DNA of 64,000 nucleotides, taken from an uncultured Roseovarius sp. Its GTDB lineage: Bacteria > Pseudomonadota > Alphaproteobacteria > Rhodobacterales > Rhodobacteraceae. The notes beneath the pieces were generated by a model, which saw nothing but the letters and a program-made list of their open reading frames with translations, had not been told where the DNA came from and ran no database searches. This document shows positions 1 to 64,000 of this stretch, one piece after another. The stretch is taken from contig CANMBU010000003.1 in assembly GCA_947496175.1 (NCBI GenBank), positions 836,334-900,333 of the forward strand, given 5' to 3'. Positions within the stretch are counted from its first letter, which is position 1, and every line of letters starts with the position of its first letter. The position numbers were made by a program, and so were the translations under genes.

Positions 1-1218
1 ATCGCCTATCTCGAAGAGGGTGACATAGCGGTTGTCACGCGCGAAAGCGTTGAAATCAAGGATGAAAACGGCACCCTGGCCAATCGTGAGATCCGCACGG
101 TGCAGTTGGATAACGCCCGCGTGGACAAGGCTGGGCACAAGCACTTCATGGCCAAGGAAATCGCCGAACAACCCGGCGTGATCGGCGATGCGTTGCGGCA
201 TTATCTGAATGAAGATGGTGCCACACTGAACCTGCCTCAGGCAGGCCTTGATTTTAACGATTATGACCGGCTCACCATGGTGGCCTGCGGCACGGCCTAC
301 TACGCCTGCCTGACCGCGAAATACTGGTTTGAACAACTGGCGGGCATGCCTGTTGAAGTCGATATTGCCTCGGAATTCCGCTATCGTGAACCGCCCGTAT
401 CGGATCGTACTGCAGCGCTTTTTGTCAGCCAGTCCGGCGAGACAGCAGACACGCTGGCCGCGCTCCGCTATTGCGAGGGCAAAGCAAAGAAAATCCTTTC
501 GGTGGTCAATGTGCCCGAAAGCTCGATTGCCCGCGAAAGCGATGTTGCCCTGCCCATCTTTGCTGGCACAGAAATTGGTGTGGCCTCAACGAAAGCCTTC
601 ACCTGTCAGCTGACCGTGTTGCTTTTGCTGGCGCTCAAGGCTGCGTCGGACCGAGGTGAGATGGAGGCCACAAAACTGAAAGAAACACTCTCTCGTTTGC
701 GCGCCATTCCCGCGGTTCTCAACACCGCGCTTGAGACCAATGACGATTTCCGCAAAGCGGCCAGCCGTCTGGCGAATTCAGACAACGCGCTCTTTCTCGG
801 GCGTGGCCTGATGTATCCCCTGGCCTTAGAGGGTGCATTAAAGCTAAAAGAAATCAGCTATATACATGCCGAAGCTTATGCGTCTGGAGAGTTGAAACAC
901 GGCCCAATCGCGCTCATCGACAAGGAAATGCCTGTCGTGGTCATGGCACCCCAGGATGGGCTTTTCGGCAAGACGGTCTCGAATATGCAAGAGGTGATGG
1001 CGCGCGAAGGCAAGGTGATCCTCATCACCGATCCTCCAGGGGCCGAGGCCGCAGGCGAAGACACATGGATGACACTGGTCATGCCGCAGGTTGATCCAGT
1101 GCTGACGCCAATCGTCTACGCCATTCCAGCGCAGCTCTTGGCCTATCACACAGCTGTGGCCAAAGGCACCGATGTGGACCAGCCGCGCAACCTTGCCAAA
1201 TCTGTGACCGTGGAATGA
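1..1218 (+). CDS. glmS: Glucosamine-fructose-6-phosphate aminotransferase, C-terminal part
   Basis: Open from the first base of the window, so the 5' end lies outside. The 405 visible residues are the isomerase half of GlmS: two SIS domains with the family strings ACGTAYYACL, SQSGETADTLAAL, EIGVASTKAFT and ALEGALKLKEISYIHAEAY, and the conserved C-terminal tail LAKSVTVE. Known role: converts fructose-6-phosphate and glutamine to glucosamine-6-phosphate, the entry point to UDP-GlcNAc for peptidoglycan and lipid A, in the cytoplasm. Full-length GlmS is about 605 residues, so roughly 200 residues, including the N-terminal glutaminase domain, are missing only because of the window edge. The stop overlaps the start of the next gene (ATGA at 1215-1218). 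Confidence 0.97.
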   Translation: MAYLEEGDIAVVTRESVEIKDENGTLANREIRTVQLDNARVDKAGHKHFMAKEIAEQPGVIGDALRHYLNEDGATLNLPQAGLDFNDYDRLTMVACGTAYYACLTAKYWFEQLAGMPVEVDIASEFRYREPPVSDRTAALFVSQSGETADTLAALRYCEGKAKKILSVVNVPESSIARESDVALPIFAGTEIGVASTKAFTCQLTVLLLLALKAASDRGEMEATKLKETLSRLRAIPAVLNTALETNDDFRKAASRLANSDNALFLGRGLMYPLALEGALKLKEISYIHAEAYASGELKHGPIALIDKEMPVVVMAPQDGLFGKTVSNMQEVMAREGKVILITDPPGAEAAGEDTWMTLVMPQVDPVLTPIVYAIPAQLLAYHTAVAKGTDVDQPRNLAKSVTVE

Positions 1219-1925
1219 GCGCGACTGTCCCGGACACAGGTTCCGGGCCAATTTCACTTGAAACAGCACTTGAGGCCCTGCGCGCACATGCAGAACCCGG
1301 ACGCGCAGGAGGCATGGAAGGTTACCACAAGGTCCCGCGCACCTATTTGGGCGTGCCAAACCCAGCATTGAACGATCTGGCCAAAAACTGGCGGCAGTCT
1401 ATGCAGGTTGAAGAGCGCGTGTCCCTGGCGCGAACTTTGTGGGACACAAACATCTTCGAGGCCCGACTGGCCGCCGCCAAATTGCTCACGCAAGCGCGGA
1501 TCACCCCGGATGAGGCTGTCTGGAGCCTAATCACAAGCTGGCTGCCCGATTTTGACAGCTGGGCCATTGCAGACCATGCCATGATGGCTGGGCAAAAACG
1601 GCTCATGGCAGATCTCAAACGCATGGACGAGATCGAGCCGTGGACACGTTCGCAAATCCATTGGACCCGCCGCGCCGCAATGGTCATCACTCTTCCGCTG
1701 ACCAAACAAAACCACCCCAAGCCGCATGAGAGCGCTGCGCGGGAGCGTGTTTTGGGCTGGGCCGCAGCCTATGTCCAGGACCCGGAATGGTTCATTCAGA
1801 AATCCGTGGCGTGGTGGTTGCGCGACTTGTCAAAGCATGATCCTGATCGCGTGCGCATGTTCATGTCAGAGCATGCGCCAAAGATGAAGCGGTTTGCGCG
1901 CAAAGAAGCAGAGAAATATTTGTAA
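1215..1925 (+). CDS. AlkD-like DNA alkylation repair protein
   Basis: 236 residues, rich in alpha helix, with the pattern of the AlkC/AlkD HEAT-like repeat family (for example DFDSWAIADHAM near residue 112-123, IHWTRRAAMV, and QKSVAWWLRDLSKHDP near the C-terminus). Known family members are DNA glycosylases that excise bulky or cationic alkylated bases without flipping the base. The ATG at 1215 overlaps the glmS stop, so translation is probably coupled to glmS. The family call rests on overall pattern; the glycosylase activity is inferred from the family. Confidence 0.82.
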   Translation: MSATVPDTGSGPISLETALEALRAHAEPGRAGGMEGYHKVPRTYLGVPNPALNDLAKNWRQSMQVEERVSLARTLWDTNIFEARLAAAKLLTQARITPDEAVWSLITSWLPDFDSWAIADHAMMAGQKRLMADLKRMDEIEPWTRSQIHWTRRAAMVITLPLTKQNHPKPHESAARERVLGWAAAYVQDPEWFIQKSVAWWLRDLSKHDPDRVRMFMSEHAPKMKRFARKEAEKYL

Positions 1926-1927
1926 AT

Positions 1928-2428
1928 TCAGCTGCCTGCGCGGTACACTTCAACTTCCGGCAAATCCGTTAACCCCACTTGCAAAAGCCGCATAGCCGCC
2001 AGTGAAAGCTGACTTCCTGCGCCAGCATCAGCCTCAAGCGGGATAAGATCGACAGCCACACTGCTACCCGTCGGCACATGCAAGACCCGTCCTTTGGCAG
2101 GCGCATCCACCAGCGGCGTTTTGATCCAAAGCCCCGGCTCGGCTACATCACCCAAGGCGGCAATCGTAGAGCCAAGGCGTTTTTCTCCTCCAGTGGGCCC
2201 GGCCACCGCCGCGGCGCGCTCTTGTTTGGTCGTTGTGTCAAAGGCCTCGACGGTGCGCGCATCTGCTGGCGGCGCGACACCGCCAGGTGCTTGCGCTTCG
2301 GAGGGCAATTCGCTGTCTTCGCTTGTCGCCTGACCTGACTTATCGGCCGCGGGACGCCAGCTTTCGGGCAGCACAGCACAGCCAACGAGTACGAAACTAG
2401 ACAAAATGACCAAAAATACATGTCGCAT
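1928..2428 (-). CDS. Putative lipoprotein of unknown function
   Basis: 166 residues. The N-terminus is a lipoprotein signal peptide: MRHVFLVILSSFVLVGC, with lipobox LVGC and lipidated Cys17. A low-complexity, Pro/Ala/Glu-rich linker (about residues 25-75) is followed by a compact C-terminal domain (GSTIAALGDVAEPGLWIKTP, then SVAVDLIPLEA and DLPEVEVYRAGS). Similar short proteins in Rhodobacterales are sometimes named D-galactarate dehydratase in databases; nothing here supports an enzyme of that kind. It ends two bases beyond the stop of the AlkD-like gene, in convergent orientation. Confidence 0.75.
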   Translation of the reverse strand: MRHVFLVILSSFVLVGCAVLPESWRPAADKSGQATSEDSELPSEAQAPGGVAPPADARTVEAFDTTTKQERAAAVAGPTGGEKRLGSTIAALGDVAEPGLWIKTPLVDAPAKGRVLHVPTGSSVAVDLIPLEADAGAGSQLSLAAMRLLQVGLTDLPEVEVYRAGS

Positions 2429-2516
2429 ACTCTAAGACTAGGCCGCCGTGACCGCGACTTCAATCACCGACATCGCCCTCTTGTCGCACCGTGCGGTTTT
2501 GCTTACCTTCAACTTT

Positions 2517-3524
2517 ATGACCGTCCCATTGATCGATCCATTCCAGCGCGCGATTTCATACCTGCGCGTCTCAGTCACCGACCGCTGTGACTTCCGCTGT
2601 GTGTATTGCATGTCGGAAAACATGACCTTTCTGCCCAAGAAAGAGCTTCTGACGCTCGAAGAGCTGGATCGCATGTGCTCGACCTTCGTACGGCTCGGGG
2701 TGGAAAAGCTGCGCATCACCGGCGGTGAGCCACTTGTGCGGCGGAATATCATGATGTTTTTCAACGCCATGACACGTCACCTTGAGGCGGGTACGTTAAA
2801 AGAGCTGACGCTGACCACCAACGGGTCACAACTCGAACGTTTTGCCGATGATCTTTATGCGGCCGGCGTGCGGCGGGTGAATGTGTCGCTTGATACAATC
2901 GACGAACAGAAGTTTGCCGACATCACCCGCTGGGGCCGGCTGCCTCAGGTGCTGAAAGGCATTGATGCCGCTCAGCGCGCTGGCATGCGGGTCAAGATAA
3001 ACACCGTGGCGCTCAAGGATTTTAACGAAGATGAACTGTTCACCCTGGTCGAGTGGTGCAAATCCCGCGACATGGACCTGACATTCATTGAGGTCATGCC
3101 GATGGGCGATATCGGCAATGAGGATCGTCTGGGGCAGTATTGGAAACTGTCGGATCTGCGCACGCGGCTCGCTGAACAATACACGCTCAAAGATCTCGCT
3201 GAGCGCACCGGCGGCCCGGCGCGATATGTCGAGCTGGAAGAAACCGGTCAGAAGATCGGCTTCATCACACCGCTCACCCATAATTTCTGCGAAAGCTGCA
3301 ACCGCGTGCGCCTGACTTGCACGGGCGAGCTTTACATGTGTCTGGGCCAGGAGGACATGGCCGATCTGCGTGCGCCGATGCGCAACAACCCCGGCAATGA
3401 CACACCGTTGGAAGACGCCATTCGCGCCGCGATTGAGCGCAAACCAAAAGGCCATGATTTCGACTATTCCCGCCAAACCGTGGATGGGCGCGTGTCGCGC
3501 CACATGAGCCACACCGGCGGCTGA
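2517..3524 (+). CDS. moaA: GTP 3',8-cyclase (molybdenum cofactor synthesis)
   Basis: 335 residues. Radical SAM enzyme that, with MoaC, converts GTP to cyclic pyranopterin monophosphate in the first step of molybdenum cofactor synthesis. The SAM cluster motif CDFRCVYC places ligands at Cys24, Cys28 and Cys31; GGEP follows ([10 protein letters not shown]). The C-terminal second 4Fe-4S motif is [19 protein letters not shown], and the protein ends in the Gly-Gly pair needed for activity in the family. An in-frame GTG at 2448 would add 23 residues that do not look like MoaA; the ATG at 2517 gives the usual N-terminus [19 protein letters not shown]. Other molybdopterin genes are not in the window. 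Confidence 0.95.
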
Positions 3525-3543
3525 TGATCAGGCAAAACCCACA

Positions 3544-4824
3544 ATGACTGAGGCGCCCCTACCCTTGCGCCTCTACCGGAGTGCGGCCAATCTTGTGGCG
3601 CCTCTGGCGTATCGCCGGGTCGCAAGGAAGTTAAAGGACCAAGGCACAGATCCGTCTCGCGTACCCGAGCGGATGGGCCATGCCACTGCGGGCCGTCCCG
3701 ATGGCAGGCTCTTGTGGTTTCACGCAGCCTCAGTGGGGGAAAGCCTGTCGGTTTTGCGCCTGATTGAGCAGATGGGCCGTGATGCGCCCGACCTGTCGTT
3801 TCTCATCACCTCGGGCACCGCCACGTCAGCAGAGATTTTAGGTCGCCGCCTTCCCCCCAGAACGCAGCATCAATTTGCGCCCCTGGACGCCCACGCTGCC
3901 GTGACACGGTTTCTGACTCACTGGCGACCTGACGCCGCCGTTTTTGTGGAAAGTGAGCTTTGGCCGCAAATGCTGCTTGAAACGCACGCGGCAGGTTGTC
4001 CACTCGCCCTGATCAATGCCCGTATTTCGGAAAGCTCAGCACGAAACTGGGCGCGGTTTCGAGCAACAGCACAATACCTGATGCAGCATTTCACAATGAT
4101 CCATTGCCAGGACGCGCGCACCCAAGCGCATATGAGGTCTTTGGGATTCATCCACGCCACACAAGGCGTGAATCTCAAATCGCTTGCAGGGCCACTGCCC
4201 TATGATGGTCATGCGCTCAGCCAGATGACCAAAACCATCGGTACAAGGTTCGTCTGGCTGGCCGCGTCCACGCATCCCGGCGAGGATGAGATCGTGCTGG
4301 ACGCGCACCGGGCCTTACTGAAGGAAAGACCGGACGCTCTGCTGGTCATTGCTCCGCGCCACCCTGAGCGCGCTGATCATATCGAGACATTGATTGGCCA
4401 AACAGGCTTTACCTCGGCGCGCCGGTCAAAATCAGACCCCATCACCCAGCAAACACAGGTTTATCTGGCCGATACTCTGGGCGAGATGGGGTTATGGTAT
4501 CGCCTGTGTCCGCTGACATGTCTCTGCGGTTCCTTCTCGGATGTTGGCGGGCACAACCCTTATGAACCGGCCTATGCCGGGTCGGCGATCCTGCACGGGC
4601 CGCTTTATGCCAATTTCGGCGACACATATGCCGATCTGCATGCCTCTGGTGCCGCCCAGCAGGTGGCAGATGCCCAGGCACTTGGGACCATGATCATCAG
4701 ATTGGCCCAAGCCCCCAACGAGCTGACCAAACACCGCGACACCGCAAGCGCCTTTGCCGCGGCGCAATCCGATAAGCTTGAGAGTTTTGCGCAGACCCTT
4801 TCCAAGGCATTGGGGCTGGGGTAG
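3544..4824 (+). CDS. waaA: 3-deoxy-D-manno-octulosonic acid (Kdo) transferase
   Basis: 426 residues, the usual length for the family (GT30). It transfers Kdo from CMP-Kdo to lipid A precursor at the inner membrane, building the inner core of lipopolysaccharide. A hydrophobic N-terminal segment (LYRSAANLVAPLAY) can anchor the protein. The acceptor-side motif WFHAASVGESL carries the family's catalytic acid region; VESELWPQML and the donor-side motif GSFSDVGGHNPYEPA near residue 330 are typical. It starts 19 bases after moaA and is followed after 35 bases by a glycosyltransferase gene, so the two probably form an LPS core unit. Confidence 0.95.
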   Translation: MTEAPLPLRLYRSAANLVAPLAYRRVARKLKDQGTDPSRVPERMGHATAGRPDGRLLWFHAASVGESLSVLRLIEQMGRDAPDLSFLITSGTATSAEILGRRLPPRTQHQFAPLDAHAAVTRFLTHWRPDAAVFVESELWPQMLLETHAAGCPLALINARISESSARNWARFRATAQYLMQHFTMIHCQDARTQAHMRSLGFIHATQGVNLKSLAGPLPYDGHALSQMTKTIGTRFVWLAASTHPGEDEIVLDAHRALLKERPDALLVIAPRHPERADHIETLIGQTGFTSARRSKSDPITQQTQVYLADTLGEMGLWYRLCPLTCLCGSFSDVGGHNPYEPAYAGSAILHGPLYANFGDTYADLHASGAAQQVADAQALGTMIIRLAQAPNELTKHRDTASAFAAAQSDKLESFAQTLSKALGLG

Positions 4825-4859
4825 TCACAAAAGCGCATCAACGTTGGGGGCGCGGCGCT

Positions 4860-5903
4860 GTGCCAGAGCTGATCGTCACAAATTTCAACCGGAATTTCAC
4901 CGGTGTGTCCGCGACCGCGGCCAACGTGGTCCGTCAGCATATGCAGACATACGACCTTGCTCTGGCAGGTCAGCCCCTGCCCGGCTGCCCGGCCCCGATT
5001 TCCAAATCCAAGGCAATCAAGCTGTCGCGCCAACGCCCCAAGGACCGCCCCTTCACAATCTGGCATGTCCGCCGCAACACCGAAATGCGCGCGGCCCTTT
5101 GGGCACGGGATGTGCTGCGCCTGCCAGTGAAAATCGTTTTCACCTCGGCGGCGATCCGGCGCCATTCAGCCTTTCCACGCTGGCTGATTTCGCGCATGGA
5201 CGCAGTCATTGCCACAACCGTCGAAGCCGCCAGTTTTGTGCCCAATGTGCGCGCCATTGCCCCACATGGCGTGGACACTGACACGTTCTATCCCGCCAGC
5301 GACCGGCCCGAGGCGTGGTCGCTCACTGGCTTTCCCGGCACGCAGGGTGTTGCCACGATCGGGCGTATCCGGCGCGAAAAAGGCACGGATCGGTTTGTCG
5401 AGGCGATGATTGCGCTTTTGCCCAAGCACCCAGGCCTGACAGCGCTTGTTCTGGGGCGCGCTGCGCGGTCAGATCAAGCTTTTCTGGAGCGACTACAGGG
5501 AAAAGTCGAACGAGCCGGGCTGTCAGACCGCATTCTCTTTCCGGGCGAGATTCCAGCGCCAGATTTACCCGCGCTGATGCGGGCGTTATCGCTTGTGGTG
5601 CAACTGCCGCGTTATGAAGGTTACGGAATGACCCCTCTGGAGGGCATGGCCTCGGGCGTGCCATTTGTGGCCACAGATCAGGGATATTACCGGAGCTTTT
5701 CGGCGCAAGGCACCTGCGGTGTGATCGTGCCGGAGGGCGACCAGGCAGCGACAGTCAAAACGCTATCTGACTTGCTCAATGCACCTGAGCGGCTCGACAC
5801 CATGTCCTATGCCGCGCAGGAAGCGGCCATGTTTCAGCTCGGCTCTGTGCGAGAAGCGGACGAAATCTCAAAGGTATACGAGGACCTCTGGGCCAAAGGG
5901 TAG
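4860..5903 (+). CDS. Glycosyltransferase family 4, likely LPS core
   Basis: 347 residues with GT-B layout. The donor-binding C-terminal half contains the E-x7-E signature in YEGYGMTPLEGMASGVP and a preceding IGRIRREKGTDRFVEA segment typical of retaining GT4 enzymes. The N-terminus begins VTNFNRNFTGVSATAANVV, which resembles LpsB-type core mannosyltransferases, but donor and acceptor cannot be read from sequence. Start is GTG at 4860, preceded by a G-rich Shine-Dalgarno (GGGGGCG). Position directly after waaA supports an inner-core role. Confidence 0.85.
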   Translation: MPELIVTNFNRNFTGVSATAANVVRQHMQTYDLALAGQPLPGCPAPISKSKAIKLSRQRPKDRPFTIWHVRRNTEMRAALWARDVLRLPVKIVFTSAAIRRHSAFPRWLISRMDAVIATTVEAASFVPNVRAIAPHGVDTDTFYPASDRPEAWSLTGFPGTQGVATIGRIRREKGTDRFVEAMIALLPKHPGLTALVLGRAARSDQAFLERLQGKVERAGLSDRILFPGEIPAPDLPALMRALSLVVQLPRYEGYGMTPLEGMASGVPFVATDQGYYRSFSAQGTCGVIVPEGDQAATVKTLSDLLNAPERLDTMSYAAQEAAMFQLGSVREADEISKVYEDLWAKG

Positions 5904-5996
5904 ACCGTACAAATAGACCGGATGCTTTAAGCCCTTGCATGTGTCCCGTACAAGGTTAGGATACTGGCTTCATTTGGACCAAGGCAGGCGTTTTTT

Positions 5997-6380
5997 ATGT
6001 ACGAATACAAGGTCATTCCCGCTCCAGCGAAGGGCAAGAAGAAACGTGGTGTCAAAGGAGCGGAGGCCAGATTTGCCCATGCTCTGGAAACTGCGATGAA
6101 TGAACTGGCGGCAGACGGCTGGGAGTTTCAACGCGCCGATATTCTGCCCAGCGAAGAACGCCAGGGCCTCACCTCGACACAGACCATCTATCGCAGTGTG
6201 CTGGTATTCCGCCGACTGACCGAAGCAGATGCGCTAGAAGCCTTGATCGAGGCGCGGGCGGAGGACGAGGATGTCGACGAAGCTCATGAAAACGAGATCG
6301 AACAGGACGACCCAGAAGACGAGGCCGACAGCTCTGAAGATGCCGTAGAACCAGACGAACCAGAGATCGAAAGGGCCTAA
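5997..6380 (+). CDS. DUF4177 domain protein
   Basis: 127 residues. The N-terminal 75 residues (MYEYKVIPAPAKGKKKRG, then ALETAMNELAADGWEFQRADILP and QTIYRSVLVFRR) match the compact DUF4177 fold, in which a sheet strand with GWE is conserved. The last 45 residues are very acidic (runs of Glu/Asp with few hydrophobics) and probably disordered. Function unknown. No signal peptide. Confidence 0.8.
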   Translation: MYEYKVIPAPAKGKKKRGVKGAEARFAHALETAMNELAADGWEFQRADILPSEERQGLTSTQTIYRSVLVFRRLTEADALEALIEARAEDEDVDEAHENEIEQDDPEDEADSSEDAVEPDEPEIERA

Positions 6381-6526
6381 GTGCTCAAAAATATAGCAGT
6401 TAAGACCGGCAAAGCATTGCCTAAGCCAACCTCCAAACAAATTCACGGAAAAATTTCTGCCAAGACCCCTTCTAATCGCCTGCCAATGGCATAAACTCTC
6501 CGCTCTGAGTCACCTAGGTTAGACAC

Positions 6527-7150
6527 ATGCCCAAAGAAGATCCTTTCGGATTCGACATGTCCGTCTCTTCAGCCAAGAAGAAGAACCCCCGCGGCCGAAG
6601 GGGCATGTCTGGTGCGTCCGAAACATCAACTCGGATATGCGACTTTGACGGGTGCAACGAGCCGGGCAAGTATCGTGCGCCCAAAGCGCCCGATGTGTTG
6701 GATGACTTTTTCTGGTTCTGCAAAGATCATGTGCGCGAATACAATCTGCGGTGGAACTTTTTCAACGGCACCACCGAGGCGGAAATCAACGCACAGATGT
6801 CGTCTGACAAGGTATGGGAACGCCAAACCAAGCCAATGTCAGACCCCGAGGCCCGCGCCTGGGCGCGTCTGGGTATCGAAGACCCGCATCAGGTTCTGGG
6901 TGGCAATGCCACGCAAAATCCAGGCAAGAACCGTGGCGGACAGCGCAAGCTGCCCCCAACAGAACGCCGTGCCGTTGAAATCCTTGAGGCCAAGGACAAT
7001 TGGACCAAAGCCGAAATTCGCAAGGCTTACAAAGCGCTGATCAAGGTGCTTCACCCTGACATCAACGGCGGCGATCGAAGCCAGGAAGAACAGTTGCAAC
7101 AAGTGGTCTGGGCCTGGGATCAGATCAAGCAAAGCCGCAATTTCAAGTAG
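6527..7150 (+). CDS. J-domain (DnaJ-like) protein with N-terminal Cys/His site
   Basis: 207 residues. The C-terminal 60 residues form a J domain: helix II (EIRKAYKALIKVLHPD) leads into the HPD tripeptide that stimulates DnaK ATPase. The N-terminal part has CDFDGC and, 40 residues later, CKDH, a possible zinc site. A basic low-complexity stretch (KKKNPRGRRG) comes before it. Type III J proteins of this design are common in alphaproteobacteria; their clients are not known. Not part of a dnaK-dnaJ operon. Confidence 0.87.
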   Translation: MPKEDPFGFDMSVSSAKKKNPRGRRGMSGASETSTRICDFDGCNEPGKYRAPKAPDVLDDFFWFCKDHVREYNLRWNFFNGTTEAEINAQMSSDKVWERQTKPMSDPEARAWARLGIEDPHQVLGGNATQNPGKNRGGQRKLPPTERRAVEILEAKDNWTKAEIRKAYKALIKVLHPDINGGDRSQEEQLQQVVWAWDQIKQSRNFK

Positions 7151-7202
7151 AATTTGGACTGCTGATAGCGTGTCACCCTACCGTGCTGACCAAACTAAGT
7201 GT

Positions 7203-7634
7203 TCATGAGTCTCGCATGTCTTGTTCAAGATAGTACAAAGCCTGATCCAGGGCTGCCAATCTTTCCAATGCTGCAGCGTCCTTCGCCGTCAGCTTCAAAG
7301 TTTCATAGCTAGTCAAAATTGCACTGCCGACGGTGGCCCCTAGCCCAAAGGCCGCTAAAATGCCGGTGCCTCCTGTAGCAGCCAAACCGCCAACCAGAAC
7401 AATGATGCCGAAACCAAGCTTTGCCGCGTCTTTGAAAGTAGGCAGATGGCCTGTTTCGTGTTCATAACACGCTTCAAGAATATCAACCCACTCCAATGCC
7501 AAGCTGGGAACGGGAGCGCCTGAATTGCTGCCATCTCTGATCCAAATTCGAATAGCAGAGGGGTCCGACAAAAGCCGATCAACGATGCTCTCAAGGTCAT
7601 CCGTCGCATATCCACGGCGCCTGGGAGGTATCAT
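7203..7634 (-). CDS. Small membrane protein of unknown function (second gene of a pair)
   Basis: 143 residues, not recognised. A central Gly-rich hydrophobic stretch (LGFGIIVLVGGLAATGGTG, then AAFGLGATVGSAIL, about residues 74-108) could form one or two membrane helices with glycine-zipper spacing; both ends are soluble, with a C-terminal helix (KDAAALERLAALDQALYYLEQ). The ATG overlaps the stop of the upstream gene (ATGA at 7631-7634), so the two are co-translated. Base composition is lower in GC than in the flanking genes, which suggests a later arrival. Confidence 0.65.
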   Translation of the reverse strand: MIPPRRRGYATDDLESIVDRLLSDPSAIRIWIRDGSNSGAPVPSLALEWVDILEACYEHETGHLPTFKDAAKLGFGIIVLVGGLAATGGTGILAAFGLGATVGSAILTSYETLKLTAKDAAALERLAALDQALYYLEQDMRDS

Positions 7635-8026
7635 TTTGAACCCGCGTCAATCCTCTTTGGCAAGTATTTCGAACGTGTATTCGTCTGCCGTACGCTTGTG
7701 TCAGGATGCTTCTGAAGGATTAAATCCTTGGTTCTTTTTGCTTTCAACTCAAACTCCGCTCTGCGGTGCTTTGCGGAAAGAGCATTGGTCATTCGATGAA
7801 GAATTTGAAATGCAAAAAACGCAACAAAAACAATACCGGCGCCCCAAACCACATCCCAAAACCTAATATTGGCAAGATCTTGATAGCCAAGCCCGAATAC
7901 CCGGGCAGAAATCAGAATTCCAATAAAAGTGAATGCTGCCGTTTTACCAATGTCTTCGAACAAATAGTAGCGTCCACGCGCTACTTTCAGAGCTTCTAAA
8001 TGATGCGAATGCGTGTTTTCTGACAT
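7631..8026 (-). CDS. Small two-helix membrane protein of unknown function (first gene of a pair)
   Basis: 131 residues, not recognised. Predicted layout: soluble N-terminal helix (residues 1-25), membrane helix about 27-47 (TAAFTFIGILISARVFGLGY), second helix about 58-78 (VVWGAGIVFVAFFAFQIL), then a basic cytoplasmic tail rich in Lys and Arg. No clear Shine-Dalgarno is seen before the ATG. It overlaps the next gene by four bases. Both genes lie alone between convergently placed dnaJ-like and msrB genes. The arrangement resembles two-gene accessory units, but no family can be named. Confidence 0.62.
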   Translation of the reverse strand: MSENTHSHHLEALKVARGRYYLFEDIGKTAAFTFIGILISARVFGLGYQDLANIRFWDVVWGAGIVFVAFFAFQILHRMTNALSAKHRRAEFELKAKRTKDLILQKHPDTSVRQTNTRSKYLPKRIDAGSK

Positions 8027-8132
8027 ATCTGGACAATATGCGCGCTGAATTCGATTGCAAGGCTTGAGTCTAGACGTCCTTTATGTGGCACCCCTACCAG
8101 CTGCTTTGTCATGGTGAACAAAATATGTGGAT

Positions 8133-8606
8133 TCAAGCCGCTGCCCGAAACACCAAACTCACCCCATTGATGCAGTGCCGCTCGCCGGTTGGCTCTGGCC
8201 CGTCGTCGAAGATGTGTCCAAGATGACTGCCGCAGCGTCGACAATGGCACTCGGTGCGCGTGATAAACCATGACCGGTCCGGTTTGGTGCCTATGGCATC
8301 CGGCATTGCCTGCCACCAACTTGGCCAGCCTGTTTCGCTGTCGTATTTGTGCTCAGACGCATAGAGCGCCAGATCACAGCCCCGACAGTGATATGTTCCC
8401 GGATCGTACACCTTGTTGAGCGGTGAGCTGAATTTGCGCTCAGTCTCTTCTTCACGCATCACAAGGTATTCCAATTCGGTCAGCATCGCACGCCACTCGG
8501 CCTCCGTACGGGTGATTTCAAACGCGTCCCCTGCGGCGGTGGCGCGGTAGCCAGAAAGGCCGAAGCTCCCAGACAGAACACTAAGAATGAATGCCCGTCG
8601 TTGCAT
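8133..8606 (-). CDS. msrB: Exported peptide-methionine (R)-S-oxide reductase
   Basis: 157 residues. SelR/MsrB fold with both zinc pairs (CRGC and CRRC) and the catalytic cysteine in RHCINGVSL near the C-terminus. GWPSWW and CHCRRCGSHLGH are family motifs. It reduces methionine-R-sulfoxide in proteins. The first 25 residues (MQRRAFILSVLSGSFGLSG, then ATAAGDA) look like a twin-arginine-type export signal, so repair probably happens in the periplasm. Start ATG has a good Shine-Dalgarno (CGGAGAG). It lies downstream of the sigma / anti-sigma / fasciclin genes on the same strand, separated by 130 bases holding a stem-loop. Confidence 0.93.
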   Translation of the reverse strand: MQRRAFILSVLSGSFGLSGYRATAAGDAFEITRTEAEWRAMLTELEYLVMREEETERKFSSPLNKVYDPGTYHCRGCDLALYASEHKYDSETGWPSWWQAMPDAIGTKPDRSWFITRTECHCRRCGSHLGHIFDDGPEPTGERHCINGVSLVFRAAA

Positions 8607-8640
8607 ATTTCTCTCCGTTTTAGCGACTTATGGGTAAGTT

Positions 8641-8681
8641 GCGGGGCAGGCATGGTGGCCCATGTCTCCCTCCTGCCCCGC
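8641..8681 (-). terminator. GC-rich stem-loop between fasciclin gene and msrB
   Basis: Perfect 10-base arms GCGGGGCAGG (8641-8650) and CCTGCCCCGC (8672-8681) around a 21-base loop. On the minus strand it follows the fasciclin stop and comes before msrB. There is no clear T-run after it, so it may attenuate transcription or protect the 3' end rather than fully terminate. Confidence 0.45.
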
Positions 8682-8736
8682 GCGCCCCGGGGGACAGATG
8701 GTGCGCCTGTTGCACTTCTCTCCGGGGTGTCACTCG

Positions 8737-9294
8737 TCACTTGGCTGGGAGAATAACCTGATCGACCACATGGATAACGCCGTTGGATTGCTGCACGTCG
8801 GCGATGGTCACCGAGATCATGCGCCCTTGCTCGTCCTCAAGCATGATCGCATCACCATCATACGTGGCGTTGAGCATGCAACCGCCCAAAGTCGGCACCA
8901 CATGGCTGCCGCCATCATCGTCAATCATGCCTTTGATCGCTGCGCTCATCGCATCTGCGGCCACAACATGACAGGTCAGGACCTGCGTCAGTTGCTCTTT
9001 GGCCTCCGGCTTCAAGAGCGCATCCACCGTGCCTTCGGGCAAAGCAGCAAAAGCATCATTTGTCGGCGCGAAAACCGTAAATGGACCTTCGCCCATCAAG
9101 GTATCGACTAAATCAGCAGCCTTGACAGCCGCCACAAGCGTGGTGTGGTCCGCAGAATTCACCGCGTTCTCGATGATATTCTTGGACGCATACATAGGCG
9201 CCCCACCTACCTCTGGGTTGCCCGCAAAGGCGGCAGACGCCGTGATGGCTAAGTACACCGCAGCAGTCGCGGCTATGGTTTTCAGATCGAACAT
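8737..9294 (-). CDS. Secreted fasciclin (FAS1) domain protein
   Basis: 185 residues. A cleavable signal peptide (first 24 residues, ending SAAFAGN) is followed by one FAS1 domain: NAVNSADHTTLVAAVKAADL, then GPFTVFAPTNDAFAALP (H1 region) and NGVIHVVDQVILP (H2 region, C-terminus). FAS1 proteins mediate adhesion or bind surface ligands. In several bacteria a single-FAS1 gene is paired with a SigK-type sigma and its anti-sigma, as here. Strong Shine-Dalgarno AGGAG before the ATG. Probably a target of the neighbouring sigma factor. Confidence 0.92.
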   Translation of the reverse strand: MFDLKTIAATAAVYLAITASAAFAGNPEVGGAPMYASKNIIENAVNSADHTTLVAAVKAADLVDTLMGEGPFTVFAPTNDAFAALPEGTVDALLKPEAKEQLTQVLTCHVVAADAMSAAIKGMIDDDGGSHVVPTLGGCMLNATYDGDAIMLEDEQGRMISVTIADVQQSNGVIHVVDQVILPAK

Positions 9295-9320
9295 TTGGGT
9301 TTCTCCTCTTTTGACCCGAC

Positions 9321-9339
9321 GTCAGGCCAATTGCCTGAC
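9321..9339. promoter_or_regulatory. Inverted repeat upstream of the fasciclin gene
   Basis: GTCAGGC and GCCTGAC arms (7 bases) separated by five bases, 27-45 bases upstream of the fasciclin ATG. Position suggests an operator or a 5' UTR hairpin; it is just downstream of the possible ECF promoter at 9351-9377. Confidence 0.35.
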
Positions 9340-9350
9340 CACGACAGCAG

Positions 9351-9377
9351 TCACGCGGGCGAAAGGAGAAAGTTTCA
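9351..9377 (-). promoter_or_regulatory. Possible ECF-sigma promoter for the fasciclin gene
   Basis: On the minus strand TGAAAC (9377-9372) and CGTGA (9355-9351) are separated by 16 bases, matching the general ECF layout of an AAC-type -35 and a CGT-type -10. I found no matching pair upstream of the sigma gene itself, so autoregulation from the same motif is not supported. Confidence 0.28.
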
Positions 9378-9400
9378 CCTTAGTGCGATTTTTTTTGAAA

Positions 9401-10093
9401 TCAGACCTCCGACAGCGGTGCTACGGCCAGCACGTCGCCAGTCGGTGCGCCAGTGGGTGACCCACCTAAAGGTTCATCGGAAATTGCCAATACACCACCA
9501 TCAAGCGAGGCCGCTAATTCAGGCGTCACAGGCACCCGCGTCGCGTCATCTTCAGGCAACACACCAAGCGAGACTGGTGGATTATCCCCAGCGATGAGCC
9601 AAAGCTCCAAGGCACGGCCAGAACGCGCTTCACCTTGCTCTCGCTTGATATAAAGCTCTGAGGTCTCGGCGTCATACCCCGCATGCACGACCAAAGCGCC
9701 ATCGTCCGAGGCCATATCAGCGATGTAAACAGGGTTTGCTGGTGGCGACACACCTTGGCCGGGCAGATCCACTGTCAGGAAAAGCGCCGCGACCAACGCC
9801 GCAAGCGCCACAGCACCCAGACCAAACCGTCTCATCCAATTGCCCCGTTGTGGCTCCGTATCCGGGAACAATTGCGCTTTGATCTTGGCGCGCACCCGTG
9901 CAGGCGGCGTTTCCTCGGGAATATCCTCTGCCATCGCCGCAAAATCCTCGGCCCATTGCGCATAGGCCGTGCGCAACGCAGGCTCAAAGGCCAGGCGGGC
10001 TTCAAACGCTGCCGCCTCCTCAGCAGACATGAGGCCCAGCGCGTATTCCGCGGCCAGGGCCTGATCGTCGTCTTTGTCTGCGTCTGCGCTCAT
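9401..10093 (-). CDS. Anti-sigma factor (RskA family)
   Basis: 230 residues. The cytoplasmic N-terminal domain (AAEYALGLMSAEEAAAFEARLA) matches the anti-sigma zinc-finger-like/RskA region; a single membrane helix follows (about residues 88-108, FGLGAVALAALVAALFLTV), then a periplasmic RskA domain (ELYIKREQGEARSGRALELWL and SLGVLPEDD). Known family role: holds its ECF sigma factor at the inner membrane until a periplasmic signal triggers release. The ATG at 10093 overlaps the sigma stop (ATGA at 10090-10093) and is preferred to an ATG 12 bases upstream. Confidence 0.92.
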   Translation of the reverse strand: MSADADKDDDQALAAEYALGLMSAEEAAAFEARLAFEPALRTAYAQWAEDFAAMAEDIPEETPPARVRAKIKAQLFPDTEPQRGNWMRRFGLGAVALAALVAALFLTVDLPGQGVSPPANPVYIADMASDDGALVVHAGYDAETSELYIKREQGEARSGRALELWLIAGDNPPVSLGVLPEDDATRVPVTPELAASLDGGVLAISDEPLGGSPTGAPTGDVLAVAPLSEV

Positions 10094-10635
10094 CGCGACA
10101 GGCACTCCCTTAGTTTCAAAAGGCTGCGCCGCAGCCAGGTTCGCATCGTATTGATCGGCACATCATACCGTTCCGCCAAGTCTGCATAGCTGTCACCTTC
10201 AAGATAGGCGGCCTGCACCGCCTCTGCACGATCCGGTTCCAGCTCGGACATACAGCCCATCAAGCGCGCCCGCTCTCCGGCCTGCACCGCCAGCACCTCT
10301 GGCCCGGGTCCAGCATCAGGCACCGTGTTGATAACCGTCTCTGACAAAGCCTCGGCGCCACCTTTGCGCCGCCGCAACGCATCAATGGCCGCATTTCGAG
10401 CAATCGTGATCACCCAGGTCATTGGACTAAATCCGCCCGCGGCGTAACGGTCCGACTTTTGCCAGATTTTGACATATACTTCCTGCAGAACCTCCTCAGC
10501 CTCAGCGCGAGTCTTCAAGATACGCAAAACAATGCCAAAAAGTTTCGACGAGGTCGCAGCATAAAGCGCATCAAATGCAGCCCGGTCTCCCAGAGCGCAT
10601 TTGGCAATCAGTGTTTCAAGCTCTTTGCGATCCAT
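10090..10635 (-). CDS. ECF RNA polymerase sigma factor, SigK/RpoE-like
   Basis: 181 residues. Sigma-70 region 2 (AAFDALYAATSSKLFGIVLRI, broken by RAEAEEVLQEVYVKIWQ) and region 4 helix-turn-helix (YADLAERYDVPINTMRTWLRR) are clear, with no region 3. Paired with the RskA-type anti-sigma by a four-base overlap. Divergent from cobS across 143 bases. The likely regulon includes the fasciclin gene and perhaps msrB downstream, pointing to a cell-surface oxidative stress response; this is inference from gene order. Confidence 0.95.
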   Translation of the reverse strand: MDRKELETLIAKCALGDRAAFDALYAATSSKLFGIVLRILKTRAEAEEVLQEVYVKIWQKSDRYAAGGFSPMTWVITIARNAAIDALRRRKGGAEALSETVINTVPDAGPGPEVLAVQAGERARLMGCMSELEPDRAEAVQAAYLEGDSYADLAERYDVPINTMRTWLRRSLLKLRECLSR

Positions 10636-10778
10636 TCTTAGCTTCCGCGCCTTGCCTGTAGGAACCTAGGGCGCATCGCGGGGAGCGGCCAGTAAATCTT
10701 TCCCTTTCCCTTGCCCTTCCGAGCGATATGTTGCACAGCGAGACGCAGCGAACAGACGATGATTGAAGGACGAGGCAA

Positions 10779-11765
10779 ATGGCCGACGGCACCATGGACC
10801 GCGATGTGAAACCGACCGAGGAAATCTCGGTCCGTGACATGTTTGGGATTGATACAGACATGACCGTTAAGGGCTTTGCAGAGGCCACGGATCGCGTGCC
10901 TGAGATTGACAGCACGTATAAGTTCGACCCCGACACGACCTTGGCCATTCTGGCTGGTTTTTCTCACAACCGCCGTGTGATGGTCCAGGGATATCACGGG
11001 ACGGGAAAGTCGACTCATATCGAGCAAATCGCGGCACGTCTCAAATGGCCTGCCGTTCGGGTGAATCTCGACAGCCACATCAGCCGGATCGACCTGATCG
11101 GCAAGGATGCGATCAAGCTGCGTGATGGCAAGCAGGTCACTGAATTCCATGAGGGCATATTGCCCTGGGCGCTTCGCAATCCCGTGGCGATTGTGTTTGA
11201 TGAATATGACGCGGGCCGTGCCGATGTGATGTTCGTCATCCAGCGCGTGCTGGAACATGACGGCAAGCTGACACTGCTTGACCAGAACGAAATCATCACC
11301 CCCCACCCCTGTTTCCGCCTTTTTGCCACGGCCAACACAGTCGGTCTGGGCGACACGACCGGACTCTATCACGGGGTGCAACAGATCAACCAGGCCCAGA
11401 TGGACCGGTGGAGCCTTGTGGCGACGCTAAACTACCTGAGCCATGACGCCGAAACGGCGATTGTCATTGCCAAAAACCCTGTGATGAACACCGAGGCCGG
11501 GCGCAAGACCATTGGTCAGATGGTGACGGTCGCGGACCTAACGCGCACGGCCTTTATGAATGGGGATCTCAGTACCGTTATGAGCCCGCGTACCGTGATC
11601 AACTGGGCCCAGAACGCACATATTTTCCGCGATGTCGGCTATGCTTTCCGGCTGACATTTATGAACAAATGCGATGAGCTGGAGCGCCAGACCGTGGCGG
11701 AGTTTTATCAGCGCTGTTTTGACGAGGAACTACCGGAAAGTGCTGCGAGCACGAGTTTGGGGTGA
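10779..11765 (+). CDS. cobS: Cobaltochelatase subunit CobS (AAA+ ATPase)
   Basis: 328 residues, the usual length. AAA+ ATPase with Walker A GYHGTGKS at residues 71-78, Walker [12 protein letters not shown] and sensor region [13 protein letters not shown]. With CobT and CobN it inserts cobalt into hydrogenobyrinic acid a,c-diamide in the aerobic cobalamin pathway. Shine-Dalgarno AAGGACGAGG lies before the ATG. CobT follows after a short convergent gene; cobN is not in the window. Confidence 0.97.
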
Positions 11766-11781
11766 GGACGTGGGCGAAGCA

Positions 11782-12021
11782 CTAGGTCTTTTGAAGGTCG
11801 CTGATAGCTGTTTCAAGGGCTTCCAGACGCTGATCATGCCCACCCATGTTGCCCGCAAGCATTGTTACGATGTATGTGAGGCCGTCGATGCGCAGGTTTA
11901 CTTCATCAAACCGCTCATCAACCTCATCAAAGCGCTCATCCACTTTTGCAAAGCCGTCTTTCATCTCTTTGCGCATCTCGCGCAGCAGCTGGATTGTGTG
12001 ATTTTCCGTGTTGTCCGCCAT
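11782..12021 (-). CDS. Small coiled-coil protein between cobS and cobT
   Basis: 79 residues from the ATG at 12021, which has AGG upstream; a longer frame reaches 12072. Almost entirely heptad-like helix: QLLREMRKEMKDGFAKVDER, with the near repeat ERFDEVDERFDEVNLRIDG, and a C-terminal DQRLEALETAISDLQK. Proteins of this kind are widespread in alphaproteobacteria with no known role. It runs against cobS and cobT, so it is not part of the chelatase operon. Confidence 0.7.
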   Translation of the reverse strand: MADNTENHTIQLLREMRKEMKDGFAKVDERFDEVDERFDEVNLRIDGLTYIVTMLAGNMGGHDQRLEALETAISDLQKT

Positions 12022-12136
12022 CAGGGCACCTCGTCTTTCAAGAAAGATAGTCATCCGCCCGGACCATTGCAAACCTGCACTTAAAACTTGATTAACAACT
12101 GGACTTCACCCCAACCCGCCTCCATTTTCCAGAGTC

Positions 12137-14014
12137 ATGACCAAACCCACCGACAACCCTGCTGATCCGTTCAAGAAAGCGCTCGCCGAGGCCACAAAGG
12201 TTCTCGCCGATGATGCTGAACTGAGCGTGACTTACTCCGTCGATCCTGCCGGGTTGTCAGGCGACACAATGCGCTTGCCGCAGGTGAGCCGCCGGATGAC
12301 CCGGGATGAGGTTTTGCAAGCGCGCGGCACAGCCGATGCGCTGGCTATGCGGCACAAGTATCATGATGAAGGTCTGCATACCCGCTATTGCCCTCCCGGC
12401 GAGATGGCGCGGGATCTTTATGAAGCGATGGAAACCGCCCGCTGCGAGGCGATGGGCGCGCGCGACATGCCGGGCACGCATAGCAATATCGACGCCAAAA
12501 TCGGTGCCGAGGCGTTGCGCAAGGGCTATGATCAGATCAAGGATGCCACAGAGGCGCCTTTGGCCACGGCTGCGGGCTATCTCATCCGGCATCTGGCCAC
12601 GGGCCGCGACCTTCCCGAAGGTGCCAACAACGTCATGGAACTTTGGCAAGGTTTTATCGAGGATCAGGCCGGCGGGACACTTGAAGATCTGCAAGCAAAG
12701 CTATCGGATCAAACGGAATTTGCACGATTTGCGCGTCAGATTATTGATGATCTGGGCTATGGGGATCAGCTTGGTGATGACCCTGACTCGATAGATGACG
12801 AGCAGGAAAACGAGGCCGAGCAAGAGACCGAACAGGATGACGAGCCGGAAAGCACCGGCGACGATGACAGCGACGAATCCGAAGCCGACGCCGACCCTGA
12901 GCAAAGCCAGGAAGATCAGCAGGACGAAGCCCAGGCCCAGGTCAGCATGGATGACATGGCTGACGAGGAAATGGGCGACGAAACCGAGATGCCCGAGGGC
13001 GAGGCCCCGCTAGAGCCGCCTCCGCCGCAGCCCATTTCGGATGCTGATCCCGACTATGCCGTCTATAACATTGGTTTTGATGAAGAAATCCATGCCGAAG
13101 ACCTGGCAGAATCCGTCGAGCTGGAACGTCTGCGCGCCTATCTCGACCAACAGTTAGAGCCGCTCAAGGGCGCGGTGAGTCGTCTAGCCAACAAGTTGCA
13201 ACGTCGCCTGCAGGCACAGCAGAACCGCTCATGGGAGTTTGACCGCGAAGAGGGCATTCTGGATGCTGGCCGCCTAGCGCGTGTGGTGGCCAACCCCACG
13301 ACGCCTTTGAGCTTCAAGGTGGAGAAAGACACCGAGTTCCGCGACACGGTGGTCACGCTACTTCTGGACAATTCAGGCTCGATGCGCGGACGACCGATTT
13401 CCATCGCAGCCATCTGCGCCGATGTCCTGTCGCGGACCTTGGAGCGGTGCAATGTGAAGGTCGAGGTTCTGGGCTTCACAACGCGCGCCTGGAAAGGCGG
13501 GCAAAGCCGCGAGACCTGGCTCAATGAGGGCCGTCCGCAACTGCCCGGACGTCTGAACGACTTGCGTCACATCATCTACAAATCCGCCGACGCACCGATG
13601 CGCCGGACCCGCACCAATCTGGGCCTGATGATGAAAGAGGGGCTGCTCAAGGAAAACATCGACGGCGAGGCGCTGGAATGGGCGCACAGACGTCTGGTGA
13701 ACCGCCGCGAGGCGCGCAAAATCCTGATGGTGATCTCAGATGGTGCGCCGGTAGACGACTCAACTTTGTCCGTTAACCCCGCGAATTATCTGGAAAAACA
13801 CCTGCGCGATGTGATCTCGATGGTGGAAAAGCGCCGCCAGGTCGAACTCTTGGCGATTGGCATCGGCCATGACGTGACGCGCTACTATCAGCGCGCCGTT
13901 ACGATCACTGACGCGGATCAACTGGCCGGTGCGATGACCGAACAGCTGGCAGCCCTCTTTGACAGCGATCCACGTGCGCGGGCTCGGGTGATGGGCATGC
14001 GCAAGGCGGGGTAG
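12137..14014 (+). CDS. cobT: Cobaltochelatase subunit CobT
   Basis: 625 residues. N-terminal CobT domain, a long acidic linker (about residues 220-300, runs of Glu/Asp/Gln), and a C-terminal von Willebrand A domain with MIDAS motif DNSGSMRG near residue 413 and [10 protein letters not shown] near 540. It forms the AAA+ chaperone-like complex with CobS that drives cobalt insertion by CobN. Acidic linker and length are normal for the family. Confidence 0.97.
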
Positions 14015-14066
14015 GATGTCTTCAATTTGGCGACGTCACACGTATCCGCCAAGACTTAAGCGGAAT

Positions 14067-14112
14067 TGATCGTCTGTTTCGTCGGTCCTTCTTTTAGAGG
14101 GCCGAACGATCA
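14067..14112 (+). terminator. Interrupted stem-loop after cobT
   Basis: Outer arms TGATCGT (14067-14073) and ACGATCA (14106-14112) are perfect; inner arms TCGGTCC and GGGCCGA pair with one G-T. An eight-base bulge separates them on the left side. It lies 53 bases after the cobT stop. No T-run follows, so it is a weak terminator candidate. The rest of 14015-14234 holds nothing else I can identify. Confidence 0.3.
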
Positions 14113-14234
14113 GCTTTGCAAAAATGGCACGTCAATTCTTAGCTTTTCATTTTAGAGTCTTTGTCCTTGAAATTCTTGGCAAATCAGCTCCAAGTTTACC
14201 CCCTATGATTGAATAGCGAGCAAGGATTAAACTC

Positions 14235-14621
14235 TTGGAAAAACCTGTAACTCTTTGTCTGATTGCAACTCTTGCGTTGTCAGCCTGCGCCGGGCGTGCC
14301 CCCAATCCAGTGGAAACGGTGCAAAAGGGCGACGCTGACCTCAGCTGTTCTGAATTGCGCACAGAGATCAACACAAACACAAACACGCTTCAGGCCCTCA
14401 GAAAAGAACAGGGCGACAAGGCGGCAAAAAACGCAGTCGCGGGTGTAACAGGAGCGTTTTTGCTCGTTCCGTTATTCTTTATTGATGCGAAAGGCGCAGC
14501 TGGCGAAGAGGCCCGCGCGCTTCAAAACCGCAACCATGGCCTTGTGACACGCTACAACAACAAACAGTGTCAGCCGAAGATCGTCTTCAAAGAAGTAGAA
14601 GAGGCTGAACCGGAAGAGTAA
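14235..14621 (+). CDS. Small lipoprotein with one membrane helix
   Basis: 128 residues from a TTG start at 14235, chosen because AAGGA lies nine bases upstream and no in-frame ATG is available. Lipobox LSAC with Cys18 (PVTLCLIATLALSACAG). The middle has a hydrophobic stretch (VAGVTGAFLLVPLFFID); the C-terminus is acidic. Contains two further Cys. Related small lipoproteins in alphaproteobacteria are uncharacterised. Followed after about 110 bases by an aminopeptidase gene. Confidence 0.72.
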   Translation: MEKPVTLCLIATLALSACAGRAPNPVETVQKGDADLSCSELRTEINTNTNTLQALRKEQGDKAAKNAVAGVTGAFLLVPLFFIDAKGAAGEEARALQNRNHGLVTRYNNKQCQPKIVFKEVEEAEPEE

Positions 14622-14729
14622 GTCGGCAAGGGTCGCGACCACCAAACTGGGCATCCCCACCCCCTGATGGGGATGCATATCTGGAAAACGCCCGTTGATC
14701 TGCTCTCCGAGCTTCTCTAGCACTAGGGC

Positions 14730-16553
14730 ATGACCCAGACCCCTGATACCGTTTTTCAATCCTTCATAGAAACCGCCTCTCCCGATCAGGGTCCGCCTCG
14801 GTTGGAAAAACTGCGTGATGTGATGCGGTCTGAGGGGATTGACGGATTCATGATCCCCCGTGCCGATGCGCATCAGGGAGAATATGTCGCCCCCTGCGAT
14901 GACAGGTTGGCCTATGTCACAGGGTTCACCGGCTCAGCCGGGTTTTGCATTGCCTTGCAGGACCGCGCCGGCGTGTTCGTGGATGGCCGTTACCGCACAC
15001 AGGTGCGCGCGCAGGTGGACACGGGAACTTTCACACCGGTGAACTGGCCCGAGACCAGACCCGCCGCCTGGCTCAAAGACGCGCTGCCGCAAGGGGGCAA
15101 AATCGGGTTTGATCCCTGGCTTTACACACCCGAACAGGTACAGGCGATTGAGACAGAGCTGAATAACACCAAGGTGACGCTTGTCGCATGCGAGAACCTT
15201 GTCGATCGCATCTGGCCGGATCGCCCGACCCCGCCCAAAGGGGCGGTGCGCGTCTATCCCGAAGCGCTGGCGGGCTATACCCATGCAGAAAAACGCACAG
15301 AGCTGGCCAAAACGCTGCAAGAGGCCGGGCACAAGGCCGCGGTGATCACGCTGACAGACTCGCTGGCCTGGCTTTTGAACATCCGCGGCAGCGACATTCC
15401 CCGCAACCCGGTGGCGCATGGCTTTGCCATTCTGAAAGACAACGGCAAGGTGGCGCTGTTCATTGACCCGTCCAAGCTGAATGATGTGGTACGGACGCAT
15501 TTGGGCAACGACGTTGAAATTGCCCCACCTGATGATTTCACCAAGACGCTTTCCACCCTCGCCGGTCCCGTGCGCGTGGACAAATCCAGCGCGCCAAAGG
15601 CGGTTCTGGACGCGCTGGTCGACGCTGATGTGGGGCATGTGTTTGGCGATGATCCCTGCGTTCTGCCCAAGGCGCGCAAGACCAAGGCCGAGATTGCGGC
15701 GACCACCGAAGCGCATCTGCGTGACGCCGCCGCGATGTGCACCTTCCTGAGTTGGTTTGACACGCAAGCGCCGGGCACGATCACCGAAATCGACGTGGTG
15801 CGCAAACTTGAGGCGTGCAGGCGCGACACTGGCCAACTTTTGGATATCAGTTTCGAAGCCATCGCAGGTTCCGGTCCCCATGGCGCCCTGCCCCATTACC
15901 GCGTGTCCGAGACCAGCAATCGCACCCTGCAGGAGGGCGAGCTTTTGGTGCTCGACAGCGGTGGTCAGTATGAAGACGGCACCACCGACATCACCCGCAC
16001 GCTTCCTATTGGAACACCGGGTGAAGACGAACGCGCCGCCTATACCCGTGTTCTGCAAGGCATGATTGCCATGAGCCGCTTGCGCTGGCCCAAGGGGCTG
16101 GCGGGGCGAGACCTCGACGTAATTGCGCGCTATCCTCTTTGGACCGCCGGGCAAGACTATGACCACGGCACGGGTCACGGCGTTGGCGTGCATCTGTGCG
16201 TGCATGAAGGACCGCAGCGGCTCTCGCGGGTCTCCTCCGTGCCGTTTGAACCGGGCATGATTGTCTCCAACGAGCCGGGCTACTACCGGGAAGGCGCGTT
16301 TGGCATTCGTATCGAGAACATTGTTTACGTGACCGAGGCCCCACCCCTGCCCGGCGCGGATGCCCGTGATTTCCTGGCCTTTGAGACGCTGAGTTTCGTG
16401 CCCATAGACACGAGGCTGATCAACGCAGGCTGGCTGAGCCGGGAAGAACGTGACTGGCTCAATGCCTATCACACCGCCTGTCGGGAAAAGGTCGCGCCGC
16501 GCGTAACCGGTGCTGTGCGCGAATGGCTTCTGGCGGCGACCGAACCGCTATGA
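14730..16553 (+). CDS. Xaa-Pro aminopeptidase (aminopeptidase P family, M24B)
   Basis: 607 residues, the long three-domain form. Two creatinase-like N-terminal domains (DGFMIPRADAHQGEYVAP, then AVITLTDSLAWLLNIRGSDI) precede the pita-bread catalytic domain. Dinuclear metal ligands are visible as the two Asp in LVLDSGGQYEDGTTDITRT, His in GHGTGHGVGVHLCVHEG, and the two Glu in SNEPGYYREGAFGIRIEN. It removes N-terminal residues ahead of proline. No signal peptide, so cytoplasmic. Confidence 0.95.
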   Translation: MTQTPDTVFQSFIETASPDQGPPRLEKLRDVMRSEGIDGFMIPRADAHQGEYVAPCDDRLAYVTGFTGSAGFCIALQDRAGVFVDGRYRTQVRAQVDTGTFTPVNWPETRPAAWLKDALPQGGKIGFDPWLYTPEQVQAIETELNNTKVTLVACENLVDRIWPDRPTPPKGAVRVYPEALAGYTHAEKRTELAKTLQEAGHKAAVITLTDSLAWLLNIRGSDIPRNPVAHGFAILKDNGKVALFIDPSKLNDVVRTHLGNDVEIAPPDDFTKTLSTLAGPVRVDKSSAPKAVLDALVDADVGHVFGDDPCVLPKARKTKAEIAATTEAHLRDAAAMCTFLSWFDTQAPGTITEIDVVRKLEACRRDTGQLLDISFEAIAGSGPHGALPHYRVSETSNRTLQEGELLVLDSGGQYEDGTTDITRTLPIGTPGEDERAAYTRVLQGMIAMSRLRWPKGLAGRDLDVIARYPLWTAGQDYDHGTGHGVGVHLCVHEGPQRLSRVSSVPFEPGMIVSNEPGYYREGAFGIRIENIVYVTEAPPLPGADARDFLAFETLSFVPIDTRLINAGWLSREERDWLNAYHTACREKVAPRVTGAVREWLLAATEPL

Positions 16554-16618
16554 CATAGTTCTGTGACACCGATGGGTGACAACAGACCAAGACACGCACG
16601 ACCGGGGAAGGAAAACGC

Positions 16619-16960
16619 ATGACAAAGATCACGATCACAAAAGCAACAGGCACCTGGAGCGTCCGAGCCGGCGGCGCTGTTTTGGGGGAATCCAAAGACG
16701 CGCTGGTGCTGAGTGAAGGCAATTTGCCGGACGTGATCTATTTCCCGCGCAGTGATGTCGCCATGGCGTTTCTGGATGCCACCGATCACAGCAGCCACTG
16801 CCCGCATAAGGGCGATGCGAGCTATTTTTCCATCGTGACCAAAAGCGAGACGATTGAGAACGCCGCGTGGAGCTATGAGGCCCCCAAAGACGACGTGGCG
16901 CGGATCAAAGACCACCTGGCGTTTTATGCCAGCGACAAGGTGACCGTGGAGGAAATTTGA
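16619..16960 (+). CDS. DUF427 domain protein
   Basis: 113 residues, a single DUF427 domain: VIYFPRSDVAMAFLDATDH, SHCPHKGDASYFSI and AAWSYEAPKDDVARIKDHLA are family patterns. The conserved CPHKG and AWSYE segments are intact. Biochemical role unknown. Confidence 0.9.
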   Translation: MTKITITKATGTWSVRAGGAVLGESKDALVLSEGNLPDVIYFPRSDVAMAFLDATDHSSHCPHKGDASYFSIVTKSETIENAAWSYEAPKDDVARIKDHLAFYASDKVTVEEI

Positions 16961-17019
16961 GGGCACCGCCCCAGGGAATGACGGCTGTTTGGGACGGAGC
17001 GGACGTTGAGTTCAGCCAT

Positions 17020-17154
17020 GCCAGCGACGGGCCGGGGGGCGGCGCGTCTGCCCAAAGGTCTAGAGCCCTTGATGCCCGCCAAGCACATCCACAGAATAAT
17101 CGACGCGAATACGTCAGCCAAAGCGACGGCCCATCGGGCCGGTCCGTCGCTGGC
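17020..17154. repeat. Element bounded by 16-base inverted repeats
   Basis: Left copy GCCAGCGACGGGCCGG at 17020-17035; right copy at 17139-17154 is its reverse complement with one mismatch. The right side also forms a local hairpin, AGCGACGG (17122-17129) with CCGTCGCT (17144-17151). Minus-strand frames across it give a short peptide with one hydrophobic stretch (WAVALADVFASIILWMCLAG), which could be a real small gene or chance. The 278-base gap 16961-17238 contains nothing else I can assign. Confidence 0.45.
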
Positions 17155-17238
17155 ACGGCGGGCCTGCGGCCCTTGATTCCGTGCCTTCCGGGGCAATGAA
17201 GCTCTGTTTACGTTGAGCTCAAAAACCCGGCACGCCCC

Positions 17239-18615
17239 TCAATTCCGCGGCGGCACCAGTTTGCCGGGGTTCATGATGTTATCCGGGTCCAGCGCCGCTT
17301 TGATCGCCCCCATCATCGCCCAGCCTGCCCCATGCTCGCGCTCCATGTAGCGGCGTTTGCCAATGCCGATGCCGTGCTCGCCCGTGGCCGTCCCCCCCAT
17401 GGAAAGGGCCAAGTCCACCAGCCGCTCGGAGGCCTCCAGGACGCGCGCGCGCTCTTCCGCGTTTGCTTCATCAAAGAGCAGGCAAGCATGGAAATTCCCG
17501 TCCCCCACATGGCCCAGGATTGGCCCTTCGATGTCCGAGCTTTGCAAATCCGCGCGGCACGCCTCTACAGCCTCGGCCAGACGCGAGATCGGCACGCAGA
17601 TATCCGTCACCAGACAGCGCGCGCCGGGGCGGCTGGCGAGGATCGCGTGATAGGCGTTGTGGCGCATGGACCAGAGCGCCGTGCGGTCCTCAGGCTTTGC
17701 GGCCCATTGAAATCCTGAGCCACCGAAATCCTGCGCCAAGTCGCCAAATATCTCGGCTTGCTCGGCGACCGCACTTTCCGAGCCGTGGAATTCCAGTAAG
17801 AGATAGGGCTTTTCGGCCATCTCTGATCCGGCATAAGCGTTCACAGCCCGCACGCTGTCGACATCCATCAACTCGATCCGCGCCATGGGGATGCCCATCT
17901 GGATCGTGGTCATCACCGTCTCAACCGCTTGCGGCACATCGTCAAAGGCACAGACCGCAGCCGAGGTCGCCTCGGGGATGCCGTGCAGACGCAGCGTCAG
18001 CTCTGTGATCAGACCCAAAGTGCCCTCAGAGCCGACCATCAACCCCGTCAGGTCATACCCCGATGAGGATTTGCGCGCGCGCGTGCCTGTGCGCAGAACC
18101 TCGCCCATGGCAGTCACAACCTCAAGCCCCAGAACATTGTCGCGCATCGTGCCGTATCTCACCGCCGTGGTCCCGCTCGCCCGGGTTGACGCCATCCCGC
18201 CCAGCGAGGCATTGGCCCCGGGATCAACCGGAAAGAACAGCCCCGTGGCGCGCAGCTCTTCGTTGAGCGCCTCGCGGGTGACACCGGGCTGCACGCGCAC
18301 AAACATATCACCTTGGGACACCTCAAGAATGTGGTTCATATGCTGAAAATCCACCGTCACGCCGCCCTCGGGTGCCTGGCTCTGCCCTTCCAGAGAGGTG
18401 CCCGTTCCAAACCCGATAACCGGGCAACGATGCCGCGCGCAAATCTCAACGATCTGCGCAACGTCTTCCGTGGTCTTGGGATAGGCCACCGCATCAGGCG
18501 GCGTCAGTGGAAAATGCGTCTCACTGGCCCCGTGCACCTCCAGATCGGACTTGGACCGGCTGAGCCGTTGGCCTAAGAGAGAAGACAATTCACCGATTGC
18601 GTCCTGGATGCCCAT
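17239..18615 (-). CDS. FAD-linked oxidase, D-lactate dehydrogenase / GlcD type
   Basis: 458 residues from ATG 18615 (G-rich Shine-Dalgarno); a longer frame upstream does not look like the family. FAD-binding PCMH-type domain with PVIGFGTGTSLEGQ and the glycine run ANASLGGMASTRASGT, then MVGSEGTLGLITELTL. The C-terminal substrate domain has the metal-site strings HVGDGNFHACLL and GTATGEHGIGIGKR. Closest by pattern to the D-lactate dehydrogenase (cytochrome) group; glycolate oxidase subunit GlcD and D-2-hydroxyglutarate dehydrogenase share the fold. No glcE/glcF neighbours, so D-lactate or a similar 2-hydroxyacid is more likely. Divergent from the CLC gene. Confidence 0.9.
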   Translation of the reverse strand: MGIQDAIGELSSLLGQRLSRSKSDLEVHGASETHFPLTPPDAVAYPKTTEDVAQIVEICARHRCPVIGFGTGTSLEGQSQAPEGGVTVDFQHMNHILEVSQGDMFVRVQPGVTREALNEELRATGLFFPVDPGANASLGGMASTRASGTTAVRYGTMRDNVLGLEVVTAMGEVLRTGTRARKSSSGYDLTGLMVGSEGTLGLITELTLRLHGIPEATSAAVCAFDDVPQAVETVMTTIQMGIPMARIELMDVDSVRAVNAYAGSEMAEKPYLLLEFHGSESAVAEQAEIFGDLAQDFGGSGFQWAAKPEDRTALWSMRHNAYHAILASRPGARCLVTDICVPISRLAEAVEACRADLQSSDIEGPILGHVGDGNFHACLLFDEANAEERARVLEASERLVDLALSMGGTATGEHGIGIGKRRYMEREHGAGWAMMGAIKAALDPDNIMNPGKLVPPRN

Positions 18616-18684
18616 GTTTTTGTCCCCCCGGATAGTCGCCCTGCGCCACACTAGGCCATGTGCCTTTTGGGGGAAAGCGCCCAC

Positions 18685-20424
18685 ATGGGCCGGAATCCAA
18701 GCGTTATGACCAACGATCCGCAAATCCCTCCCCCGGCCCGTGATCCCTTGCGAGGTTTCCTGCGCAGCCGCTGGCGTGCGGTCAAGGGCAGCAGCAAAGC
18801 GGGATTGAAGGCCTTGCGAAAGCAAGGGCCAAGCCAGATCCAGTTTTGGTTCATCGCTCTGGCCATCGGGATTGCCGCCGGGTTTGCCGCCCTGCTCTTC
18901 CGCAAAGGCATCACGGCGCTGCAGCAACTGGTTTACGGTGTCGAAGACATCACCATGATACATAGCTTTGCACAGTCGTTGCCATGGTACTGGCTGGTGC
19001 TGATCCCAACCATAGGCGGCCTGATCGTCGGGGTTATCCTGCACAACTTCACGCCCGATGCGCGTGTGCGTTCGGTGGCGGATGTGATTGAAGGCGCCGC
19101 ACTCCACGATGGTCGGGTGGAAATGCGCGCCGGGGCCGCCTCGGCGCTGGCCTCGATGATCACGCTGGGCACGGGTGGCTCATCCGGTCGCGAGGGGCCT
19201 GTGGTGCATATGGCCGGGGTCATCTCCACCTGGGTCAGCAACCGCATTCACGCCAACGGGATCACCGGTCGCGACCTTTTGGGTTGTGCCGTGGCCGCAG
19301 CCGTCTCGGCCTCGTTCAACGCCCCCATTGCCGGTGCGCTTTTTGCCCTGGAAGTGGTGTTGCGCCACTTTGCCTTGCACGCCTTTGCCCCCATCGTGAT
19401 TGCCTCTGTCGCAGGCACCGTGATCAACAGGTTGGAATTCGGCGACGTGACAGAATTCATGCTGCCCACCGCAAGCGCGTTGGAGTTCTACGTCGAATTG
19501 CCAGCCTTTCTGCTGCTAGGCCTGCTCTGTGGGTTGGTGGCCACAGCATTGATGCACGCCATTTTCTTCGCCGACGATTGGGCCAGTGCCGTGCAAGTGC
19601 GCAGCCGCCTGCCCCGCTGGCTTCGCCCTGCGGTGGCCGGCTTGCTGCTAGGCGTGATCGCCATCTGGTTCCCACACATCATCGGCGTTGGATACGAGAC
19701 GACCTCAACCGCCCTCACCGGGCAACTTCTGCTGCATGAGGTTGTTGTCTTTACGGTTGTGAAGGTCGCCGCCGTGGCCATCACCATCGGCGGGCGCATG
19801 GGCGGTGGGGTGTTTTCGCCCTCGCTCATGGTGGGCGCTTTAACAGGGCTTGCCTTTGGTATCGTCGCCACCTCGATCCTGCCCGACATCTCCGGGGCCA
19901 GCACGCTTTACGCGCTCGCGGGTATGGGCGCAGTGGCCGCCGCAGTCCTTGGCGCACCGATTTCCACCACGCTGATCGTATTTGAGCTGACCGGCGACTG
20001 GCAAACCGGCCTTGCAGTGATGGTTGCCGTCTCGATGTCCACGGCGCTCAGCGCCCGGCTGGTCAAACGCTCGTTCTTCCTCACGCAAATTGAGCGACGT
20101 GGCATTCATCTTGCCGCCGGTCCGCACGCGTATCTCTTGTCGATGTATCGCGTCTCAAAAGTGATGCAGTCGATGGAAGACGCCAAGGCAATTGATCCCG
20201 ACACCTGTTGGGCCAAGATCGAGGAAGGGCTCTACATCGATGCCAACGCGACACTGGAAACTGCGATGCCCATCTTTGACCGGTCTGCAACCCCGTTCCT
20301 GCCCGTGGTCAGCCTGACCGGCGAAGACGCCAAGCCGGAGCTGCGCGGCGTTTTGTTCCATGTCGATGCGCTCAAGGCCTACAATCGCGGTATGGCGGCG
20401 GTGTCTGAGGAAGAGCACAGCTAA
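18685..20424 (+). CDS. CLC-family chloride channel or transporter
   Basis: 579 residues from ATG 18685, chosen for GGGGAA nine bases upstream; ATGs at 18658 and 18706 are alternatives. About ten membrane segments. The gating-glutamate motif GREGP (in GSSGREGPVVHMAG) and the GVFSPSLMVGAL motif are present. The first selectivity motif, GSGIP in E. coli ClcA, is replaced by RSVAD. The residue matching the internal proton glutamate (second E of IIEEM in ClcA) appears as Val in FALEVVL. A divergent C-terminal CBS-like region follows (about residues 480-570). Chloride movement is known for the family; channel versus exchanger is inference. Confidence 0.93.
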   Translation: MGRNPSVMTNDPQIPPPARDPLRGFLRSRWRAVKGSSKAGLKALRKQGPSQIQFWFIALAIGIAAGFAALLFRKGITALQQLVYGVEDITMIHSFAQSLPWYWLVLIPTIGGLIVGVILHNFTPDARVRSVADVIEGAALHDGRVEMRAGAASALASMITLGTGGSSGREGPVVHMAGVISTWVSNRIHANGITGRDLLGCAVAAAVSASFNAPIAGALFALEVVLRHFALHAFAPIVIASVAGTVINRLEFGDVTEFMLPTASALEFYVELPAFLLLGLLCGLVATALMHAIFFADDWASAVQVRSRLPRWLRPAVAGLLLGVIAIWFPHIIGVGYETTSTALTGQLLLHEVVVFTVVKVAAVAITIGGRMGGGVFSPSLMVGALTGLAFGIVATSILPDISGASTLYALAGMGAVAAAVLGAPISTTLIVFELTGDWQTGLAVMVAVSMSTALSARLVKRSFFLTQIERRGIHLAAGPHAYLLSMYRVSKVMQSMEDAKAIDPDTCWAKIEEGLYIDANATLETAMPIFDRSATPFLPVVSLTGEDAKPELRGVLFHVDALKAYNRGMAAVSEEEHS

Positions 20425-20548
20425 AGCCACGGTCTGTTTGCCAAGCGGGTAATTTTTTTCCGACAAAAATAATCAAGATATTACTTGCATCTTTGTGCGC
20501 ACTTAGCTTACCTGACAATTACAGTTGGATTTAACAAAGGCGTGACAC

Positions 20549-21574
20549 ATGGCACAGATCACACGACTTCGCACAGTTTCTGCACTGGTCCTCGCGACCT
20601 GCACCGCCCTTCCGGCCTACGCCGAAGGCGAGCTTAACCTTTACTCATCGCGTCACTACGACACCGATGAACGGCTCTATTCGGAATTCGAAGAGCAAAC
20701 CGGCATCACCATCAACCGCATCGAAGGCAAAGGCGACGAGCTTATTGAACGCATGACCGCAGAGGGTGAAAACTCTCCGGCTGACGTGCTGCTCACTGTT
20801 GACACGTCCCGTCTGGAGCGCGCCAAGGATGCGGGTATCCTGCAATCAGTTGACAGTGCCGTTCTGGAAGACCGTGTCGCGGGCAACCTGCAGGACAGCG
20901 ACAACCAGTGGTTCGGGTTTTCCCAACGCGGTCGGATCATTTTCTATGACAAAGCAGATGTCAGCGAACCGCCACAAAACTACACTGATTTGGCGGACCC
21001 TAAATACAAGGGAAAGGTCTGCATCCGCTCGTCCAGCAATGTCTACAACCAGACTCTGCTGGCCAGCATCATCACCCATGACGGCGCAGAGGCCGCCAAA
21101 GCCTGGGCCGAAGGCGTTGTGGCCAACATGGCGCGCGACCCCCAAGGTGGCGACACCGACCAGTTGCGTGGCGTTGTCTCGGGCGAATGCGAGATTGCCG
21201 TGTCGAACACCTATTATTTCGCACGGTCGCTGCGCAAAGATGTGGATGGGCTCTCTGGCTCCACCGACATGCTGGGCTGGGTCTTCCCCAACCAAAGCGA
21301 TCGCGGCACGCATATGAACCTCTCTGGCGGCGGCGTGGCGGCCCATGCGCCCAACAAGGAGAACGCCATCAAGTTCCTCGAATACCTCGCCAGTGACAGC
21401 GCGCAGCAGTATTTCTCGGCAGGCAATGACGAATTCCCGGCTGTGAAGGATGTGCCATTGGCGGACAGCGTGGCGGCGATGGGCGAGTTCAAGGCAGATG
21501 AGGTCAGCCTGTCGGACGTGGCCAAGAACCTGGCCGAGGCGCAAAAGATCTTTAACGCGGTTGGCTGGCAGTAA
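20549..21574 (+). CDS. Periplasmic Fe(III)-binding protein of an ABC transporter (FbpA/FutA type)
   Basis: 341 residues. Signal peptide cleaved near LPAYA/EGELN. Ligand-type tyrosines match the FbpA pattern: Tyr in NLYSSRHYDTDERLY and the adjacent pair in VSNTYYFARSL. It captures ferric iron in the periplasm for an FbpBC permease. No permease or ATPase gene follows: the next gene is convergent. The 124 bases upstream are AT-rich and may hold iron-responsive sites, but I cannot match a defined box. Confidence 0.93.
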   Translation: MAQITRLRTVSALVLATCTALPAYAEGELNLYSSRHYDTDERLYSEFEEQTGITINRIEGKGDELIERMTAEGENSPADVLLTVDTSRLERAKDAGILQSVDSAVLEDRVAGNLQDSDNQWFGFSQRGRIIFYDKADVSEPPQNYTDLADPKYKGKVCIRSSSNVYNQTLLASIITHDGAEAAKAWAEGVVANMARDPQGGDTDQLRGVVSGECEIAVSNTYYFARSLRKDVDGLSGSTDMLGWVFPNQSDRGTHMNLSGGGVAAHAPNKENAIKFLEYLASDSAQQYFSAGNDEFPAVKDVPLADSVAAMGEFKADEVSLSDVAKNLAEAQKIFNAVGWQ

Positions 21575-21597
21575 TCACTGCAGATTATTCTGAGAGG

Positions 21598-21624
21598 GGC
21601 CGGAAAATTCGAAATTTTCCGGCC
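21598..21624. terminator. Bidirectional terminator-like palindrome
   Basis: Twelve-base perfect arms (GGCCGGAAAATT and AATTTTCCGGCC) round a three-base loop, centred between two convergent genes that stop at 21574 (+) and 21629 (-). A/T-rich arm interiors give T-rich tracts in both directions. It resembles the palindromes at 33473 and 62186. Confidence 0.65.
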
Positions 21625-21628
21625 TCGC

Positions 21629-22870
21629 TTATTTCACAAGAAGCGCTTTCATTTGCGCCTCGGGAAAACACGTCGCTGGCCGCCCCGTTGCCTCTTGCCA
21701 ACGGCCAATCGAGCGGCGGGTTTTGAACCCCGGAAGGCCATCGACCCCGCCCACATCATGCCCCATCTCGACCAAGGCGGCCTGCATCGCGGCGACATCC
21801 GAACGGTAGAGCCCGCCGACCTTACCCCAGGGTGCACTAAAATCTCCCACGCCAAATTGAATGCGGTCACCGATATGACCCACGAATAGTGCATAGAGAT
21901 CACTCGTGTTGTAGTCCTTCAGCACATAGAAATTCGGCGTCACGATAAAAGCCGGGCCATTGCGACCTGCAGGCATCATCAGGAACCCCTCGCCCGCCAA
22001 CTCGTGGTCCGGGAAAGGCCGGCCTGAGACACGCGTGATGCCCATCGACACCCAATCCGCAATCCGCCGTCCGTGATCAGGACCCTCCAAAGCGCAGGAC
22101 ACCGACGCAGGCACGCGCACCTCAAACCCCCAGTCGCGCCCCCTCACCCAGCCATGTTCGGCCAGATAGCGCGCGATGGAGGCGATTGTATCGGCTTCAG
22201 AACGCCAGATATCGGCTTTACCATCACCATTCCCGTCTATGGCGTATTTCAGAAAGTTCGACGGCATGAATTGCGGTTGGCCAAGCGCCCCCGCCCAACT
22301 GCTGCGCAGGCGCACGCCTCCGGCATGGCCCGCCTCTGCAATTTGCAGCGCGGCAAGAAGCTCACCCCGAAAATAGCCAGCGCGGCGGCTCATGAACCCC
22401 TTGGTGCCCAGCACCTCAAAGGCATTGTGCGGGATGTCCACGCGGCCATAGCCGCTTTCTCGACCCCAAATCCCCAGAATGATGCGCCCCGGCACGCCGG
22501 TTTCACGTTCCACACGCGCTAGCGTATCCGCATGAGCGCGCGCCATCTGCCGCCCCACCGAGGTCGCGCCGTCCACGCTGCCGCGATTGAAATAGCGCCC
22601 TGGGCTGCCAAACTCGGCCTGGCGCTGCTGTTTCGGGGTCTTGGCCGTCTGTCCCGGGATCACCAGATCCGGCAGATCCCAGTTGAGCTGCACGCCCTTG
22701 AACGCCTGCTCGAACGTGGCACGCGACACGCCGCGTGCTTGGGCCTCAGGCCAGATGTCCTGCTTCAGCCAAGCTTGATACTGCGCCTCAATCTCGGCGC
22801 GGCTTTGTGCCGTGGCAAAACCTGCAGAAAGGCTCAGGAAACATATGAAGCAAAGAAAAAAGGAGCGCAT
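21629..22870 (-). CDS. Lytic murein transglycosylase (MltB family) with peptidoglycan-binding domain
   Basis: 413 residues. Signal peptide MRSFFLCFICFLSLSAGFA. The SLT_2/MltB catalytic domain covers about residues 25-320; the catalytic Glu lies in GIWGRESGYGR, and SSWAGALGQPQFMPSNF is typical. The C-terminal 60 residues form a peptidoglycan-binding type 1 domain (SDVAAMQAALVEMGHDVGGVDG). It cleaves the glycan strand with 1,6-anhydro ring formation in the periplasm. Convergent with the iron-binding protein gene; no operon. Confidence 0.94.
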   Translation of the reverse strand: MRSFFLCFICFLSLSAGFATAQSRAEIEAQYQAWLKQDIWPEAQARGVSRATFEQAFKGVQLNWDLPDLVIPGQTAKTPKQQRQAEFGSPGRYFNRGSVDGATSVGRQMARAHADTLARVERETGVPGRIILGIWGRESGYGRVDIPHNAFEVLGTKGFMSRRAGYFRGELLAALQIAEAGHAGGVRLRSSWAGALGQPQFMPSNFLKYAIDGNGDGKADIWRSEADTIASIARYLAEHGWVRGRDWGFEVRVPASVSCALEGPDHGRRIADWVSMGITRVSGRPFPDHELAGEGFLMMPAGRNGPAFIVTPNFYVLKDYNTSDLYALFVGHIGDRIQFGVGDFSAPWGKVGGLYRSDVAAMQAALVEMGHDVGGVDGLPGFKTRRSIGRWQEATGRPATCFPEAQMKALLVK

Positions 22871-22929
22871 GACCCTGCTCTGGACGCTTTTGGGATACTC
22901 TATCAGTCACGCCCCCGGGCGCAAACGCC

Positions 22930-24576
22930 TCATCCGGCCATGAGCGCTTCTGCCGCTGCGCGCGCCTCTGGCGTGATCTTGTCCCCTGAAAGCATACGCC
23001 CGATTTCATCCACGCGCGCATCGCTCTTGAGTGGTGTCACGGTCGACAGCGTGGCCTCTCCTTCAACGCGCTTTTCCACGCGCCAGTGATGCGCCCCACG
23101 TGCGGCCACCTGCGGCGAGTGCGTCACGACCAGAACCTGACCCTCCTCGGCCAGTTGCGCCAGACGCCGGCCGACAGCGTCGGCGGTCGCACCGCCCACG
23201 CCCCTGTCAATCTCATCGAAGATCATTGTCAAACCCGCTTGTCCTTCGGTCAGGCAGACTTTCAGCGCCAGAAGAAAGCGACTGAGTTCACCACCCGACG
23301 CAATCTTTCCCAGAGGCCCCGCCGGTGCGCCCGGGTTGGTCGCCACGGTAAAGGTCACGGTGTCGGTTCCGCTTTCGCCGGGATCGGCGGTGTCGATTTG
23401 CGTGGCAAATACCGCGCGTTCCATCTTGAGCGGCGCAAGTTCGGCCATAACAGCCAAATCCAAAGCCTTGGCGGCCTCGGCGCGCGCCTTGCTCAAAGCG
23501 CTTGCAGATTTTTCATATGCATCATCAGCCTCTTGCGTCGCCTTCTTCAAGTCGGCAAGATCGGCATCTCCCTGATCCAGAACCGCAAGCTGCGCGCGCA
23601 GACGCTCGGCAAATTCCGCCAGATCATCAGGGGCCACATCATGCTTGCGCGCCTGTGCACGGATGGCAAAGAGGCGCTCCTCGGCCTCTTCCAACTCCAG
23701 TGGATTAAAGCTGAGCGCCTCCAGGCAGCGGGTCACACCGCTGGAGGCTTCGTCCAACTCGGCCAGAGCCCGCCCCAAAGCTGCAATGGGCGCATCAAGC
23801 TGCCCTTCGGCACGGTCCGCAACGCCTTCGAGCCAGCGAAGCGCCTCACCCGTCGCATTTTCGGCCCCATCGCTGATTGTGCTGCTGGCGCGCGCAATGT
23901 CTTCGCGAATGCGCTCGGCCTGTTGCATCAGGCGGCGACGCGCATCTAAGTCCGCCTCTTCTCCGGCTTGGGGAGCCAGCGCATCAAGCTCAGCCACCGC
24001 ATGGCGCAGAAATTCCTCTTCGCCGCGCACCTTTTCCAGCGCCGCTTCCGCTTCAGCCAGCGCCTTATGCGCCGCAGCGCGCGCCCGCCATGCAGACCGG
24101 ACCACCTCACGCGGCGCCTCCAGCTCTCCAAAAGCATCAAGCAGGTCGCGATGGCCTCGCGGGTTGAGCAATCCACGGTCATCATGTTGCCCATGCAGTT
24201 CCACCAGACACTCGGACAGGGCGCGCAGCACCTCTCCCGAACAGCGGCGATCATTGACCCAAGCCGTCTTGCGCCCTTCAGCGGTGTTAACCCGGCGCAG
24301 AATCAGCGTGTCGTCACTGGGAAGACCGGCCTCTTGCAGAACCGCGCGCGCGGGATGATCCGGCGTCAGATCAAATTCAGCCAGTACTTCGCCCTGCTCG
24401 GCCCCTTGCCGCACCAGGTCTGCGCGCCCGCGCCAGCCCAGCACGAATCCCAGCGAATCGAGCAAAATCGACTTACCTGCACCGGTTTCGCCAGTCAGCA
24501 CATTGAGCCCCGGCTGAAAGTTCAACTCCAGCCGGTCAATGATGAGAATGTCTCGAATATCAAGCGCGCGCAGCAT
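22930..24576 (-). CDS. recN: DNA repair protein RecN
   Basis: 548 residues, usual length. SMC-like ATPase: Walker A GETGAGKSILLDSLGF near the N-terminus, long coiled coil in the middle, ABC signature ASGGELSRFLLALK, and Walker B MIFDEIDRGVGG near the C-terminus. Acts in double-strand break repair. It lies directly after bamD (21 bases), continuing the lpxC-bamD-recN order usual in alphaproteobacteria. Confidence 0.97.
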   Translation of the reverse strand: MLRALDIRDILIIDRLELNFQPGLNVLTGETGAGKSILLDSLGFVLGWRGRADLVRQGAEQGEVLAEFDLTPDHPARAVLQEAGLPSDDTLILRRVNTAEGRKTAWVNDRRCSGEVLRALSECLVELHGQHDDRGLLNPRGHRDLLDAFGELEAPREVVRSAWRARAAAHKALAEAEAALEKVRGEEEFLRHAVAELDALAPQAGEEADLDARRRLMQQAERIREDIARASSTISDGAENATGEALRWLEGVADRAEGQLDAPIAALGRALAELDEASSGVTRCLEALSFNPLELEEAEERLFAIRAQARKHDVAPDDLAEFAERLRAQLAVLDQGDADLADLKKATQEADDAYEKSASALSKARAEAAKALDLAVMAELAPLKMERAVFATQIDTADPGESGTDTVTFTVATNPGAPAGPLGKIASGGELSRFLLALKVCLTEGQAGLTMIFDEIDRGVGGATADAVGRRLAQLAEEGQVLVVTHSPQVAARGAHHWRVEKRVEGEATLSTVTPLKSDARVDEIGRMLSGDKITPEARAAAEALMAG

Positions 24577-24597
24577 AGAGCGCCCCTTGCCCGCGGA

Positions 24598-25449
24598 TCA
24601 GAGCCAGCGGCCCTGAATCATCTGACGATAGACCTGCCGCAGCCAGTTGTCGCCTGCCGCCTCCAGCGTCAGACCGCGACCTGTCAGCAGAGTATAGCTG
24701 TCTTCATACCATTCGGTTGCCTGGAAGTTATGGCCAAGAATAGCTCCGGCCGTGCGGGCCTCATCGGTCAAACCCAGTGACAGATATGCCTCAACCAGTC
24801 GGTGCAGTGCCTCGGCGGTGTGGGTCGTGGTTTGGAAATCCTCGACAACCACACGGAACCGGTTGATCGCCGCCGTGAAGTGATCGCGGCGCAGATAATA
24901 ACGCCCAATCTCCATTTCCTTGGCCGCGAGATGGTCAAAGGCGAGGTCAAACTTGAGAATCGCCGAGCTGGCATATTCGCTGTCAGGGTAACGCTCAATC
25001 ACTTCACGCAGGCTCTGCAGCGCCTGAAACGTCAGGCCCTGATCGCGGCCGACTTCGTCGATCTGATCATAGTAGCTCAGCGCCAAAAGATATTGCGCAT
25101 AGGCCGCATCGCCATCGGCAGGATAGACGTCGATATAGCGCTGCGCAGCGGCGCGGCTGCTTTCGTAGTTTTCATCTTTATGATGCGCAAAGGCCTGCAT
25201 AATTACGGCGCGCTTGGCCCATTCGGAAAAGGGATAGAGCCTTTCCACTTCGGCAAATAGCGTGGCCGCCTGGTCATGACGTCCCCGCGCCAGATCGAAT
25301 TCGGCACGGCCATAGATCTGTTCTGCGGTAAAGTTCTCGTAGTCAATCTGACCACGCTCAATCCGACCGTTGACGCCACTACAACCCATCAGGATTGCTG
25401 CACTCACCACCAGGGACGCCAACCAAATCCGCGATTTGCCGCCAGTCAT
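24598..25449 (-). CDS. bamD: Outer membrane assembly lipoprotein BamD
   Basis: 283 residues. Lipobox LMGC (Cys23, in VVSAAILMGCSG) followed by tetratricopeptide-like repeats: EQIYGRAEFDLARGRHDQAA, FSEWAKRAVIMQAFAHHKDE, then ALQSLREVIERYPDSEYASSA. Essential partner of BamA in folding beta-barrel proteins into the outer membrane. Between lpxC and recN on the same strand. Confidence 0.96.
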   Translation of the reverse strand: MTGGKSRIWLASLVVSAAILMGCSGVNGRIERGQIDYENFTAEQIYGRAEFDLARGRHDQAATLFAEVERLYPFSEWAKRAVIMQAFAHHKDENYESSRAAAQRYIDVYPADGDAAYAQYLLALSYYDQIDEVGRDQGLTFQALQSLREVIERYPDSEYASSAILKFDLAFDHLAAKEMEIGRYYLRRDHFTAAINRFRVVVEDFQTTTHTAEALHRLVEAYLSLGLTDEARTAGAILGHNFQATEWYEDSYTLLTGRGLTLEAAGDNWLRQVYRQMIQGRWL

Positions 25450-25574
25450 GCTTGCACGTTCCCTTTAGTAACCCACGCTCCGCAGGAATTTCGTCCTACC
25501 CTTTGGCGTCCTAGCATATAATTTTCCGGTGCAAAACGTCTTTGGCACATTTGCGTTTCACAAGTGATGTGAAG

Positions 25575-26498
25575 TCACGCAACCTCCGGGATTTCCCCCC
25601 AGTGGACACCTGCGCCGGGCAAGCGTGCCGCCATGGCCGCGTCGCATGTTACGACCTCAAAGGCCTCCGGGTCAGCGAAAAGTGCGCGCAGAAGATCATT
25701 GGTCAATGCATGACCAGCGCGCTCCCCCTGATAATACCCCAGAATTGGAAGGCCGGCCAAAGCCAGATCGCCCAGGGCATCCAGCATCTTGTGGCGCACA
25801 GGCTCATCCGGCTGACGCAAGCCCCCGGGGCTGACGACCCGATTTCCGTCAAACACAACTGCATTCTCGCCAGAGCTTCCACCCAACGCCAGACCATTGG
25901 CCTGCATCGCATCAACATCCGCCTGACGACAGAATGTGCGCGAGGTCGACAACTCACGTATGAAGCTGCCATTGGCCATGTTGAGCACTTTGCTTTGTGC
26001 CCCAATGGCCGAATCTTCAAACTCAATTTTGAATTCAATAGTCAGGGTATCGTTCGGCAACAGCCGCGCCAGCGCATCACCGCGACGGACTTCAACCGGT
26101 TTGAGCACACGCAATGCTTTGATCGGAGCATCAAGCGGAAGCACACCAGCGGCAAGAATGCCCTGAACAAACTTTGCTGAGCTGCCATCGAGGATCGGCA
26201 CCTCGGGGCCCGACACTTCGATCAGCGCGTTGTGAACACCACAGCCACACAAGGCTGCCATGATATGTTCGATGGTCGACACGGTGATACCGGCATCATT
26301 CTGCAGACATGTGCAGAGCGGCGATTGTTTCACCTTGTCCCAAGTTGCAGGGAGATCCTGTTGGTCAGCAGATACATCCATGCGGCGGAAAACGATACCA
26401 TGATCGGCGCCCGCAGAGCGAATCGTCACTGAGCACGGCTCACCCGAATGCAAGCCGACGCCCGCAAACGTCGCTGGAATGTTGATCGTTGTCTGCAC
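25575..26498 (-). CDS. lpxC: UDP-3-O-acyl-N-acetylglucosamine deacetylase
   Basis: 307 residues from GTG 26498 with AGAGG five bases upstream; longer frames add a non-homologous leader. Zn-dependent enzyme of the first committed step of lipid A synthesis. Zinc and catalytic residues are visible in STIEHIMAAL (His), HKMLDALGDLALAG (His and Asp) and RAGHALTND (His). GVGLHSGEP is the N-terminal signature. Follows ftsZ in the same direction, after a terminator-like hairpin. Confidence 0.97.
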   Translation of the reverse strand: MQTTINIPATFAGVGLHSGEPCSVTIRSAGADHGIVFRRMDVSADQQDLPATWDKVKQSPLCTCLQNDAGITVSTIEHIMAALCGCGVHNALIEVSGPEVPILDGSSAKFVQGILAAGVLPLDAPIKALRVLKPVEVRRGDALARLLPNDTLTIEFKIEFEDSAIGAQSKVLNMANGSFIRELSTSRTFCRQADVDAMQANGLALGGSSGENAVVFDGNRVVSPGGLRQPDEPVRHKMLDALGDLALAGLPILGYYQGERAGHALTNDLLRALFADPEAFEVVTCDAAMAARLPGAGVHWGEIPEVA

Positions 26499-26666
26499 GA
26501 CAAACCTCTGTCCCACACCCTCGATTTGAAGGCACTTGATGTGTATTTGCACCTGCGGCATTGCTCAATTCACTCTTTGCAACGTGTTGAAACATGCCTT
26601 GGCGTCATCGTGGCAAGATTTCGCCGAGTCAGCTTTTTTTACCGTCAGTGCATTGTTTTTAAACCA

Positions 26667-26695
26667 AAAACGGGCCGCGATATGCAGCCCGTTTT
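26667..26695 (-). terminator. Rho-independent-type terminator after ftsZ
   Basis: Nine-base arms AAAACGGGC (26667-26675 on plus, read in reverse complement) and GCCCGTTTT (26687-26695), 11-base loop. On the minus strand it lies 28 bases after the ftsZ stop and is followed by TTGGTTT. It would separate most ftsZ transcription from lpxC. Confidence 0.65.
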
Positions 26696-26722
26696 CAGAA
26701 AAACTTGTCCTTTGACCAAGCG

Positions 26723-28318
26723 TCAATTCGCCTGCCGACGTAGGAAGGCAGGGATTTCGATCTGGTCTTCCTCTTCCGCACGCGGTTCAGGCGCGGTTTG
26801 GGTCGACTGAACCGGCGGCTGCTGGCGTGCCTGGCGCGGCATTTCCGGTGCGCTTTCCGCAGCGTGTCCTGTCATGCGATTGATCAATGAATTGATCCCA
26901 AAGCGAGGTTTCTCTGCCGGCATCTCAGCCGCAGGCATGGGAGCTGCCGGCGGTGTTGCCGCAAGCGAGGCTGCCGGAGCACGCTGCACAGCCGCTTGCA
27001 GGCGGGCCATCGCTTCAGGCGAAGGCGTGCCAGCCGCTGGGGCGCGAGGTGCCACGAATTCTTCGCTTGGAGTTTCTTCCGCAAACACAGGCTGCTCGGG
27101 CACAGGTGTGTAGGCCGGAGGAGGCAGACCGTCATCAGCCGTTGCGGGTGATGGCTCAAAGATGTCTTCCATCTGGTCTTCGGCCGCAGCGCGCTGTGCA
27201 TCAAAACCCTGGAACAGATTTGGCTCTTCTACTGCAGCAGCTACCTCGGCCTGAGGGACCTCTACTGCCTCGCTCGCTGCAATCGTTGCTGCAGGCGTCA
27301 AAGGTTCCGCCATCGAGCGACGCGGCACCGGAATGTCAGAGTGATCCACCGTCGCATCAATGCCCGTGGCCACGACCGATACCCGCATGAGGCCGTCCAT
27401 GCTCGGATCAAGTGTAGAGCCAACAATGATATTGGCATCGGCATCCACTTCCTCGCGGATCCGGTTCGCCGCCTCATCCAGCTCAAAGAGTGTGAGGTCA
27501 TGGCCACCGGTGATGTTAATAAGGACGCCCTTCGCACCGCGCAGACTGATTTCATCAAGCAGCGGGTTGGCGATGGCTTTCTCGGCCGCCTGAACAGCGC
27601 GCTCTTCACCAGCATCCTCACCAGTGCCCATCATCGCCTTGCCCATCTCGTCCATAACCGCGCGAACATCGGCAAAGTCGAGGTTGATGAGACCCGGACG
27701 CACCATCAGATCGGTCACGCCCTTGACGCCCTGATAGAGAACGTCATCCGCCAGGCTGAAGGCTTCGGTGAAGGTTGTTTTCTCATTGGCCAGGCGGAAC
27801 AGGTTCTGATTGGGGATGATGATCAGCGTGTCGACCATCTTTTGAAGCTGCTCCACACCTTCCTCAGCCTGACGCATGCGCTTTGCGCCCTCAAACTGGA
27901 AAGGTTTTGTTACAACACCGACAGTTAGCACACCAAGTTCACGTGCTGCCTGAGCAATGATAGGCGCCGCTCCTGTACCTGTGCCGCCACCCATGCCAGC
28001 GGTAATAAAGCACATATGCGCCCCCGCCAGATGATCGACGATCTGTTCAATGTTTTCCTCAGCAGCGGCAGCACCCACGGTCGCTTTCGCCCCCGCGCCC
28101 AGCCCTTCGGTCACTTTGACACCCAGCTGAATACGCGCATCGGCATTTGATTGCGACAGAGCCTGCGCGTCAGTGTTCGCCACGACGAAATCCACGCCTT
28201 CAAGCGCCTTTTCGATCATGTTGTTCACGGCGTTTCCGCCTGCGCCACCAACGCCAAATACGGTGATCCTTGGTTTCAGGTCATTGTCCTGACCTGGCAT
28301 GCTGAGATGTAATGTCAT
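26723..28318 (-). CDS. ftsZ: Cell division protein FtsZ
   Basis: 531 residues from ATG 28318 (GGACGGAG upstream). Tubulin-like GTPase; the GTP-binding loop GGGTGTG is near residues 110-116 and the T7 synergy loop is in [13 protein letters not shown]. The core (residues 15-330) is followed by a long variable linker, rich in Pro/Ala/Glu, of about 180 residues, then the C-terminal conserved peptide region [15 protein letters not shown] that binds FtsA. Long linkers are usual in alphaproteobacteria. It forms the Z-ring. Separated from ftsA by a 186-base region with its own control sites. Confidence 0.98.
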
Positions 28319-28504
28319 TGCTCCGTCCGCTTTCTGAATGCCTGTTTTCCGGTTCTGCAAATGGCAGCCCCGACTCCGCCAATCTGCCGCGATATTACAT
28401 TTGGTTAACGTCTACGTCACCCTAAAAACACAAAAATGACACAAAATCTGGTGGAAAACTTATCCACAGCCGCGGGATTTCGCCGAAACCTCCAGATATT
28501 GCGT
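28319..28504 (-). promoter_or_regulatory. ftsZ promoter region with DnaA box and GANTC site
   Basis: The ftsA-ftsZ gap is the longest one between adjacent genes in the 3' half of the dcw run. It contains a perfect consensus DnaA box TTATCCACA (28460-28468, plus strand) and a GANTC methylation site (GACTC, 28372-28376). A CcrM-type methylase and DnaA control of ftsZ are known in Caulobacter; function here is inference. No clear CtrA box pair was found. Confidence 0.5.
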
Positions 28505-29839
28505 TTACCAGTTGTCCTTAAACCATTTCACCGCTCGTTTCAGTGACCGCGCCGGGTAGCGATCGACGGGAATCTCGAAATCCCACCACTCATCCTGGGG
28601 ATTCGCAGCGAAGAGGCACATGCCCACAGCGCTGGCGAATCCCGCGCCGGTGGCCGCCTGCGGCAAGCCATGCACACGCAAAGGCCGACCGAGTCGCACC
28701 TGCTGGCCAAGGATGCGCGTGGCGAGACCGTCGAGTCCTGGGATCTGGCTGCCACCACCGGTGAGCACGATTTGCTGGCTGGGAAGATGCTGGAACCCCG
28801 CAGCATCCAGCCGCGCCCGCACTTCTTCAAGGATTTCCTCCACGCGGGGCCGCATGATGCCAATCAGCTCTGCGCGGCTCACCGTGCGCCGGTCATGTTC
28901 CCAATCGCCTGTCTCACCGCCGATCTCGATCATCTCACGGTCATCCATGCCGGTGGCCACCACGCCGCCATAAAAGGTCTTGATTCGCTCCGCCGTCGCC
29001 TGAGGCACCTGCAGGCCCATTGAGATATCGCCCGTCACATGCTCGCCGCCAATGCGCACACTGTCGGAATAGATCATGTGTTTCTTCATGAAGATCGACA
29101 CGCCGGCACTGCCACCGCCAAGATCGATGCAAGCGGCACCAAGTTCCTGTTCGTCTTCGACCAGCGCTGAAATGCCCGAGACATAGGCCGAGCTGGCCAG
29201 CCCCGCGAGTTCGAGATCGCAGCGCTTGATACAATGCGCCAGGTTCTGCACCGCTGTGGCGTCCACGGTCAGCATATGCATATCAACGGCCAGATCCTGA
29301 CCCATCTGCCCGCGCGGGTCGATCAAACCAGAACGATGGTCCAGCGCAAAGTTCACCGGCTGGGCATGCAGCACTTCGCGCCCTTCGCCATAGTCCGGCA
29401 CGTCACAGGCCGAAAGAACGCGGCTGATATCCTGTTCAGACACCATCGTGTCCTCAATCGAGACCTGCCCGGCCAGCCCATAGCTGCGCGGTGTCGCGCC
29501 CGAGAAACAGGCAATCACGTGATCCACGCGGATATTGGCCATCTTCTGCGCCGCCTGAAGCGCCGTGCGAATGGCGCGCTCGGTCTCGCCCATCGTGGCG
29601 ACCTCGCCGTAGCGCACGCCACGCGACCGCGTGGTTGCAGCACCGATCACGCGGAACCCTGCCTGCCCCGCCAGCGCGCCGACACCTTCGGCCTCATGCA
29701 ACCGGTCTGATCCATCAAAGCGCAACACAAGACAGGCGATTTTGGACGTTCCCACATCCAGCACCGCCACAACACCGCGCTGCATCGCCGCCCGACGCAT
29801 GTTCCGCATAGCCCGCTGTGAATCGTATAGTTCAATCAT
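28505..29839 (-). CDS. ftsA: Cell division protein FtsA
   Basis: 444 residues from ATG 29839, which overlaps the ftsQ stop (ATGA 29836-29839). Actin-like ATPase: phosphate loop VAVLDVGTSKIACLVL, ACIDLGGGSAGVSIFMKK, and VLTGGGSQIPGLDGLA. The C-terminus ends in an amphipathic helix (RSLKRAVKWFKDNW) that attaches the protein to the membrane. It tethers FtsZ to the inner membrane and recruits later division proteins. Confidence 0.97.
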   Translation of the reverse strand: MIELYDSQRAMRNMRRAAMQRGVVAVLDVGTSKIACLVLRFDGSDRLHEAEGVGALAGQAGFRVIGAATTRSRGVRYGEVATMGETERAIRTALQAAQKMANIRVDHVIACFSGATPRSYGLAGQVSIEDTMVSEQDISRVLSACDVPDYGEGREVLHAQPVNFALDHRSGLIDPRGQMGQDLAVDMHMLTVDATAVQNLAHCIKRCDLELAGLASSAYVSGISALVEDEQELGAACIDLGGGSAGVSIFMKKHMIYSDSVRIGGEHVTGDISMGLQVPQATAERIKTFYGGVVATGMDDREMIEIGGETGDWEHDRRTVSRAELIGIMRPRVEEILEEVRARLDAAGFQHLPSQQIVLTGGGSQIPGLDGLATRILGQQVRLGRPLRVHGLPQAATGAGFASAVGMCLFAANPQDEWWDFEIPVDRYPARSLKRAVKWFKDNW

Positions 29840-30711
29840 TCTGCGTTTATCCCCAAGTTCAGGCTTTTGGCCTGCCACCAGTCTTCTGTTGCCGTTGTGT
29901 TCATCCGAAGTGTGGGGCGCGCGTTCAGACGCATGTCGACCGCCACCAGATCGCGTGACAGCATGTCCTGCACATCGTCCAGTACGATCACCCGCTCCAA
30001 GGCGCGCACAGGTGCGGCCTCGGGCAACAGAACGCGTTGACCGCCATCCAGCACCACGTCCCAGCGGCGTTCACCAATCCGCACCAACCCGCGCAACCGA
30101 TGCCCCAAAGGGCGCGCAGCCTGGATCAACGCCAGGGCCTCGGGCACATGGCGGTCGGCCCCCTCCCCAGCAATGACCGGTAAGTCAGCGCGCGCGGCTC
30201 TAGAATCGACCTCACCGATAAGAATGCCATCTGCATCCACCAAGCCCAGCCCGTCGCGTGTGCGCCAGATCACAACCGGTACGCGTTCAGACACCTCCGC
30301 CACCATCACACCGCCCTGTCGGATGCGCACATGGGCATCCGCTACGCCCGGCAAACCCACGATCATCTCGCGCACAGCCTCTAGATCAATATCAAAAGAG
30401 CTGGCCGGCAGATCATGCGGGAAAATCTCTCGAATATCGTCTTCGATGTCACGACTTGCCCCTTCGATCGCCAGAAGGTTGACCATGAATTCTGGACGCG
30501 TCTCAATCTGCTCACGCATGTCGGTGTAAGCCTGCGCAATCGCCTCGCGGCGCTCTGGTTGCGCGAGATAAGCAACCGCAAGGCCAAGAAAAATACCCAA
30601 AGGCAGACCGGCAAACAGCATTTTGCGAAAAAGCGGCGTCAGCATCAGGCGCTGATACCGGTAAGACCAGCGCGACGGCGCGGGATCGAGGCGCAGCTTG
30701 GGTTGCTTCAT
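29836..30711 (-). CDS. ftsQ: Cell division protein FtsQ
   Basis: 291 residues from ATG 30711, overlapping the ddl stop (ATGA 30708-30711). Basic cytoplasmic N-terminus, one membrane helix (about residues 33-52, [19 protein letters not shown]), then a POTRA domain ([20 protein letters not shown]) and the beta domain. Links the early and late divisome by binding FtsB and FtsL in the periplasm. Confidence 0.93.
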
Positions 30712-31628
30712 CTGTCGCACGAGGCGTCCTCCACCAGCCATTTGCATAAATTCGGAAAGGAGATACCGGCCACCTGAGCCTGTTCAGGACTCAGGGACGT
30801 AGGCGTCATGCCAGGTTGCGTGTTGGTCTCAAGCAGGATTAGACCATCCAGCCCCCGTGTTTCGTCCCAGCGGAAATCCGTCCGGCTCAGCCCACGACAC
30901 CCCAAAGCGGCATGGGCACGCAAAGCGTAGTCTTCGCAGGCGGCTGCAATCTCATCCGGGACCTTTGCTGGCACTTCATGGCGTGAGCCGCCTTCCTTGT
31001 ATTTGGCGTCATAATCGTACCAGCCCACGGTGATGATGTCGGTCACACCCAAGGCCCGATCGCCCATCACCGAGGTGGTCAGCTCACGTCCCGGCACAAA
31101 AGCCTCAACCATGACTTCACCCGGCATATCATCGTCAAGCTGCGGCGGGCCGTTGGCCTCTTCATGCACCAGATAAACACCAACCGAAGAGCCTTCATTG
31201 TTGGGTTTGACCACATAAGGCGGGGCCATCACGTGGCGCGCGCGCACGTCTTCGCGAGGGGCAATCACGCTCTCGACAACCGGCAGGCCAACAGAACGAT
31301 ACGCCTCTTTGCTTTTCTGCTTGTCCATGGCCAATGACGAGGCGAGCACACCGGAATGCGTGTAGGGAATGCGCATCCACTCAAGGATGCCCTGCACGCA
31401 ACCATCTTCACCCCAGCGACCATGTAAGGCATTGAACACGACATCAGGAGAAATCTCGGCAAGACGCGCTGGAAGATCGCGGCCTGCATCGACCTCGACC
31501 ACCTCATATCCTGCTTCCCGAAGTGCCGCGGCGCACTCTTTGCCTGTGGACAGCGACACCTCGCGCTCAGCCGAGGGGCCGCCCATAATCACCGCAACAG
31601 TCGGGGTGTTTCCGCTCGAAGAAACCAC
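30708..31628 (-). CDS. ddl: D-alanine--D-alanine ligase
   Basis: 306 residues. ATP-grasp enzyme: N-terminal [20 protein letters not shown] region [15 protein letters not shown], and C-terminal metal/substrate region [16 protein letters not shown]. It makes the D-Ala-D-Ala dipeptide added by MurF. Start is GTG 31628 with TGAGGCA upstream. Gap of 54 bases after murB. Confidence 0.96.
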
Positions 31629-31682
31629 CGTACTGCCTCAAATATTCGGACTGTTTTCAGCCCTTGTTTTGTTGGGTCCGCC

Positions 31683-32618
31683 TCAAGTGCCGGACGGGGC
31701 CGTTTCGCCGACCCTCATAATTTCCCAATGTAACTCTATTCCACTGGATTCGAAAACCCTTTTTCGCACCTCTTCGCCCAGACCTTCCAGATCGGCGGCG
31801 GTGGCGTTTCCGGTGTTGACCAGAAAGTTGGGATGTTTGGGACTCATCTGCGCCCCACCTCGCGTGGCCCCGCGCATTCCAGCCTCGTCAATCACCTTCC
31901 ACGCTTTGAGATCATGGGTGTCATCCGCCTGCCCGGTGCTCGAAAATCCAGCCGGGTTACGAAAGGTCGATCCGGCCGTACGGTCCTTTGTGGGTTGGGT
32001 TTCATCGCGTTTTTTAAGCTGTGCCTCCATACGGTCGGCAAGCTCTTGCGGATCGCCCTTGCGACCTTCGAACGTCGCCTGCGTGATCACCCAGCCCTCG
32101 GGCAGATCGGTTTGGCGGTAGCGGAAGTTCAGATCATCTGAAGACAACGTCACGACCTCGCCTGCGCGCGTCACAGCACGTGCTTTTACAAAATGATCGG
32201 CAACATATGACCCATAGCAGCCCGCATTCATGCGCACAGCTCCGCCGATGGCGCCGGGAATGGTGCGCAGGAAGGTCAGGTCAATGCCTGCTTCACCCGC
32301 ACGTTTGGCGACATGCGCATCAAGCGCGGCCACTCCGGCGGTGACCCGCGTGCCGTCAATTTCGATGGCATTAAAGCCGCGCCCGAGGCGGATCACAACG
32401 GCCCGAAGACCGCCATCTCGGACAATCAGGTTTGATCCCACCCCCATCGGAAAAACAGGAACGGCAGGATCAAGCTCTCTCAGAAACGCCGCAAGATCAT
32501 CCTCGTCAGCCGGTTGAAACAGCCAGTCCGCTGGCCCTCCGACACGCAGCCAGGTCAAATCGGCCAGGCTGCGATCTGGTGTCAGCTTGCCGCGTGGTGT
32601 GGGTAACTCAGCCGCCAT
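31683..32618 (-). CDS. murB: UDP-N-acetylenolpyruvoylglucosamine reductase
   Basis: 311 residues from ATG 32618, overlapping the end of the preceding small gene by 11 bases. FAD-binding N-terminal half with [11 protein letters not shown] and [14 protein letters not shown]; catalytic Ser in TAGSTFRNP and the C-terminal [16 protein letters not shown] show the type II-like (YYF loop-lacking) enzyme. It reduces the enolpyruvyl group to lactyl using NADPH, completing UDP-MurNAc. MurA is not in the window. Confidence 0.96.
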
Positions 32619-32886
32619 TGCGCCGCCATTTCCACCAGCCAAACGCCGCACCCGCCAAGGTTCCGGCAAGCGCAGGTCCAAAGACAAAGGCCGATAGGAC
32701 CATGTTGTCGATGGCTTCGAAACTGGGGGCATTTGAGGCTGCGTTGTTCACGACAAGTCCGATCAAACACCCCACACCCATCAGCCCTGCAATCCAGCCC
32801 CTCCTATGACGGATGGACAAAGCGCTGATCACAGCAGGCAGCAAAACGCCCACAGCGATGGCAAGAACAAGGCCCACAATAACCAA
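32608..32886 (-). CDS. Small membrane protein inside the dcw cluster
   Basis: 92 residues from a TTG start at 32886, supported by GGGAG eight bases upstream. Three hydrophobic stretches ([39 protein letters not shown], and [18 protein letters not shown]) and a basic C-terminus (WKWRRNGG). Not recognised as a named family. It overlaps murB and follows the DUF2484 genes, so it is in the same transcript. Confidence 0.7.
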
Positions 32887-32904
32887 TGTCTTTCTCCCGA
32901 ACCG

Positions 32905-33168
32905 CTACGATTGTTCTTTGCCACATCCGAGCATGCGTCTACCCCAACGTCCCAGATAGACAACCGGCCAGCGCAAGAGGCTCATACCCGCGGCGAGCAC
33001 GAACAGCCCGACCCAAGGTCCGTTTTGATACACCACATACCCCAAAAGCGGAATCCCAATGCCGATCAACACATAGGCGCGGAACCACAAATTATCCTTG
33101 CTCGGGATCAGCGCCAGCACATTGGCCGCAATGGCCCAGAGGCAGGCGAGGATCAATGAAAGGTTCAT
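32905..33168 (-). CDS. DUF2484 family membrane protein (second copy)
   Basis: 87 residues. Three hydrophobic segments: LSLILACLWAIAANVLALIP, YVLIGIGIPLLGYVVYQNG and VGLFVLAAGMSLLRWPVVYL, then a basic tail. LACLWAIAANVLALIP matches the DUF2484 N-terminal pattern (xLWVxAAxxxAxLP), shared with the preceding gene. The ATG overlaps the stop of that gene (ATGA 33165-33168). DUF2484 genes are characteristic of the Rhodobacterales murC-murB interval; function unknown. Confidence 0.82.
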   Translation of the reverse strand: MNLSLILACLWAIAANVLALIPSKDNLWFRAYVLIGIGIPLLGYVVYQNGPWVGLFVLAAGMSLLRWPVVYLGRWGRRMLGCGKEQS

Positions 33169-33416
33169 TTCGGAACCTCCGGCTTTTGGCCCAGAGCGCG
33201 TTTCCAGAAATAGCGCAGCGGACTGCGAAACATGGAGAGAAAGGCGAAAAGCGCCAGCGCGCCCATCAAAAGCCCAAAATCACGGCCAATCATGTAGATG
33301 AGGACCGGCGCTGCCAGTAAAAGCGCGATACCGGGAACGTATTGATACCGCATGGGCAGAAACGCCACGATGGTCGCAGCGATCACCCAAAGCGCGGACG
33401 TGATCAAAACTGTCAT
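33165..33416 (-). CDS. DUF2484 family membrane protein (first copy)
   Basis: 83 residues from ATG 33416; a longer frame runs back through two hairpins and is rejected. Same layout as the next gene (VLITSALWVIAATIVAFLPM, YVPGIALLLAAPVLIYMIG, FGLLMGALALFAFLSMF), then a basic tail. The two appear to be a tandem duplication. Role unknown; placement suggests a part in murein precursor metabolism or division. Confidence 0.82.
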   Translation of the reverse strand: MTVLITSALWVIAATIVAFLPMRYQYVPGIALLLAAPVLIYMIGRDFGLLMGALALFAFLSMFRSPLRYFWKRALGQKPEVPK

Positions 33417-33425
33417 GACCTGAGG

Positions 33426-33447
33426 CCATTTTTCGTATGAAAAATGG
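33426..33447. repeat. Palindromic hairpin after murC (proximal)
   Basis: Nine-base arms CCATTTTTC and GAAAAATGG round GTAT, 10 bases before the first DUF2484 start. Same type as the element at 62186-62207. Confidence 0.5.
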
Positions 33448-33472
33448 TGCCTAAAATACACATTTTGTGATC

Positions 33473-33492
33473 CGGAATTTTGCAAAATTCCG
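33473..33492. repeat. Perfect 20-base palindrome after murC
   Basis: CGGAATTTTG followed directly by CAAAATTCCG, seven bases after the murC stop on the minus strand. With the hairpin at 33426 it fills most of the 82-base murC-DUF2484 gap and may reduce read-through or stabilise upstream mRNA. Confidence 0.5.
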
Positions 33493-33498
33493 TCATGC

Positions 33499-34896
33499 CT
33501 ATCCCTTTAACCTCTCCGGCAATCCATTGGCCCAGGCGCTGATCGTGCCGGCCCCGAGACAAACAACCATATCGCCAGGGCGAGCCTGTTCGCGGACCAG
33601 CCGTTCCAGATCATCCTCACCCAGAATAGCACGCGCATGACGGTGGCCATGGCGAATGAGACCCTCAACCAGATCATCACGACTGGCCCCCTCAATGGGA
33701 TCTTCGCCTGCGGCAAACACTTCGGCAATCGCCACCACATCGGAGTCGTTGAAACAGGCACAAAAGTCGTCAAACAAATCAGACAGGCGCGTGAAGCGAT
33801 GCGGCTGATGTACCGCGATGATGCGCCCCTCGGTGGCTTGGCGTGCTGCTTTCAATACGGCGGCGATTTCCACCGGGTGGTGGCCATAGTCGTCGATGAT
33901 GGTCACGCCATTCACCTCACCCACGCGCGTAAAGCGGCGGTTCACACCTCCGAAAGCCGCAAGTGCTTCGCGGATTTCCTCAAGCTTCATGCCAAGCGCA
34001 CGCGCCACAGCCACCGCCGACAGCGCATTGGACACGTTGTGATCCCCCGGCATCGGCAAGCTGCAGCCTTCGATCACTTTATCCTCGGCTTGCAGTGCCA
34101 CGTCAAAATGCGCCACACCGGCCTTGTAGGTCAGGTTCATCGCCCGCACATCGGCCTGCGCATTAAACCCGAACGTCACCACGCGCCGGTCGCTGATCTT
34201 GCCCACAAGCGTCTGCACATCCGGATCATCGGTACAGCAGATCGCCAACCCGTAGAACGGGATATTCGAGACAAAATCGAGGAAACCCTGATGCAGGTTT
34301 TCTTCAGTGCCCCAATGCTCCATATGCTCCGGGTCGATATTGGTAACAATTGCAATGGTTGCAGGCAAACGGTTGAATGTGCCGTCGCTTTCATCGGCCT
34401 CCACCACCATCCATTCGCCCTGCCCCACGCGCGCGTTGGAATCGTAGGCATGAATGATCCCGCCATTGATCACCGTGGGGTCGAATTTCCCATGATCGAG
34501 CACAGCGGCAACCATCGTTGTGGTAGTCGTCTTACCATGAGTGCCTGCCACAGCGACATTGGACTTAAGCCGCATCAGCTCGGCCAGCATCTCGGCACGC
34601 CGCACCACTGGCAGACCGCGTTTGCGCGCTTCATCAAGTTCTGCATTGCCCGGCTTGATGGCACTTGAGATGACCACGACTTCGGCATTTTCGAGGTTGT
34701 CAGCCACCTGACCTTCAAAGATCGTGGCCCCCTGCGCCTCCAGCCGATCTGTGATCTTGGAGCGTTTGAGGTCCGATCCCTGCACAGTATAGCCGTGGTT
34801 CAATAGCACTTCGGCAATACCCGACATGCCAATGCCGCCAATACCCACAAAGTGGATCGGCCCCACGTCACCGGGAAGCTTGGTGGCTGCGTTCAT
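33499..34896 (-). CDS. murC: UDP-N-acetylmuramate--L-alanine ligase
   Basis: 465 residues from ATG 34896, which has GAAGGAG eight bases upstream. An in-frame ATG at 34929 overlaps the murG stop and would add 11 residues, so it remains possible. Mur ligase family: N-terminal Rossmann [20 protein letters not shown] loop [12 protein letters not shown], and [12 protein letters not shown]-terminal [13 protein letters not shown] and [10 protein letters not shown] are family patterns. It adds L-Ala to UDP-MurNAc. Confidence 0.97.
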
Positions 34897-34925
34897 TGGT
34901 TTGGCTCCTTCAAGCGAAAGGTCCC

Positions 34926-36029
34926 TCATGTCATTCTGCTCCTGGCTAGCTCTTCTACCATATCCGCCAGGTGCTGTGGCGCGTCCGGCATGGCCACGCT
35001 CAACGCGGCCTGTGACATCTGCAACGCGCCCTGGGGCGAGTTCAGCACCGTGGCTATCTGCTCTGAAACCGTGTCGATGTCTAGACGCGATTCCGGGATC
35101 ACAATGGCCGCCCCTGCGCCTGACAAACCCTTGGCGTTTGCGGTTTGATGATCATCTGCGGCAGCCGCATAAGGAATCAAAATCGAGGGCCGGCCGATCA
35201 CCGAAATATCGGCCACCGAAGACGCGCCTGCCCGGCTGATCACCAGTTGTGCTTCTGACATGCGGTTGGGCAAATCGCGAAAGAACGGCTCGACATCGGC
35301 GTTGATGCCCTGATCGGCGTAGAACTGCGCCACGCGCGCCTGATCCTCATCGCGCGCCTGATGGCTGACGCGGATGTTGCGGAGCACCTCTGAAGGCAGT
35401 GCGGCAATCGCAGGCGGGATCACATCGCTTAGGATGCGCGCGCCCTGACTTCCACCAATCACAAGAATGGACATGGGATAATCGCCAGGCGGGATATAGC
35501 CCGCAGCCGCACGCTCCAGCACAGCAAGCCGCACAGGGTTGCCGACATGCACCGCCTCCGCGCCGTCCGGCAAGGTCGTGGGCCACACTCCACAAGCCAC
35601 ACGGTCAACCCTTTTGGCAAACAGCCGATTCACCCGCCCCGGTACGCCATTGGCCTCGTGGATCATCCGCGGCAGACGCAGGATCGTGGCCGCACTCAAC
35701 GCGGGGATCGTTGGATAGCCGCCGAAACCCACCACCACATCGGGCTTTATCCGCGCCATGCGCAGCGTCGCACCCATCACACCACCCGCAATATGCAGGG
35801 GTGCCATAATTTTGTTGAGCAAACCACCGCGCGCGAAGGTGGCGGAAGACACCTGTTCCACTTCCGTGCTGTGAGGAAAGCCGCCCGTGTATCGCGCGCC
35901 GCGCGCATCGGTCGAGAGCCGCACGCGCCAGCCCCGGCGCAGCATCACCTCGGCCAGCGATTGGGCGGGAAACATATGCCCGCCGGTGCCGCCTGCGGCG
36001 ATCACCAACAGAGGCTGTTTGTCACTCAC
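34926..36029 (-). CDS. murG: UDP-GlcNAc transferase to lipid I
   Basis: 367 residues, GTG start that overlaps the ftsW stop (GTGA 36026-36029). GT28, GT-B fold: N-terminal [18 protein letters not shown] and C-terminal donor region [19 protein letters not shown]. Membrane-associated enzyme that turns lipid I into lipid II on the cytoplasmic face. Confidence 0.97.
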
Positions 36030-37192
36030 CGAACCCGTCCGCGCAGGATATCGTTGATTTCACCCTGAGGGCGCGCGCGTGTGAACGCAAAGAGCATGCC
36101 CACGGCTATCCCCATCGCCACCAGCGAAGAGCCACCGTAGCTCACGAATGGCAAAGTCATACCCTTGGCTGGCAAAAGCCGTACCGCAACGCCCATATTA
36201 ATCATCGCCTGCACACCAAGGATCGCCACCAGCCCGGTGCCCGCCAGACGAATAAACGTGTCGCGCTCCCGCATCAGCCGCGTCAGCGAACGCACCACAA
36301 TAGCCGCGTAGAGCGCGATGATAAACAGAACCAGAACCAACCCATATTCTTCGGCCGCAACCGCAATAATGAAATCAGTATGGGCGTCGGGCAGCGACCA
36401 TTTGACAGAGCCCTCGCCCACACCAACACCGAACAAGCCACCTTCGCGAATGGCGTTTGTTGCAAAACCAAGCTGCGTATTGGGGTCCACATCCGGGCTT
36501 AGGAAGCCATCAATTCGGCGCGCGAAATGCTCTGAATTGGAGTAAGCCAGCGTGCCCACGCCGACCACCAGCCCGGCCATGATCACTAACAGCACAATAG
36601 GCGCACCAGCCACAAAATACATCACGCCCCAGCCAAAAAGCACCAGACAGGCCTGACCAAAGTCAGGTTGCACCGCAAGCATGAAGACAATCATGATCGT
36701 CAGGATAAAACTCATTCGCATGCCTGGGGGGCCATTGATTTCCTGCCCGGCCGCAATGAGCCAGGCAGCCACGACCACAAAGCCTGGTTTCAAAAATTCC
36801 GAAGGCTGAATTGCTCCAAAGCCAAGGCTATACCAACGCACAGCGCCCTTGCCGAAATCCGTGCCAAAGAAAGGCAAAAACGCCAGCGCCACAAAGGCCG
36901 CAATGAAACCAAGAATTGCCAGGCGCCGCACCAGTGACGGGCGCATCATAGAGGTCAGCACCATCGCCAGAAGCGCAATAAAGCCAAAAACGGCTTGCCG
37001 TTGCACATAGTGAAAGGGCGCAAACCCGTTTTTTTCGGCCAGCGGCGGCGAGGCGGCGAGGCCAAGAAGCAACCCGACGCCAAAGAGCATCAAAATACAG
37101 GACATCGACCACTTGTCGATCGTCCGCCACCATTTTGGAAGAATCGGCTCAACTTCCCGCGCGGGGACCGTGCCATACACCATCTCTGTCAT
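36026..37192 (-). CDS. ftsW: SEDS glycosyltransferase FtsW
   Basis: 388 residues, about ten membrane segments, the usual size. SEDS family motifs are visible near the C-terminus: [20 protein letters not shown]. It polymerises lipid II into glycan strands at the septum with FtsI. Starts after a 149-base gap from murD, so a second promoter may lie there; the gap has a TTGACA hexamer at 37322-37317 but no matching -10. Confidence 0.97.
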
Positions 37193-37341
37193 TTAAAACC
37201 GCCGAACACTGCCTCAAATCGCCCCTTTTGGGGTCTGTTCTCGCAAGTTTATCGAATTTTCACGCTTTCGGCCAGTCTTTTTGCACGTCACAGAAGGCGT
37301 GTTTCCGCTTCTTTCTTGTCAAAAATACCCAAAAGCCGCGT

Positions 37342-38739
37342 TCAAAGTCGGGCGCGCAGTTCAGCAATGAAATCCTCGCCGCGTTTCTCGAAACTGTCAT
37401 ATTGATCAAAACTTGCTGCTGCCGGAGCCAATAGCACCGTGTCGCCCGGCTCTGCCTCTTGCATCGCGCGCGCAACGGCCCGCGCCATTGTCGTGCATGT
37501 CTCTGATGTTGTATTGCCCAATTGCAGAGCAAAAGCATCCGCCTCACGCCCAATGACATAAGCTTTGGTCACATTCGGCAGCCCAGGTTTTAGCCCGGCA
37601 ATGCCGCCCTCCTTTGCAAGCCCTCCACAAATCCAGCGGATGTTCTTGAACGCCAAAAGCGCCATAAGGGCCGCGTCGACATTTGTGGCCTTGCTGTCAT
37701 TAACGAAGGTGACACCGTCTTTCTCGGCCACAATCTGGCTGCGGTGCGGCAGACCGGCGAAACTGTGAAAGGCGCCTTCAATTATCCGCGGAGCCAACCC
37801 AAGTGCCCGACATGCGGCAAAAGCGGCACAGGCATTTTGGTGATTATGCACTCCAGGCAAGCCTTTGATCGGACGCAGGTCCACCGAAGCAGCCTGTCGC
37901 CCCTTGCGGTACTCCGACAAGAAACCCTTGCGGGCAAAAACCGACCAACCAGGTCCCTCCAGCTTTTCATCAACACAGACCCGGATCACCCGGTCATCGC
38001 CCGGCCCCTCAGAGAGCTGTCCGGCCAAAAAACGCCCTTCGGCCTCATCAACACCAATGATCGCGCGATCTGGTCCACCTTCGGCAAAAAGTCGGCGCTT
38101 GGCGGCGAAGTACCCGCCAAAGCCGCCATGGCGGTCCAGATGGTCAGGGCTGAGATTGGTGAACACCGCCACGTCAGGCGTGAGCGCGCGCGCGAGTTCG
38201 GTCTGATAGCTGCTGAGTTCCAGCACCACCACACCGCCATCTTCCGGCGGCTCGATATCCAGCACGCCCCGGCCAATATTCCCGGCCAGTTGCGCGGTCC
38301 GCCCCGCTTCGGTGAGCACATGGTGTATCAGCGCCGATGTCGTCGATTTGCCGTTAGAGCCGGTGACGGCGATCACACGAGGCACGGTGTCAAACCCGTC
38401 CCAATCACGCGTCGCCAAAGAACGAAAGAAAAGGCCAATGTCGTTGTCCACCGGCACACCCGCCGCTTGCGCTGCCACGACGGCCTTGTTGGGTGCGGGA
38501 TAAAGATGCGGAATGCCTGGGCTGACGATCAGTGCCGCAATGCCCTCATAATCCGATGCGCGACCGAGGGGGGCCACATCAAACCCCTCTTCATGCGCCG
38601 CTTCGCGTGCACCTGGGTTGTCGTCCCAGCAGATGGGTGTTGCCCCTCCCGCCTTGAGCGCACGCGCCGCCGAGAGCCCCGAGCGGCCCAGACCCAGCAC
38701 CGCAACTCTCTGATCTTTAAAGCCCTGCACTGCAATCAT
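37342..38739 (-). CDS. murD: UDP-N-acetylmuramoyl-L-alanine--D-glutamate ligase
   Basis: 465 residues. N-terminal Rossmann [21 protein letters not shown] loop [18 protein letters not shown], and C-terminal [15 protein letters not shown] segment ([19 protein letters not shown]). Adds D-Glu to the nucleotide precursor. The ATG overlaps the stop of the ACT-like gene by four bases (38736-38739). Confidence 0.97.
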
Positions 38740-39155
38740 GACGCGCCTGCCTGTGCGAGTTGACGCAAAACATCCATGGCCTGATCCGCCAATTCGGAGG
38801 GCACAAAAGCATGATCATGATGATAGGCCGCCACCATGTTGCAGGGAATATGCGCCTCGGCCAGCGCTGTCGCCACAGCCGCTGTCAGGCCCACGCCATC
38901 GAGCGCCGAATGCACCGACAGTGTGATGCGCGTCATAGGCATCTCAAGCTCAAAGCCCAGATCCCGTGCCGCAACTTCTGGCAGGATCAGCGACTGCCCC
39001 TCTTCCTCGGCAAACACGGTCAGGGCATGCGGTGCGGCCTTGGCCGCCAAGACCTTATCGTTTGCCGTGCAGAAAAACCAAGTCTCCGGGTCACGCATCG
39101 GGGCCATGCCGGCAATCATCGCGGCCGTGTCCTTGATGGGCGCGCCCGAGGTCAT
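38736..39155 (-). CDS. ACT-domain-like protein between mraY and murD
   Basis: 139 residues with the two-lobe ACT-like arrangement: an N-terminal lobe ([18 protein letters not shown]) and a C-terminal ACT core ([21 protein letters not shown], then [21 protein letters not shown]). ACT domains bind amino acids and regulate enzymes allosterically. One-base overlap with mraY (TGATG) and four-base overlap with murD place it firmly in the dcw transcript. Whether it senses a precursor amino acid such as glutamate, alanine or diaminopimelate is speculation. Confidence 0.8.
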
Positions 39156-40237
39156 CAGCGCACCTTCAGCGTGGCCAGGCCGATCATCGCCAGGATGAGG
39201 GCAATGATCCAGAACCGGATCACGATCTGCGACTCAGCCCAGCCTTTCTTTTCAAAATGGTGATGGATGGGTGCCATCAGAAACACCCGCTTTCCTGTCC
39301 GCTTGAAATAGAGCACCTGAATAATCACACTGAGTGCCTCGACCACGAAAAGCCCGCCAACGATGGCCAGGACGATTTCGTGTTTCGTTGCAACTGCAAT
39401 CGCACCCAAGGCGCCGCCCAAAGCCAGAGACCCCGTGTCCCCCATAAACACAGCCGCTGGCGGTGCGTTATACCACAAAAACCCAAGACCCCCGCCAAAG
39501 AGACCGGCAACAAAGATCAGGATTTCACCAGTCCCGGGCACATAATGCACATCGAGATACTCGGTGAAGTCCACGCGCCCGACCGCATAGGCGATCACGC
39601 CCAGAGTTCCGGCTGCGATCATCACAGGCATGATGGCCAGACCGTCCAGGCCATCCGTCAAGTTCACTGCATTGGCGGACCCCACGATGACAAACATCGC
39701 AAAGGGTATGAAAAAGAAGCTGAGATTGATCAGCGTGTCTTTGAACACCGGCAGCGCAAGACGGAATTGCAGGGCCTCAGGATGGTACATGCTTGCCCAA
39801 TAGGAGGCGAGAGCGGCCACAAGGACACCAAGAGCAAGCCGCACCTTGCCCGGCGCGCCTTTAACCGTTTGCTTGGACACTTTGGCATAGTCGTCCCAAA
39901 ACCCAATGAGGCCAAAGGACAGCGTCACAAAAAGCACAAGCCAGACAAAGGGATTGTCCAGCCGCGCCCAAAACATTGTCGAGGTCAAAACCGCCCCCAC
40001 AATGAGCAATCCACCCATGGTGGGCGTACCCGACTTGGCCATATGGCTTTCAGGGCCGTCATCGCGGATGGGTTGCCCCTTGCCCTGCTTGCGGCGCAGC
40101 ACATTGATCAATGGTTTGCCGAATATGAACCCAAAAAACAAAGCTGTCAGAAACGCCCCCCCGGCCCGGAAGGTGATATAGCGAAAGAGGTTGAAAAAAT
40201 CACCGCCATCAGAAAGCGCGGTTAACCAATACAGCAT
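39155..40237 (-). CDS. mraY: Phospho-MurNAc-pentapeptide transferase
   Basis: 360 residues, ten membrane helices. Motifs: [13 protein letters not shown] (metal-binding Asp), [14 protein letters not shown] and the HHH loop [13 protein letters not shown]. Makes lipid I by transferring phospho-MurNAc-pentapeptide to undecaprenyl phosphate. Start codon abuts the murF stop. Confidence 0.98.
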
Positions 40238-41680
40238 TTAAACATCCTCTTCTTCGCGCGTGCCGCCACGCGCCGCGCGCCTTAGTGCGGCGACCACAAG
40301 GCTGACCTTGCTGCCTTTCGAGCCTTTCACGAGGATTACATCACCTGCATCTATCAGGCGTGCTGTCCGGGTGGCCAGCTCTTCGGCGGTTTCCACCCAA
40401 ATCCCTCTTTGACGTTCCGGCAGCGCCTCATAAAGCGCGCGCATCCGTGGCCCGACACAGTGCACAATGTCAAGCGCCTGCATGGCTGGTAGATCGGCCA
40501 GTTCTGCATGCAGCGCGGTTTCTTCGACGCCAAGTTCCAGCATGTCGCCCAGCACAGCAATGCGCCGTCCGGCCGCAACACGGCCAATATCATCTTCGGG
40601 CTTGGTTTCCACTAGAACATCAAGAGACGCCTTCATAGAGGCCGGATTGGCGTTAAACGCGTCATCTATGAGCAGAATGGTCAATGTCTCATCCGCGACA
40701 TCCAGAAGAAGTGTTTCATGCGTGCCCCGCCCCGATGGCGGGTGCCAGCGCCCCAGATCCGCCACGGCCAAATCGCGATCTGCGCCCATGGCGTCCACAG
40801 CGGCCAGAACCGCAAGAGCATTCACTGCAAAATGCGCGCCGGGTGTTCCAACTTTGAAAAGCACCTGTGATCCGTCAGTTTCAGCCTTGGCCACCGTCGA
40901 CGTGCTATGCACATGCACCTCCGTCAGATGCCAGTCGACCCCACTGTTGTTTCCGAAAGAGACAACCGTCTCGGCATGACGCGCGGCGGTGTCGCCAAGA
41001 ATGGCGGCGGTGCTCACATCACCGTTGATGATCGCCGTGCCACCGGGCTCCAACCCTTCAAAGATCGACGCCTTTTCATGCGCGATGCCTTCGATATTCT
41101 CGAACGCCTCAAGATGCGCAGGTGCCACGGTGGTGACGATCGCCACATGTGGACGCGCCATACGTGAAAGCGGCGCAATCTCTCCGGGATGGTTCATGCC
41201 GATCTCGATGACGGCGAATTCGGTGTCTACGGGCATCCGCGCCAACGTCAGCGGAACACCCCAATGGTTGTTGTAACTGGCCTCTGCCGCATGCGTCCGC
41301 CCCTGCCCGGTCAGCACCGTGCGCAGCATGTCTTTGGTTGAAGTCTTACCCACCGATCCGGTCACGGCAACAACACGCGCTTCTGTCCGTGCGCGCGCAG
41401 CATGACCCAGAGCTTCCAGCGCAGGTAAAACATCTTTCACAATCAGAAGCGGCGCGTCGGGGTCCACATCCTCAGGCACATGGCTGACCAGCGCCGCTGC
41501 AGCGCCCTTGGCAAGCGCTTGCGCAACGAAATCATGCCCGTCGCGCACATCCTTGAGCGCCACGAACAAATCACCGGGCTGAAGCGTGCGCGTATCAATC
41601 GAAACACCCGAGGCCTGCCAATCCTGCGTGTTTGTTCCGCCTGTGGCCGCTGCGGCCTCGGTTGCGGCCCAGAGGCTCAT
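40238..41680 (-). CDS. murF: UDP-MurNAc-tripeptide--D-alanyl-D-alanine ligase
   Basis: 480 residues. Mur ligase fold: ATP loop AVTGSVGKTSTKDMLRT, IEIGMNHPGEIAPLSRMARP and the C-terminal DAFNANPASMKASLD segment. Adds the D-Ala-D-Ala dipeptide from Ddl. Four-base overlap with the murE stop (41677-41680). Confidence 0.97.
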   Translation of the reverse strand: MSLWAATEAAAATGGTNTQDWQASGVSIDTRTLQPGDLFVALKDVRDGHDFVAQALAKGAAAALVSHVPEDVDPDAPLLIVKDVLPALEALGHAARARTEARVVAVTGSVGKTSTKDMLRTVLTGQGRTHAAEASYNNHWGVPLTLARMPVDTEFAVIEIGMNHPGEIAPLSRMARPHVAIVTTVAPAHLEAFENIEGIAHEKASIFEGLEPGGTAIINGDVSTAAILGDTAARHAETVVSFGNNSGVDWHLTEVHVHSTSTVAKAETDGSQVLFKVGTPGAHFAVNALAVLAAVDAMGADRDLAVADLGRWHPPSGRGTHETLLLDVADETLTILLIDDAFNANPASMKASLDVLVETKPEDDIGRVAAGRRIAVLGDMLELGVEETALHAELADLPAMQALDIVHCVGPRMRALYEALPERQRGIWVETAEELATRTARLIDAGDVILVKGSKGSKVSLVVAALRRAARGGTREEEDV

Positions 41681-43179
41681 ACGCCCAGCCCGTCAAGTGC
41701 GGCGACAGCCACGCTTGCCTGTTCGCAATCATCGAATGGCAGGGTGTCATCGCCGACGACCTGCCCCGTTTCATGCCCTTTGCCGCAAATCAAAAGCGCA
41801 TCGCCCGGCCCAAGCGCATCAACGCCGCGCAGGATCGCTTCGGCACGGTCGCCCACTTCCATCGCGTGAATACTTGCGCCGGCCTCAGTGACGCCTTCCA
41901 TCACGGCGGCGCGGATCAGGGCGGGGTCCTCTGATCGTGGGTTGTCATCGGTGACAATCACCTGATCGGCATGTTTTGCCGCGGCACTCCCCATCAAGGG
42001 GCGCTTGCCCTGATCACGATCCCCGCCTGCCCCCACAATCGCTACAAGCCGACCCAGAACATGCGGGCGCAACGCCTGAAGTGCGGTGGCCACGGCATCG
42101 GGCGTATGGGCATAGTCAACAAACACCGCCGCGCCGTTTTTGCGCGTGGCCGCAAGCTGCATCCGCCCCCGGACCGTGTCCATACGCGGCAAGGTGTTGA
42201 ACACCAGGTCAGGATCAGCCCCCGCCGCAATCGCAAGCCCTGCGGCCATCAGCACGTTGTCCGTTTGGAACCCGCCGATCAGGTTGACCTCGGCCTGATG
42301 CACCTGCCCACGCCAGTCAAAGCGCAGTGTTTGTCCCGTAGGAGAAAACCGCCGGTCCAGAATGCGTAGGTCCGCACCTTCTGCCGACCCGATGCGCATC
42401 ACATCCTGTCCGCGGCGCTTGGCCACCTCAATCATGTCCGTGCCGCGCGGGTCGTCTATGTTGATGACCGCTGTCCCGTCTTCAGGCAGCACGCGAGAGA
42501 AAAGCCCCGCCTTGGCCTCAAAATACGCTTCAAACGTCTTGTGGTAGTCCAGATGGTCTTGGCTGAGATTTGTAAACCCGGCGGCAGACAGCCGCACCCC
42601 ATCAAGCCTGCGCTGTTCCAAGCCGTGGCTGGAGGCCTCCATCGCGGCGTGGGTGATGTCATGCATCGCCGCCCCTGCCAGGGCGCGGTGCAGCGTGATC
42701 GGCTCAGGCGTGGTATGAGCCAGCGGCGCTTCCCATGCGCCCTCAACACCCGTCGTGCCCAGATTGACCGCCTCCAATCCCAGCGCGATCCAGATTTGTC
42801 TTGTGAAATTCGCCACCGAGGTTTTGCCATTGGTGCCGGTCACCGCCACCATGGTCTCGGGCTGTTCTTCGAACCAGAGTGCAGCGGCGAAGGCGAGCGT
42901 CTGGCGCGGGTCTTCGGCAATGATCAGCGCGGCGTCGCTTTCGGCAAGCTCTGCTTCGGCAATACGCGCGCCTTCGGGGTCCGTCAGGATCGCGCCCGCC
43001 CCCATGCGCAGCGCGTAGGTGATGAACTCACCGCCATGCACGCGACTTCCCGGCAGAGCCGCGAAAAGATAGCCGTCTTTGACCTCGCGGCTGTCAACAG
43101 CAAGCCCGGTGACATCCGCGCGCCGCCCTTGCTGCGCCGTTAGTCCCAGATCCGCCAAGGATTTTGTCTGCCCCACCAC
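41677..43179 (-). CDS. murE: UDP-MurNAc-L-Ala-D-Glu--meso-diaminopimelate ligase
   Basis: 500 residues from a GTG start. ATP loop AVTGTNGKTSVANFTRQ. The specificity motif DNPR (TDDNPRSEDPALIR) indicates meso-diaminopimelate rather than lysine. Adds the third stem residue. GAGG-type Shine-Dalgarno upstream; 28-base gap after ftsI. Confidence 0.97.
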   Translation of the reverse strand: MVGQTKSLADLGLTAQQGRRADVTGLAVDSREVKDGYLFAALPGSRVHGGEFITYALRMGAGAILTDPEGARIAEAELAESDAALIIAEDPRQTLAFAAALWFEEQPETMVAVTGTNGKTSVANFTRQIWIALGLEAVNLGTTGVEGAWEAPLAHTTPEPITLHRALAGAAMHDITHAAMEASSHGLEQRRLDGVRLSAAGFTNLSQDHLDYHKTFEAYFEAKAGLFSRVLPEDGTAVINIDDPRGTDMIEVAKRRGQDVMRIGSAEGADLRILDRRFSPTGQTLRFDWRGQVHQAEVNLIGGFQTDNVLMAAGLAIAAGADPDLVFNTLPRMDTVRGRMQLAATRKNGAAVFVDYAHTPDAVATALQALRPHVLGRLVAIVGAGGDRDQGKRPLMGSAAAKHADQVIVTDDNPRSEDPALIRAAVMEGVTEAGASIHAMEVGDRAEAILRGVDALGPGDALLICGKGHETGQVVGDDTLPFDDCEQASVAVAALDGLGV

Positions 43180-43207
43180 CTCTGTCCAGCCTTAATCCAG
43201 CCTGTAT

Positions 43208-44998
43208 TTATTGGGATACCCCCGATGTCAGCCTTATACCGTCTATTGCGGCAGGTTCAAACGCAGGCCGCAACCCCAAAAGAGGCGCAACACGTCGAAT
43301 GATCTCTGCGGCCACCGGCACAGCCGTCCAACCTGCTGTTCTTCGGGGTTCATCGCCAGATGTTTCCACCGGTTCATCCAGAGTAACAACCAGCACATAT
43401 TCCGGGTTGGACGCAGGAAAGACGCTGGCAAACGTGGCCAGAACTTTCTCGTCATAATACCCGCCTGTGGGTTTCGGTTTATCCGCCGTGCCAGTTTTAC
43501 CAGCCACCTCATACCCTGGCACCTCGCCGAAAGAGGCCGTCCCGCCCCCAACCACCTCACGCAGCATCGCCAATGTGCGATCCGCCGCCGTCTTGGACAT
43601 GATCTGAGGTCCGCGTTGATTGCGCGGCTGCTTGAGCAAGGTTGGCTTCACCAAGAACCCGCCATTGGCCAGCGTGGCATATCCGGCGGCCAAATGCATC
43701 GGGCTTGTGGACATGCCATGGCCATAGGCCACAGTCATGGTCGACAGCTCAGACCATTTGGGCGGCAGCAAAGGCTCACCGCCTTTCGCCTCGACAATCT
43801 CAATCGGCGTGGCCTCGAACAGGCCCAGGGATTTCAGAAACGCTTGCTGACGCTGGGCGCCGATCATCTGTGCAATACGCGCAGTGCCGATATTGGAAGA
43901 TTTCACCATCACATCGGTCACCGACAATTCGGAGCCATAGTTCCGGAAATCACGGATTCTGTGCTTGCCCCACCGCAGCGGTCCTTTTGTATCGATAATA
44001 GTCGACGGGTTCACAAGGCGCAGGTCAAGCGCTTGCGCAACTGTGAAACTTTTGAACACCGAGCCCAGCTCATACACCCCCTGCACGGCGCGATTGAAAA
44101 GCGGGCTGTCTTCGGGGTTGCCCTCCGTCGGAGGGCGCGGACGGTCATTGGGGTCGAAATCCGGCAAACTCGCAACCGCCAGAACCTCACCCGTCTCAAC
44201 CTTCATCAGAACTGCCGCTGCGCCCTTGGCATTCATCAACATCATGCCACCCTGCAACACACGCTCCAAAGCGGATTGCACCGACAGATCGAGCGAAAGC
44301 GTGAGCGGCTCATGCCCTTGGGCAGGGTCACGCAGCCGATCATCGAAATACTTTTCAACCCCTGCTACGCCGATCACTTCGGCCGCATGCACCCCTTCCC
44401 GGCCAAAGCTCGCACCGCCCATGATATGGGCCGCCAAACGTCCATTGGGGTAAAGCCGCATCTCGCGCGGACCAAAGAGAAGCCCAGGCTCACCGATATC
44501 ATGCACCGCCTGAACTTGCTCAGGACTGAGCTTCTTTTTTACCCATAAGAACTTGCGCTTGCCGGTGAAATCCTTGAGCAACCGTTCTTCTTTGAGATCC
44601 GGAAACAAGGCCACCAACTCCTTGGCCGCGCGCTCCGGCTCGACCATCTGCTGAGGCTGTGCATACAGGCTATGTGTTTCAAAATTCGTTGCAAGAATGC
44701 GACCATGGCGATCCACAATATCAGCCCGCTGCGCCAAAATTTCAGCCCCCGCAACACCAGCCCGCGGCTCGACCGGTTCAGATTGTGCCATGACGCCCAT
44801 CCGGGCGCCGATGACAAGGAATGCAAGCGTGAAGAACACCCCCATAACCAAGAGCCGCCCCTCAGCACGCTGACGTGCCTGATCGCGCATTTCTTCGTGA
44901 CGAAGACGGATGTTTTCGCGCTCAATAGCATCGGGGTTTTGCCCAGCATCCCGGGCTTTCAGGATTTGGGCCAGAGGGCGCAACGGGGTCCGGATCAT
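43208..44998 (-). CDS. ftsI: Septal peptidoglycan transpeptidase FtsI (PBP3)
   Basis: 596 residues. One N-terminal membrane helix (LLVMGVFFTLAFLVIGARMG), a pedestal domain, then the transpeptidase domain with the SxxK nucleophile in GSVFKSF, the SxN motif in VKSSNIG and KTGTAD. Cross-links septal peptidoglycan with FtsW. ATGA overlap with ftsL (44995-44998). Confidence 0.97.
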   Translation of the reverse strand: MIRTPLRPLAQILKARDAGQNPDAIERENIRLRHEEMRDQARQRAEGRLLVMGVFFTLAFLVIGARMGVMAQSEPVEPRAGVAGAEILAQRADIVDRHGRILATNFETHSLYAQPQQMVEPERAAKELVALFPDLKEERLLKDFTGKRKFLWVKKKLSPEQVQAVHDIGEPGLLFGPREMRLYPNGRLAAHIMGGASFGREGVHAAEVIGVAGVEKYFDDRLRDPAQGHEPLTLSLDLSVQSALERVLQGGMMLMNAKGAAAVLMKVETGEVLAVASLPDFDPNDRPRPPTEGNPEDSPLFNRAVQGVYELGSVFKSFTVAQALDLRLVNPSTIIDTKGPLRWGKHRIRDFRNYGSELSVTDVMVKSSNIGTARIAQMIGAQRQQAFLKSLGLFEATPIEIVEAKGGEPLLPPKWSELSTMTVAYGHGMSTSPMHLAAGYATLANGGFLVKPTLLKQPRNQRGPQIMSKTAADRTLAMLREVVGGGTASFGEVPGYEVAGKTGTADKPKPTGGYYDEKVLATFASVFPASNPEYVLVVTLDEPVETSGDEPRRTAGWTAVPVAAEIIRRVAPLLGLRPAFEPAAIDGIRLTSGVSQ

Positions 44999-45342
44999 TG
45001 ATCTGCCTCCCGCTCCATCACCTCAACCGTGCTCCAGATATCCAGCGGCTCTTCCACACGCGGGAATGACACCTGATCAACCTTGCCAAACTGGTTGGGC
45101 TGTAGCGGCAATAGCCCTAGCCGCTTGAAATTGATCTCCGCCAGGTCCCGCAACCGTTCAGGCCGGTTCAGATAGGCCCATTCGGCGTTGAGAAAGCGTA
45201 ACCGCTCTCGCGCCGCGGTAATCTGCTGTTGCACCTCTACCGAGCGTGCCTGTGCCTCTTGCGTCTCATAATTTTCACGGTACGCCCAAAAAGCCAGGCC
45301 AATGACCAAAAGAGAGGTTATTATATAATAAAAAGAGCGCAT
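44995..45342 (-). CDS. ftsL: Cell division protein FtsL
   Basis: 115 residues: short cytoplasmic start, one membrane helix (FYYIITSLLVIGLAFWAY), then a coiled coil (TQEAQARSVEVQQQITAARE and RLRFLNAEWAYLNRPERLRD). Forms the FtsQLB complex that activates FtsWI. One-base overlap with the rsmH stop (TAATG). Confidence 0.92.
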   Translation of the reverse strand: MRSFYYIITSLLVIGLAFWAYRENYETQEAQARSVEVQQQITAARERLRFLNAEWAYLNRPERLRDLAEINFKRLGLLPLQPNQFGKVDQVSFPRVEEPLDIWSTVEVMEREADQ

Positions 45343-46325
45343 TAGCGTCTTCCTTTCACAGTCGGCATTCCAATAGAGGCCCGATCCACCGGGCGCGCCG
45401 GTGCGTCGGTTCGTGTGGCCACACGTAGCTTCGCACTACGCGCGCGGGGATTTAAGGCAAGCTCATCCTCATCAGGCGCAACGGCCTTGCGGGAGCTTTG
45501 TGTGAACTGAGGCGCTTCCCGAGAGATCTCCGGCGCGTGCCGACTGCCCTGCCCCGTGGATCCCGTCTTGATCTGCAAGAACCGCTTCACCATGCGGTCT
45601 TCAATCGAATGAAACGTGACCACCGCCAGATGCCCTCCTGGCTTCAACGCACGCTCTGCCGCCTCCAGCCCGTCGACCAGCTCGCCATATTCGTCATTCA
45701 CTGCGATACGAATGGCCTGAAAGCTGCGCGTCGCTGGATGGGCCTGACCCGGCTTGGCGCGCGGCAAAGCGCCCTCGATAATCTCTGCCAGTTGCAGTGT
45801 TGTGACAATCGGCACGTCCGCCCGCTTGGTGACAATTGCGCGGGCAATGCGGCGACTGGCACGTTCTTCGCCGTAAAGATAAAGGATATCAGCCAAAACA
45901 GCCTCATCCACAGTGTTGACCAACTCCGCCGCGCTTGGCCCTTCCTGGCTCATGCGCATATCAAGCGGGCCGTCCTTCATAAAAGAAAACCCACGCTGCG
46001 CCTGATCGAGCTGCATGGATGACACGCCCAGATCGAGCACAACACCATCAAGGGACTGCGCGTGGCGGTCCAGTACGGAGAAGACACCCTGCACCAAAGT
46101 GATCCGGTCGCCATAGGCCGCAGCCCAGCTTTGCGCCAAGTCCATCGCAAGCGGATCACGATCCAGACCGGTCACATGCTCCGCGCCAGCGTCCAGCAAG
46201 GCGCGTGTGTATCCACCCGCACCCAACGTGCCATCAAGCCATCGGCCAGAAACCGGAGAAACAGCCGCAACAAGCGGCCCAATAAGCACAGGAATATGAG
46301 GGGACATCGCGGCAGCACTCCCCAT
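45342..46325 (-). CDS. rsmH: 16S rRNA (cytosine-1402 N4) methyltransferase
   Basis: 327 residues from ATG 46325; an ATG at 46307 also has a good Shine-Dalgarno and is possible. SAM-binding loop [17 protein letters not shown], then [20 protein letters not shown] and [16 protein letters not shown]. Methylates the ribosomal P-site nucleotide C1402. Second gene of the dcw cluster, three bases after mraZ. Confidence 0.97.
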
Positions 46326-46328
46326 CGC

Positions 46329-46832
46329 TCAATCCTCGCCCGGTGGGTAAACCAGAGTGAGCGGGTCAAAGTCATCTGACTGCTCGGACAGCCAGGCCTC
46401 CAACTCGGCACCCTCCGTGCCCTCATAGGTGTCGGCATTCCAAATCTCGAAATACTCGCCCATGGCGACCATCGTTGCCTCGCCGTCCAGCCCAATCTGC
46501 TGGCGCAAACGCTGCGGCAGAACAATCCGGCCGTCTTTGTCAATTTCGGTATCCCAGGATTTACCCAGGATCATCTTGCTGGCACGTTTACGCGCCTCGG
46601 ACCCGCGCGGCATGGCACGGATATCAGCCTCGATCTCGGCCATCGCCTCAATCGTGTAGGCCTGCAAACAGTTCTTGAGATGGGGGCCGTGCAACACAAC
46701 CATCCGCGGCAAGGAAATCTCTGGGCAACGCGGGTCGCCATCGGCCAGCACAGCGCGAAAATCGGCAGGGATCGACATCCGACCCTTGCCGTCAACCTTT
46801 TGGTTGAACTCGCCTCTGAAGCTCAGCGTCAC
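46329..46832 (-). CDS. mraZ: Transcriptional regulator MraZ
   Basis: 167 residues from a GTG start. Two swapped-hairpin AbrB-like repeats with DxxxR motifs: VDGKGRMSIPADFR and IDKDGRIVLPQRLR. MraZ is the first gene of dcw clusters and represses its own promoter in other bacteria. The region upstream is long and AT-rich; I could not identify the repeated MraZ-binding boxes with confidence. Confidence 0.95.
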   Translation of the reverse strand: MTLSFRGEFNQKVDGKGRMSIPADFRAVLADGDPRCPEISLPRMVVLHGPHLKNCLQAYTIEAMAEIEADIRAMPRGSEARKRASKMILGKSWDTEIDKDGRIVLPQRLRQQIGLDGEATMVAMGEYFEIWNADTYEGTEGAELEAWLSEQSDDFDPLTLVYPPGED

Positions 46833-47486
46833 TGCGCGCCTGCCCTCTTTGTCTGCCCCCGCGTTTCAATTTTTGACCCCTGGAAACGAAACGACGGATT
46901 GAGCTGCTGCCACTGCCCAATCCGCCGCCCTCGTCCCGCTTTGCGGGGTGTCCAGCTGCGCGCGCCACCTGGGGGGATGTCTGCTCGCCCGCGCGCCGGA
47001 TCTCTCGTTTTGATGAAGCGGGTGCCTGTATGAAACCTGACTTGGAATTTTTCGGGGTTCTAAGTGCCCCTCTTATCCCGTCCTCATCGTGCAAGCAGTA
47101 ATACATGGTACTTTGTGGAACTCAATAAAAATCTACCCAATCACCTACTGAATATGGGTTTTGCCACCCCTTGAAAACAATATCTTGTGTAAAAGCTGCA
47201 CGAAATATCACATAACTTGGGGTAATTCTGCGTTATAAACACAATATATAGTGTGTAATTTCCTTACCTAAAAATTCCCATATTTTCCCGAATATTTCTT
47301 GTAACACCGCAGTCGGAACGAGACCAAAACAAGAACATTTTGATTTAACGGCAAAAAATCATACGAAGTTCCACAAGTGATTCGCATCAGATCAGCGAAG
47401 ATCCCATGATTTCCCGGCGCAACCACCACTTGGTTCCAGGCAATCCCATCCAAAAGGGGAATTCAGTCGCAAAATGTCTAAAAACA
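46833..47486 (-). promoter_or_regulatory. Long upstream region of the dcw cluster, with palindrome
   Basis: About 650 bases without a supported gene. 47100-47470 is clearly richer in A/T than the flanks and probably holds the dcw promoter. A near-perfect 18-base palindrome (ACACAATATATAGTGTGT, 47239-47256, one mismatched pair) looks like an operator. TTGTGGAACT (47113-47122) recurs inverted at 47367-47376, and a GANTC site (GATTC) lies at 47379-47383. I checked for RNase P RNA and tRNA signatures and saw none. A 104-codon frame at 46792-47106 is probably spurious. Confidence 0.4.
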
Positions 47487-47523
47487 GGGTGCGTTAGCCC
47501 CTGCAAACGGAGGGCTTACGCCC
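47487..47523 (-). terminator. Rho-independent terminator at the end of the dmdA operon
   Basis: On the minus strand GGGGCGTAAGCCC pairs with GGGCTAACGCACCC (one bulged base, one mismatch) across an 11-base loop, followed by TGTTTTTAG. It overlaps the end of the ridA-like frame and ends the minus-strand run that begins at 52784. Confidence 0.8.
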
Positions 47524-47846
47524 CGACCGACCTGGCCGTCACCACAACTTCGATCAGGTACCCCGGATCCAGCGCCACGCCGACGCAGGCGCGTTGTGGC
47601 CAGTTCGCCTCCGGACCGATCCAATCGTTCCACACAACGTCCATCTCTGGCTTGAAGGCGATATCGCTTAGATACACTGTCGCCTGAAGCAGCTGCGTCT
47701 TGTCGCTGCCGAGCGCGCGCAACAGCCTTTCAAGCTCCTCCATCGTATTTGCGGTCTGCGCCGCAATCCCGTCCGCGCAAACTGGATCAGTGGCAACGAC
47801 ATATGCCAATCCATCGGCCTCTGGCTTCTCCGGGTATGCGTTTCAC
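47516..47846 (-). pseudogene. RidA/YjgF-like gene, frameshifted or truncated near the N-terminus
   Basis: The readable part (from about 47812) is typical RidA: GLAYVVATDPVCADGIAAQT, LLQATVYLSDIAFKPEMD and NWPQRACVGVALDPGY. The only in-frame start is TTG 47809, which would lack about 20-25 residues of the first strand and has no Shine-Dalgarno. A GTG at 47846 has TGAGGG seven bases upstream and begins MKRIPGEARG in another frame, a plausible RidA start that then runs to a stop. A small deletion or frameshift (or a sequencing error) between about 47810 and 47820 would explain both. RidA proteins deaminate reactive enamines. Last gene of the dmdA run. Confidence 0.65.
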
Positions 47847-47855
47847 CTAAATCCC

Positions 47856-48356
47856 TCACAGCCACTTGAACATCACCAGCGCATCCACGAGCCCTTGATC
47901 GGGATGCCGAAACGCGCTCGGCAGGCGACCAACGATCTCAAACCCCAGCTTTGTCCAAAGCGCAATCGCGCCCACATTGCTGGCCACCACACAATTGAAC
48001 TGCATGGCCTCATAGCCCAAATGACGCGCCGCATCCTGGCTATGAACACACATCGCCCGGGCAATCCCCTGCCCCTGTGCAGCCGGTGCTGTGATGTAAC
48101 CGCAGTTGCAGACATGGGCACCGCCGCCCTGCTGATTGGTCTTGATGTAAAAGGTGCCAAGGATAACGCCATCCCGCTCGGCCACATAAGTCGCCGCCGG
48201 TGCGTCACACCAGAAGCTCAGCAAGTCTTCTCGCGAGATAGCCGGATCAATGGCATAGGTATCCCCGGGCCGGATCACATCGCGCAGGATCGGCCAGAGC
48301 GCGTCAAGATCCGCGTCGCGCACTGGCCTTATGATCAAGCCCTCAGGCGTTGACAT
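47856..48356 (-). CDS. GNAT-family N-acetyltransferase
   Basis: 166 residues from ATG 48356, overlapping the acuI stop by 14 bases. GNAT fold: IRPVRDADLDALWPILRDVI, ATYVAERDGVILGTFYI and the acetyl-CoA loop APAAQGQGIARAM (motif A, Q/R-x-x-G-x-G/A), then EAMQFNCVVASNVGAIALWT. Acceptor unknown. Its place directly after acuI suggests a link to acyl-CoA or amine detoxification, which is only inference. Confidence 0.88.
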   Translation of the reverse strand: MSTPEGLIIRPVRDADLDALWPILRDVIRPGDTYAIDPAISREDLLSFWCDAPAATYVAERDGVILGTFYIKTNQQGGGAHVCNCGYITAPAAQGQGIARAMCVHSQDAARHLGYEAMQFNCVVASNVGAIALWTKLGFEIVGRLPSAFRHPDQGLVDALVMFKWL

Positions 48357-49329
48357 CCACCACCACGCGGCCTTTGACTTGGCCTTTGAGGATGTCTTTG
48401 CCCAGCCCCGGCAAATCACCCAGCGTCGCGGGATGGATCATCGCCTCAAGCTTGTCCATCGGCAGGTCCTTGGCAATCCGCTCCCACGCGCGCAGGCGGT
48501 TGTCATAAGGCTGCATCACGCTGTCGATGCCAAGCAGGTTCACACCGCGCAGCAGAAACGGAATGACCGTCGCCGGAAGTCCCGCACCCCCGGCAAGACC
48601 CACAGCCGCGACACTGCCGCCATATTTGATCTGTCCAAGCGCGCGCGCCAGCATCTCGCCGCCCACGGCATCCACACATCCGCCCCAGGTCTCGGCCTCA
48701 AGCGGGCGTTTGGTTGTCTCGTTGATCTCTTCGCGTGGCACGATCTGCGTGGCTCCAAGACTTTTGAGATAATCCGCCGTCTCAGGGCGCCCGGTCACAC
48801 CGGCCACCTCATGTCCCAGATTGGCCAGAATGGCCGTGGCCACGGACCCAACGCCACCAGCGGCTCCCGTAACCAAAACTGGCCCATCCTTGATCCCGTG
48901 ATCTTCCAAAGCCATCACCGCCAGCATCGCGGTGAACCCGGCTGTGCCAACGGCCATCGCCTGACGTGTATCCAACCCTTTGGGAAGCGGCACCAGCCAG
49001 TCGGCGTTGACCCGCGCCTTTTGCGCATAGCCGCCCCAATGCACTTCACCCACGCGCCAGCCGGTCAAAACCACCTTATCGCCGGGGCTGTAACGGTCAT
49101 CCTCTGACGACTCGACCGTGCCGGCAAAGTCGATACCGGGCACATGCGGATACTGACGCACCAACCCACCGCCCGGCCCAATACACAGGCCGTCCTTATA
49201 ATTCACTGTCGAATACTCGACGGCGACGGTCACATTACCCTCGGGCAAATCCGCGTCGCTGATTTCCTTGACCGCGGCAGAGGTCTTGCCGCTTTCTTCG
49301 TCCTTCTCAACAACCAATGCGTTGAACAT
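48343..49329 (-). CDS. acuI: Acrylyl-CoA reductase (NADPH), AcuI
   Basis: 328 residues from ATG 49329. Zinc-free medium-chain dehydrogenase/reductase of the YhdH/AcuI group: VNYKDGLCIGPGGGLVRQYP, PGIDFAGTVESSED and nucleotide loop VTGAAGGVGSVATAIL. It reduces acrylyl-CoA to propionyl-CoA, which detoxifies acrylate from DMSP cleavage. Adjacent to dmdA, an arrangement known in Ruegeria pomeroyi, which strongly supports the name. Confidence 0.95.
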   Translation of the reverse strand: MFNALVVEKDEESGKTSAAVKEISDADLPEGNVTVAVEYSTVNYKDGLCIGPGGGLVRQYPHVPGIDFAGTVESSEDDRYSPGDKVVLTGWRVGEVHWGGYAQKARVNADWLVPLPKGLDTRQAMAVGTAGFTAMLAVMALEDHGIKDGPVLVTGAAGGVGSVATAILANLGHEVAGVTGRPETADYLKSLGATQIVPREEINETTKRPLEAETWGGCVDAVGGEMLARALGQIKYGGSVAAVGLAGGAGLPATVIPFLLRGVNLLGIDSVMQPYDNRLRAWERIAKDLPMDKLEAMIHPATLGDLPGLGKDILKGQVKGRVVVDVNA

Positions 49330-49387
49330 ATCGCTCTCCATCCTGTCCTTGCAGAGCCACGCCCTGCTTTCATCGTTCAAAAAATAC

Positions 49388-50491
49388 TCAGATCCAAAAA
49401 CGCCGCTGCACCTCGGCTTTGCGGATGCCGTCTGGTGTCTCGACGTCCAACTCCGTGCCCGGCTTCCAATGGGTCATGCGGATCATGCCGATCGCCACGT
49501 TGGTGTCAAAATCCGGGCTCCAGGCCGCAGAGCTTACACGGCCAACGACCGTGCCCTCAGACATTACCGGCCACCAGCGGTCGCATCCCGGCACAGGTGG
49601 CCCATCAATGGAAATCGCCCGGATTTCCTGCACCGGGCCTTCCTTGGCCACCCGCAAAAGCGCGTCGCGGCCGATACAGCCAATGGCGCTGTGGGTGTTG
49701 CAAAACTTGCCCAGGCCGCATTCATGCGGTGTGTTATCATCCGTCATGTCATTGCCATAACTCAGCAACCCGCCCTCGATCCGCTCAATCAGGTTGGGAC
49801 AGCCCGCATGCACATCCAGATCCTTGCCCGCCTCCATCAGCGCATTCCAAAGCGGCATGCCGATGTCGCTGCCTTCGACGTAAATCTCAAAACCGCCCTG
49901 CTTGGAATAGCCTGAGCGCGCAATCACCAGATCACGGCCCTGAAAATCGAACACACCAAAGCGGAAAAAGCGAACGTCTCGCACCCCGTCGCCAAAGACC
50001 CGCGACAAAAGCTCATCGGATTTCGGCCCCTGAATGGCCAGAGGCGACACATCCGGCTCGTCCACCAGAACATCCAGCCGCCAGCCATGCGCAATCGCCT
50101 TGACCCAGTAGAGCAAGTCACTGTCAGCAATGGAGATCCACCAGCGATCTTCCGACAGCTTCACCGCCACGGGATCATTGAGCATTCCCCCCGTCTCATC
50201 GACAATCGGCACATAGAAACATTGCCCCGCCGTCATGCCCCGCAGATCACGCGGGGTGAGCATCTGCATCAGGCGTCCGGCATCCGGGCCACGCAACTCG
50301 ACCTGGCGCTCAACGGATACATCCCAGATTTGCACCGCTTCTTTAAGGTGCCTGTAGTCTTCCTCAACCGAGCGAAACACGGTCGGCAAAAGCATGTGAT
50401 TATAGACGGTGTACGCCTTAACCCCGGCGGCTTCGACACCATCGGAAAAGGGAGTGCGGCGCAGACGCCGCGATGGAGACAAAAGCGCCAT
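49388..50491 (-). CDS. dmdA: Dimethylsulfoniopropionate demethylase
   Basis: 367 residues, GcvT-like fold. It transfers a methyl group of DMSP to tetrahydrofolate, giving methylmercaptopropionate; the major marine fate of DMSP. N-terminal motif VEAAGVKAYTVYNHMLLPTV and MLTPRDLRGMTAGQCFYVPI, then SIADSDLLYWVKAIAHG, and the folate-side SGYSKQGGFEIYVEGS. Paralogous GcvT and sarcosine dehydrogenase domains share the fold, but sequence pattern and acuI neighbour favour DmdA. One-base overlap with the upstream small gene. Confidence 0.95.
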   Translation of the reverse strand: MALLSPSRRLRRTPFSDGVEAAGVKAYTVYNHMLLPTVFRSVEEDYRHLKEAVQIWDVSVERQVELRGPDAGRLMQMLTPRDLRGMTAGQCFYVPIVDETGGMLNDPVAVKLSEDRWWISIADSDLLYWVKAIAHGWRLDVLVDEPDVSPLAIQGPKSDELLSRVFGDGVRDVRFFRFGVFDFQGRDLVIARSGYSKQGGFEIYVEGSDIGMPLWNALMEAGKDLDVHAGCPNLIERIEGGLLSYGNDMTDDNTPHECGLGKFCNTHSAIGCIGRDALLRVAKEGPVQEIRAISIDGPPVPGCDRWWPVMSEGTVVGRVSSAAWSPDFDTNVAIGMIRMTHWKPGTELDVETPDGIRKAEVQRRFWI

Positions 50492-50745
50492 CAGCTTTTT
50501 CCTCGTAAATTACGTTTACATGTGGTGGGCGCATTGCCCGTCGTGGAGTAGGCCGCGATGTCACAAGTGGCACAGCGGTATTCGACAAAGCGACCGTTTT
50601 GATCGCCGGTTTCTGACCATTTACAGTCCCGCTTTCGAAACACCTGATCGGGCTTTCCGGCGACCGCGTTTCCGGCCCGCTGGCGCCCCCAGGCCCACCA
50701 GACAAAGCCGATCACGGCCAGCGCAAGGACAAAAGCCAGCGGCAT
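50491..50745 (-). CDS. Small membrane-anchored Cys-rich protein before dmdA
   Basis: 84 residues. N-terminal membrane helix (PLAFVLALAVIGFVWWAWG), then a soluble part with four Cys, including CATC (RCATCDIAAYSTT) and two more (RKRDCKW and TTCKR), a possible zinc or redox site. Family not recognised. TGATG overlap with dmdA and one base after DinB indicate co-transcription. Confidence 0.8.
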   Translation of the reverse strand: MPLAFVLALAVIGFVWWAWGRQRAGNAVAGKPDQVFRKRDCKWSETGDQNGRFVEYRCATCDIAAYSTTGNAPTTCKRNLRGKS

Positions 50746-50746
50746 C

Positions 50747-51256
50747 CTAAGCGTCCTCAGGCATCAAAAAGAGGTCTGAGACCGGCGTAGCCAGCCCTGC
50801 TGCGCTCAACAAGGCATGGATTTGCCCGCGGTGATGGGTTTGATGGTTGAACATATGGGTGACGCAAAGCGCAATGGGCTTGGTCACATCGCGCTGTGCA
50901 GCACCCGAGTACCATTTAAGGTCCCCGGCGAGATCCACACTGCGCAGCGAATTGGCCCAGTGCCGGATCTTGCCGTCCAGATGAAAGCGCGCCGCGTTCC
51001 ATGCGCCCAGCGTCGGATGCAGCGTCGGGCTGTCCGGGATGCCGCCCTTTGGCGCCTCAACCGAGGGATCAAACCGGCTTATCCAGATCTGATCGCCCCA
51101 GAGCAAGTGATTGAGCGTGCCAAGAATAGACCCAAAGAACGCACCGCGATCCTTGGTCAGAACCGTCATCGGCTGACCATCCAGCGCGTCAAAGATCTGG
51201 CGGTTTTGCCAGGCCCCGTAGCGCGCCATCATCTGACAGTATTCCGGCGTGATCAT
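50747..51256 (-). CDS. DinB-family protein
   Basis: 169 residues, four-helix bundle. Possible metal ligands are the three His positions seen in the family: TLNHLLWGD and HMFNHQTHHRGQ. DinB proteins include thiol transferases that use bacillithiol or mycothiol in other groups, and many of unknown function. In operon with DUF1326 (9 bases upstream). Confidence 0.9.
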   Translation of the reverse strand: MITPEYCQMMARYGAWQNRQIFDALDGQPMTVLTKDRGAFFGSILGTLNHLLWGDQIWISRFDPSVEAPKGGIPDSPTLHPTLGAWNAARFHLDGKIRHWANSLRSVDLAGDLKWYSGAAQRDVTKPIALCVTHMFNHQTHHRGQIHALLSAAGLATPVSDLFLMPEDA

Positions 51257-51265
51257 CGGCGCGAC

Positions 51266-51973
51266 CTAAGGTTTGGGGCCTTTCCAGTCGATCGGGCAAA
51301 TCTCGGCAGACTTGCCTCCGAAATCCCAGATCCGACCATAGTCACGCACTTTGGATTTGATCCCACGTGCGGCGATGATGTCCGGGCCCATCCAGTATTT
51401 GGAATTGCTGATCATCACAGGGTGATCCTTGCTGGCCCCTTCGACCATCTCGATCTCGCCCTGAATCTTGCGGCCAATGTAAAGTCCGCGCTTGGTGCCC
51501 TCGCGCACAATTTCGACCTTCTCCCGCTCGGCCCCCACGATGTCGCTCACCAGCATGGTGAAAAGACCCGTGGTTCCACCAGCCGCACCTGAGAAAATCT
51601 GCAGGATGCCGTTATAGGCTTTGCCAGAGGCACGCTCATCCACATAAGCCGCCACTTTCCAGCCGCCTTCGGCCATACGTCCGGGGATATCGACCATCAG
51701 ACCAACATTTAGACCAGACAGGTCTTCGCCCTCAAAATGCCCTTCATCAATCGCAATGGCCATCCAGGCGTGACAATGCCCTTCGGTCGGTGGGTGCGCC
51801 CCGAGACTGACCACGCAAGGGCAAAAGACCTCGCAAGAGCAATTGAGAAAGAGCTCGCCTTTGATGGCCCATTCGGTGGGCGTCATCTTGCGCCGCTTGG
51901 GGTTCTCCATGCGGTTGTCGATGCGCTGCGACACCGGTAGCTTATCTGCATCCTGACGACGTTTCAGGGCCAT
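51266..51973 (-). CDS. DUF1326 protein
   Basis: 235 residues. Start ATG 51973 has a strong GGAGG seven bases upstream, though the domain itself begins about residue 32. The conserved N-terminal Cys cluster LNCSCEVFCPCVVSLG and HCHAWMA are intact; IVRYGPIHDSAA-type features are absent, but GLFTMLVSDIVGAEREKV matches the family. Metal binding is suggested by the cysteines. Four bases after the DUF2182 gene, and DUF1326/DUF2182 genes often pair. Confidence 0.88.
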   Translation of the reverse strand: MALKRRQDADKLPVSQRIDNRMENPKRRKMTPTEWAIKGELFLNCSCEVFCPCVVSLGAHPPTEGHCHAWMAIAIDEGHFEGEDLSGLNVGLMVDIPGRMAEGGWKVAAYVDERASGKAYNGILQIFSGAAGGTTGLFTMLVSDIVGAEREKVEIVREGTKRGLYIGRKIQGEIEMVEGASKDHPVMISNSKYWMGPDIIAARGIKSKVRDYGRIWDFGGKSAEICPIDWKGPKP

Positions 51974-51977
51974 GTTT

Positions 51978-52784
51978 TTATCCTCCCATAACCAGCGGCG
52001 CGGCCAATACGGCCAACCCGCCTGCGATCAAGATCACGCCCATGGGTCGGATCACCCTATGGCCGATCTGTGGTAACTTTTCCAATACCATAAAGAGCGT
52101 GGCCAACCCCATCCAGAGCAGGCTCATCACTCCGCCGACAAATCCCAGCGCCATGAAGCCCCAGCAACAGCCGACGCAAAAGGCACCCATGCCCAGCCCC
52201 ATACGCAGCCCGCCGTCAAAGCCGGTGCGCCAGTGGCCAAGGAAATAGGTCATCGGGCTGTGACACACCCCGTGGCAGACTTCTTTCGCGCGGGTGAACT
52301 GAAACGCCCCCACGACAATCAGCAGACCACCGGATATGAGCGTTGATTTAGCAATGCCCAGCATGTCAATCACACCGCCAAACAACAGCCCTAGCTGCAC
52401 CAGTGTGATGAGGGCGGCAAAGCCCACCCAGACAGCGAAATAGCCAATCAGCACGCCAAGCCAGCCCGAGGTCGTGCCATCTGCGCTTTTGATCAGATCC
52501 TCATAGGCCCTTAGCGTCGGCACCATGGTGGGCAGCATCATCGCCGCCATCATGATGGCCCACATGGCAAAGAGCGGCCCAAACCGGTCCATCGCCATAA
52601 TGCCTTCGCCCATCGCCATTGGCATGCCAGGCTGCATTGCGCGCATCTTTTCCGCCAAGGGTCCAGGACGCCCAATCAAGTCAAGGTCCATGCCAATCGC
52701 CATCATATACATGACCATCCAGGCCATCAGAATGGTGGCAAAAAACGCGAGCCAGGCGATGGAACGCAGCGACAGAACGGACAT
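51978..52784 (-). CDS. DUF2182 integral membrane protein (predicted metal-binding)
   Basis: 268 residues from ATG 52784; an in-frame TTG at 52814 lacks a Shine-Dalgarno. About seven membrane helices. Met-rich segments (AWMVMYMMAIGMDL, RAMQPGMPMAMGEGIMAMD and MWAIMMAAMMLPTMVPTL) and CHGVCHSPM and GAFCVGCCWGFM carry Met, Cys and His suited to soft metals such as copper. First gene of the minus-strand run, divergent from the GntR regulator. Confidence 0.9.
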   Translation of the reverse strand: MSVLSLRSIAWLAFFATILMAWMVMYMMAIGMDLDLIGRPGPLAEKMRAMQPGMPMAMGEGIMAMDRFGPLFAMWAIMMAAMMLPTMVPTLRAYEDLIKSADGTTSGWLGVLIGYFAVWVGFAALITLVQLGLLFGGVIDMLGIAKSTLISGGLLIVVGAFQFTRAKEVCHGVCHSPMTYFLGHWRTGFDGGLRMGLGMGAFCVGCCWGFMALGFVGGVMSLLWMGLATLFMVLEKLPQIGHRVIRPMGVILIAGGLAVLAAPLVMGG

Positions 52785-52826
52785 GACCTTCGTGGCCCTT
52801 GGATTGAGTCTCAACTGGCGATATAA

Positions 52827-52852
52827 TTGTCAGACATTTAAAGGTCTGACAA
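52827..52852. promoter_or_regulatory. Perfect inverted repeat in the DUF2182-gntR intergenic region
   Basis: TTGTCAGAC (52827-52835) and GTCTGACAA (52844-52852), eight bases apart. Each arm also contains a short palindrome (TGTCAGACA and GTCTGAC), the form of half-site used by FCD-type GntR regulators. The right arm ends at the base before the gntR ATG, so binding would block the regulator's own start and the promoters of both directions. Confidence 0.75.
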
Positions 52853-53590
52853 ATGAAATCTTCCTCCGACAGCAAGCCACAAGACCTCTCGGCGCAAATC
52901 GCCCAGGCCATCCGCGATGCCATCATCGAAGGCCACATGATCGTGGATGAACGTCTGCCTTCGGAGGCGGAACTGTCAGAGCAGTTTGGCGTCTCACGAT
53001 CCACTGTGCGCGAAGCCCTCAAGCGGCTTGCCGCGCAATCGCTGATCCGCACGCAGCGCGGCGCCTTTGGCGGGGCTTTTGTCAACCGCCTGAGCTACGA
53101 GGATGCCTATAGCCAGCACATAACCACCTCGACGCTGCTGCTCTCAATGAACGCGGTCAGTTTTGAAACCGCCTGCGAAGCGCGTTTTGCAATGGAACGC
53201 GCCTGCGCGCCACTGGCCTGTCAGCGACGCACACCAGATCATCTGGCCACCATGCGCGCTGAAACCCACCGGCAATCACAACCAGGCCTGAGCGACGAAA
53301 GCTTTTGCGCCTCAGATGTCGCCCTGCACCGCGCCTTGGTGGACGCGTCGGGCAATCCAGTGCTCAGCTACCAGTTGGCCGGCGCCGTTGAAGCCATGCA
53401 GCCTTTGATGAACATGATCACCTTCACCGCCCGCTCGCGCGAGGAAATCGTGGGGCTTCACGCGGCGCTGACTGACGCGCTGGAAACCAATTCGCCCGAT
53501 GCCGCCGATCAAACCTTGCGGCAGCTTGAGGTCTACACACTTGAGCTTGGCCGCGATGTGATGGCAGCCCGCGCCCGCAAGTCAGGCTAG
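52853..53590 (+). CDS. GntR-family regulator, FadR/FCD subgroup
   Basis: 245 residues. Winged helix N-terminal domain (LPSEAELSEQFGVSRSTVREALKRL split over residues 36-60), then an all-helical FCD effector domain (SFETACEARFAMERACAPLA, then DVALHRALVDASGNPVLSY). Regulators of this group sense organic acids. Divergent from the DUF2182-dmdA-acuI run and close to an inverted repeat that abuts its start, so it is probably the operon regulator. Effector could be a DMSP product such as acrylate, methylmercaptopropionate or 3-hydroxypropionate; this is speculation. Confidence 0.93.
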   Translation: MKSSSDSKPQDLSAQIAQAIRDAIIEGHMIVDERLPSEAELSEQFGVSRSTVREALKRLAAQSLIRTQRGAFGGAFVNRLSYEDAYSQHITTSTLLLSMNAVSFETACEARFAMERACAPLACQRRTPDHLATMRAETHRQSQPGLSDESFCASDVALHRALVDASGNPVLSYQLAGAVEAMQPLMNMITFTARSREEIVGLHAALTDALETNSPDAADQTLRQLEVYTLELGRDVMAARARKSG

Positions 53591-53603
53591 GCACCCCTGT
53601 TTG

Positions 53604-54536
53604 TCAATCAAAGCCCTCCGGCGCGCTCCCCCCAAGACCTTTGCGGAAATCTGTCGGGCTTACGCCGGTGTTGCGTTCAAACATACGGGTGAAAGCAGTG
53701 CGGCTGGAAAATCCCACGAGATACGCGATGCGTTTTACCGGTAAATCACCCTCACGAAGCAAGACACCGGCCTTTTTGATCCGCAGGTCGCGCAGCAACT
53801 CAATCGGTCCAATCCTGTAGGCGGCAGCAAATCGTTCAGCAAAGCTGGACCGGCTCATCCCCGACAAGGCGGCAAGGCTGTCGACGGTGTGCGCCGCACC
53901 GGGGTCATCCAGCATGGCACGCAGGCTGGGCCAAAGCGCAGGGTCGCGCAACACGTTCATCCATCCAGCACCCAATGCGTCCTGTGACGACCGCCGCCGG
54001 ATCAGATCAATCAGGCATTGGGTCAAAAGCGCACGGATCATCGCGCGGCTACCGGGCTGCGGTGCGCTCAACTCCTTGAGCAAAGCTTGCAGAACCGGCG
54101 CCAAACCCTCCGCCTCAGCGATATGTCCATAAAGCGGCGCGCGGATCAGATCGACGATATCAGGCGCACCGCGCAGGCCGACACGCAAATGCGCGCACAG
54201 CGCAACGATGTGAGAGCCGCTGTCACCGCCTGGCGCGTCCTTGAGCAAACGTCGCAGCTCTAGCTCGGCTGGCTGACACGCGGGCGCCGGGCTGGACCGA
54301 GGACCAGAGCTGCGCATCCGGTGATGCCACATTGCGGGAATCAATACCAAGGAGCCTTCCGACACCGAGAGCGCTGGCATGTCGCGCAAGACGATTTCGC
54401 CCTGCCCAGACAAGATGTAATGCAAGGTTGCACCCGTATCCTGCCCCAAACCCACATCGCAATTGCACTTCAGTTCGCACACGGCAAACGGGTCGGGCGC
54501 AATCTCCATCCGGTCCAGAACCTGATCAAAATCCAT
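53604..54536 (-). CDS. AraC-family transcriptional regulator
   Basis: 310 residues from ATG 54536. N-terminal cupin-like effector domain (CNCDVGLGQDTGATLHYILS and LSVSEGSLVLIPAMWHHRM), then two AraC helix-turn-helix motifs: VDSLAALSGMSRSSFAERFA and PVKRIAYLVGFSSRTAFTRM. The ATG lacks a Shine-Dalgarno and overlaps a 33-codon upstream frame (54526-54627) that does have one, so translation may be coupled. Divergent from the cysteine hydrolase gene with direct repeats between. Confidence 0.9.
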   Translation of the reverse strand: MDFDQVLDRMEIAPDPFAVCELKCNCDVGLGQDTGATLHYILSGQGEIVLRDMPALSVSEGSLVLIPAMWHHRMRSSGPRSSPAPACQPAELELRRLLKDAPGGDSGSHIVALCAHLRVGLRGAPDIVDLIRAPLYGHIAEAEGLAPVLQALLKELSAPQPGSRAMIRALLTQCLIDLIRRRSSQDALGAGWMNVLRDPALWPSLRAMLDDPGAAHTVDSLAALSGMSRSSFAERFAAAYRIGPIELLRDLRIKKAGVLLREGDLPVKRIAYLVGFSSRTAFTRMFERNTGVSPTDFRKGLGGSAPEGFD

Positions 54537-54627
54537 ATTGGGGAGATAAACGGTTTTCGGACGGAAGGATACGTTCGCAGAAACAAGCGCACGGTGTTCG
54601 GACGGAAAGATACCCGACCTCGTCCAT
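54526..54627 (-). CDS. Possible leader peptide upstream of the AraC gene
   Basis: 33 codons beginning ATG 54627, preceded by AGGAG with seven-base spacing, and ending in a TGA that overlaps the AraC start region (stop at 54526-54528, AraC ATG at 54536). No similarity known. It could couple or attenuate AraC translation. The frame is short, so chance is possible. Confidence 0.35.
   Translation of the reverse strand: MDEVGYLSVRTPCACFCERILPSENRLSPQYGF
54556..54613. promoter_or_regulatory. 17-base direct repeats between araC-type gene and hydrolase gene
   Basis: TTCGGACGGAAGGATAC at 54556-54572 and TTCGGACGGAAAGATAC at 54597-54613, 16 of 17 identical, start to start 41 bases (about four turns). 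Tandem direct repeats are the usual AraC-family operator form. A TAGATA -10-like hexamer lies downstream toward the hydrolase gene at 54641-54646. Confidence 0.75.
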
Positions 54628-54672
54628 ATTTTGACTCCTGTAGATAAACAAAAACCCCCGAGGAGGACTCCC

Positions 54673-55503
54673 ATGTGCAATGGACATGATCGTGATCACA
54701 AAGATGACCACCCGCATATCTCGCGTCGCGCGGCAATAACCGGAGCCGCTGCGGTTGGTGCGGCGGCCGCCACAACCGTCGCATCATCCGCTGCAGCACA
54801 GGAAAACCCATATGCGGATCCGGCGGAACCTGCTCTGCCCCCATCGAATATGAAACTTGATCTGAGCCGTGCCGCTCTTGTTGTGACTGATCCCCAGATC
54901 GACTTTTTGCACCCCGATGGCGTGACTTGGGGTGTGATCGGTGCAAGCGTTGAAGAGCACAATACGGTGGAAAACATCGAGACCTTGTTCAAAGAGGCCA
55001 AGGCAGCCGACATCACCGTTGCGGTTTCTCCTCACTATTACTACCCGACCGACAAAGGCTGGAAATTCGAAGGTGCGCTTGAAAAGCTGATGCACAAGAT
55101 CGGCATGTTCGACCGCACTGGGCCGACCAACCTTGATGGCTTCGAAGGCTCAGGCGCCGATTTCATGCCCCAGTACAAACCCTATATCGAGGACGGCAAA
55201 ACCATCGTCACCTCACCGCACAAGGTCTATGGCAACGATACAAATGATCTGAGCCTGCAACTGCGCAAAAACGGCGTGGACCAAGTAATCCTCGCGGGTA
55301 TGTCCGCCAACCTGTGCACTGAGAGCCATATGCGGGAGCTATTGGAAGACGGGTTTGAGGTTGCCGTTGTGCGAGACGCAACCGCGGCTGCGATGCTGCC
55401 CGAGGGCGATGGTTATCTCGCAGCGCTGATCAATTTCCGCTATATGGCGAACGCAGTCTGGACCACAGAAGAAACCGTGGCAAACATCAAAGCCGCCGGA
55501 TAA
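54673..55503 (+). CDS. Tat-exported cysteine hydrolase (isochorismatase-like)
   Basis: 276 residues from ATG 54673 (GAGGAGGA upstream). N-terminus has a Tat signal: HISRRAAITGAAAVGAAAATT, cleaved near SSAAAQE. Isochorismatase-like hydrolase domain with a possible catalytic triad: Asp in VVTDPQIDFLHPD, Lys in TSPHKVYGN and Cys in GMSANLCTESHMREL. Family enzymes hydrolyse amides or vinyl ethers; the substrate is unknown. Likely controlled by the divergent AraC-type gene through direct repeats. Confidence 0.9.
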   Translation: MCNGHDRDHKDDHPHISRRAAITGAAAVGAAAATTVASSAAAQENPYADPAEPALPPSNMKLDLSRAALVVTDPQIDFLHPDGVTWGVIGASVEEHNTVENIETLFKEAKAADITVAVSPHYYYPTDKGWKFEGALEKLMHKIGMFDRTGPTNLDGFEGSGADFMPQYKPYIEDGKTIVTSPHKVYGNDTNDLSLQLRKNGVDQVILAGMSANLCTESHMRELLEDGFEVAVVRDATAAAMLPEGDGYLAALINFRYMANAVWTTEETVANIKAAG

Positions 55504-55548
55504 GTGTCTGCCTAATGAAGAAAATTGCGTCGCTTACGAGCGGCGCAG

Positions 55549-55752
55549 TTACTCAATTCGCCTGGCCTGGTCGATCAGCATAATCGGGATACCCGAGCGG
55601 ATTGGGAAAGCCAGCCCTGCAGACTCACTGATCAGTTCCTCACTCTCGGCGCTGTATTTTAGCGAGGCATGTGTCTGCGGACAGATCAACGCTTCAAGCA
55701 TCCGGCGGTCGAATTCTGAGACCTCAGTCACGCTCGTTTCAGCATCGTTCAT
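55549..55752 (-). CDS. Trm112-like protein
   Basis: 67 residues. [16 protein letters not shown] and [19 protein letters not shown] match the Trm112/UPF0434 family. Only one Cys (in ALICP) is present, so the zinc site of eukaryotic Trm112 is not complete, as usual in bacteria. Four-base overlap with the LON-domain gene (55749-55752). Confidence 0.88.
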
Positions 55753-56393
55753 TGCATGACTTCCCGCTCATCCCCGCTGCGCAGGGCAAACTCGATCAAC
55801 GTCACCAGTGTCTCGCGCCGCGTGGACAGGCAAGGAGCTTCCAAAAGCGCCTGCTTGTCTTCTGGATCAAACCCCAGAAGCATCGACAAAGAGTTGATCA
55901 GCAACTCATCATCTGCATCCTGAAGCGACTCCCAATCCGTGCGCAATTCGCGCGCCTCGAAATATCGCGCCAAAAGCTCCATGAAACCGTCGCGATCAAA
56001 GGTCCTGTCGCGGTCATCCGAACCCAGATCCCGTTCAAACCCGTCCCAGGACACCTCTGCCCGCCGGTATGGTGTGAACCCGTCGACCTCTTGCTGAATG
56101 CGAAATCGTGATATGCCGCAAAGCGTGATCATATAGCGGCCATCATCTGTCTCGGAAAACTGCGTCACACGTCCGGCGCATCCAATTCGATGAAGGCCGG
56201 CGCCATTCTCCCCTTTGAGCGGATTGGGTTGGATCATACCAATCAACCGGTGCGGAGTTTTCAAAGTGTCCTCCAGCATCGCGAGGTAGCGCGGCTCGAA
56301 CAAATGCAGCGGCAACCGCGAGCGCGGCAACAAAAGCGCGCCGGGCAGCGGAAACAACGAAATCGTGTCTGGAAGTTCACCCTGAATCTTCAT
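55749..56393 (-). CDS. LON substrate-binding domain protein
   Basis: 214 residues, the LON N-terminal domain alone: [34 protein letters not shown] and [20 protein letters not shown]. No ATPase or protease domain. Such standalone proteins are widespread; function not established. Followed by the Trm112-like gene and preceded by the CnoX-like gene, an order seen across alphaproteobacteria. Confidence 0.92.
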
Positions 56394-56419
56394 GATGGTG
56401 ATGTAGAGCGTTCAACGCG

Positions 56420-57331
56420 TCAGGCAAATATCATTGAACTCAATTTGCGACGTCCGTTCAACACGATGGGATCATTTGGTTTAAGAGCCTCGAAAATTGT
56501 GAAGAGCTGCGTTTTCGCGGCCGCGTCATTCCACTCCCGATCCCGGCGGAAGAGCTCCAGAAGCTCATTGACCGCCTCTTCGCTCTGACCCGCGGCTTGC
56601 AAGGCCTGCGCAAGGTCAAAACGCGCCTGATGATCATCGGCATTGGCCTCAACAGCGGCGCGCAACTCAGCAACAGGCCCGGCATCCGCCGCCTGTCGCG
56701 CCAATGCAAGCTGCGCATGCGCCGCCTCTAGCTCAGGGCTTTCTGCGATCGAGGCAGGCGCGCCGTTCAGGATGGCCTCTGCCTGATCAGGATCATCCAT
56801 GGCCAGATAGCTGGCCACCAATCCGGCATAGGCCGCGGCGTTCTCTCCGTCTTCCTGCAAGATGGCCGCGAAAGTCTGAGCCGCATCCGCCGCAGCCCCT
56901 TGATCTAACATCTCTTGCGCTGCTGCCACGGCATCATCCAAACCGCCGCTGGCATCGCCCCCTGCCGCCTCAACGGTACGCGCCACAAACGCATCAATCT
57001 CGGATGGCGGAACGGCGCCCTGAAACCCGTCAATCGGCTGACCCTTGTAAAAGGCATAAACCGTGGGGATCGATTGCACCTGAAGCTGGCCTGCGATCAT
57101 CTGGTTTTCGTCCACATTGACCTTGGCCATCCTGACCGCACCCTTGGCCTTGGCCACCGCGGCCTCAAGCGCCGGACCCAGTGTTTTGCAAGGCCCGCAC
57201 CAGGGTGCCCAGAAATCCACGATCACCGGAACAGTCTGGGACATCTCGACCACTTCGGCCATGAAGTCCGCCTCTGAGACGTCCTTGATCAGATCGTCTG
57301 CAGCTGGGGTTTGACCACCGAGTTCGAGCAT
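56420..57331 (-). CDS. cnoX: Thioredoxin-like co-chaperone CnoX (YbbN)
   Basis: 303 residues from ATG 57331 with GGAGG five bases upstream. N-terminal thioredoxin domain with active site WCGPC (VDFWAPWCGPCKTLGPAL), then tetratricopeptide-like repeats (AAAYAGLVASYLAMDDPDQA, QARFDLAQALQAAGQSEEAV). Known family role: a holdase that transfers oxidised clients to GroEL/DnaK. E. coli CnoX lacks the second active-site cysteine; here both are present, so some redox activity is possible. Confidence 0.9.
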   Translation of the reverse strand: MLELGGQTPAADDLIKDVSEADFMAEVVEMSQTVPVIVDFWAPWCGPCKTLGPALEAAVAKAKGAVRMAKVNVDENQMIAGQLQVQSIPTVYAFYKGQPIDGFQGAVPPSEIDAFVARTVEAAGGDASGGLDDAVAAAQEMLDQGAAADAAQTFAAILQEDGENAAAYAGLVASYLAMDDPDQAEAILNGAPASIAESPELEAAHAQLALARQAADAGPVAELRAAVEANADDHQARFDLAQALQAAGQSEEAVNELLELFRRDREWNDAAAKTQLFTIFEALKPNDPIVLNGRRKLSSMIFA

Positions 57332-57575
57332 AACAGCCTCCGGGTTCATCATTTGGATCAGTTGGCCGTTACATGGCGTAGCCCGCCGCGTTCTGCAAGA
57401 GGCAGTGTTTGCGGGTGAATGAGTTTAACCTTTGGCTTCAGTACGACCCGACGCTTAAAGTGAGGTTTGTGTGGAATGGCGGCTTGGAGCCCCTAGCGAC
57501 AGATGCCGCGCGGTGTCCGAATGTCTGCTCCGCGCGGTTGCCTTGATTAATCGGCAAAGCTCGGGTGCGTTTCTC
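57332..57575. other. Gap with inverted CCGCGCGG copies
   Basis: 244 bases without a supported gene. CCGCGCGG occurs at 57506-57513 and 57530-57537 and is itself palindromic, so the two copies can form a stem of eight bases. A 43-codon plus-strand frame that begins with VNEFNLWLQYDP near 57415 is probably chance. Confidence 0.3.
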
Positions 57576-58547
57576 CTACTCGTAGTCTAATGACCCTAAA
57601 TCATAGACTATCCAATTTTTGTCAGTGAATACGTGCAGTTTGTTGCCCCGCGCCCTCATCTTGATCTTATCCGCATTGATCCCTGCAGGCAGGCTAAGTG
57701 AAAGCTTGCGCCTATGAACCAGCTTCCCCTTGTACAGATTTGTTGCATGGAAAGTGGTGGCAGGTTCGCGATACTGGCTTGAAAACACAAACCTATGCCC
57801 ATCTGTGACGAAGCTGTGTGAGCCACCTATTGGGGTTTCAATGTATTCAACTGAAAAGTCATCAGTGACCCTTGCGACCTTAAAGGCGGTATAGAAGTAA
57901 AACCAAACCCCGAGCGGACTCACGTTCATCGCATAGCAATCGTCTATATGCTCGCTGGCGTCTTCCCGATTGTGTTGCCAGAGCAGCTCCCCTGTACGGT
58001 CGAAGCAATTGACCCCACCCGCGCCCAGCCCAGTTGGCCCCGGGTGCGACCAGCCAAAGTTGCCGAACACCCCTTCATCGAAATAGGAAATCCAAATTCG
58101 GTCAGTACAATCTATGCCGACATCTTCAATACCGTCTCCAAAGCAAACGCGTTTTGCAGTCTTGGCTCCCCGTTCGATCAGTGCGCCATTCAAGTCAAAG
58201 TCTTCTTTGGAACGCCAAGAGCTTCTTGCGCCAACCAATAGGGACCCCCCATCAGAGAACTGATCAACGTACGGGAACGTAATGTTCATTGCCGGAAGTT
58301 TAATCGTTTCCGCTCCTGCGCCGCTCTGAACGACAAGCGAAAAATCCAAGTCAGACGCAGAACGCGACTTGGGAAAAATGCCAATTCCTCGGGTCTCTTT
58401 TGCAGATGCGTTGGCTTGGTCGTCCCTATTGGCGGTCAATAACAACGCGTTTCCTTTGGCATCGACCGAAGTCGCAACTATCGATGCCTTAGAATCTGGC
58501 AGCGCCAGCGTTTCTACCGATATGGGTTCCCATGTTGGGTTTCTCAT
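57576..58547 (-). CDS. Unknown protein, beta-propeller-like, AT-richer than neighbours
   Basis: 323 residues with many short beta-type segments and repeated Trp/Tyr/Gly positions (DRIWISYFDEGVFGNFGWS, GVWFYFYTAFKVARV, GGSHSFVTDGHRFVFSS). No signal peptide or membrane helix. Not recognised. Codon use is more AT-rich than in the flanking core genes. The ATG overlaps by four bases the stop of a possible small upstream gene (58544-58547). Confidence 0.7.
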   Translation of the reverse strand: MRNPTWEPISVETLALPDSKASIVATSVDAKGNALLLTANRDDQANASAKETRGIGIFPKSRSASDLDFSLVVQSGAGAETIKLPAMNITFPYVDQFSDGGSLLVGARSSWRSKEDFDLNGALIERGAKTAKRVCFGDGIEDVGIDCTDRIWISYFDEGVFGNFGWSHPGPTGLGAGGVNCFDRTGELLWQHNREDASEHIDDCYAMNVSPLGVWFYFYTAFKVARVTDDFSVEYIETPIGGSHSFVTDGHRFVFSSQYREPATTFHATNLYKGKLVHRRKLSLSLPAGINADKIKMRARGNKLHVFTDKNWIVYDLGSLDYE

Positions 58548-58756
58548 TGAAATTTACCAATGCTTTTAGCTAGCTCTAGCCCAAGATCAAAAATTGGCCA
58601 ACCTAGGCCGATTTTTCGTAGTCGGACACTTGCCCTATGGTTGCGAACAGCAGCAAAGTCCACACTACCGCCTTTCAAAACAGTCTCTTTTCTAACCAAA
58701 CTCATTGGATCTTGAGTTGGAGCTCTTGGCGGACCTTCGTTCGTTTCAACACACAT
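58544..58756 (-). CDS. Possible small gene before the unknown protein
   Basis: 70 codons from ATG 58756 (53 from an inner ATG at 58705), sharing the codon bias of the next gene and ending with a TGA inside the next ATG. Basic, with NHRASVRLRKIGLGW. No Shine-Dalgarno is seen, so support is weak. The rest of 58548-58820 holds nothing else recognisable. Confidence 0.3.
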   Translation of the reverse strand: MCVETNEGPPRAPTQDPMSLVRKETVLKGGSVDFAAVRNHRASVRLRKIGLGWPIFDLGLELAKSIGKFQ

Positions 58757-58820
58757 GACATCACGTGCCGCAGGCCTGTTGTGCCGGCGGCGGTCTATAA
58801 TCAGATGTGCTCCGGGCGTG

Positions 58821-59111
58821 TTAGACCTTCGGCAACGGCAAACACCCCGGCAACCCCGCAGGAAGCACCACACGTCCCCCTGCCCGGTAAAGCGCCATGC
58901 CCAGACCCTCGGTATCGCTGCGCACGGCAACCCAAAGGCCCCCACCGCCGACCACTGCGGCGCCTTCCGGCAAGTTGGCCACAAAGTCGTCACTCGGCAA
59001 AAGAACAATCGCGCCAGGGGCCGCGTCACTGGCCACCATCACAGTCAAAACTGTGGCCAACCACCCTCCTGCCACACAGATCAGCGCAATCACCCACGTC
59101 CTAATAGTCAT
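58821..59111 (-). CDS. Small exported or membrane protein, last gene of the FAD oxidase operon
   Basis: 96 residues from ATG 59111, overlapping the preceding gene's stop by 11 bases. N-terminal hydrophobic stretch (WVIALICVAGGWLATVLTVM) as signal anchor, then a Gly/Val-rich domain. Family not recognised; found next to the 355-residue membrane-anchored protein. Confidence 0.65.
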   Translation of the reverse strand: MTIRTWVIALICVAGGWLATVLTVMVASDAAPGAIVLLPSDDFVANLPEGAAVVGGGGLWVAVRSDTEGLGMALYRAGGRVVLPAGLPGCLPLPKV

Positions 59112-60168
59112 GGATATGTTCCAGCCTGAGCCGGTCCGGGCCGCTGGCCACCTGCATCTGCCGCAGACGCGCGGCCAGATCACTGACCTTCAGAAGCACC
59201 AGATGACGGGTGTCGCCATAGCCCTGCCGCGCAAAGCTGTGCAGCGCGCCATCGGTGGTCTCGGCCTGAGACAGGGCGGTGAACATGATGTCGTCATTGC
59301 CCGCAATCTCGACAAACTCCGCCCCCTGCCCGGCCATCTGGACAAGCAACTCTGTCAACTCCCGATAGCGCGGCGTTTCGATCTCGATGCCTTCGGCGCG
59401 CGTGTCAATGAACGTGACACCGTCCAGCGCCTCGATCTGCTCACGCTCTAGCCCACTTACGATAATCCGCAGGCTCAGCTCATCCGGCCCCACCTGCTCG
59501 ACCGCGTTGCCAATCACCCGCGCGTAAGCGGCCTTGATCTTGTACTCCGTGCCCAGCGCTGCTGCGCGTTCCACATCGCGGAACTGATCCGTGGCGTTGG
59601 TCAAAAGGTCTTCGCGGTCGCTGTCGAAATCCCATTTGAACCACGGCACCTGCTGCAGGAACGCGGCATAGGCCCGCGCCTGATCGGCAGAGAGTTCATC
59701 AAGCGGCGCGCGCGCCTCACCCCGCTGCCAGGCCGCAGCCCGGCCCAGCGTTTCCTCATAGGCGGCTTTTGCCAAAAGCTCTGCTGTAAAGCTGACGCCG
59801 ATCACATAGACCATGCGCTTGGTGTCCCAATCCATGCCGCCGTGATCGGCAGAGGCAAAACTCAACTCGCAAAGCGAGGACCAAAAGCCGCCAATGGCCT
59901 GCAGATAGCCAAACTCATGCGGGTCGCCCGTGCTGATCACCTGGGCATAGTCGTCATAGGCATGCACGATATGCCATTCGGGGTAAGTCATCAGCGTGCG
60001 TGCCTCAGAGCGGTGATGCTCAGGCGGCAGGATGGCGGTGTATGTGGCATCCTTGGTTTTTGGAATGCAGGCCAGCTCATTATAGCCCGCAGGCAAGAGC
60101 AGGCCGATCACCAATACGACCAGCAACAGGACCAGCCGCACGGCCCATTTGAACAAACGCCGCATCAC
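59101..60168 (-). CDS. Membrane-anchored protein of unknown function
   Basis: 355 residues, GTG at 60168 or ATG three bases later. N-terminal helix (AVRLVLLLVVLVIGLLLPAG) anchors a periplasmic domain of about 320 residues with TLMTYPEWHIVHAYDDYAQV and GYLQAIGGFWSSLCELSFA conserved-looking segments. Not recognised. One base after the four-helix gene and in the same run as the Tat FAD oxidase, suggesting it works with that enzyme. Confidence 0.75.
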   Translation of the reverse strand: MMRRLFKWAVRLVLLLVVLVIGLLLPAGYNELACIPKTKDATYTAILPPEHHRSEARTLMTYPEWHIVHAYDDYAQVISTGDPHEFGYLQAIGGFWSSLCELSFASADHGGMDWDTKRMVYVIGVSFTAELLAKAAYEETLGRAAAWQRGEARAPLDELSADQARAYAAFLQQVPWFKWDFDSDREDLLTNATDQFRDVERAAALGTEYKIKAAYARVIGNAVEQVGPDELSLRIIVSGLEREQIEALDGVTFIDTRAEGIEIETPRYRELTELLVQMAGQGAEFVEIAGNDDIMFTALSQAETTDGALHSFARQGYGDTRHLVLLKVSDLAARLRQMQVASGPDRLRLEHIHDY

Positions 60169-60169
60169 G

Positions 60170-60577
60170 TCACGCCCCCCGGTCGAGCTTCAGCCCGGCA
60201 AAGAGCGCAAAGCCCCCCAGACCGATATGCGGCAGGTTCGCGAGGATACGCGGCACCGAAAGTGAGAAGCCTTCAGAAGGGTTGGAGAAGATCGCCAGAT
60301 CGAGAAAGCCGTATGCCGTGAATATCCCAAAGATCCCGTCGGCCAGATACAGCGCGCCAAAGATGACCAGAAAAATCTTCGCTGCGCGATGGCTAATCAG
60401 GGCCGCCGACAGCGCCCAGAGGGCTGAGACCACATGCAGCGCATCGTCAAACGGATCGAGCGCGAAGATACCAAAGGCCAGACCGTTTTCATCGGTCAGT
60501 CCAGGAATGTAATTCAGCGACGCCGCCACAAGCAGCGCCACAGTGTAGAACAAACAAATTTTACGCAATAATGTCAT
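60170..60577 (-). CDS. Four-helix membrane protein, DUF4383-like
   Basis: 135 residues from ATG 60577, overlapping the FAD oxidase stop (ATGA 60574-60577). Four hydrophobic segments; YTVALLVAASLNYIPGLT, DDALHVVSALWALSAALIS and ANLPHIGLGGFALFAGLKL match the DUF4383 pattern with a His in helices 2 and 4, possible heme or metal ligands. No characterised member. Confidence 0.7.
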   Translation of the reverse strand: MTLLRKICLFYTVALLVAASLNYIPGLTDENGLAFGIFALDPFDDALHVVSALWALSAALISHRAAKIFLVIFGALYLADGIFGIFTAYGFLDLAIFSNPSEGFSLSVPRILANLPHIGLGGFALFAGLKLDRGA

Positions 60578-62061
60578 AGCTGGCTCAAATACTGGTCCCA
60601 AAGGTTGTTACGAAAGACAAGGCTTGGATCAAGCGCCCGTTTGGCCTCTGCAAATTCCTGTGCACGCGGGTATCCGCGCCGCATCTGGGTGACCGTGGCA
60701 TGTGGGCGATACGGCAAGTAATACGTCCCGCCAATGGCAATCACCCCGTCAATCAACTCCCGCGTCATGCGTGCCATGTCGGCCTCGCCGCGCCGTGTCA
60801 TTTCCTGACTGAACGACATCACCGCCGCAATCCGTGGCACCGGCGCATAGGAGAGCCAGCTATCGGGATCGGTGTCGATATAGCGCAAGGTCACGTTCAG
60901 GAACTCCTGGAAGGATCCGGGGATCACGCGCTGGCACAATTCGACAAACTCGGCAAACCGCTCCGGGCTGACGAAATACTCATGCAGGATATCCGTGCGA
61001 TCCGGATTACGATCATCGAGCGTGAGAACCGGCTCATTCATCAGCGAATTGCGTGTGGCCACGCCATCGCCGACAGAGGGGCCAAGATCGGTTTCAAACC
61101 ACCAGCGCAGGGATTTTGCAGGCTCATTGCCCAGCTGCCAGCGGTAGACCCGGCTGGCGATATGCGCCATTGCGCCCGAGCCTGACGCAGCGGGCAGACC
61201 GGATTGATCTTCGGTCGCACGATATGTGATCATCAGCGCCTTTTCGAAAAAGCTCTCACGCTCCACATTGAGTCGCCCATAGGCCATCGTGACCGCCGGG
61301 TCCGAGAGAGCTTCGACAAAACGTGTGCCATAGTCTTTGGCCGGGAGCTCCTCGAATGTCGGCTCAAGCCGCGTGTTGCGTTCCATCTCGACCACCATCT
61401 CGGTGATCGCCCCGGTCAACCCGTAGCCTCCCATCGTCTGACCAAAAAGATCGGCGTTCTGCGTGCGCGAACACGTCACCAATTCCCCATCCGCCAGAAC
61501 CATATCAAAGCTTTGCACAGTCGCCCCCATCGGCCCCATCTTCACCGGCCAACCATGGGCGTTGACACAAAACGTCGCCGCAACGCCAAAATCGTGGTTC
61601 GACTGCATCACCTTGGGACCAAAGCCGATAGGGTCGAGTGCCGAGATCACCTCGGCCCAAGTTGTACCCGCCTGCACCCGGCAGGTACCAGCGTCTGTGT
61701 CAGGCTCCACAAAGCCACCCTGATAAGTGATCGCGTGCCCGTCTCGCGGAATAGCCTGCGCGCCCATGGAATGACGCGCGGCACTGACATTCACCGCCCG
61801 GCCCGAGGTGCGCGCAATCCGGATTTCATCGCGCAGCGCCTCCACCAACGCGTCGTCACGGCTGTTTTCCAGGATCAAGTGCTTGTGAATGGGTGTCTCG
61901 GATAGACCGCTGGCATCATTGAGCGTGCCCTCTGCCCCGCTCGGCTTGATCCAGGTGACACCGTCATAGCTGGGCAAATCTGCACCCAGCCGGTGCGTCA
62001 CCAACCCGCCGATCAGGGCACCGCCACCCAGTAAAAGCGCACGTCTCGAAAGCTTGCGCAT
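60574..62061 (-). CDS. Tat-exported FAD-linked oxidase (aldonolactone oxidase-like)
   Basis: 495 residues. Tat signal KLSRRALLLGGGALIGGLV. FAD-binding PCMH-type domain with AARHSMGAQAIPRDGHAIT (His in the usual flavin-attachment area) and TMGGYGLTGAITEMV; C-terminal ALO-like region ending LDPSLVFRNNLWDQYL. Related enzymes oxidise sugar lactones such as D-arabinono-1,4-lactone. First gene of an operon with three uncharacterised membrane proteins. Substrate and electron acceptor are unknown. Confidence 0.88.
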   Translation of the reverse strand: MRKLSRRALLLGGGALIGGLVTHRLGADLPSYDGVTWIKPSGAEGTLNDASGLSETPIHKHLILENSRDDALVEALRDEIRIARTSGRAVNVSAARHSMGAQAIPRDGHAITYQGGFVEPDTDAGTCRVQAGTTWAEVISALDPIGFGPKVMQSNHDFGVAATFCVNAHGWPVKMGPMGATVQSFDMVLADGELVTCSRTQNADLFGQTMGGYGLTGAITEMVVEMERNTRLEPTFEELPAKDYGTRFVEALSDPAVTMAYGRLNVERESFFEKALMITYRATEDQSGLPAASGSGAMAHIASRVYRWQLGNEPAKSLRWWFETDLGPSVGDGVATRNSLMNEPVLTLDDRNPDRTDILHEYFVSPERFAEFVELCQRVIPGSFQEFLNVTLRYIDTDPDSWLSYAPVPRIAAVMSFSQEMTRRGEADMARMTRELIDGVIAIGGTYYLPYRPHATVTQMRRGYPRAQEFAEAKRALDPSLVFRNNLWDQYLSQL

Positions 62062-62164
62062 CGCATCCCTCTCTTACGCCCCATAATGCCATCTTTGCAG
62101 CAAAGGCGCCAAATGCCAGGTCCGGAAACCCTGACTTTTTCAATCAACACATTGGGTTTGCACC

Positions 62165-62207
62165 AGAAATTGCGCATTTTCTGGGCCATTTTCCGCAAAG
62201 AAAATGG
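62165..62207 (-). terminator. Two hairpins after the exonuclease III gene
   Basis: CCATTTTC (62186-62193) and GAAAATGG (62200-62207), six-base loop, followed by an 18-base imperfect palindrome at 62165-62182 (AGAAATTGCGCATTTTCT). Situated 16 bases after the xth stop on the minus strand; likely a tandem terminator. Confidence 0.55.
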
Positions 62208-62222
62208 TCTCTTTGAGGGCAA

Positions 62223-63011
62223 TCAGAGGTCAAAAGTCGCGAAAACCGGCGCATGATCTGAAGGCTTTTCCCATCCGCGCGCATCGCGCAGGATACGGCT
62301 GGAATGTGCGGCCGCGGAGATATCAGCACTGGCCCAGATATGATCCAGCCTGCGCCCTTTATCGGCCGCATCCCAGTCGCGGGCGCGGTAGGACCACCAG
62401 CTGTAAAGCTGACCTTCAGGGATGTCGGCGCGGGTGACATCTGACCAGCCGCCTGCGTCCATGACATCACCGAAATGCTCCACTTCGATCGGTGTGTGAC
62501 TCACAACTTTCAAAAGCTGTTTGTGACTCCAGACGTCATCCTCACGCGGCGCGATATTGAGGTCACCCACCAGAATGGCTTTCTCAGGCCGCTCGGCCCT
62601 GAACCAGTCGCGCATATCGGTCAGATAGTCGAGCTTCTGACCAAACTTTTCATTCACTTCACGGTCCGGCACATCACCTCCCGCAGGGACGTAGAAATTG
62701 TGAATGACCGTCCCATTCTCCAATCGTCCCGCCACGTGACGCGCATGGCCCAGCCCGGCAAAATCCTTATCGCCCAAGTCTTCAATCGGCAGTTTCGACA
62801 GGATCGCAACACCGTTGTAGCCCTTCTGACCCCGCGCAATCATGTGCGTGTATCCCAACGCGGCAAACCCTTCTGTCGGGATTTTTTCAACAGGGGATTT
62901 GCACTCCTGCAAGCAAAGGACATCCGGCCCCTCTTCGCTCAACAGCTTGGCAACAATCGGCTCGCGCAAGCGCACCGAATTGATGTTCCAGGTGGCAAGG
63001 GTAAAGGGCAT
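62223..63011 (-). CDS. xth: Exodeoxyribonuclease III
   Basis: 262 residues. AP endonuclease/exonuclease family: metal-binding Glu in CLQECKSP, catalytic GDLNIAPREDDVW, and C-terminal His in KPSDHAPVFATF. Cuts 5' to abasic sites in base excision repair. Eighteen bases after the alpha/beta hydrolase gene. Confidence 0.96.
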   Translation of the reverse strand: MPFTLATWNINSVRLREPIVAKLLSEEGPDVLCLQECKSPVEKIPTEGFAALGYTHMIARGQKGYNGVAILSKLPIEDLGDKDFAGLGHARHVAGRLENGTVIHNFYVPAGGDVPDREVNEKFGQKLDYLTDMRDWFRAERPEKAILVGDLNIAPREDDVWSHKQLLKVVSHTPIEVEHFGDVMDAGGWSDVTRADIPEGQLYSWWSYRARDWDAADKGRRLDHIWASADISAAAHSSRILRDARGWEKPSDHAPVFATFDL

Positions 63012-63029
63012 GGCAGCGTCCTGACCAAA

Positions 63030-64000
63030 TTACTGGGTGGTTCGCTTTGCAATAAGCCCCAGCGCATCCCTAAGCGCAAGCCCGAACGCGTCGGGTGTTT
63101 CGATCTGCGGGATGTGGCCACTGTCAGATATCATCAGCAGATGTGAATCCGGCGTGAGTTCCGTTAATTCCGCCCCCTGCTCCAGCGGCGTCACAGTGTC
63201 TTCCTCGCCCCAGATATAGACCACCGGAAGCGTCAGCACCCCATAGTTTTCGGGCCGTGTGCTCAGCGCGTCTTGGGGCGGCACCAGGAGCGAAGGCAGC
63301 CAATCTGAGTAAGCACTTGTGGTGCCCTTTCGAACCAAGGGTTGCGTCAGCACGGCCACCACCTCATCACTCGCGGCCCCCTTAACGTGGATAAGCCCCT
63401 TGAGCAGCGTCCGGGTCAGCATCGGGTTCGTCATGGTCAGAGCCGTCGCCGCATCGCGCGCCACTTTGACACCCAGCGGAAAAGGCAAGGTCTTGCCGCT
63501 GTCGTGACTGCCCAATCCCAGCGCGCCGTCCACGACAATAAGCGCCGTGAATGCCGACGGATCTTGCATGACCGCCTCGACGCCCGGCGCAGCCCCGACC
63601 GAATGCGCCACCAGGATAGGCTTGGTGCCAAGAGCTGTGACCAGGGCATGCAGACGCTCGGCCTGCCGCGTCCGCGCGTAATTGCCGTCATCGGCATGGT
63701 CAGAAAATCCAAAGGGCGGCGTGTCAAAGGCGACTGCGCGCCATCCCTCGGCGCCCATCTGTTTCAAAGTTGGCGCCCACAGACCCGACCACGCGGCCGT
63801 ACCATGCGCAAAGAGCAGCATCGGCCCATCTTCCGGTCCTTCTTCCCAGACAAAAAACGACCCTTCGGAGGTCTCGACCAGCCGCCCTTCAGAAGGAAGT
63901 ATGTCAGTGCGCTCTTCGCTTTCCCTCAGAAAAGCCGCGCCCCGCCCCACGAACAACACCGCCAGCGCAGCCACGCCAAGCCAGAACAACGATCTGGTAA
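63030..64000 (-). CDS. Alpha/beta hydrolase, 5' end at the window edge
   Basis: At least 319 residues; a TTG at 63989 can start it but the frame stays open to the end of the window, so the true start is uncertain. N-terminal hydrophobic anchor (FWLGVAALAVLFVGRGA). Nucleophile Ser in LVAHSVGAAPG, acid in IWGEEDTVTP and His in ISDSGHIPQIETP complete the triad. Substrate unknown. Confidence 0.87.
   Translation of the reverse strand, partial: TRSLFWLGVAALAVLFVGRGAAFLRESEERTDILPSEGRLVETSEGSFFVWEEGPEDGPMLLFAHGTAAWSGLWAPTLKQMGAEGWRAVAFDTPPFGFSDHADDGNYARTRQAERLHALVTALGTKPILVAHSVGAAPGVEAVMQDPSAFTALIVVDGALGLGSHDSGKTLPFPLGVKVARDAATALTMTNPMLTRTLLKGLIHVKGAASDEVVAVLTQPLVRKGTTSAYSDWLPSLLVPPQDALSTRPENYGVLTLPVVYIWGEEDTVTPLEQGAELTELTPDSHLLMISDSGHIPQIETPDAFGLALRDALGLIAKRTTQ

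Follow-up and report, generated by a model that had tools for sequence, protein, structure and literature searches.

The locus studied here occupies positions 47487..53590 of the window, by which we mean the whole 64,000-nt stretch of DNA analysed, taken from contig CANMBU010000003.1 of an uncultured Roseovarius sp. (assembly GCA_947496175.1). The original prediction placed eight genes on the minus strand, packed with tiny gaps or overlaps, headed by a divergent GntR-type regulator gene on the plus strand and closed by one terminator. All of these open reading frames are found where they were predicted (Table 1), and gaps recomputed from their coordinates agree with the predicted maximum of 58 bp. 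DUF2182 and DUF1326 lie 4 bp apart, DUF1326 and the DinB gene 9 bp, and the DinB and small-protein genes 1 bp; the small-protein gene overlaps dmdA by 1 bp, dmdA is followed after 58 bp by acuI, acuI overlaps the GNAT gene by 11 bp, and 46 bp separate GNAT from the RidA-like frame. The expected terminator is represented by a hairpin and U run at the operon end, where the consensus terminator scan lists none. The signal weakens in a longer 51-nt piece around it (z −1.41), for which 20 of 200 shuffles did as well. An Rfam scan of 46000–55600 found no RNA family.

Table 1. Genes and candidate regulatory features of the locus (window positions; family scores in bits, followed by the cut-off).
Feature	Position	Strand	Evidence
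GntR/FCD regulator gene, divergent operon head	52853..53590	+	PF00392 69/27; FCD PF07729 73.5/24.3
Operator half 1, TTGTCAGACCT, directly adjoining the start codon of GntR	52842..52852	-	matrix score 28.4
Operator half 2, ATGTCTGACAA, centre 15 bp from that of half 1	52827..52837	-	matrix score 35.8 (C3:889160-889170)
Sigma-70-like promoter match (TTGTCA, 18, AATTAT), overlapping both operator halves	52823..52852	-	9/12 positions
DUF2182/PpoB2-family membrane protein of 268 aa, predicted to be of the copper-chaperone type	51978..52784	-	PF09948 207/28.7
DUF1326 protein, 235 aa, Cys cluster, predicted acetoacetate-decarboxylase-like fold	51266..51973	-	PF07040 164/25
DinB-family protein, 169 aa	50747..51256	-	PF05163 73/23
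Small Cys protein, 84 aa, lineage-limited	50491..50745	-	no family above cut-off
dmdA, DMSP demethylase	49388..50491	-	NF009133 687/410
acuI, acryloyl-CoA reductase, directly 3' of dmdA	48343..49329	-	TIGR02823 446/297
GNAT acetyltransferase, accessory, mostly in Roseovarius-type loci	47856..48353	-	PF00583 56/20.7
RidA-like open reading frame, N-terminally incomplete	47516..47809	-	PF01042 55/27.3; match begins at profile position 34 of 121
Hairpin and UUUUU, candidate intrinsic terminator	47476..47506	-	-12 kcal/mol; z -3.98; 0/200 shuffles as good

Some of these assignments deserve comment. The AcuI protein falls just below the cut-off of its equivalog family (NF051456, 424.5 bits against 440). 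The RidA-like frame looks short of its N-terminus because the family match begins well inside the profile, and the sole PDB match of the DinB protein is weak (E 0.0075). In the scripted comparisons that follow, open reading frames were called by length, without a trained gene finder.

Gene order was compared in the 80 relatives, of 346, with the most similar DmdA (the named loci), 70 of which had adequate flanks and could be judged. The core order GntR←DUF2182–DUF1326–(DinB)–dmdA–acuI recurs in most judged loci. In 53 of the 70 the DUF2182–DUF1326 pair precedes dmdA and shares its strand; GntR and acuI are each present in 61; a divergent GntR orthologue is found at 67 of the 80 named loci. DinB is present in 29/70 judged loci (33/80 named loci overall). 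GNAT (19/70; 21/80) and the small Cys protein (4/70; 4/80) are lineage-limited, and RidA was found at none of the 80 named loci by a search whose positive control worked. Thus the predicted inclusion of the upstream genes in the unit stands for the metal-type pair and is moderately supported for DinB; among the downstream genes, GNAT belongs in a limited lineage and RidA drops out, and on these counts we rejected RidA and GNAT as general operon members. Nine of the judged loci retain GntR with dmdA–acuI and carry neither gene of the pair, so the DMSP route can do without it.

On a broader scale, DmdA and DUF1326 are strongly associated among 394 family genomes (odds ratio 14, p 2.5e-30), with 144 genomes having both, 25 DmdA only, 65 DUF1326 only and 160 neither. 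Physical linkage was assessed in 92 comparable genomes, one per genus and excluding the genome of the window, these being the ones among the listed matches for both genes out of the 144; DUF1326 lies within 2.8 kb of dmdA in 88 of them, a figure that by construction leaves out DmdA-bearing genomes without DUF1326. Conservation of the upstream genes with dmdA is thus clear, which runs against one of the two conditions set for refuting the original prediction.

A strict copy of the TTGTCTGACAT operator adjoins GntR in 60 of 67 loci, against none for a reversed-pattern control, and the core motif is found in 62 of the 67. The operator is also present in all nine loci where dmdA directly follows GntR and DUF1326 is absent. 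Only three further strict sites occur in the 1.316 Mb of the same 67 loci, and none lies between the GntR-end region and 200 bp beyond acuI. This arrangement supports the prediction of a single GntR-headed unit containing dmdA and acuI, and we consider the genes very probably to form a single regulated operon. With its GntR HTH and FCD domains, and a conserved putative palindromic operator at the promoter of its orthologues, the regulator fits the traits of the FadR-like (FCD) subfamily. The overlap of the promoter match with both operator halves is suggestive only, since such matches are no commoner than chance (two found, 3.4 expected).

We also searched the Roseovarius genome for further sites. 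Scored with a matrix made from 75 sites of other genomes, its 30 core-pattern sites are headed by one in the promoter of a gene of the SBP56/SELENBP1 type (37.0), followed by that of the operon (35.8); the third scores 12.3. As the other 28 score 12.3 or less, a third regulon promoter in this genome was rejected. A 19-base search allowing up to three mismatches gave the operon and the SBP56 promoter alone at one mismatch or fewer; four other matches remained, one of them the second half-site of the operon itself, and a control pattern gave 3. These results make it probable, to our minds strongly so, that GntR directly regulates both the operon and the SBP56 gene.

The SBP56 family includes proven copper-dependent methanethiol oxidases. 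The gene found here, the sole SBP56 in the Roseovarius genome, is far from the operon and outside the window. Its product matches PF05694 at 585 bits (cut-off 34), and we file it as SBP56/SELENBP1-type rather than MtoX because it reaches only 116 bits against the cut-off of 650 for the MtoX equivalog NF052453. The HH and HxxH motifs are kept in SBP56 of 30/30 loci, motifs that carry the copper-dependent activity of SELENBP1 in the available part of that report (PMC10362175).

In relatives, 5 of 29 usable loci have a strict operator ahead of SBP56, where about 0.08 would be expected from genome density, and the other 24 lack it; G333 is an additional case with the operator. SBP56 is in or next to the DMSP cluster at four of the 80 named loci and, among the matches listed, also in G066, G043 and G240. 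Forty further loci had no SBP56 within ~6 kb of the pair. Among genomes with dmdA, SBP56 is present in 63/144 that have DUF1326 and 6/25 that do not (p 0.08); among those without dmdA the counts are 9/65 and 8/160 (p 0.05), so that DUF1326 predicts SBP56 weakly once dmdA is accounted for. By identity, the SBP56 matches listed fall into a near group (86 genomes) and a 42–46% group (49 genomes; union 119), the latter being associated with dmdA (40/169 versus 9/225) and having no DUF1326 link beyond that. The operator also precedes 3-(methylthio)propionyl-CoA-ligase-like (dmdB-like) genes in two genomes, which score 800 and 779 bits, below the cut-off of 822. Nine extra sites, picked by eye among the matches listed in relatives, comprise three before acyl-CoA ligases, one before an acyl-CoA-dehydrogenase-like gene, one before an ABC transporter gene, one before a gene without assignment and three not upstream of any gene. 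The theme of acrylate or thiol by-products proposed originally gains some support from the operator shared with a thiol-oxidase-type gene, while the role of the pair within it is our inference.

What might the pair do? The DUF2182 product falls in the Pfam family named PpoB2 (PF09948; COG5486), and residues C170, C174, C203, C206 and C207, together with M74, M78, M82 and M83, are invariant in 41 sequences; these conserved Met and Cys residues could bind Cu(I). Its predicted structure is all-helical (pLDDT 84), and Foldseek gave no match at E 0.001, the absence of a listed fold being no evidence for a new one. The fold predicted for DUF1326, modelled with low confidence near part of the Cys cluster, appears to resemble acetoacetate decarboxylases and not a known copper chaperone. 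PDB sequence searches with both profiles returned nothing useful. We give an even chance to the pair handling copper, or a similar soft metal.

The reading that we mildly favour is a DMSP-pathway operon with a local GntR/FCD repressor and a pair of copper-handling genes dedicated to it, which might act in methanethiol oxidation. DmdA takes off the first methyl group of DMSP and opens the path leading to methanethiol; AcuI removes toxic acryloyl-CoA. Without inducer, GntR would sit on paired TTGTCTGACAT-type sites that overlap both the start of its gene and the promoter of the operon. During DMSP or acrylate metabolism it would be released by a metabolite, most likely one from the acrylate branch, so that one transcript would yield the DUF2182 protein as a PpoB2-type membrane copper chaperone, DUF1326 as its soluble partner with a Cys cluster, DinB, the small protein, DmdA and AcuI, with GNAT joining the transcript in this lineage. 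Release of the same repressor would open the distant SBP56 gene, and the pair would deliver copper to SBP56, or buffer it, during thiol production. SBP56 as client suggests itself because DmdA starts the methanethiol route and SBP56 members are copper-dependent methanethiol oxidases, yet we hold that assignment only tentatively, as a rather unlikely one. The fullest form of the proposal, in which chaperone and Cys-cluster protein are a copper delivery system dedicated to DMSP catabolism that loads an SBP56 methanethiol oxidase under a GntR repressor shared by dmdA, dmdB-like genes and SBP56, we regard as unlikely while worth stating, for if true it would make DMSP demethylation, methanethiol disposal and copper supply one regulon.

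The pair cannot be taken as proof of demethylation alone. Of the 65 DUF1326-positive, dmdA-negative genomes (negative meaning no match at E 1e-100), 40 have acuI within 2.7 kb of DUF1326, and therefore methanethiol cannot be the whole story; two of 20 such loci inspected (L122 and L125) do have a diverged DmdA-like gene beside the pair, that of L122 scoring 368 bits against the cut-off of 410. The pair might accordingly serve acrylate handling, protecting or restoring a thiol or metal site damaged by acrylate or acryloyl-CoA or, with DUF1326 as an enzyme of acetoacetate-decarboxylase-like fold, performing a step of acrylate metabolism, dmdA being a passenger between the pair and acuI. The extension of the operator to SBP56 and dmdB-like genes argues against this, as does a locus of a distant family (L241) in which DUF2182–DUF1326–dmdA is followed by an acyl-CoA ligase with no acuI match, and we judge this explanation improbable, though one to be taken seriously.

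Another explanation makes the pair a general copper or soft-metal supply or defence module with no DMSP enzyme as client, its promoter captured by the DMSP regulator since DMSP-rich algal surfaces, or the release of sulphide or thiol, alter copper availability. At 20 loci outside the family DUF2182 stands beside DUF1326 in 13, with dmdA at one and acuI at none, which speaks for such a module, as do the nine judged loci lacking the pair. However, a FastTree phylogeny places the versions from DMSP/acrylate clusters in one well-supported group (82 rows, four of them from neither context) apart from 11 rows of other context, which suggests specialisation, and the association with dmdA holds across genera; we consider a general module decidedly improbable. 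The same nine loci would also be expected if the upstream genes merely hitchhike in an inherited or chance neighbourhood and dmdA has its own promoter. A relative shows that this can be so: in R. pomeroyi the 222 bp ahead of dmdA are enough to drive a reporter (PMC7181598, available part). Against this stand the linkage in 88/92 genomes of different genera, the gaps of at most 9 bp up to dmdA in the window, and the position of the operator, absent from the interior of the unit as far as acuI yet directly before dmdA where DUF1326 is missing. Hitchhiking is thus very unlikely in our view.

DMSP enters the marine demethylation route through dmdA, its gate gene, yet the literature examined says little about the regulator of dmdA or about its companion genes in the majority of sampled Roseobacters. 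Copper at sea is scarce and sometimes toxic; with a conserved pair of copper type sharing the operator, the turnover of DMSP and the loss of methanethiol would be linked to this metal. The proposal specifies the genes, the operator of 11 bp and the few members of the regulon, so it is directly testable, and it touches on how the choice between demethylating DMSP and releasing DMS is made. Our literature search, which largely left out subscription journals and preprints, yielded no account of the pair next to dmdA and no mention of DUF1326 or DUF2182; COG5486/PpoB2 is mentioned in four papers, by listing never in a DMSP context, and no relevant report appeared on a dmdA-named regulator or on loci SPO1911/SPO1912.

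Four known systems invite comparison, each considered from the available part of its source. In Ruegeria pomeroyi DSS-3 dmdA is at once followed by acuI, as here, and the two are induced ~10- to 14-fold by DMSP and acrylate and not by MMPA; acuI is directly 3' of dmdA in 24 of 26 dmdA-bearing Roseobacters (PMC3338564). The operon described here begins two to four genes earlier, with DUF2182–DUF1326–DinB, and that part of PMC3338564 names neither a regulator nor upstream genes for dmdA–acuI. The acuR–acuI–dddL operon of Rhodobacter sphaeroides likewise combines a local regulator with acuI in an acrylate-responsive DMSP operon, but with TetR-type AcuR and a DMSP lyase in place of GntR/FCD and dmdA (PMC3338564). 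The characterised Roseobacter MtoX is periplasmic and has its own SCO1 and MauG genes (PMC5739008). It shares with our proposal the SBP56 family, the link to DMSP and the grouping of a copper chaperone gene with that of the oxidase, whereas the Roseovarius SBP56 is far below the MtoX cut-off, is preceded by a GntR-type operator where mtoX adjoins an IclR regulator, and would have a PpoB2 relative, not SCO1, as copper partner. Finally, in Marinomonas mediterranea the membrane protein PpoB2 is needed for copper transfer to the tyrosinase of the same PpoB1–PpoB2 operon (PMC2855505). The likeness lies in the Pfam family that DUF2182 shares with PpoB2; the Roseovarius operon differs in having no tyrosinase among its genes and DUF1326 as the partner, and its role in copper transfer is a predicted one.

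The predicted gene arrangement was borne out in most of its features. The run of eight minus-strand genes is present with no gap longer than 58 bp, and ORF coordinates and family profiles place a divergent GntR/FCD gene at its head. The terminator that had been proposed downstream of the last gene is matched by a candidate hairpin with a U run. Profile searches assigned PpoB2 (the DUF2182 gene of the original prediction), DUF1326, DinB, DmdA, AcuI, GNAT and RidA along the operon, and gave no family above cut-off for the small Cys protein. The genome carrying the window is 3.85 Mb in 13 contigs, and its nearest named relatives, judged by DmdA, are Roseovarius.

Operon, its RidA-like ORF and adjoining genes, in window coordinates
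Feature	Position	Remarks
Operon, eight genes	52784 to 47516	minus strand
RidA-like ORF	47516-47809	TTG start; domain match from profile position 34 of 121
AraC-type regulator (cupin + HTH) and exported isochorismatase-like protein	53604-54674 and 54673-55503	divergent from each other; adjoin the GntR gene
Division-cluster mraZ- and rsmH-like genes	45342-46832	named by eye; just beyond the operon terminator

Membership of the RidA gene in the operon was not supported: no RidA was found in any of 80 named loci at E 1, in a search that recovered the window's own copy. The first third of the RidA domain is missing from this ORF, which from its sequence looks N-terminally incomplete and is perhaps a decaying gene. 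In L038, the closest relative, the AraC-type regulator and isochorismatase-like gene also adjoin the cluster.

To examine conservation around dmdA, the window's proteins were mapped around the 80 best-matching of the 346 DmdA relatives from named genomes, and the 70 loci flanked by 4 kb or more upstream and 3 kb or more downstream were judged. The upstream DUF2182 and DUF1326 genes (hereafter the pair) do travel with dmdA, as had been supposed, the full pair being present in 53 of the 70 loci. GntR and acuI are each found in 61, DinB in 29, GNAT in 19, and the small Cys protein and SBP56 in 4 each. Among the 17 loci without the full pair, nine retain GntR-dmdA-acuI without either pair gene, L048 carries a single pair gene, and seven have no pair, GntR or acuI beside dmdA. 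Copies of dmdA with at least 80% identity but no pair, GntR or acuI occur at L061, L080, L087, L089, L102, L107 and L117; of the two copies in Roseovarius mucosus, that at L057 is accompanied by the cluster and that at L061 is not. The gene order of the window is shared by culturable Roseovarius, R. atlanticus and R. mucosus being examples. DinB lies between dmdA and acuI, rather than before dmdA, in Seohaeicola (L066) and in G005 (L013).

Across 394 family genomes, nearly all from different genera, DmdA is present in 169, DUF1326 in 209 and both in 144 (odds ratio 14); DUF1326 lies within 2.8 kb of DmdA in 88 of the 92 genomes with comparable coordinates. DUF1326 is also held by 65 genomes without a dmdA match at E 1e-100. 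AcuI (E 1e-60) is present in 60 of these, within 2.7 kb of DUF1326 in 40. Twenty such loci were fetched: acuI stands beside the pair on the same strand in 17, a BCCT transporter is present in 11, and an orthologue-like GntR (66–77% identity) in 7, all 7 with an adjoining strict operator. In 20 loci outside the family, DUF1326 is mostly accompanied by DUF2182, with acuI in none and dmdA in one, L241, whose order is DUF2182-DUF1326-dmdA-acyl-CoA ligase. Profile scanning of L246 shows an acyl-CoA synthetase following the pair and a DddP-like M24 protein nearby (381 bits against a cut-off of 600), and L242 has a similar protein (387 bits, same cut-off). In a FastTree phylogeny of DUF2182, the DMSP/acrylate versions fall into a single well-supported group, which comprises 82 rows and excludes 11 rows from other contexts; both of the two deep branches within the group mix clusters with and without dmdA. 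Thus, from the dmdA-less counts, the outside-family loci and the tree, we conclude that the pair goes with the entire DMSP/acrylate cluster, and that its link to acuI is firmer than its link to dmdA. At L122 and L125, diverged DmdA-like proteins (43% and 40%) adjoin DUF2182-DUF1326-acuI, neither genome having a close DmdA; the L122 protein reaches a score of 368, short of the demethylase cut-off (410).

At the GntR start region, TTGTCAGACCT and ATGTCTGACAA, spaced 15 bp centre to centre, form a putative operator whose halves overlap a weak sigma-70-like match. A strict W-TGTCNGACA-W site occurs within 200 bp in 60 of 67 named loci with a divergent GntR, compared with none for the reversed-pattern control; the looser core motif occurs in 62 (control 4), with at least two copies in 38. 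A further 3 strict sites turn up elsewhere across 1.316 Mb of these loci, and none of the 67 has one in the stretch from the GntR region to 200 bp beyond acuI. The core motif is retained in all nine loci lacking DUF1326. When a matrix derived from 75 sites in the named loci, with the window left out, was run on this genome's 30 core sites, the promoter of SBP56, a distant SELENBP1-type gene outside the window, scored 37.0, the operon 35.8 and the next site 12.3. Allowing up to 3 mismatches, a 19-base pattern matches six places in the whole genome (control 3), the two with a single mismatch being the SBP56 promoter and the operon.

SBP56 is this genome's only member of its family. Counting the window genome, 5 of 29 usable relatives' loci have a strict site within 350 bp upstream of SBP56 (control 0/30), against ∼0.08 expected from genome-wide density, and G333 has one further such site. 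In L051 (apparently the same genome as G345), L070 and L096, SBP56 lies downstream of dmdA-acuI in the same orientation, and in L059 it adjoins GntR. Judged by coordinates, G066 has it 64 bp beyond dmdA, G043 has it next to the cluster but divergently oriented, and G240 has it 5.9 kb away. Near-type SBP56 is found in 69 of 169 dmdA genomes versus 17 of 225 others. The HH and HxxH motifs, required for copper-dependent methanethiol oxidation by human SELENBP1 (PMC10362175), are kept in 30/30 SBP56 loci. The nearest solved structure is 2ece, a Sulfolobus selenium-binding protein. By the equivalog profile, SBP56 is not an MtoX equivalog.

Nine extra operator sites in relatives were selected by choice among the matches listed, and acyl-CoA ligases lie downstream of three. 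For two of these the best model is 3-(methylthio)propionyl-CoA ligase (800 and 779 bits against a cut-off of 822); the third best matches another acyl-CoA synthetase model. In G278, of the same genus, a tandem operator, again spaced by 15 bp (positions 2498–2524 of L253, G278:C1:1422200-1427200), sits 24 bp upstream of an acyl-CoA-dehydrogenase-like gene; against a Clostridium acryloyl-CoA reductase model with a cut-off of 640, this gene scores 220 bits. In this selected sample, the targets fit a DMSP-demethylation regulon.

The dmdA-acuI core is already known. A literature search largely confined to non-subscription papers found no report of the pair beside dmdA, of the operator, or of SBP56 under it. 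DMSP and acrylate, but not MMPA, induce dmdA-acuI in R. pomeroyi (PMC3338564), which points to a regulator ligand on the acrylate side. The 222 bp upstream of R. pomeroyi dmdA act as a promoter (PMC7181598); this arrangement resembles those of our loci where dmdA comes immediately after the GntR operator, and we infer that R. pomeroyi shares that order.
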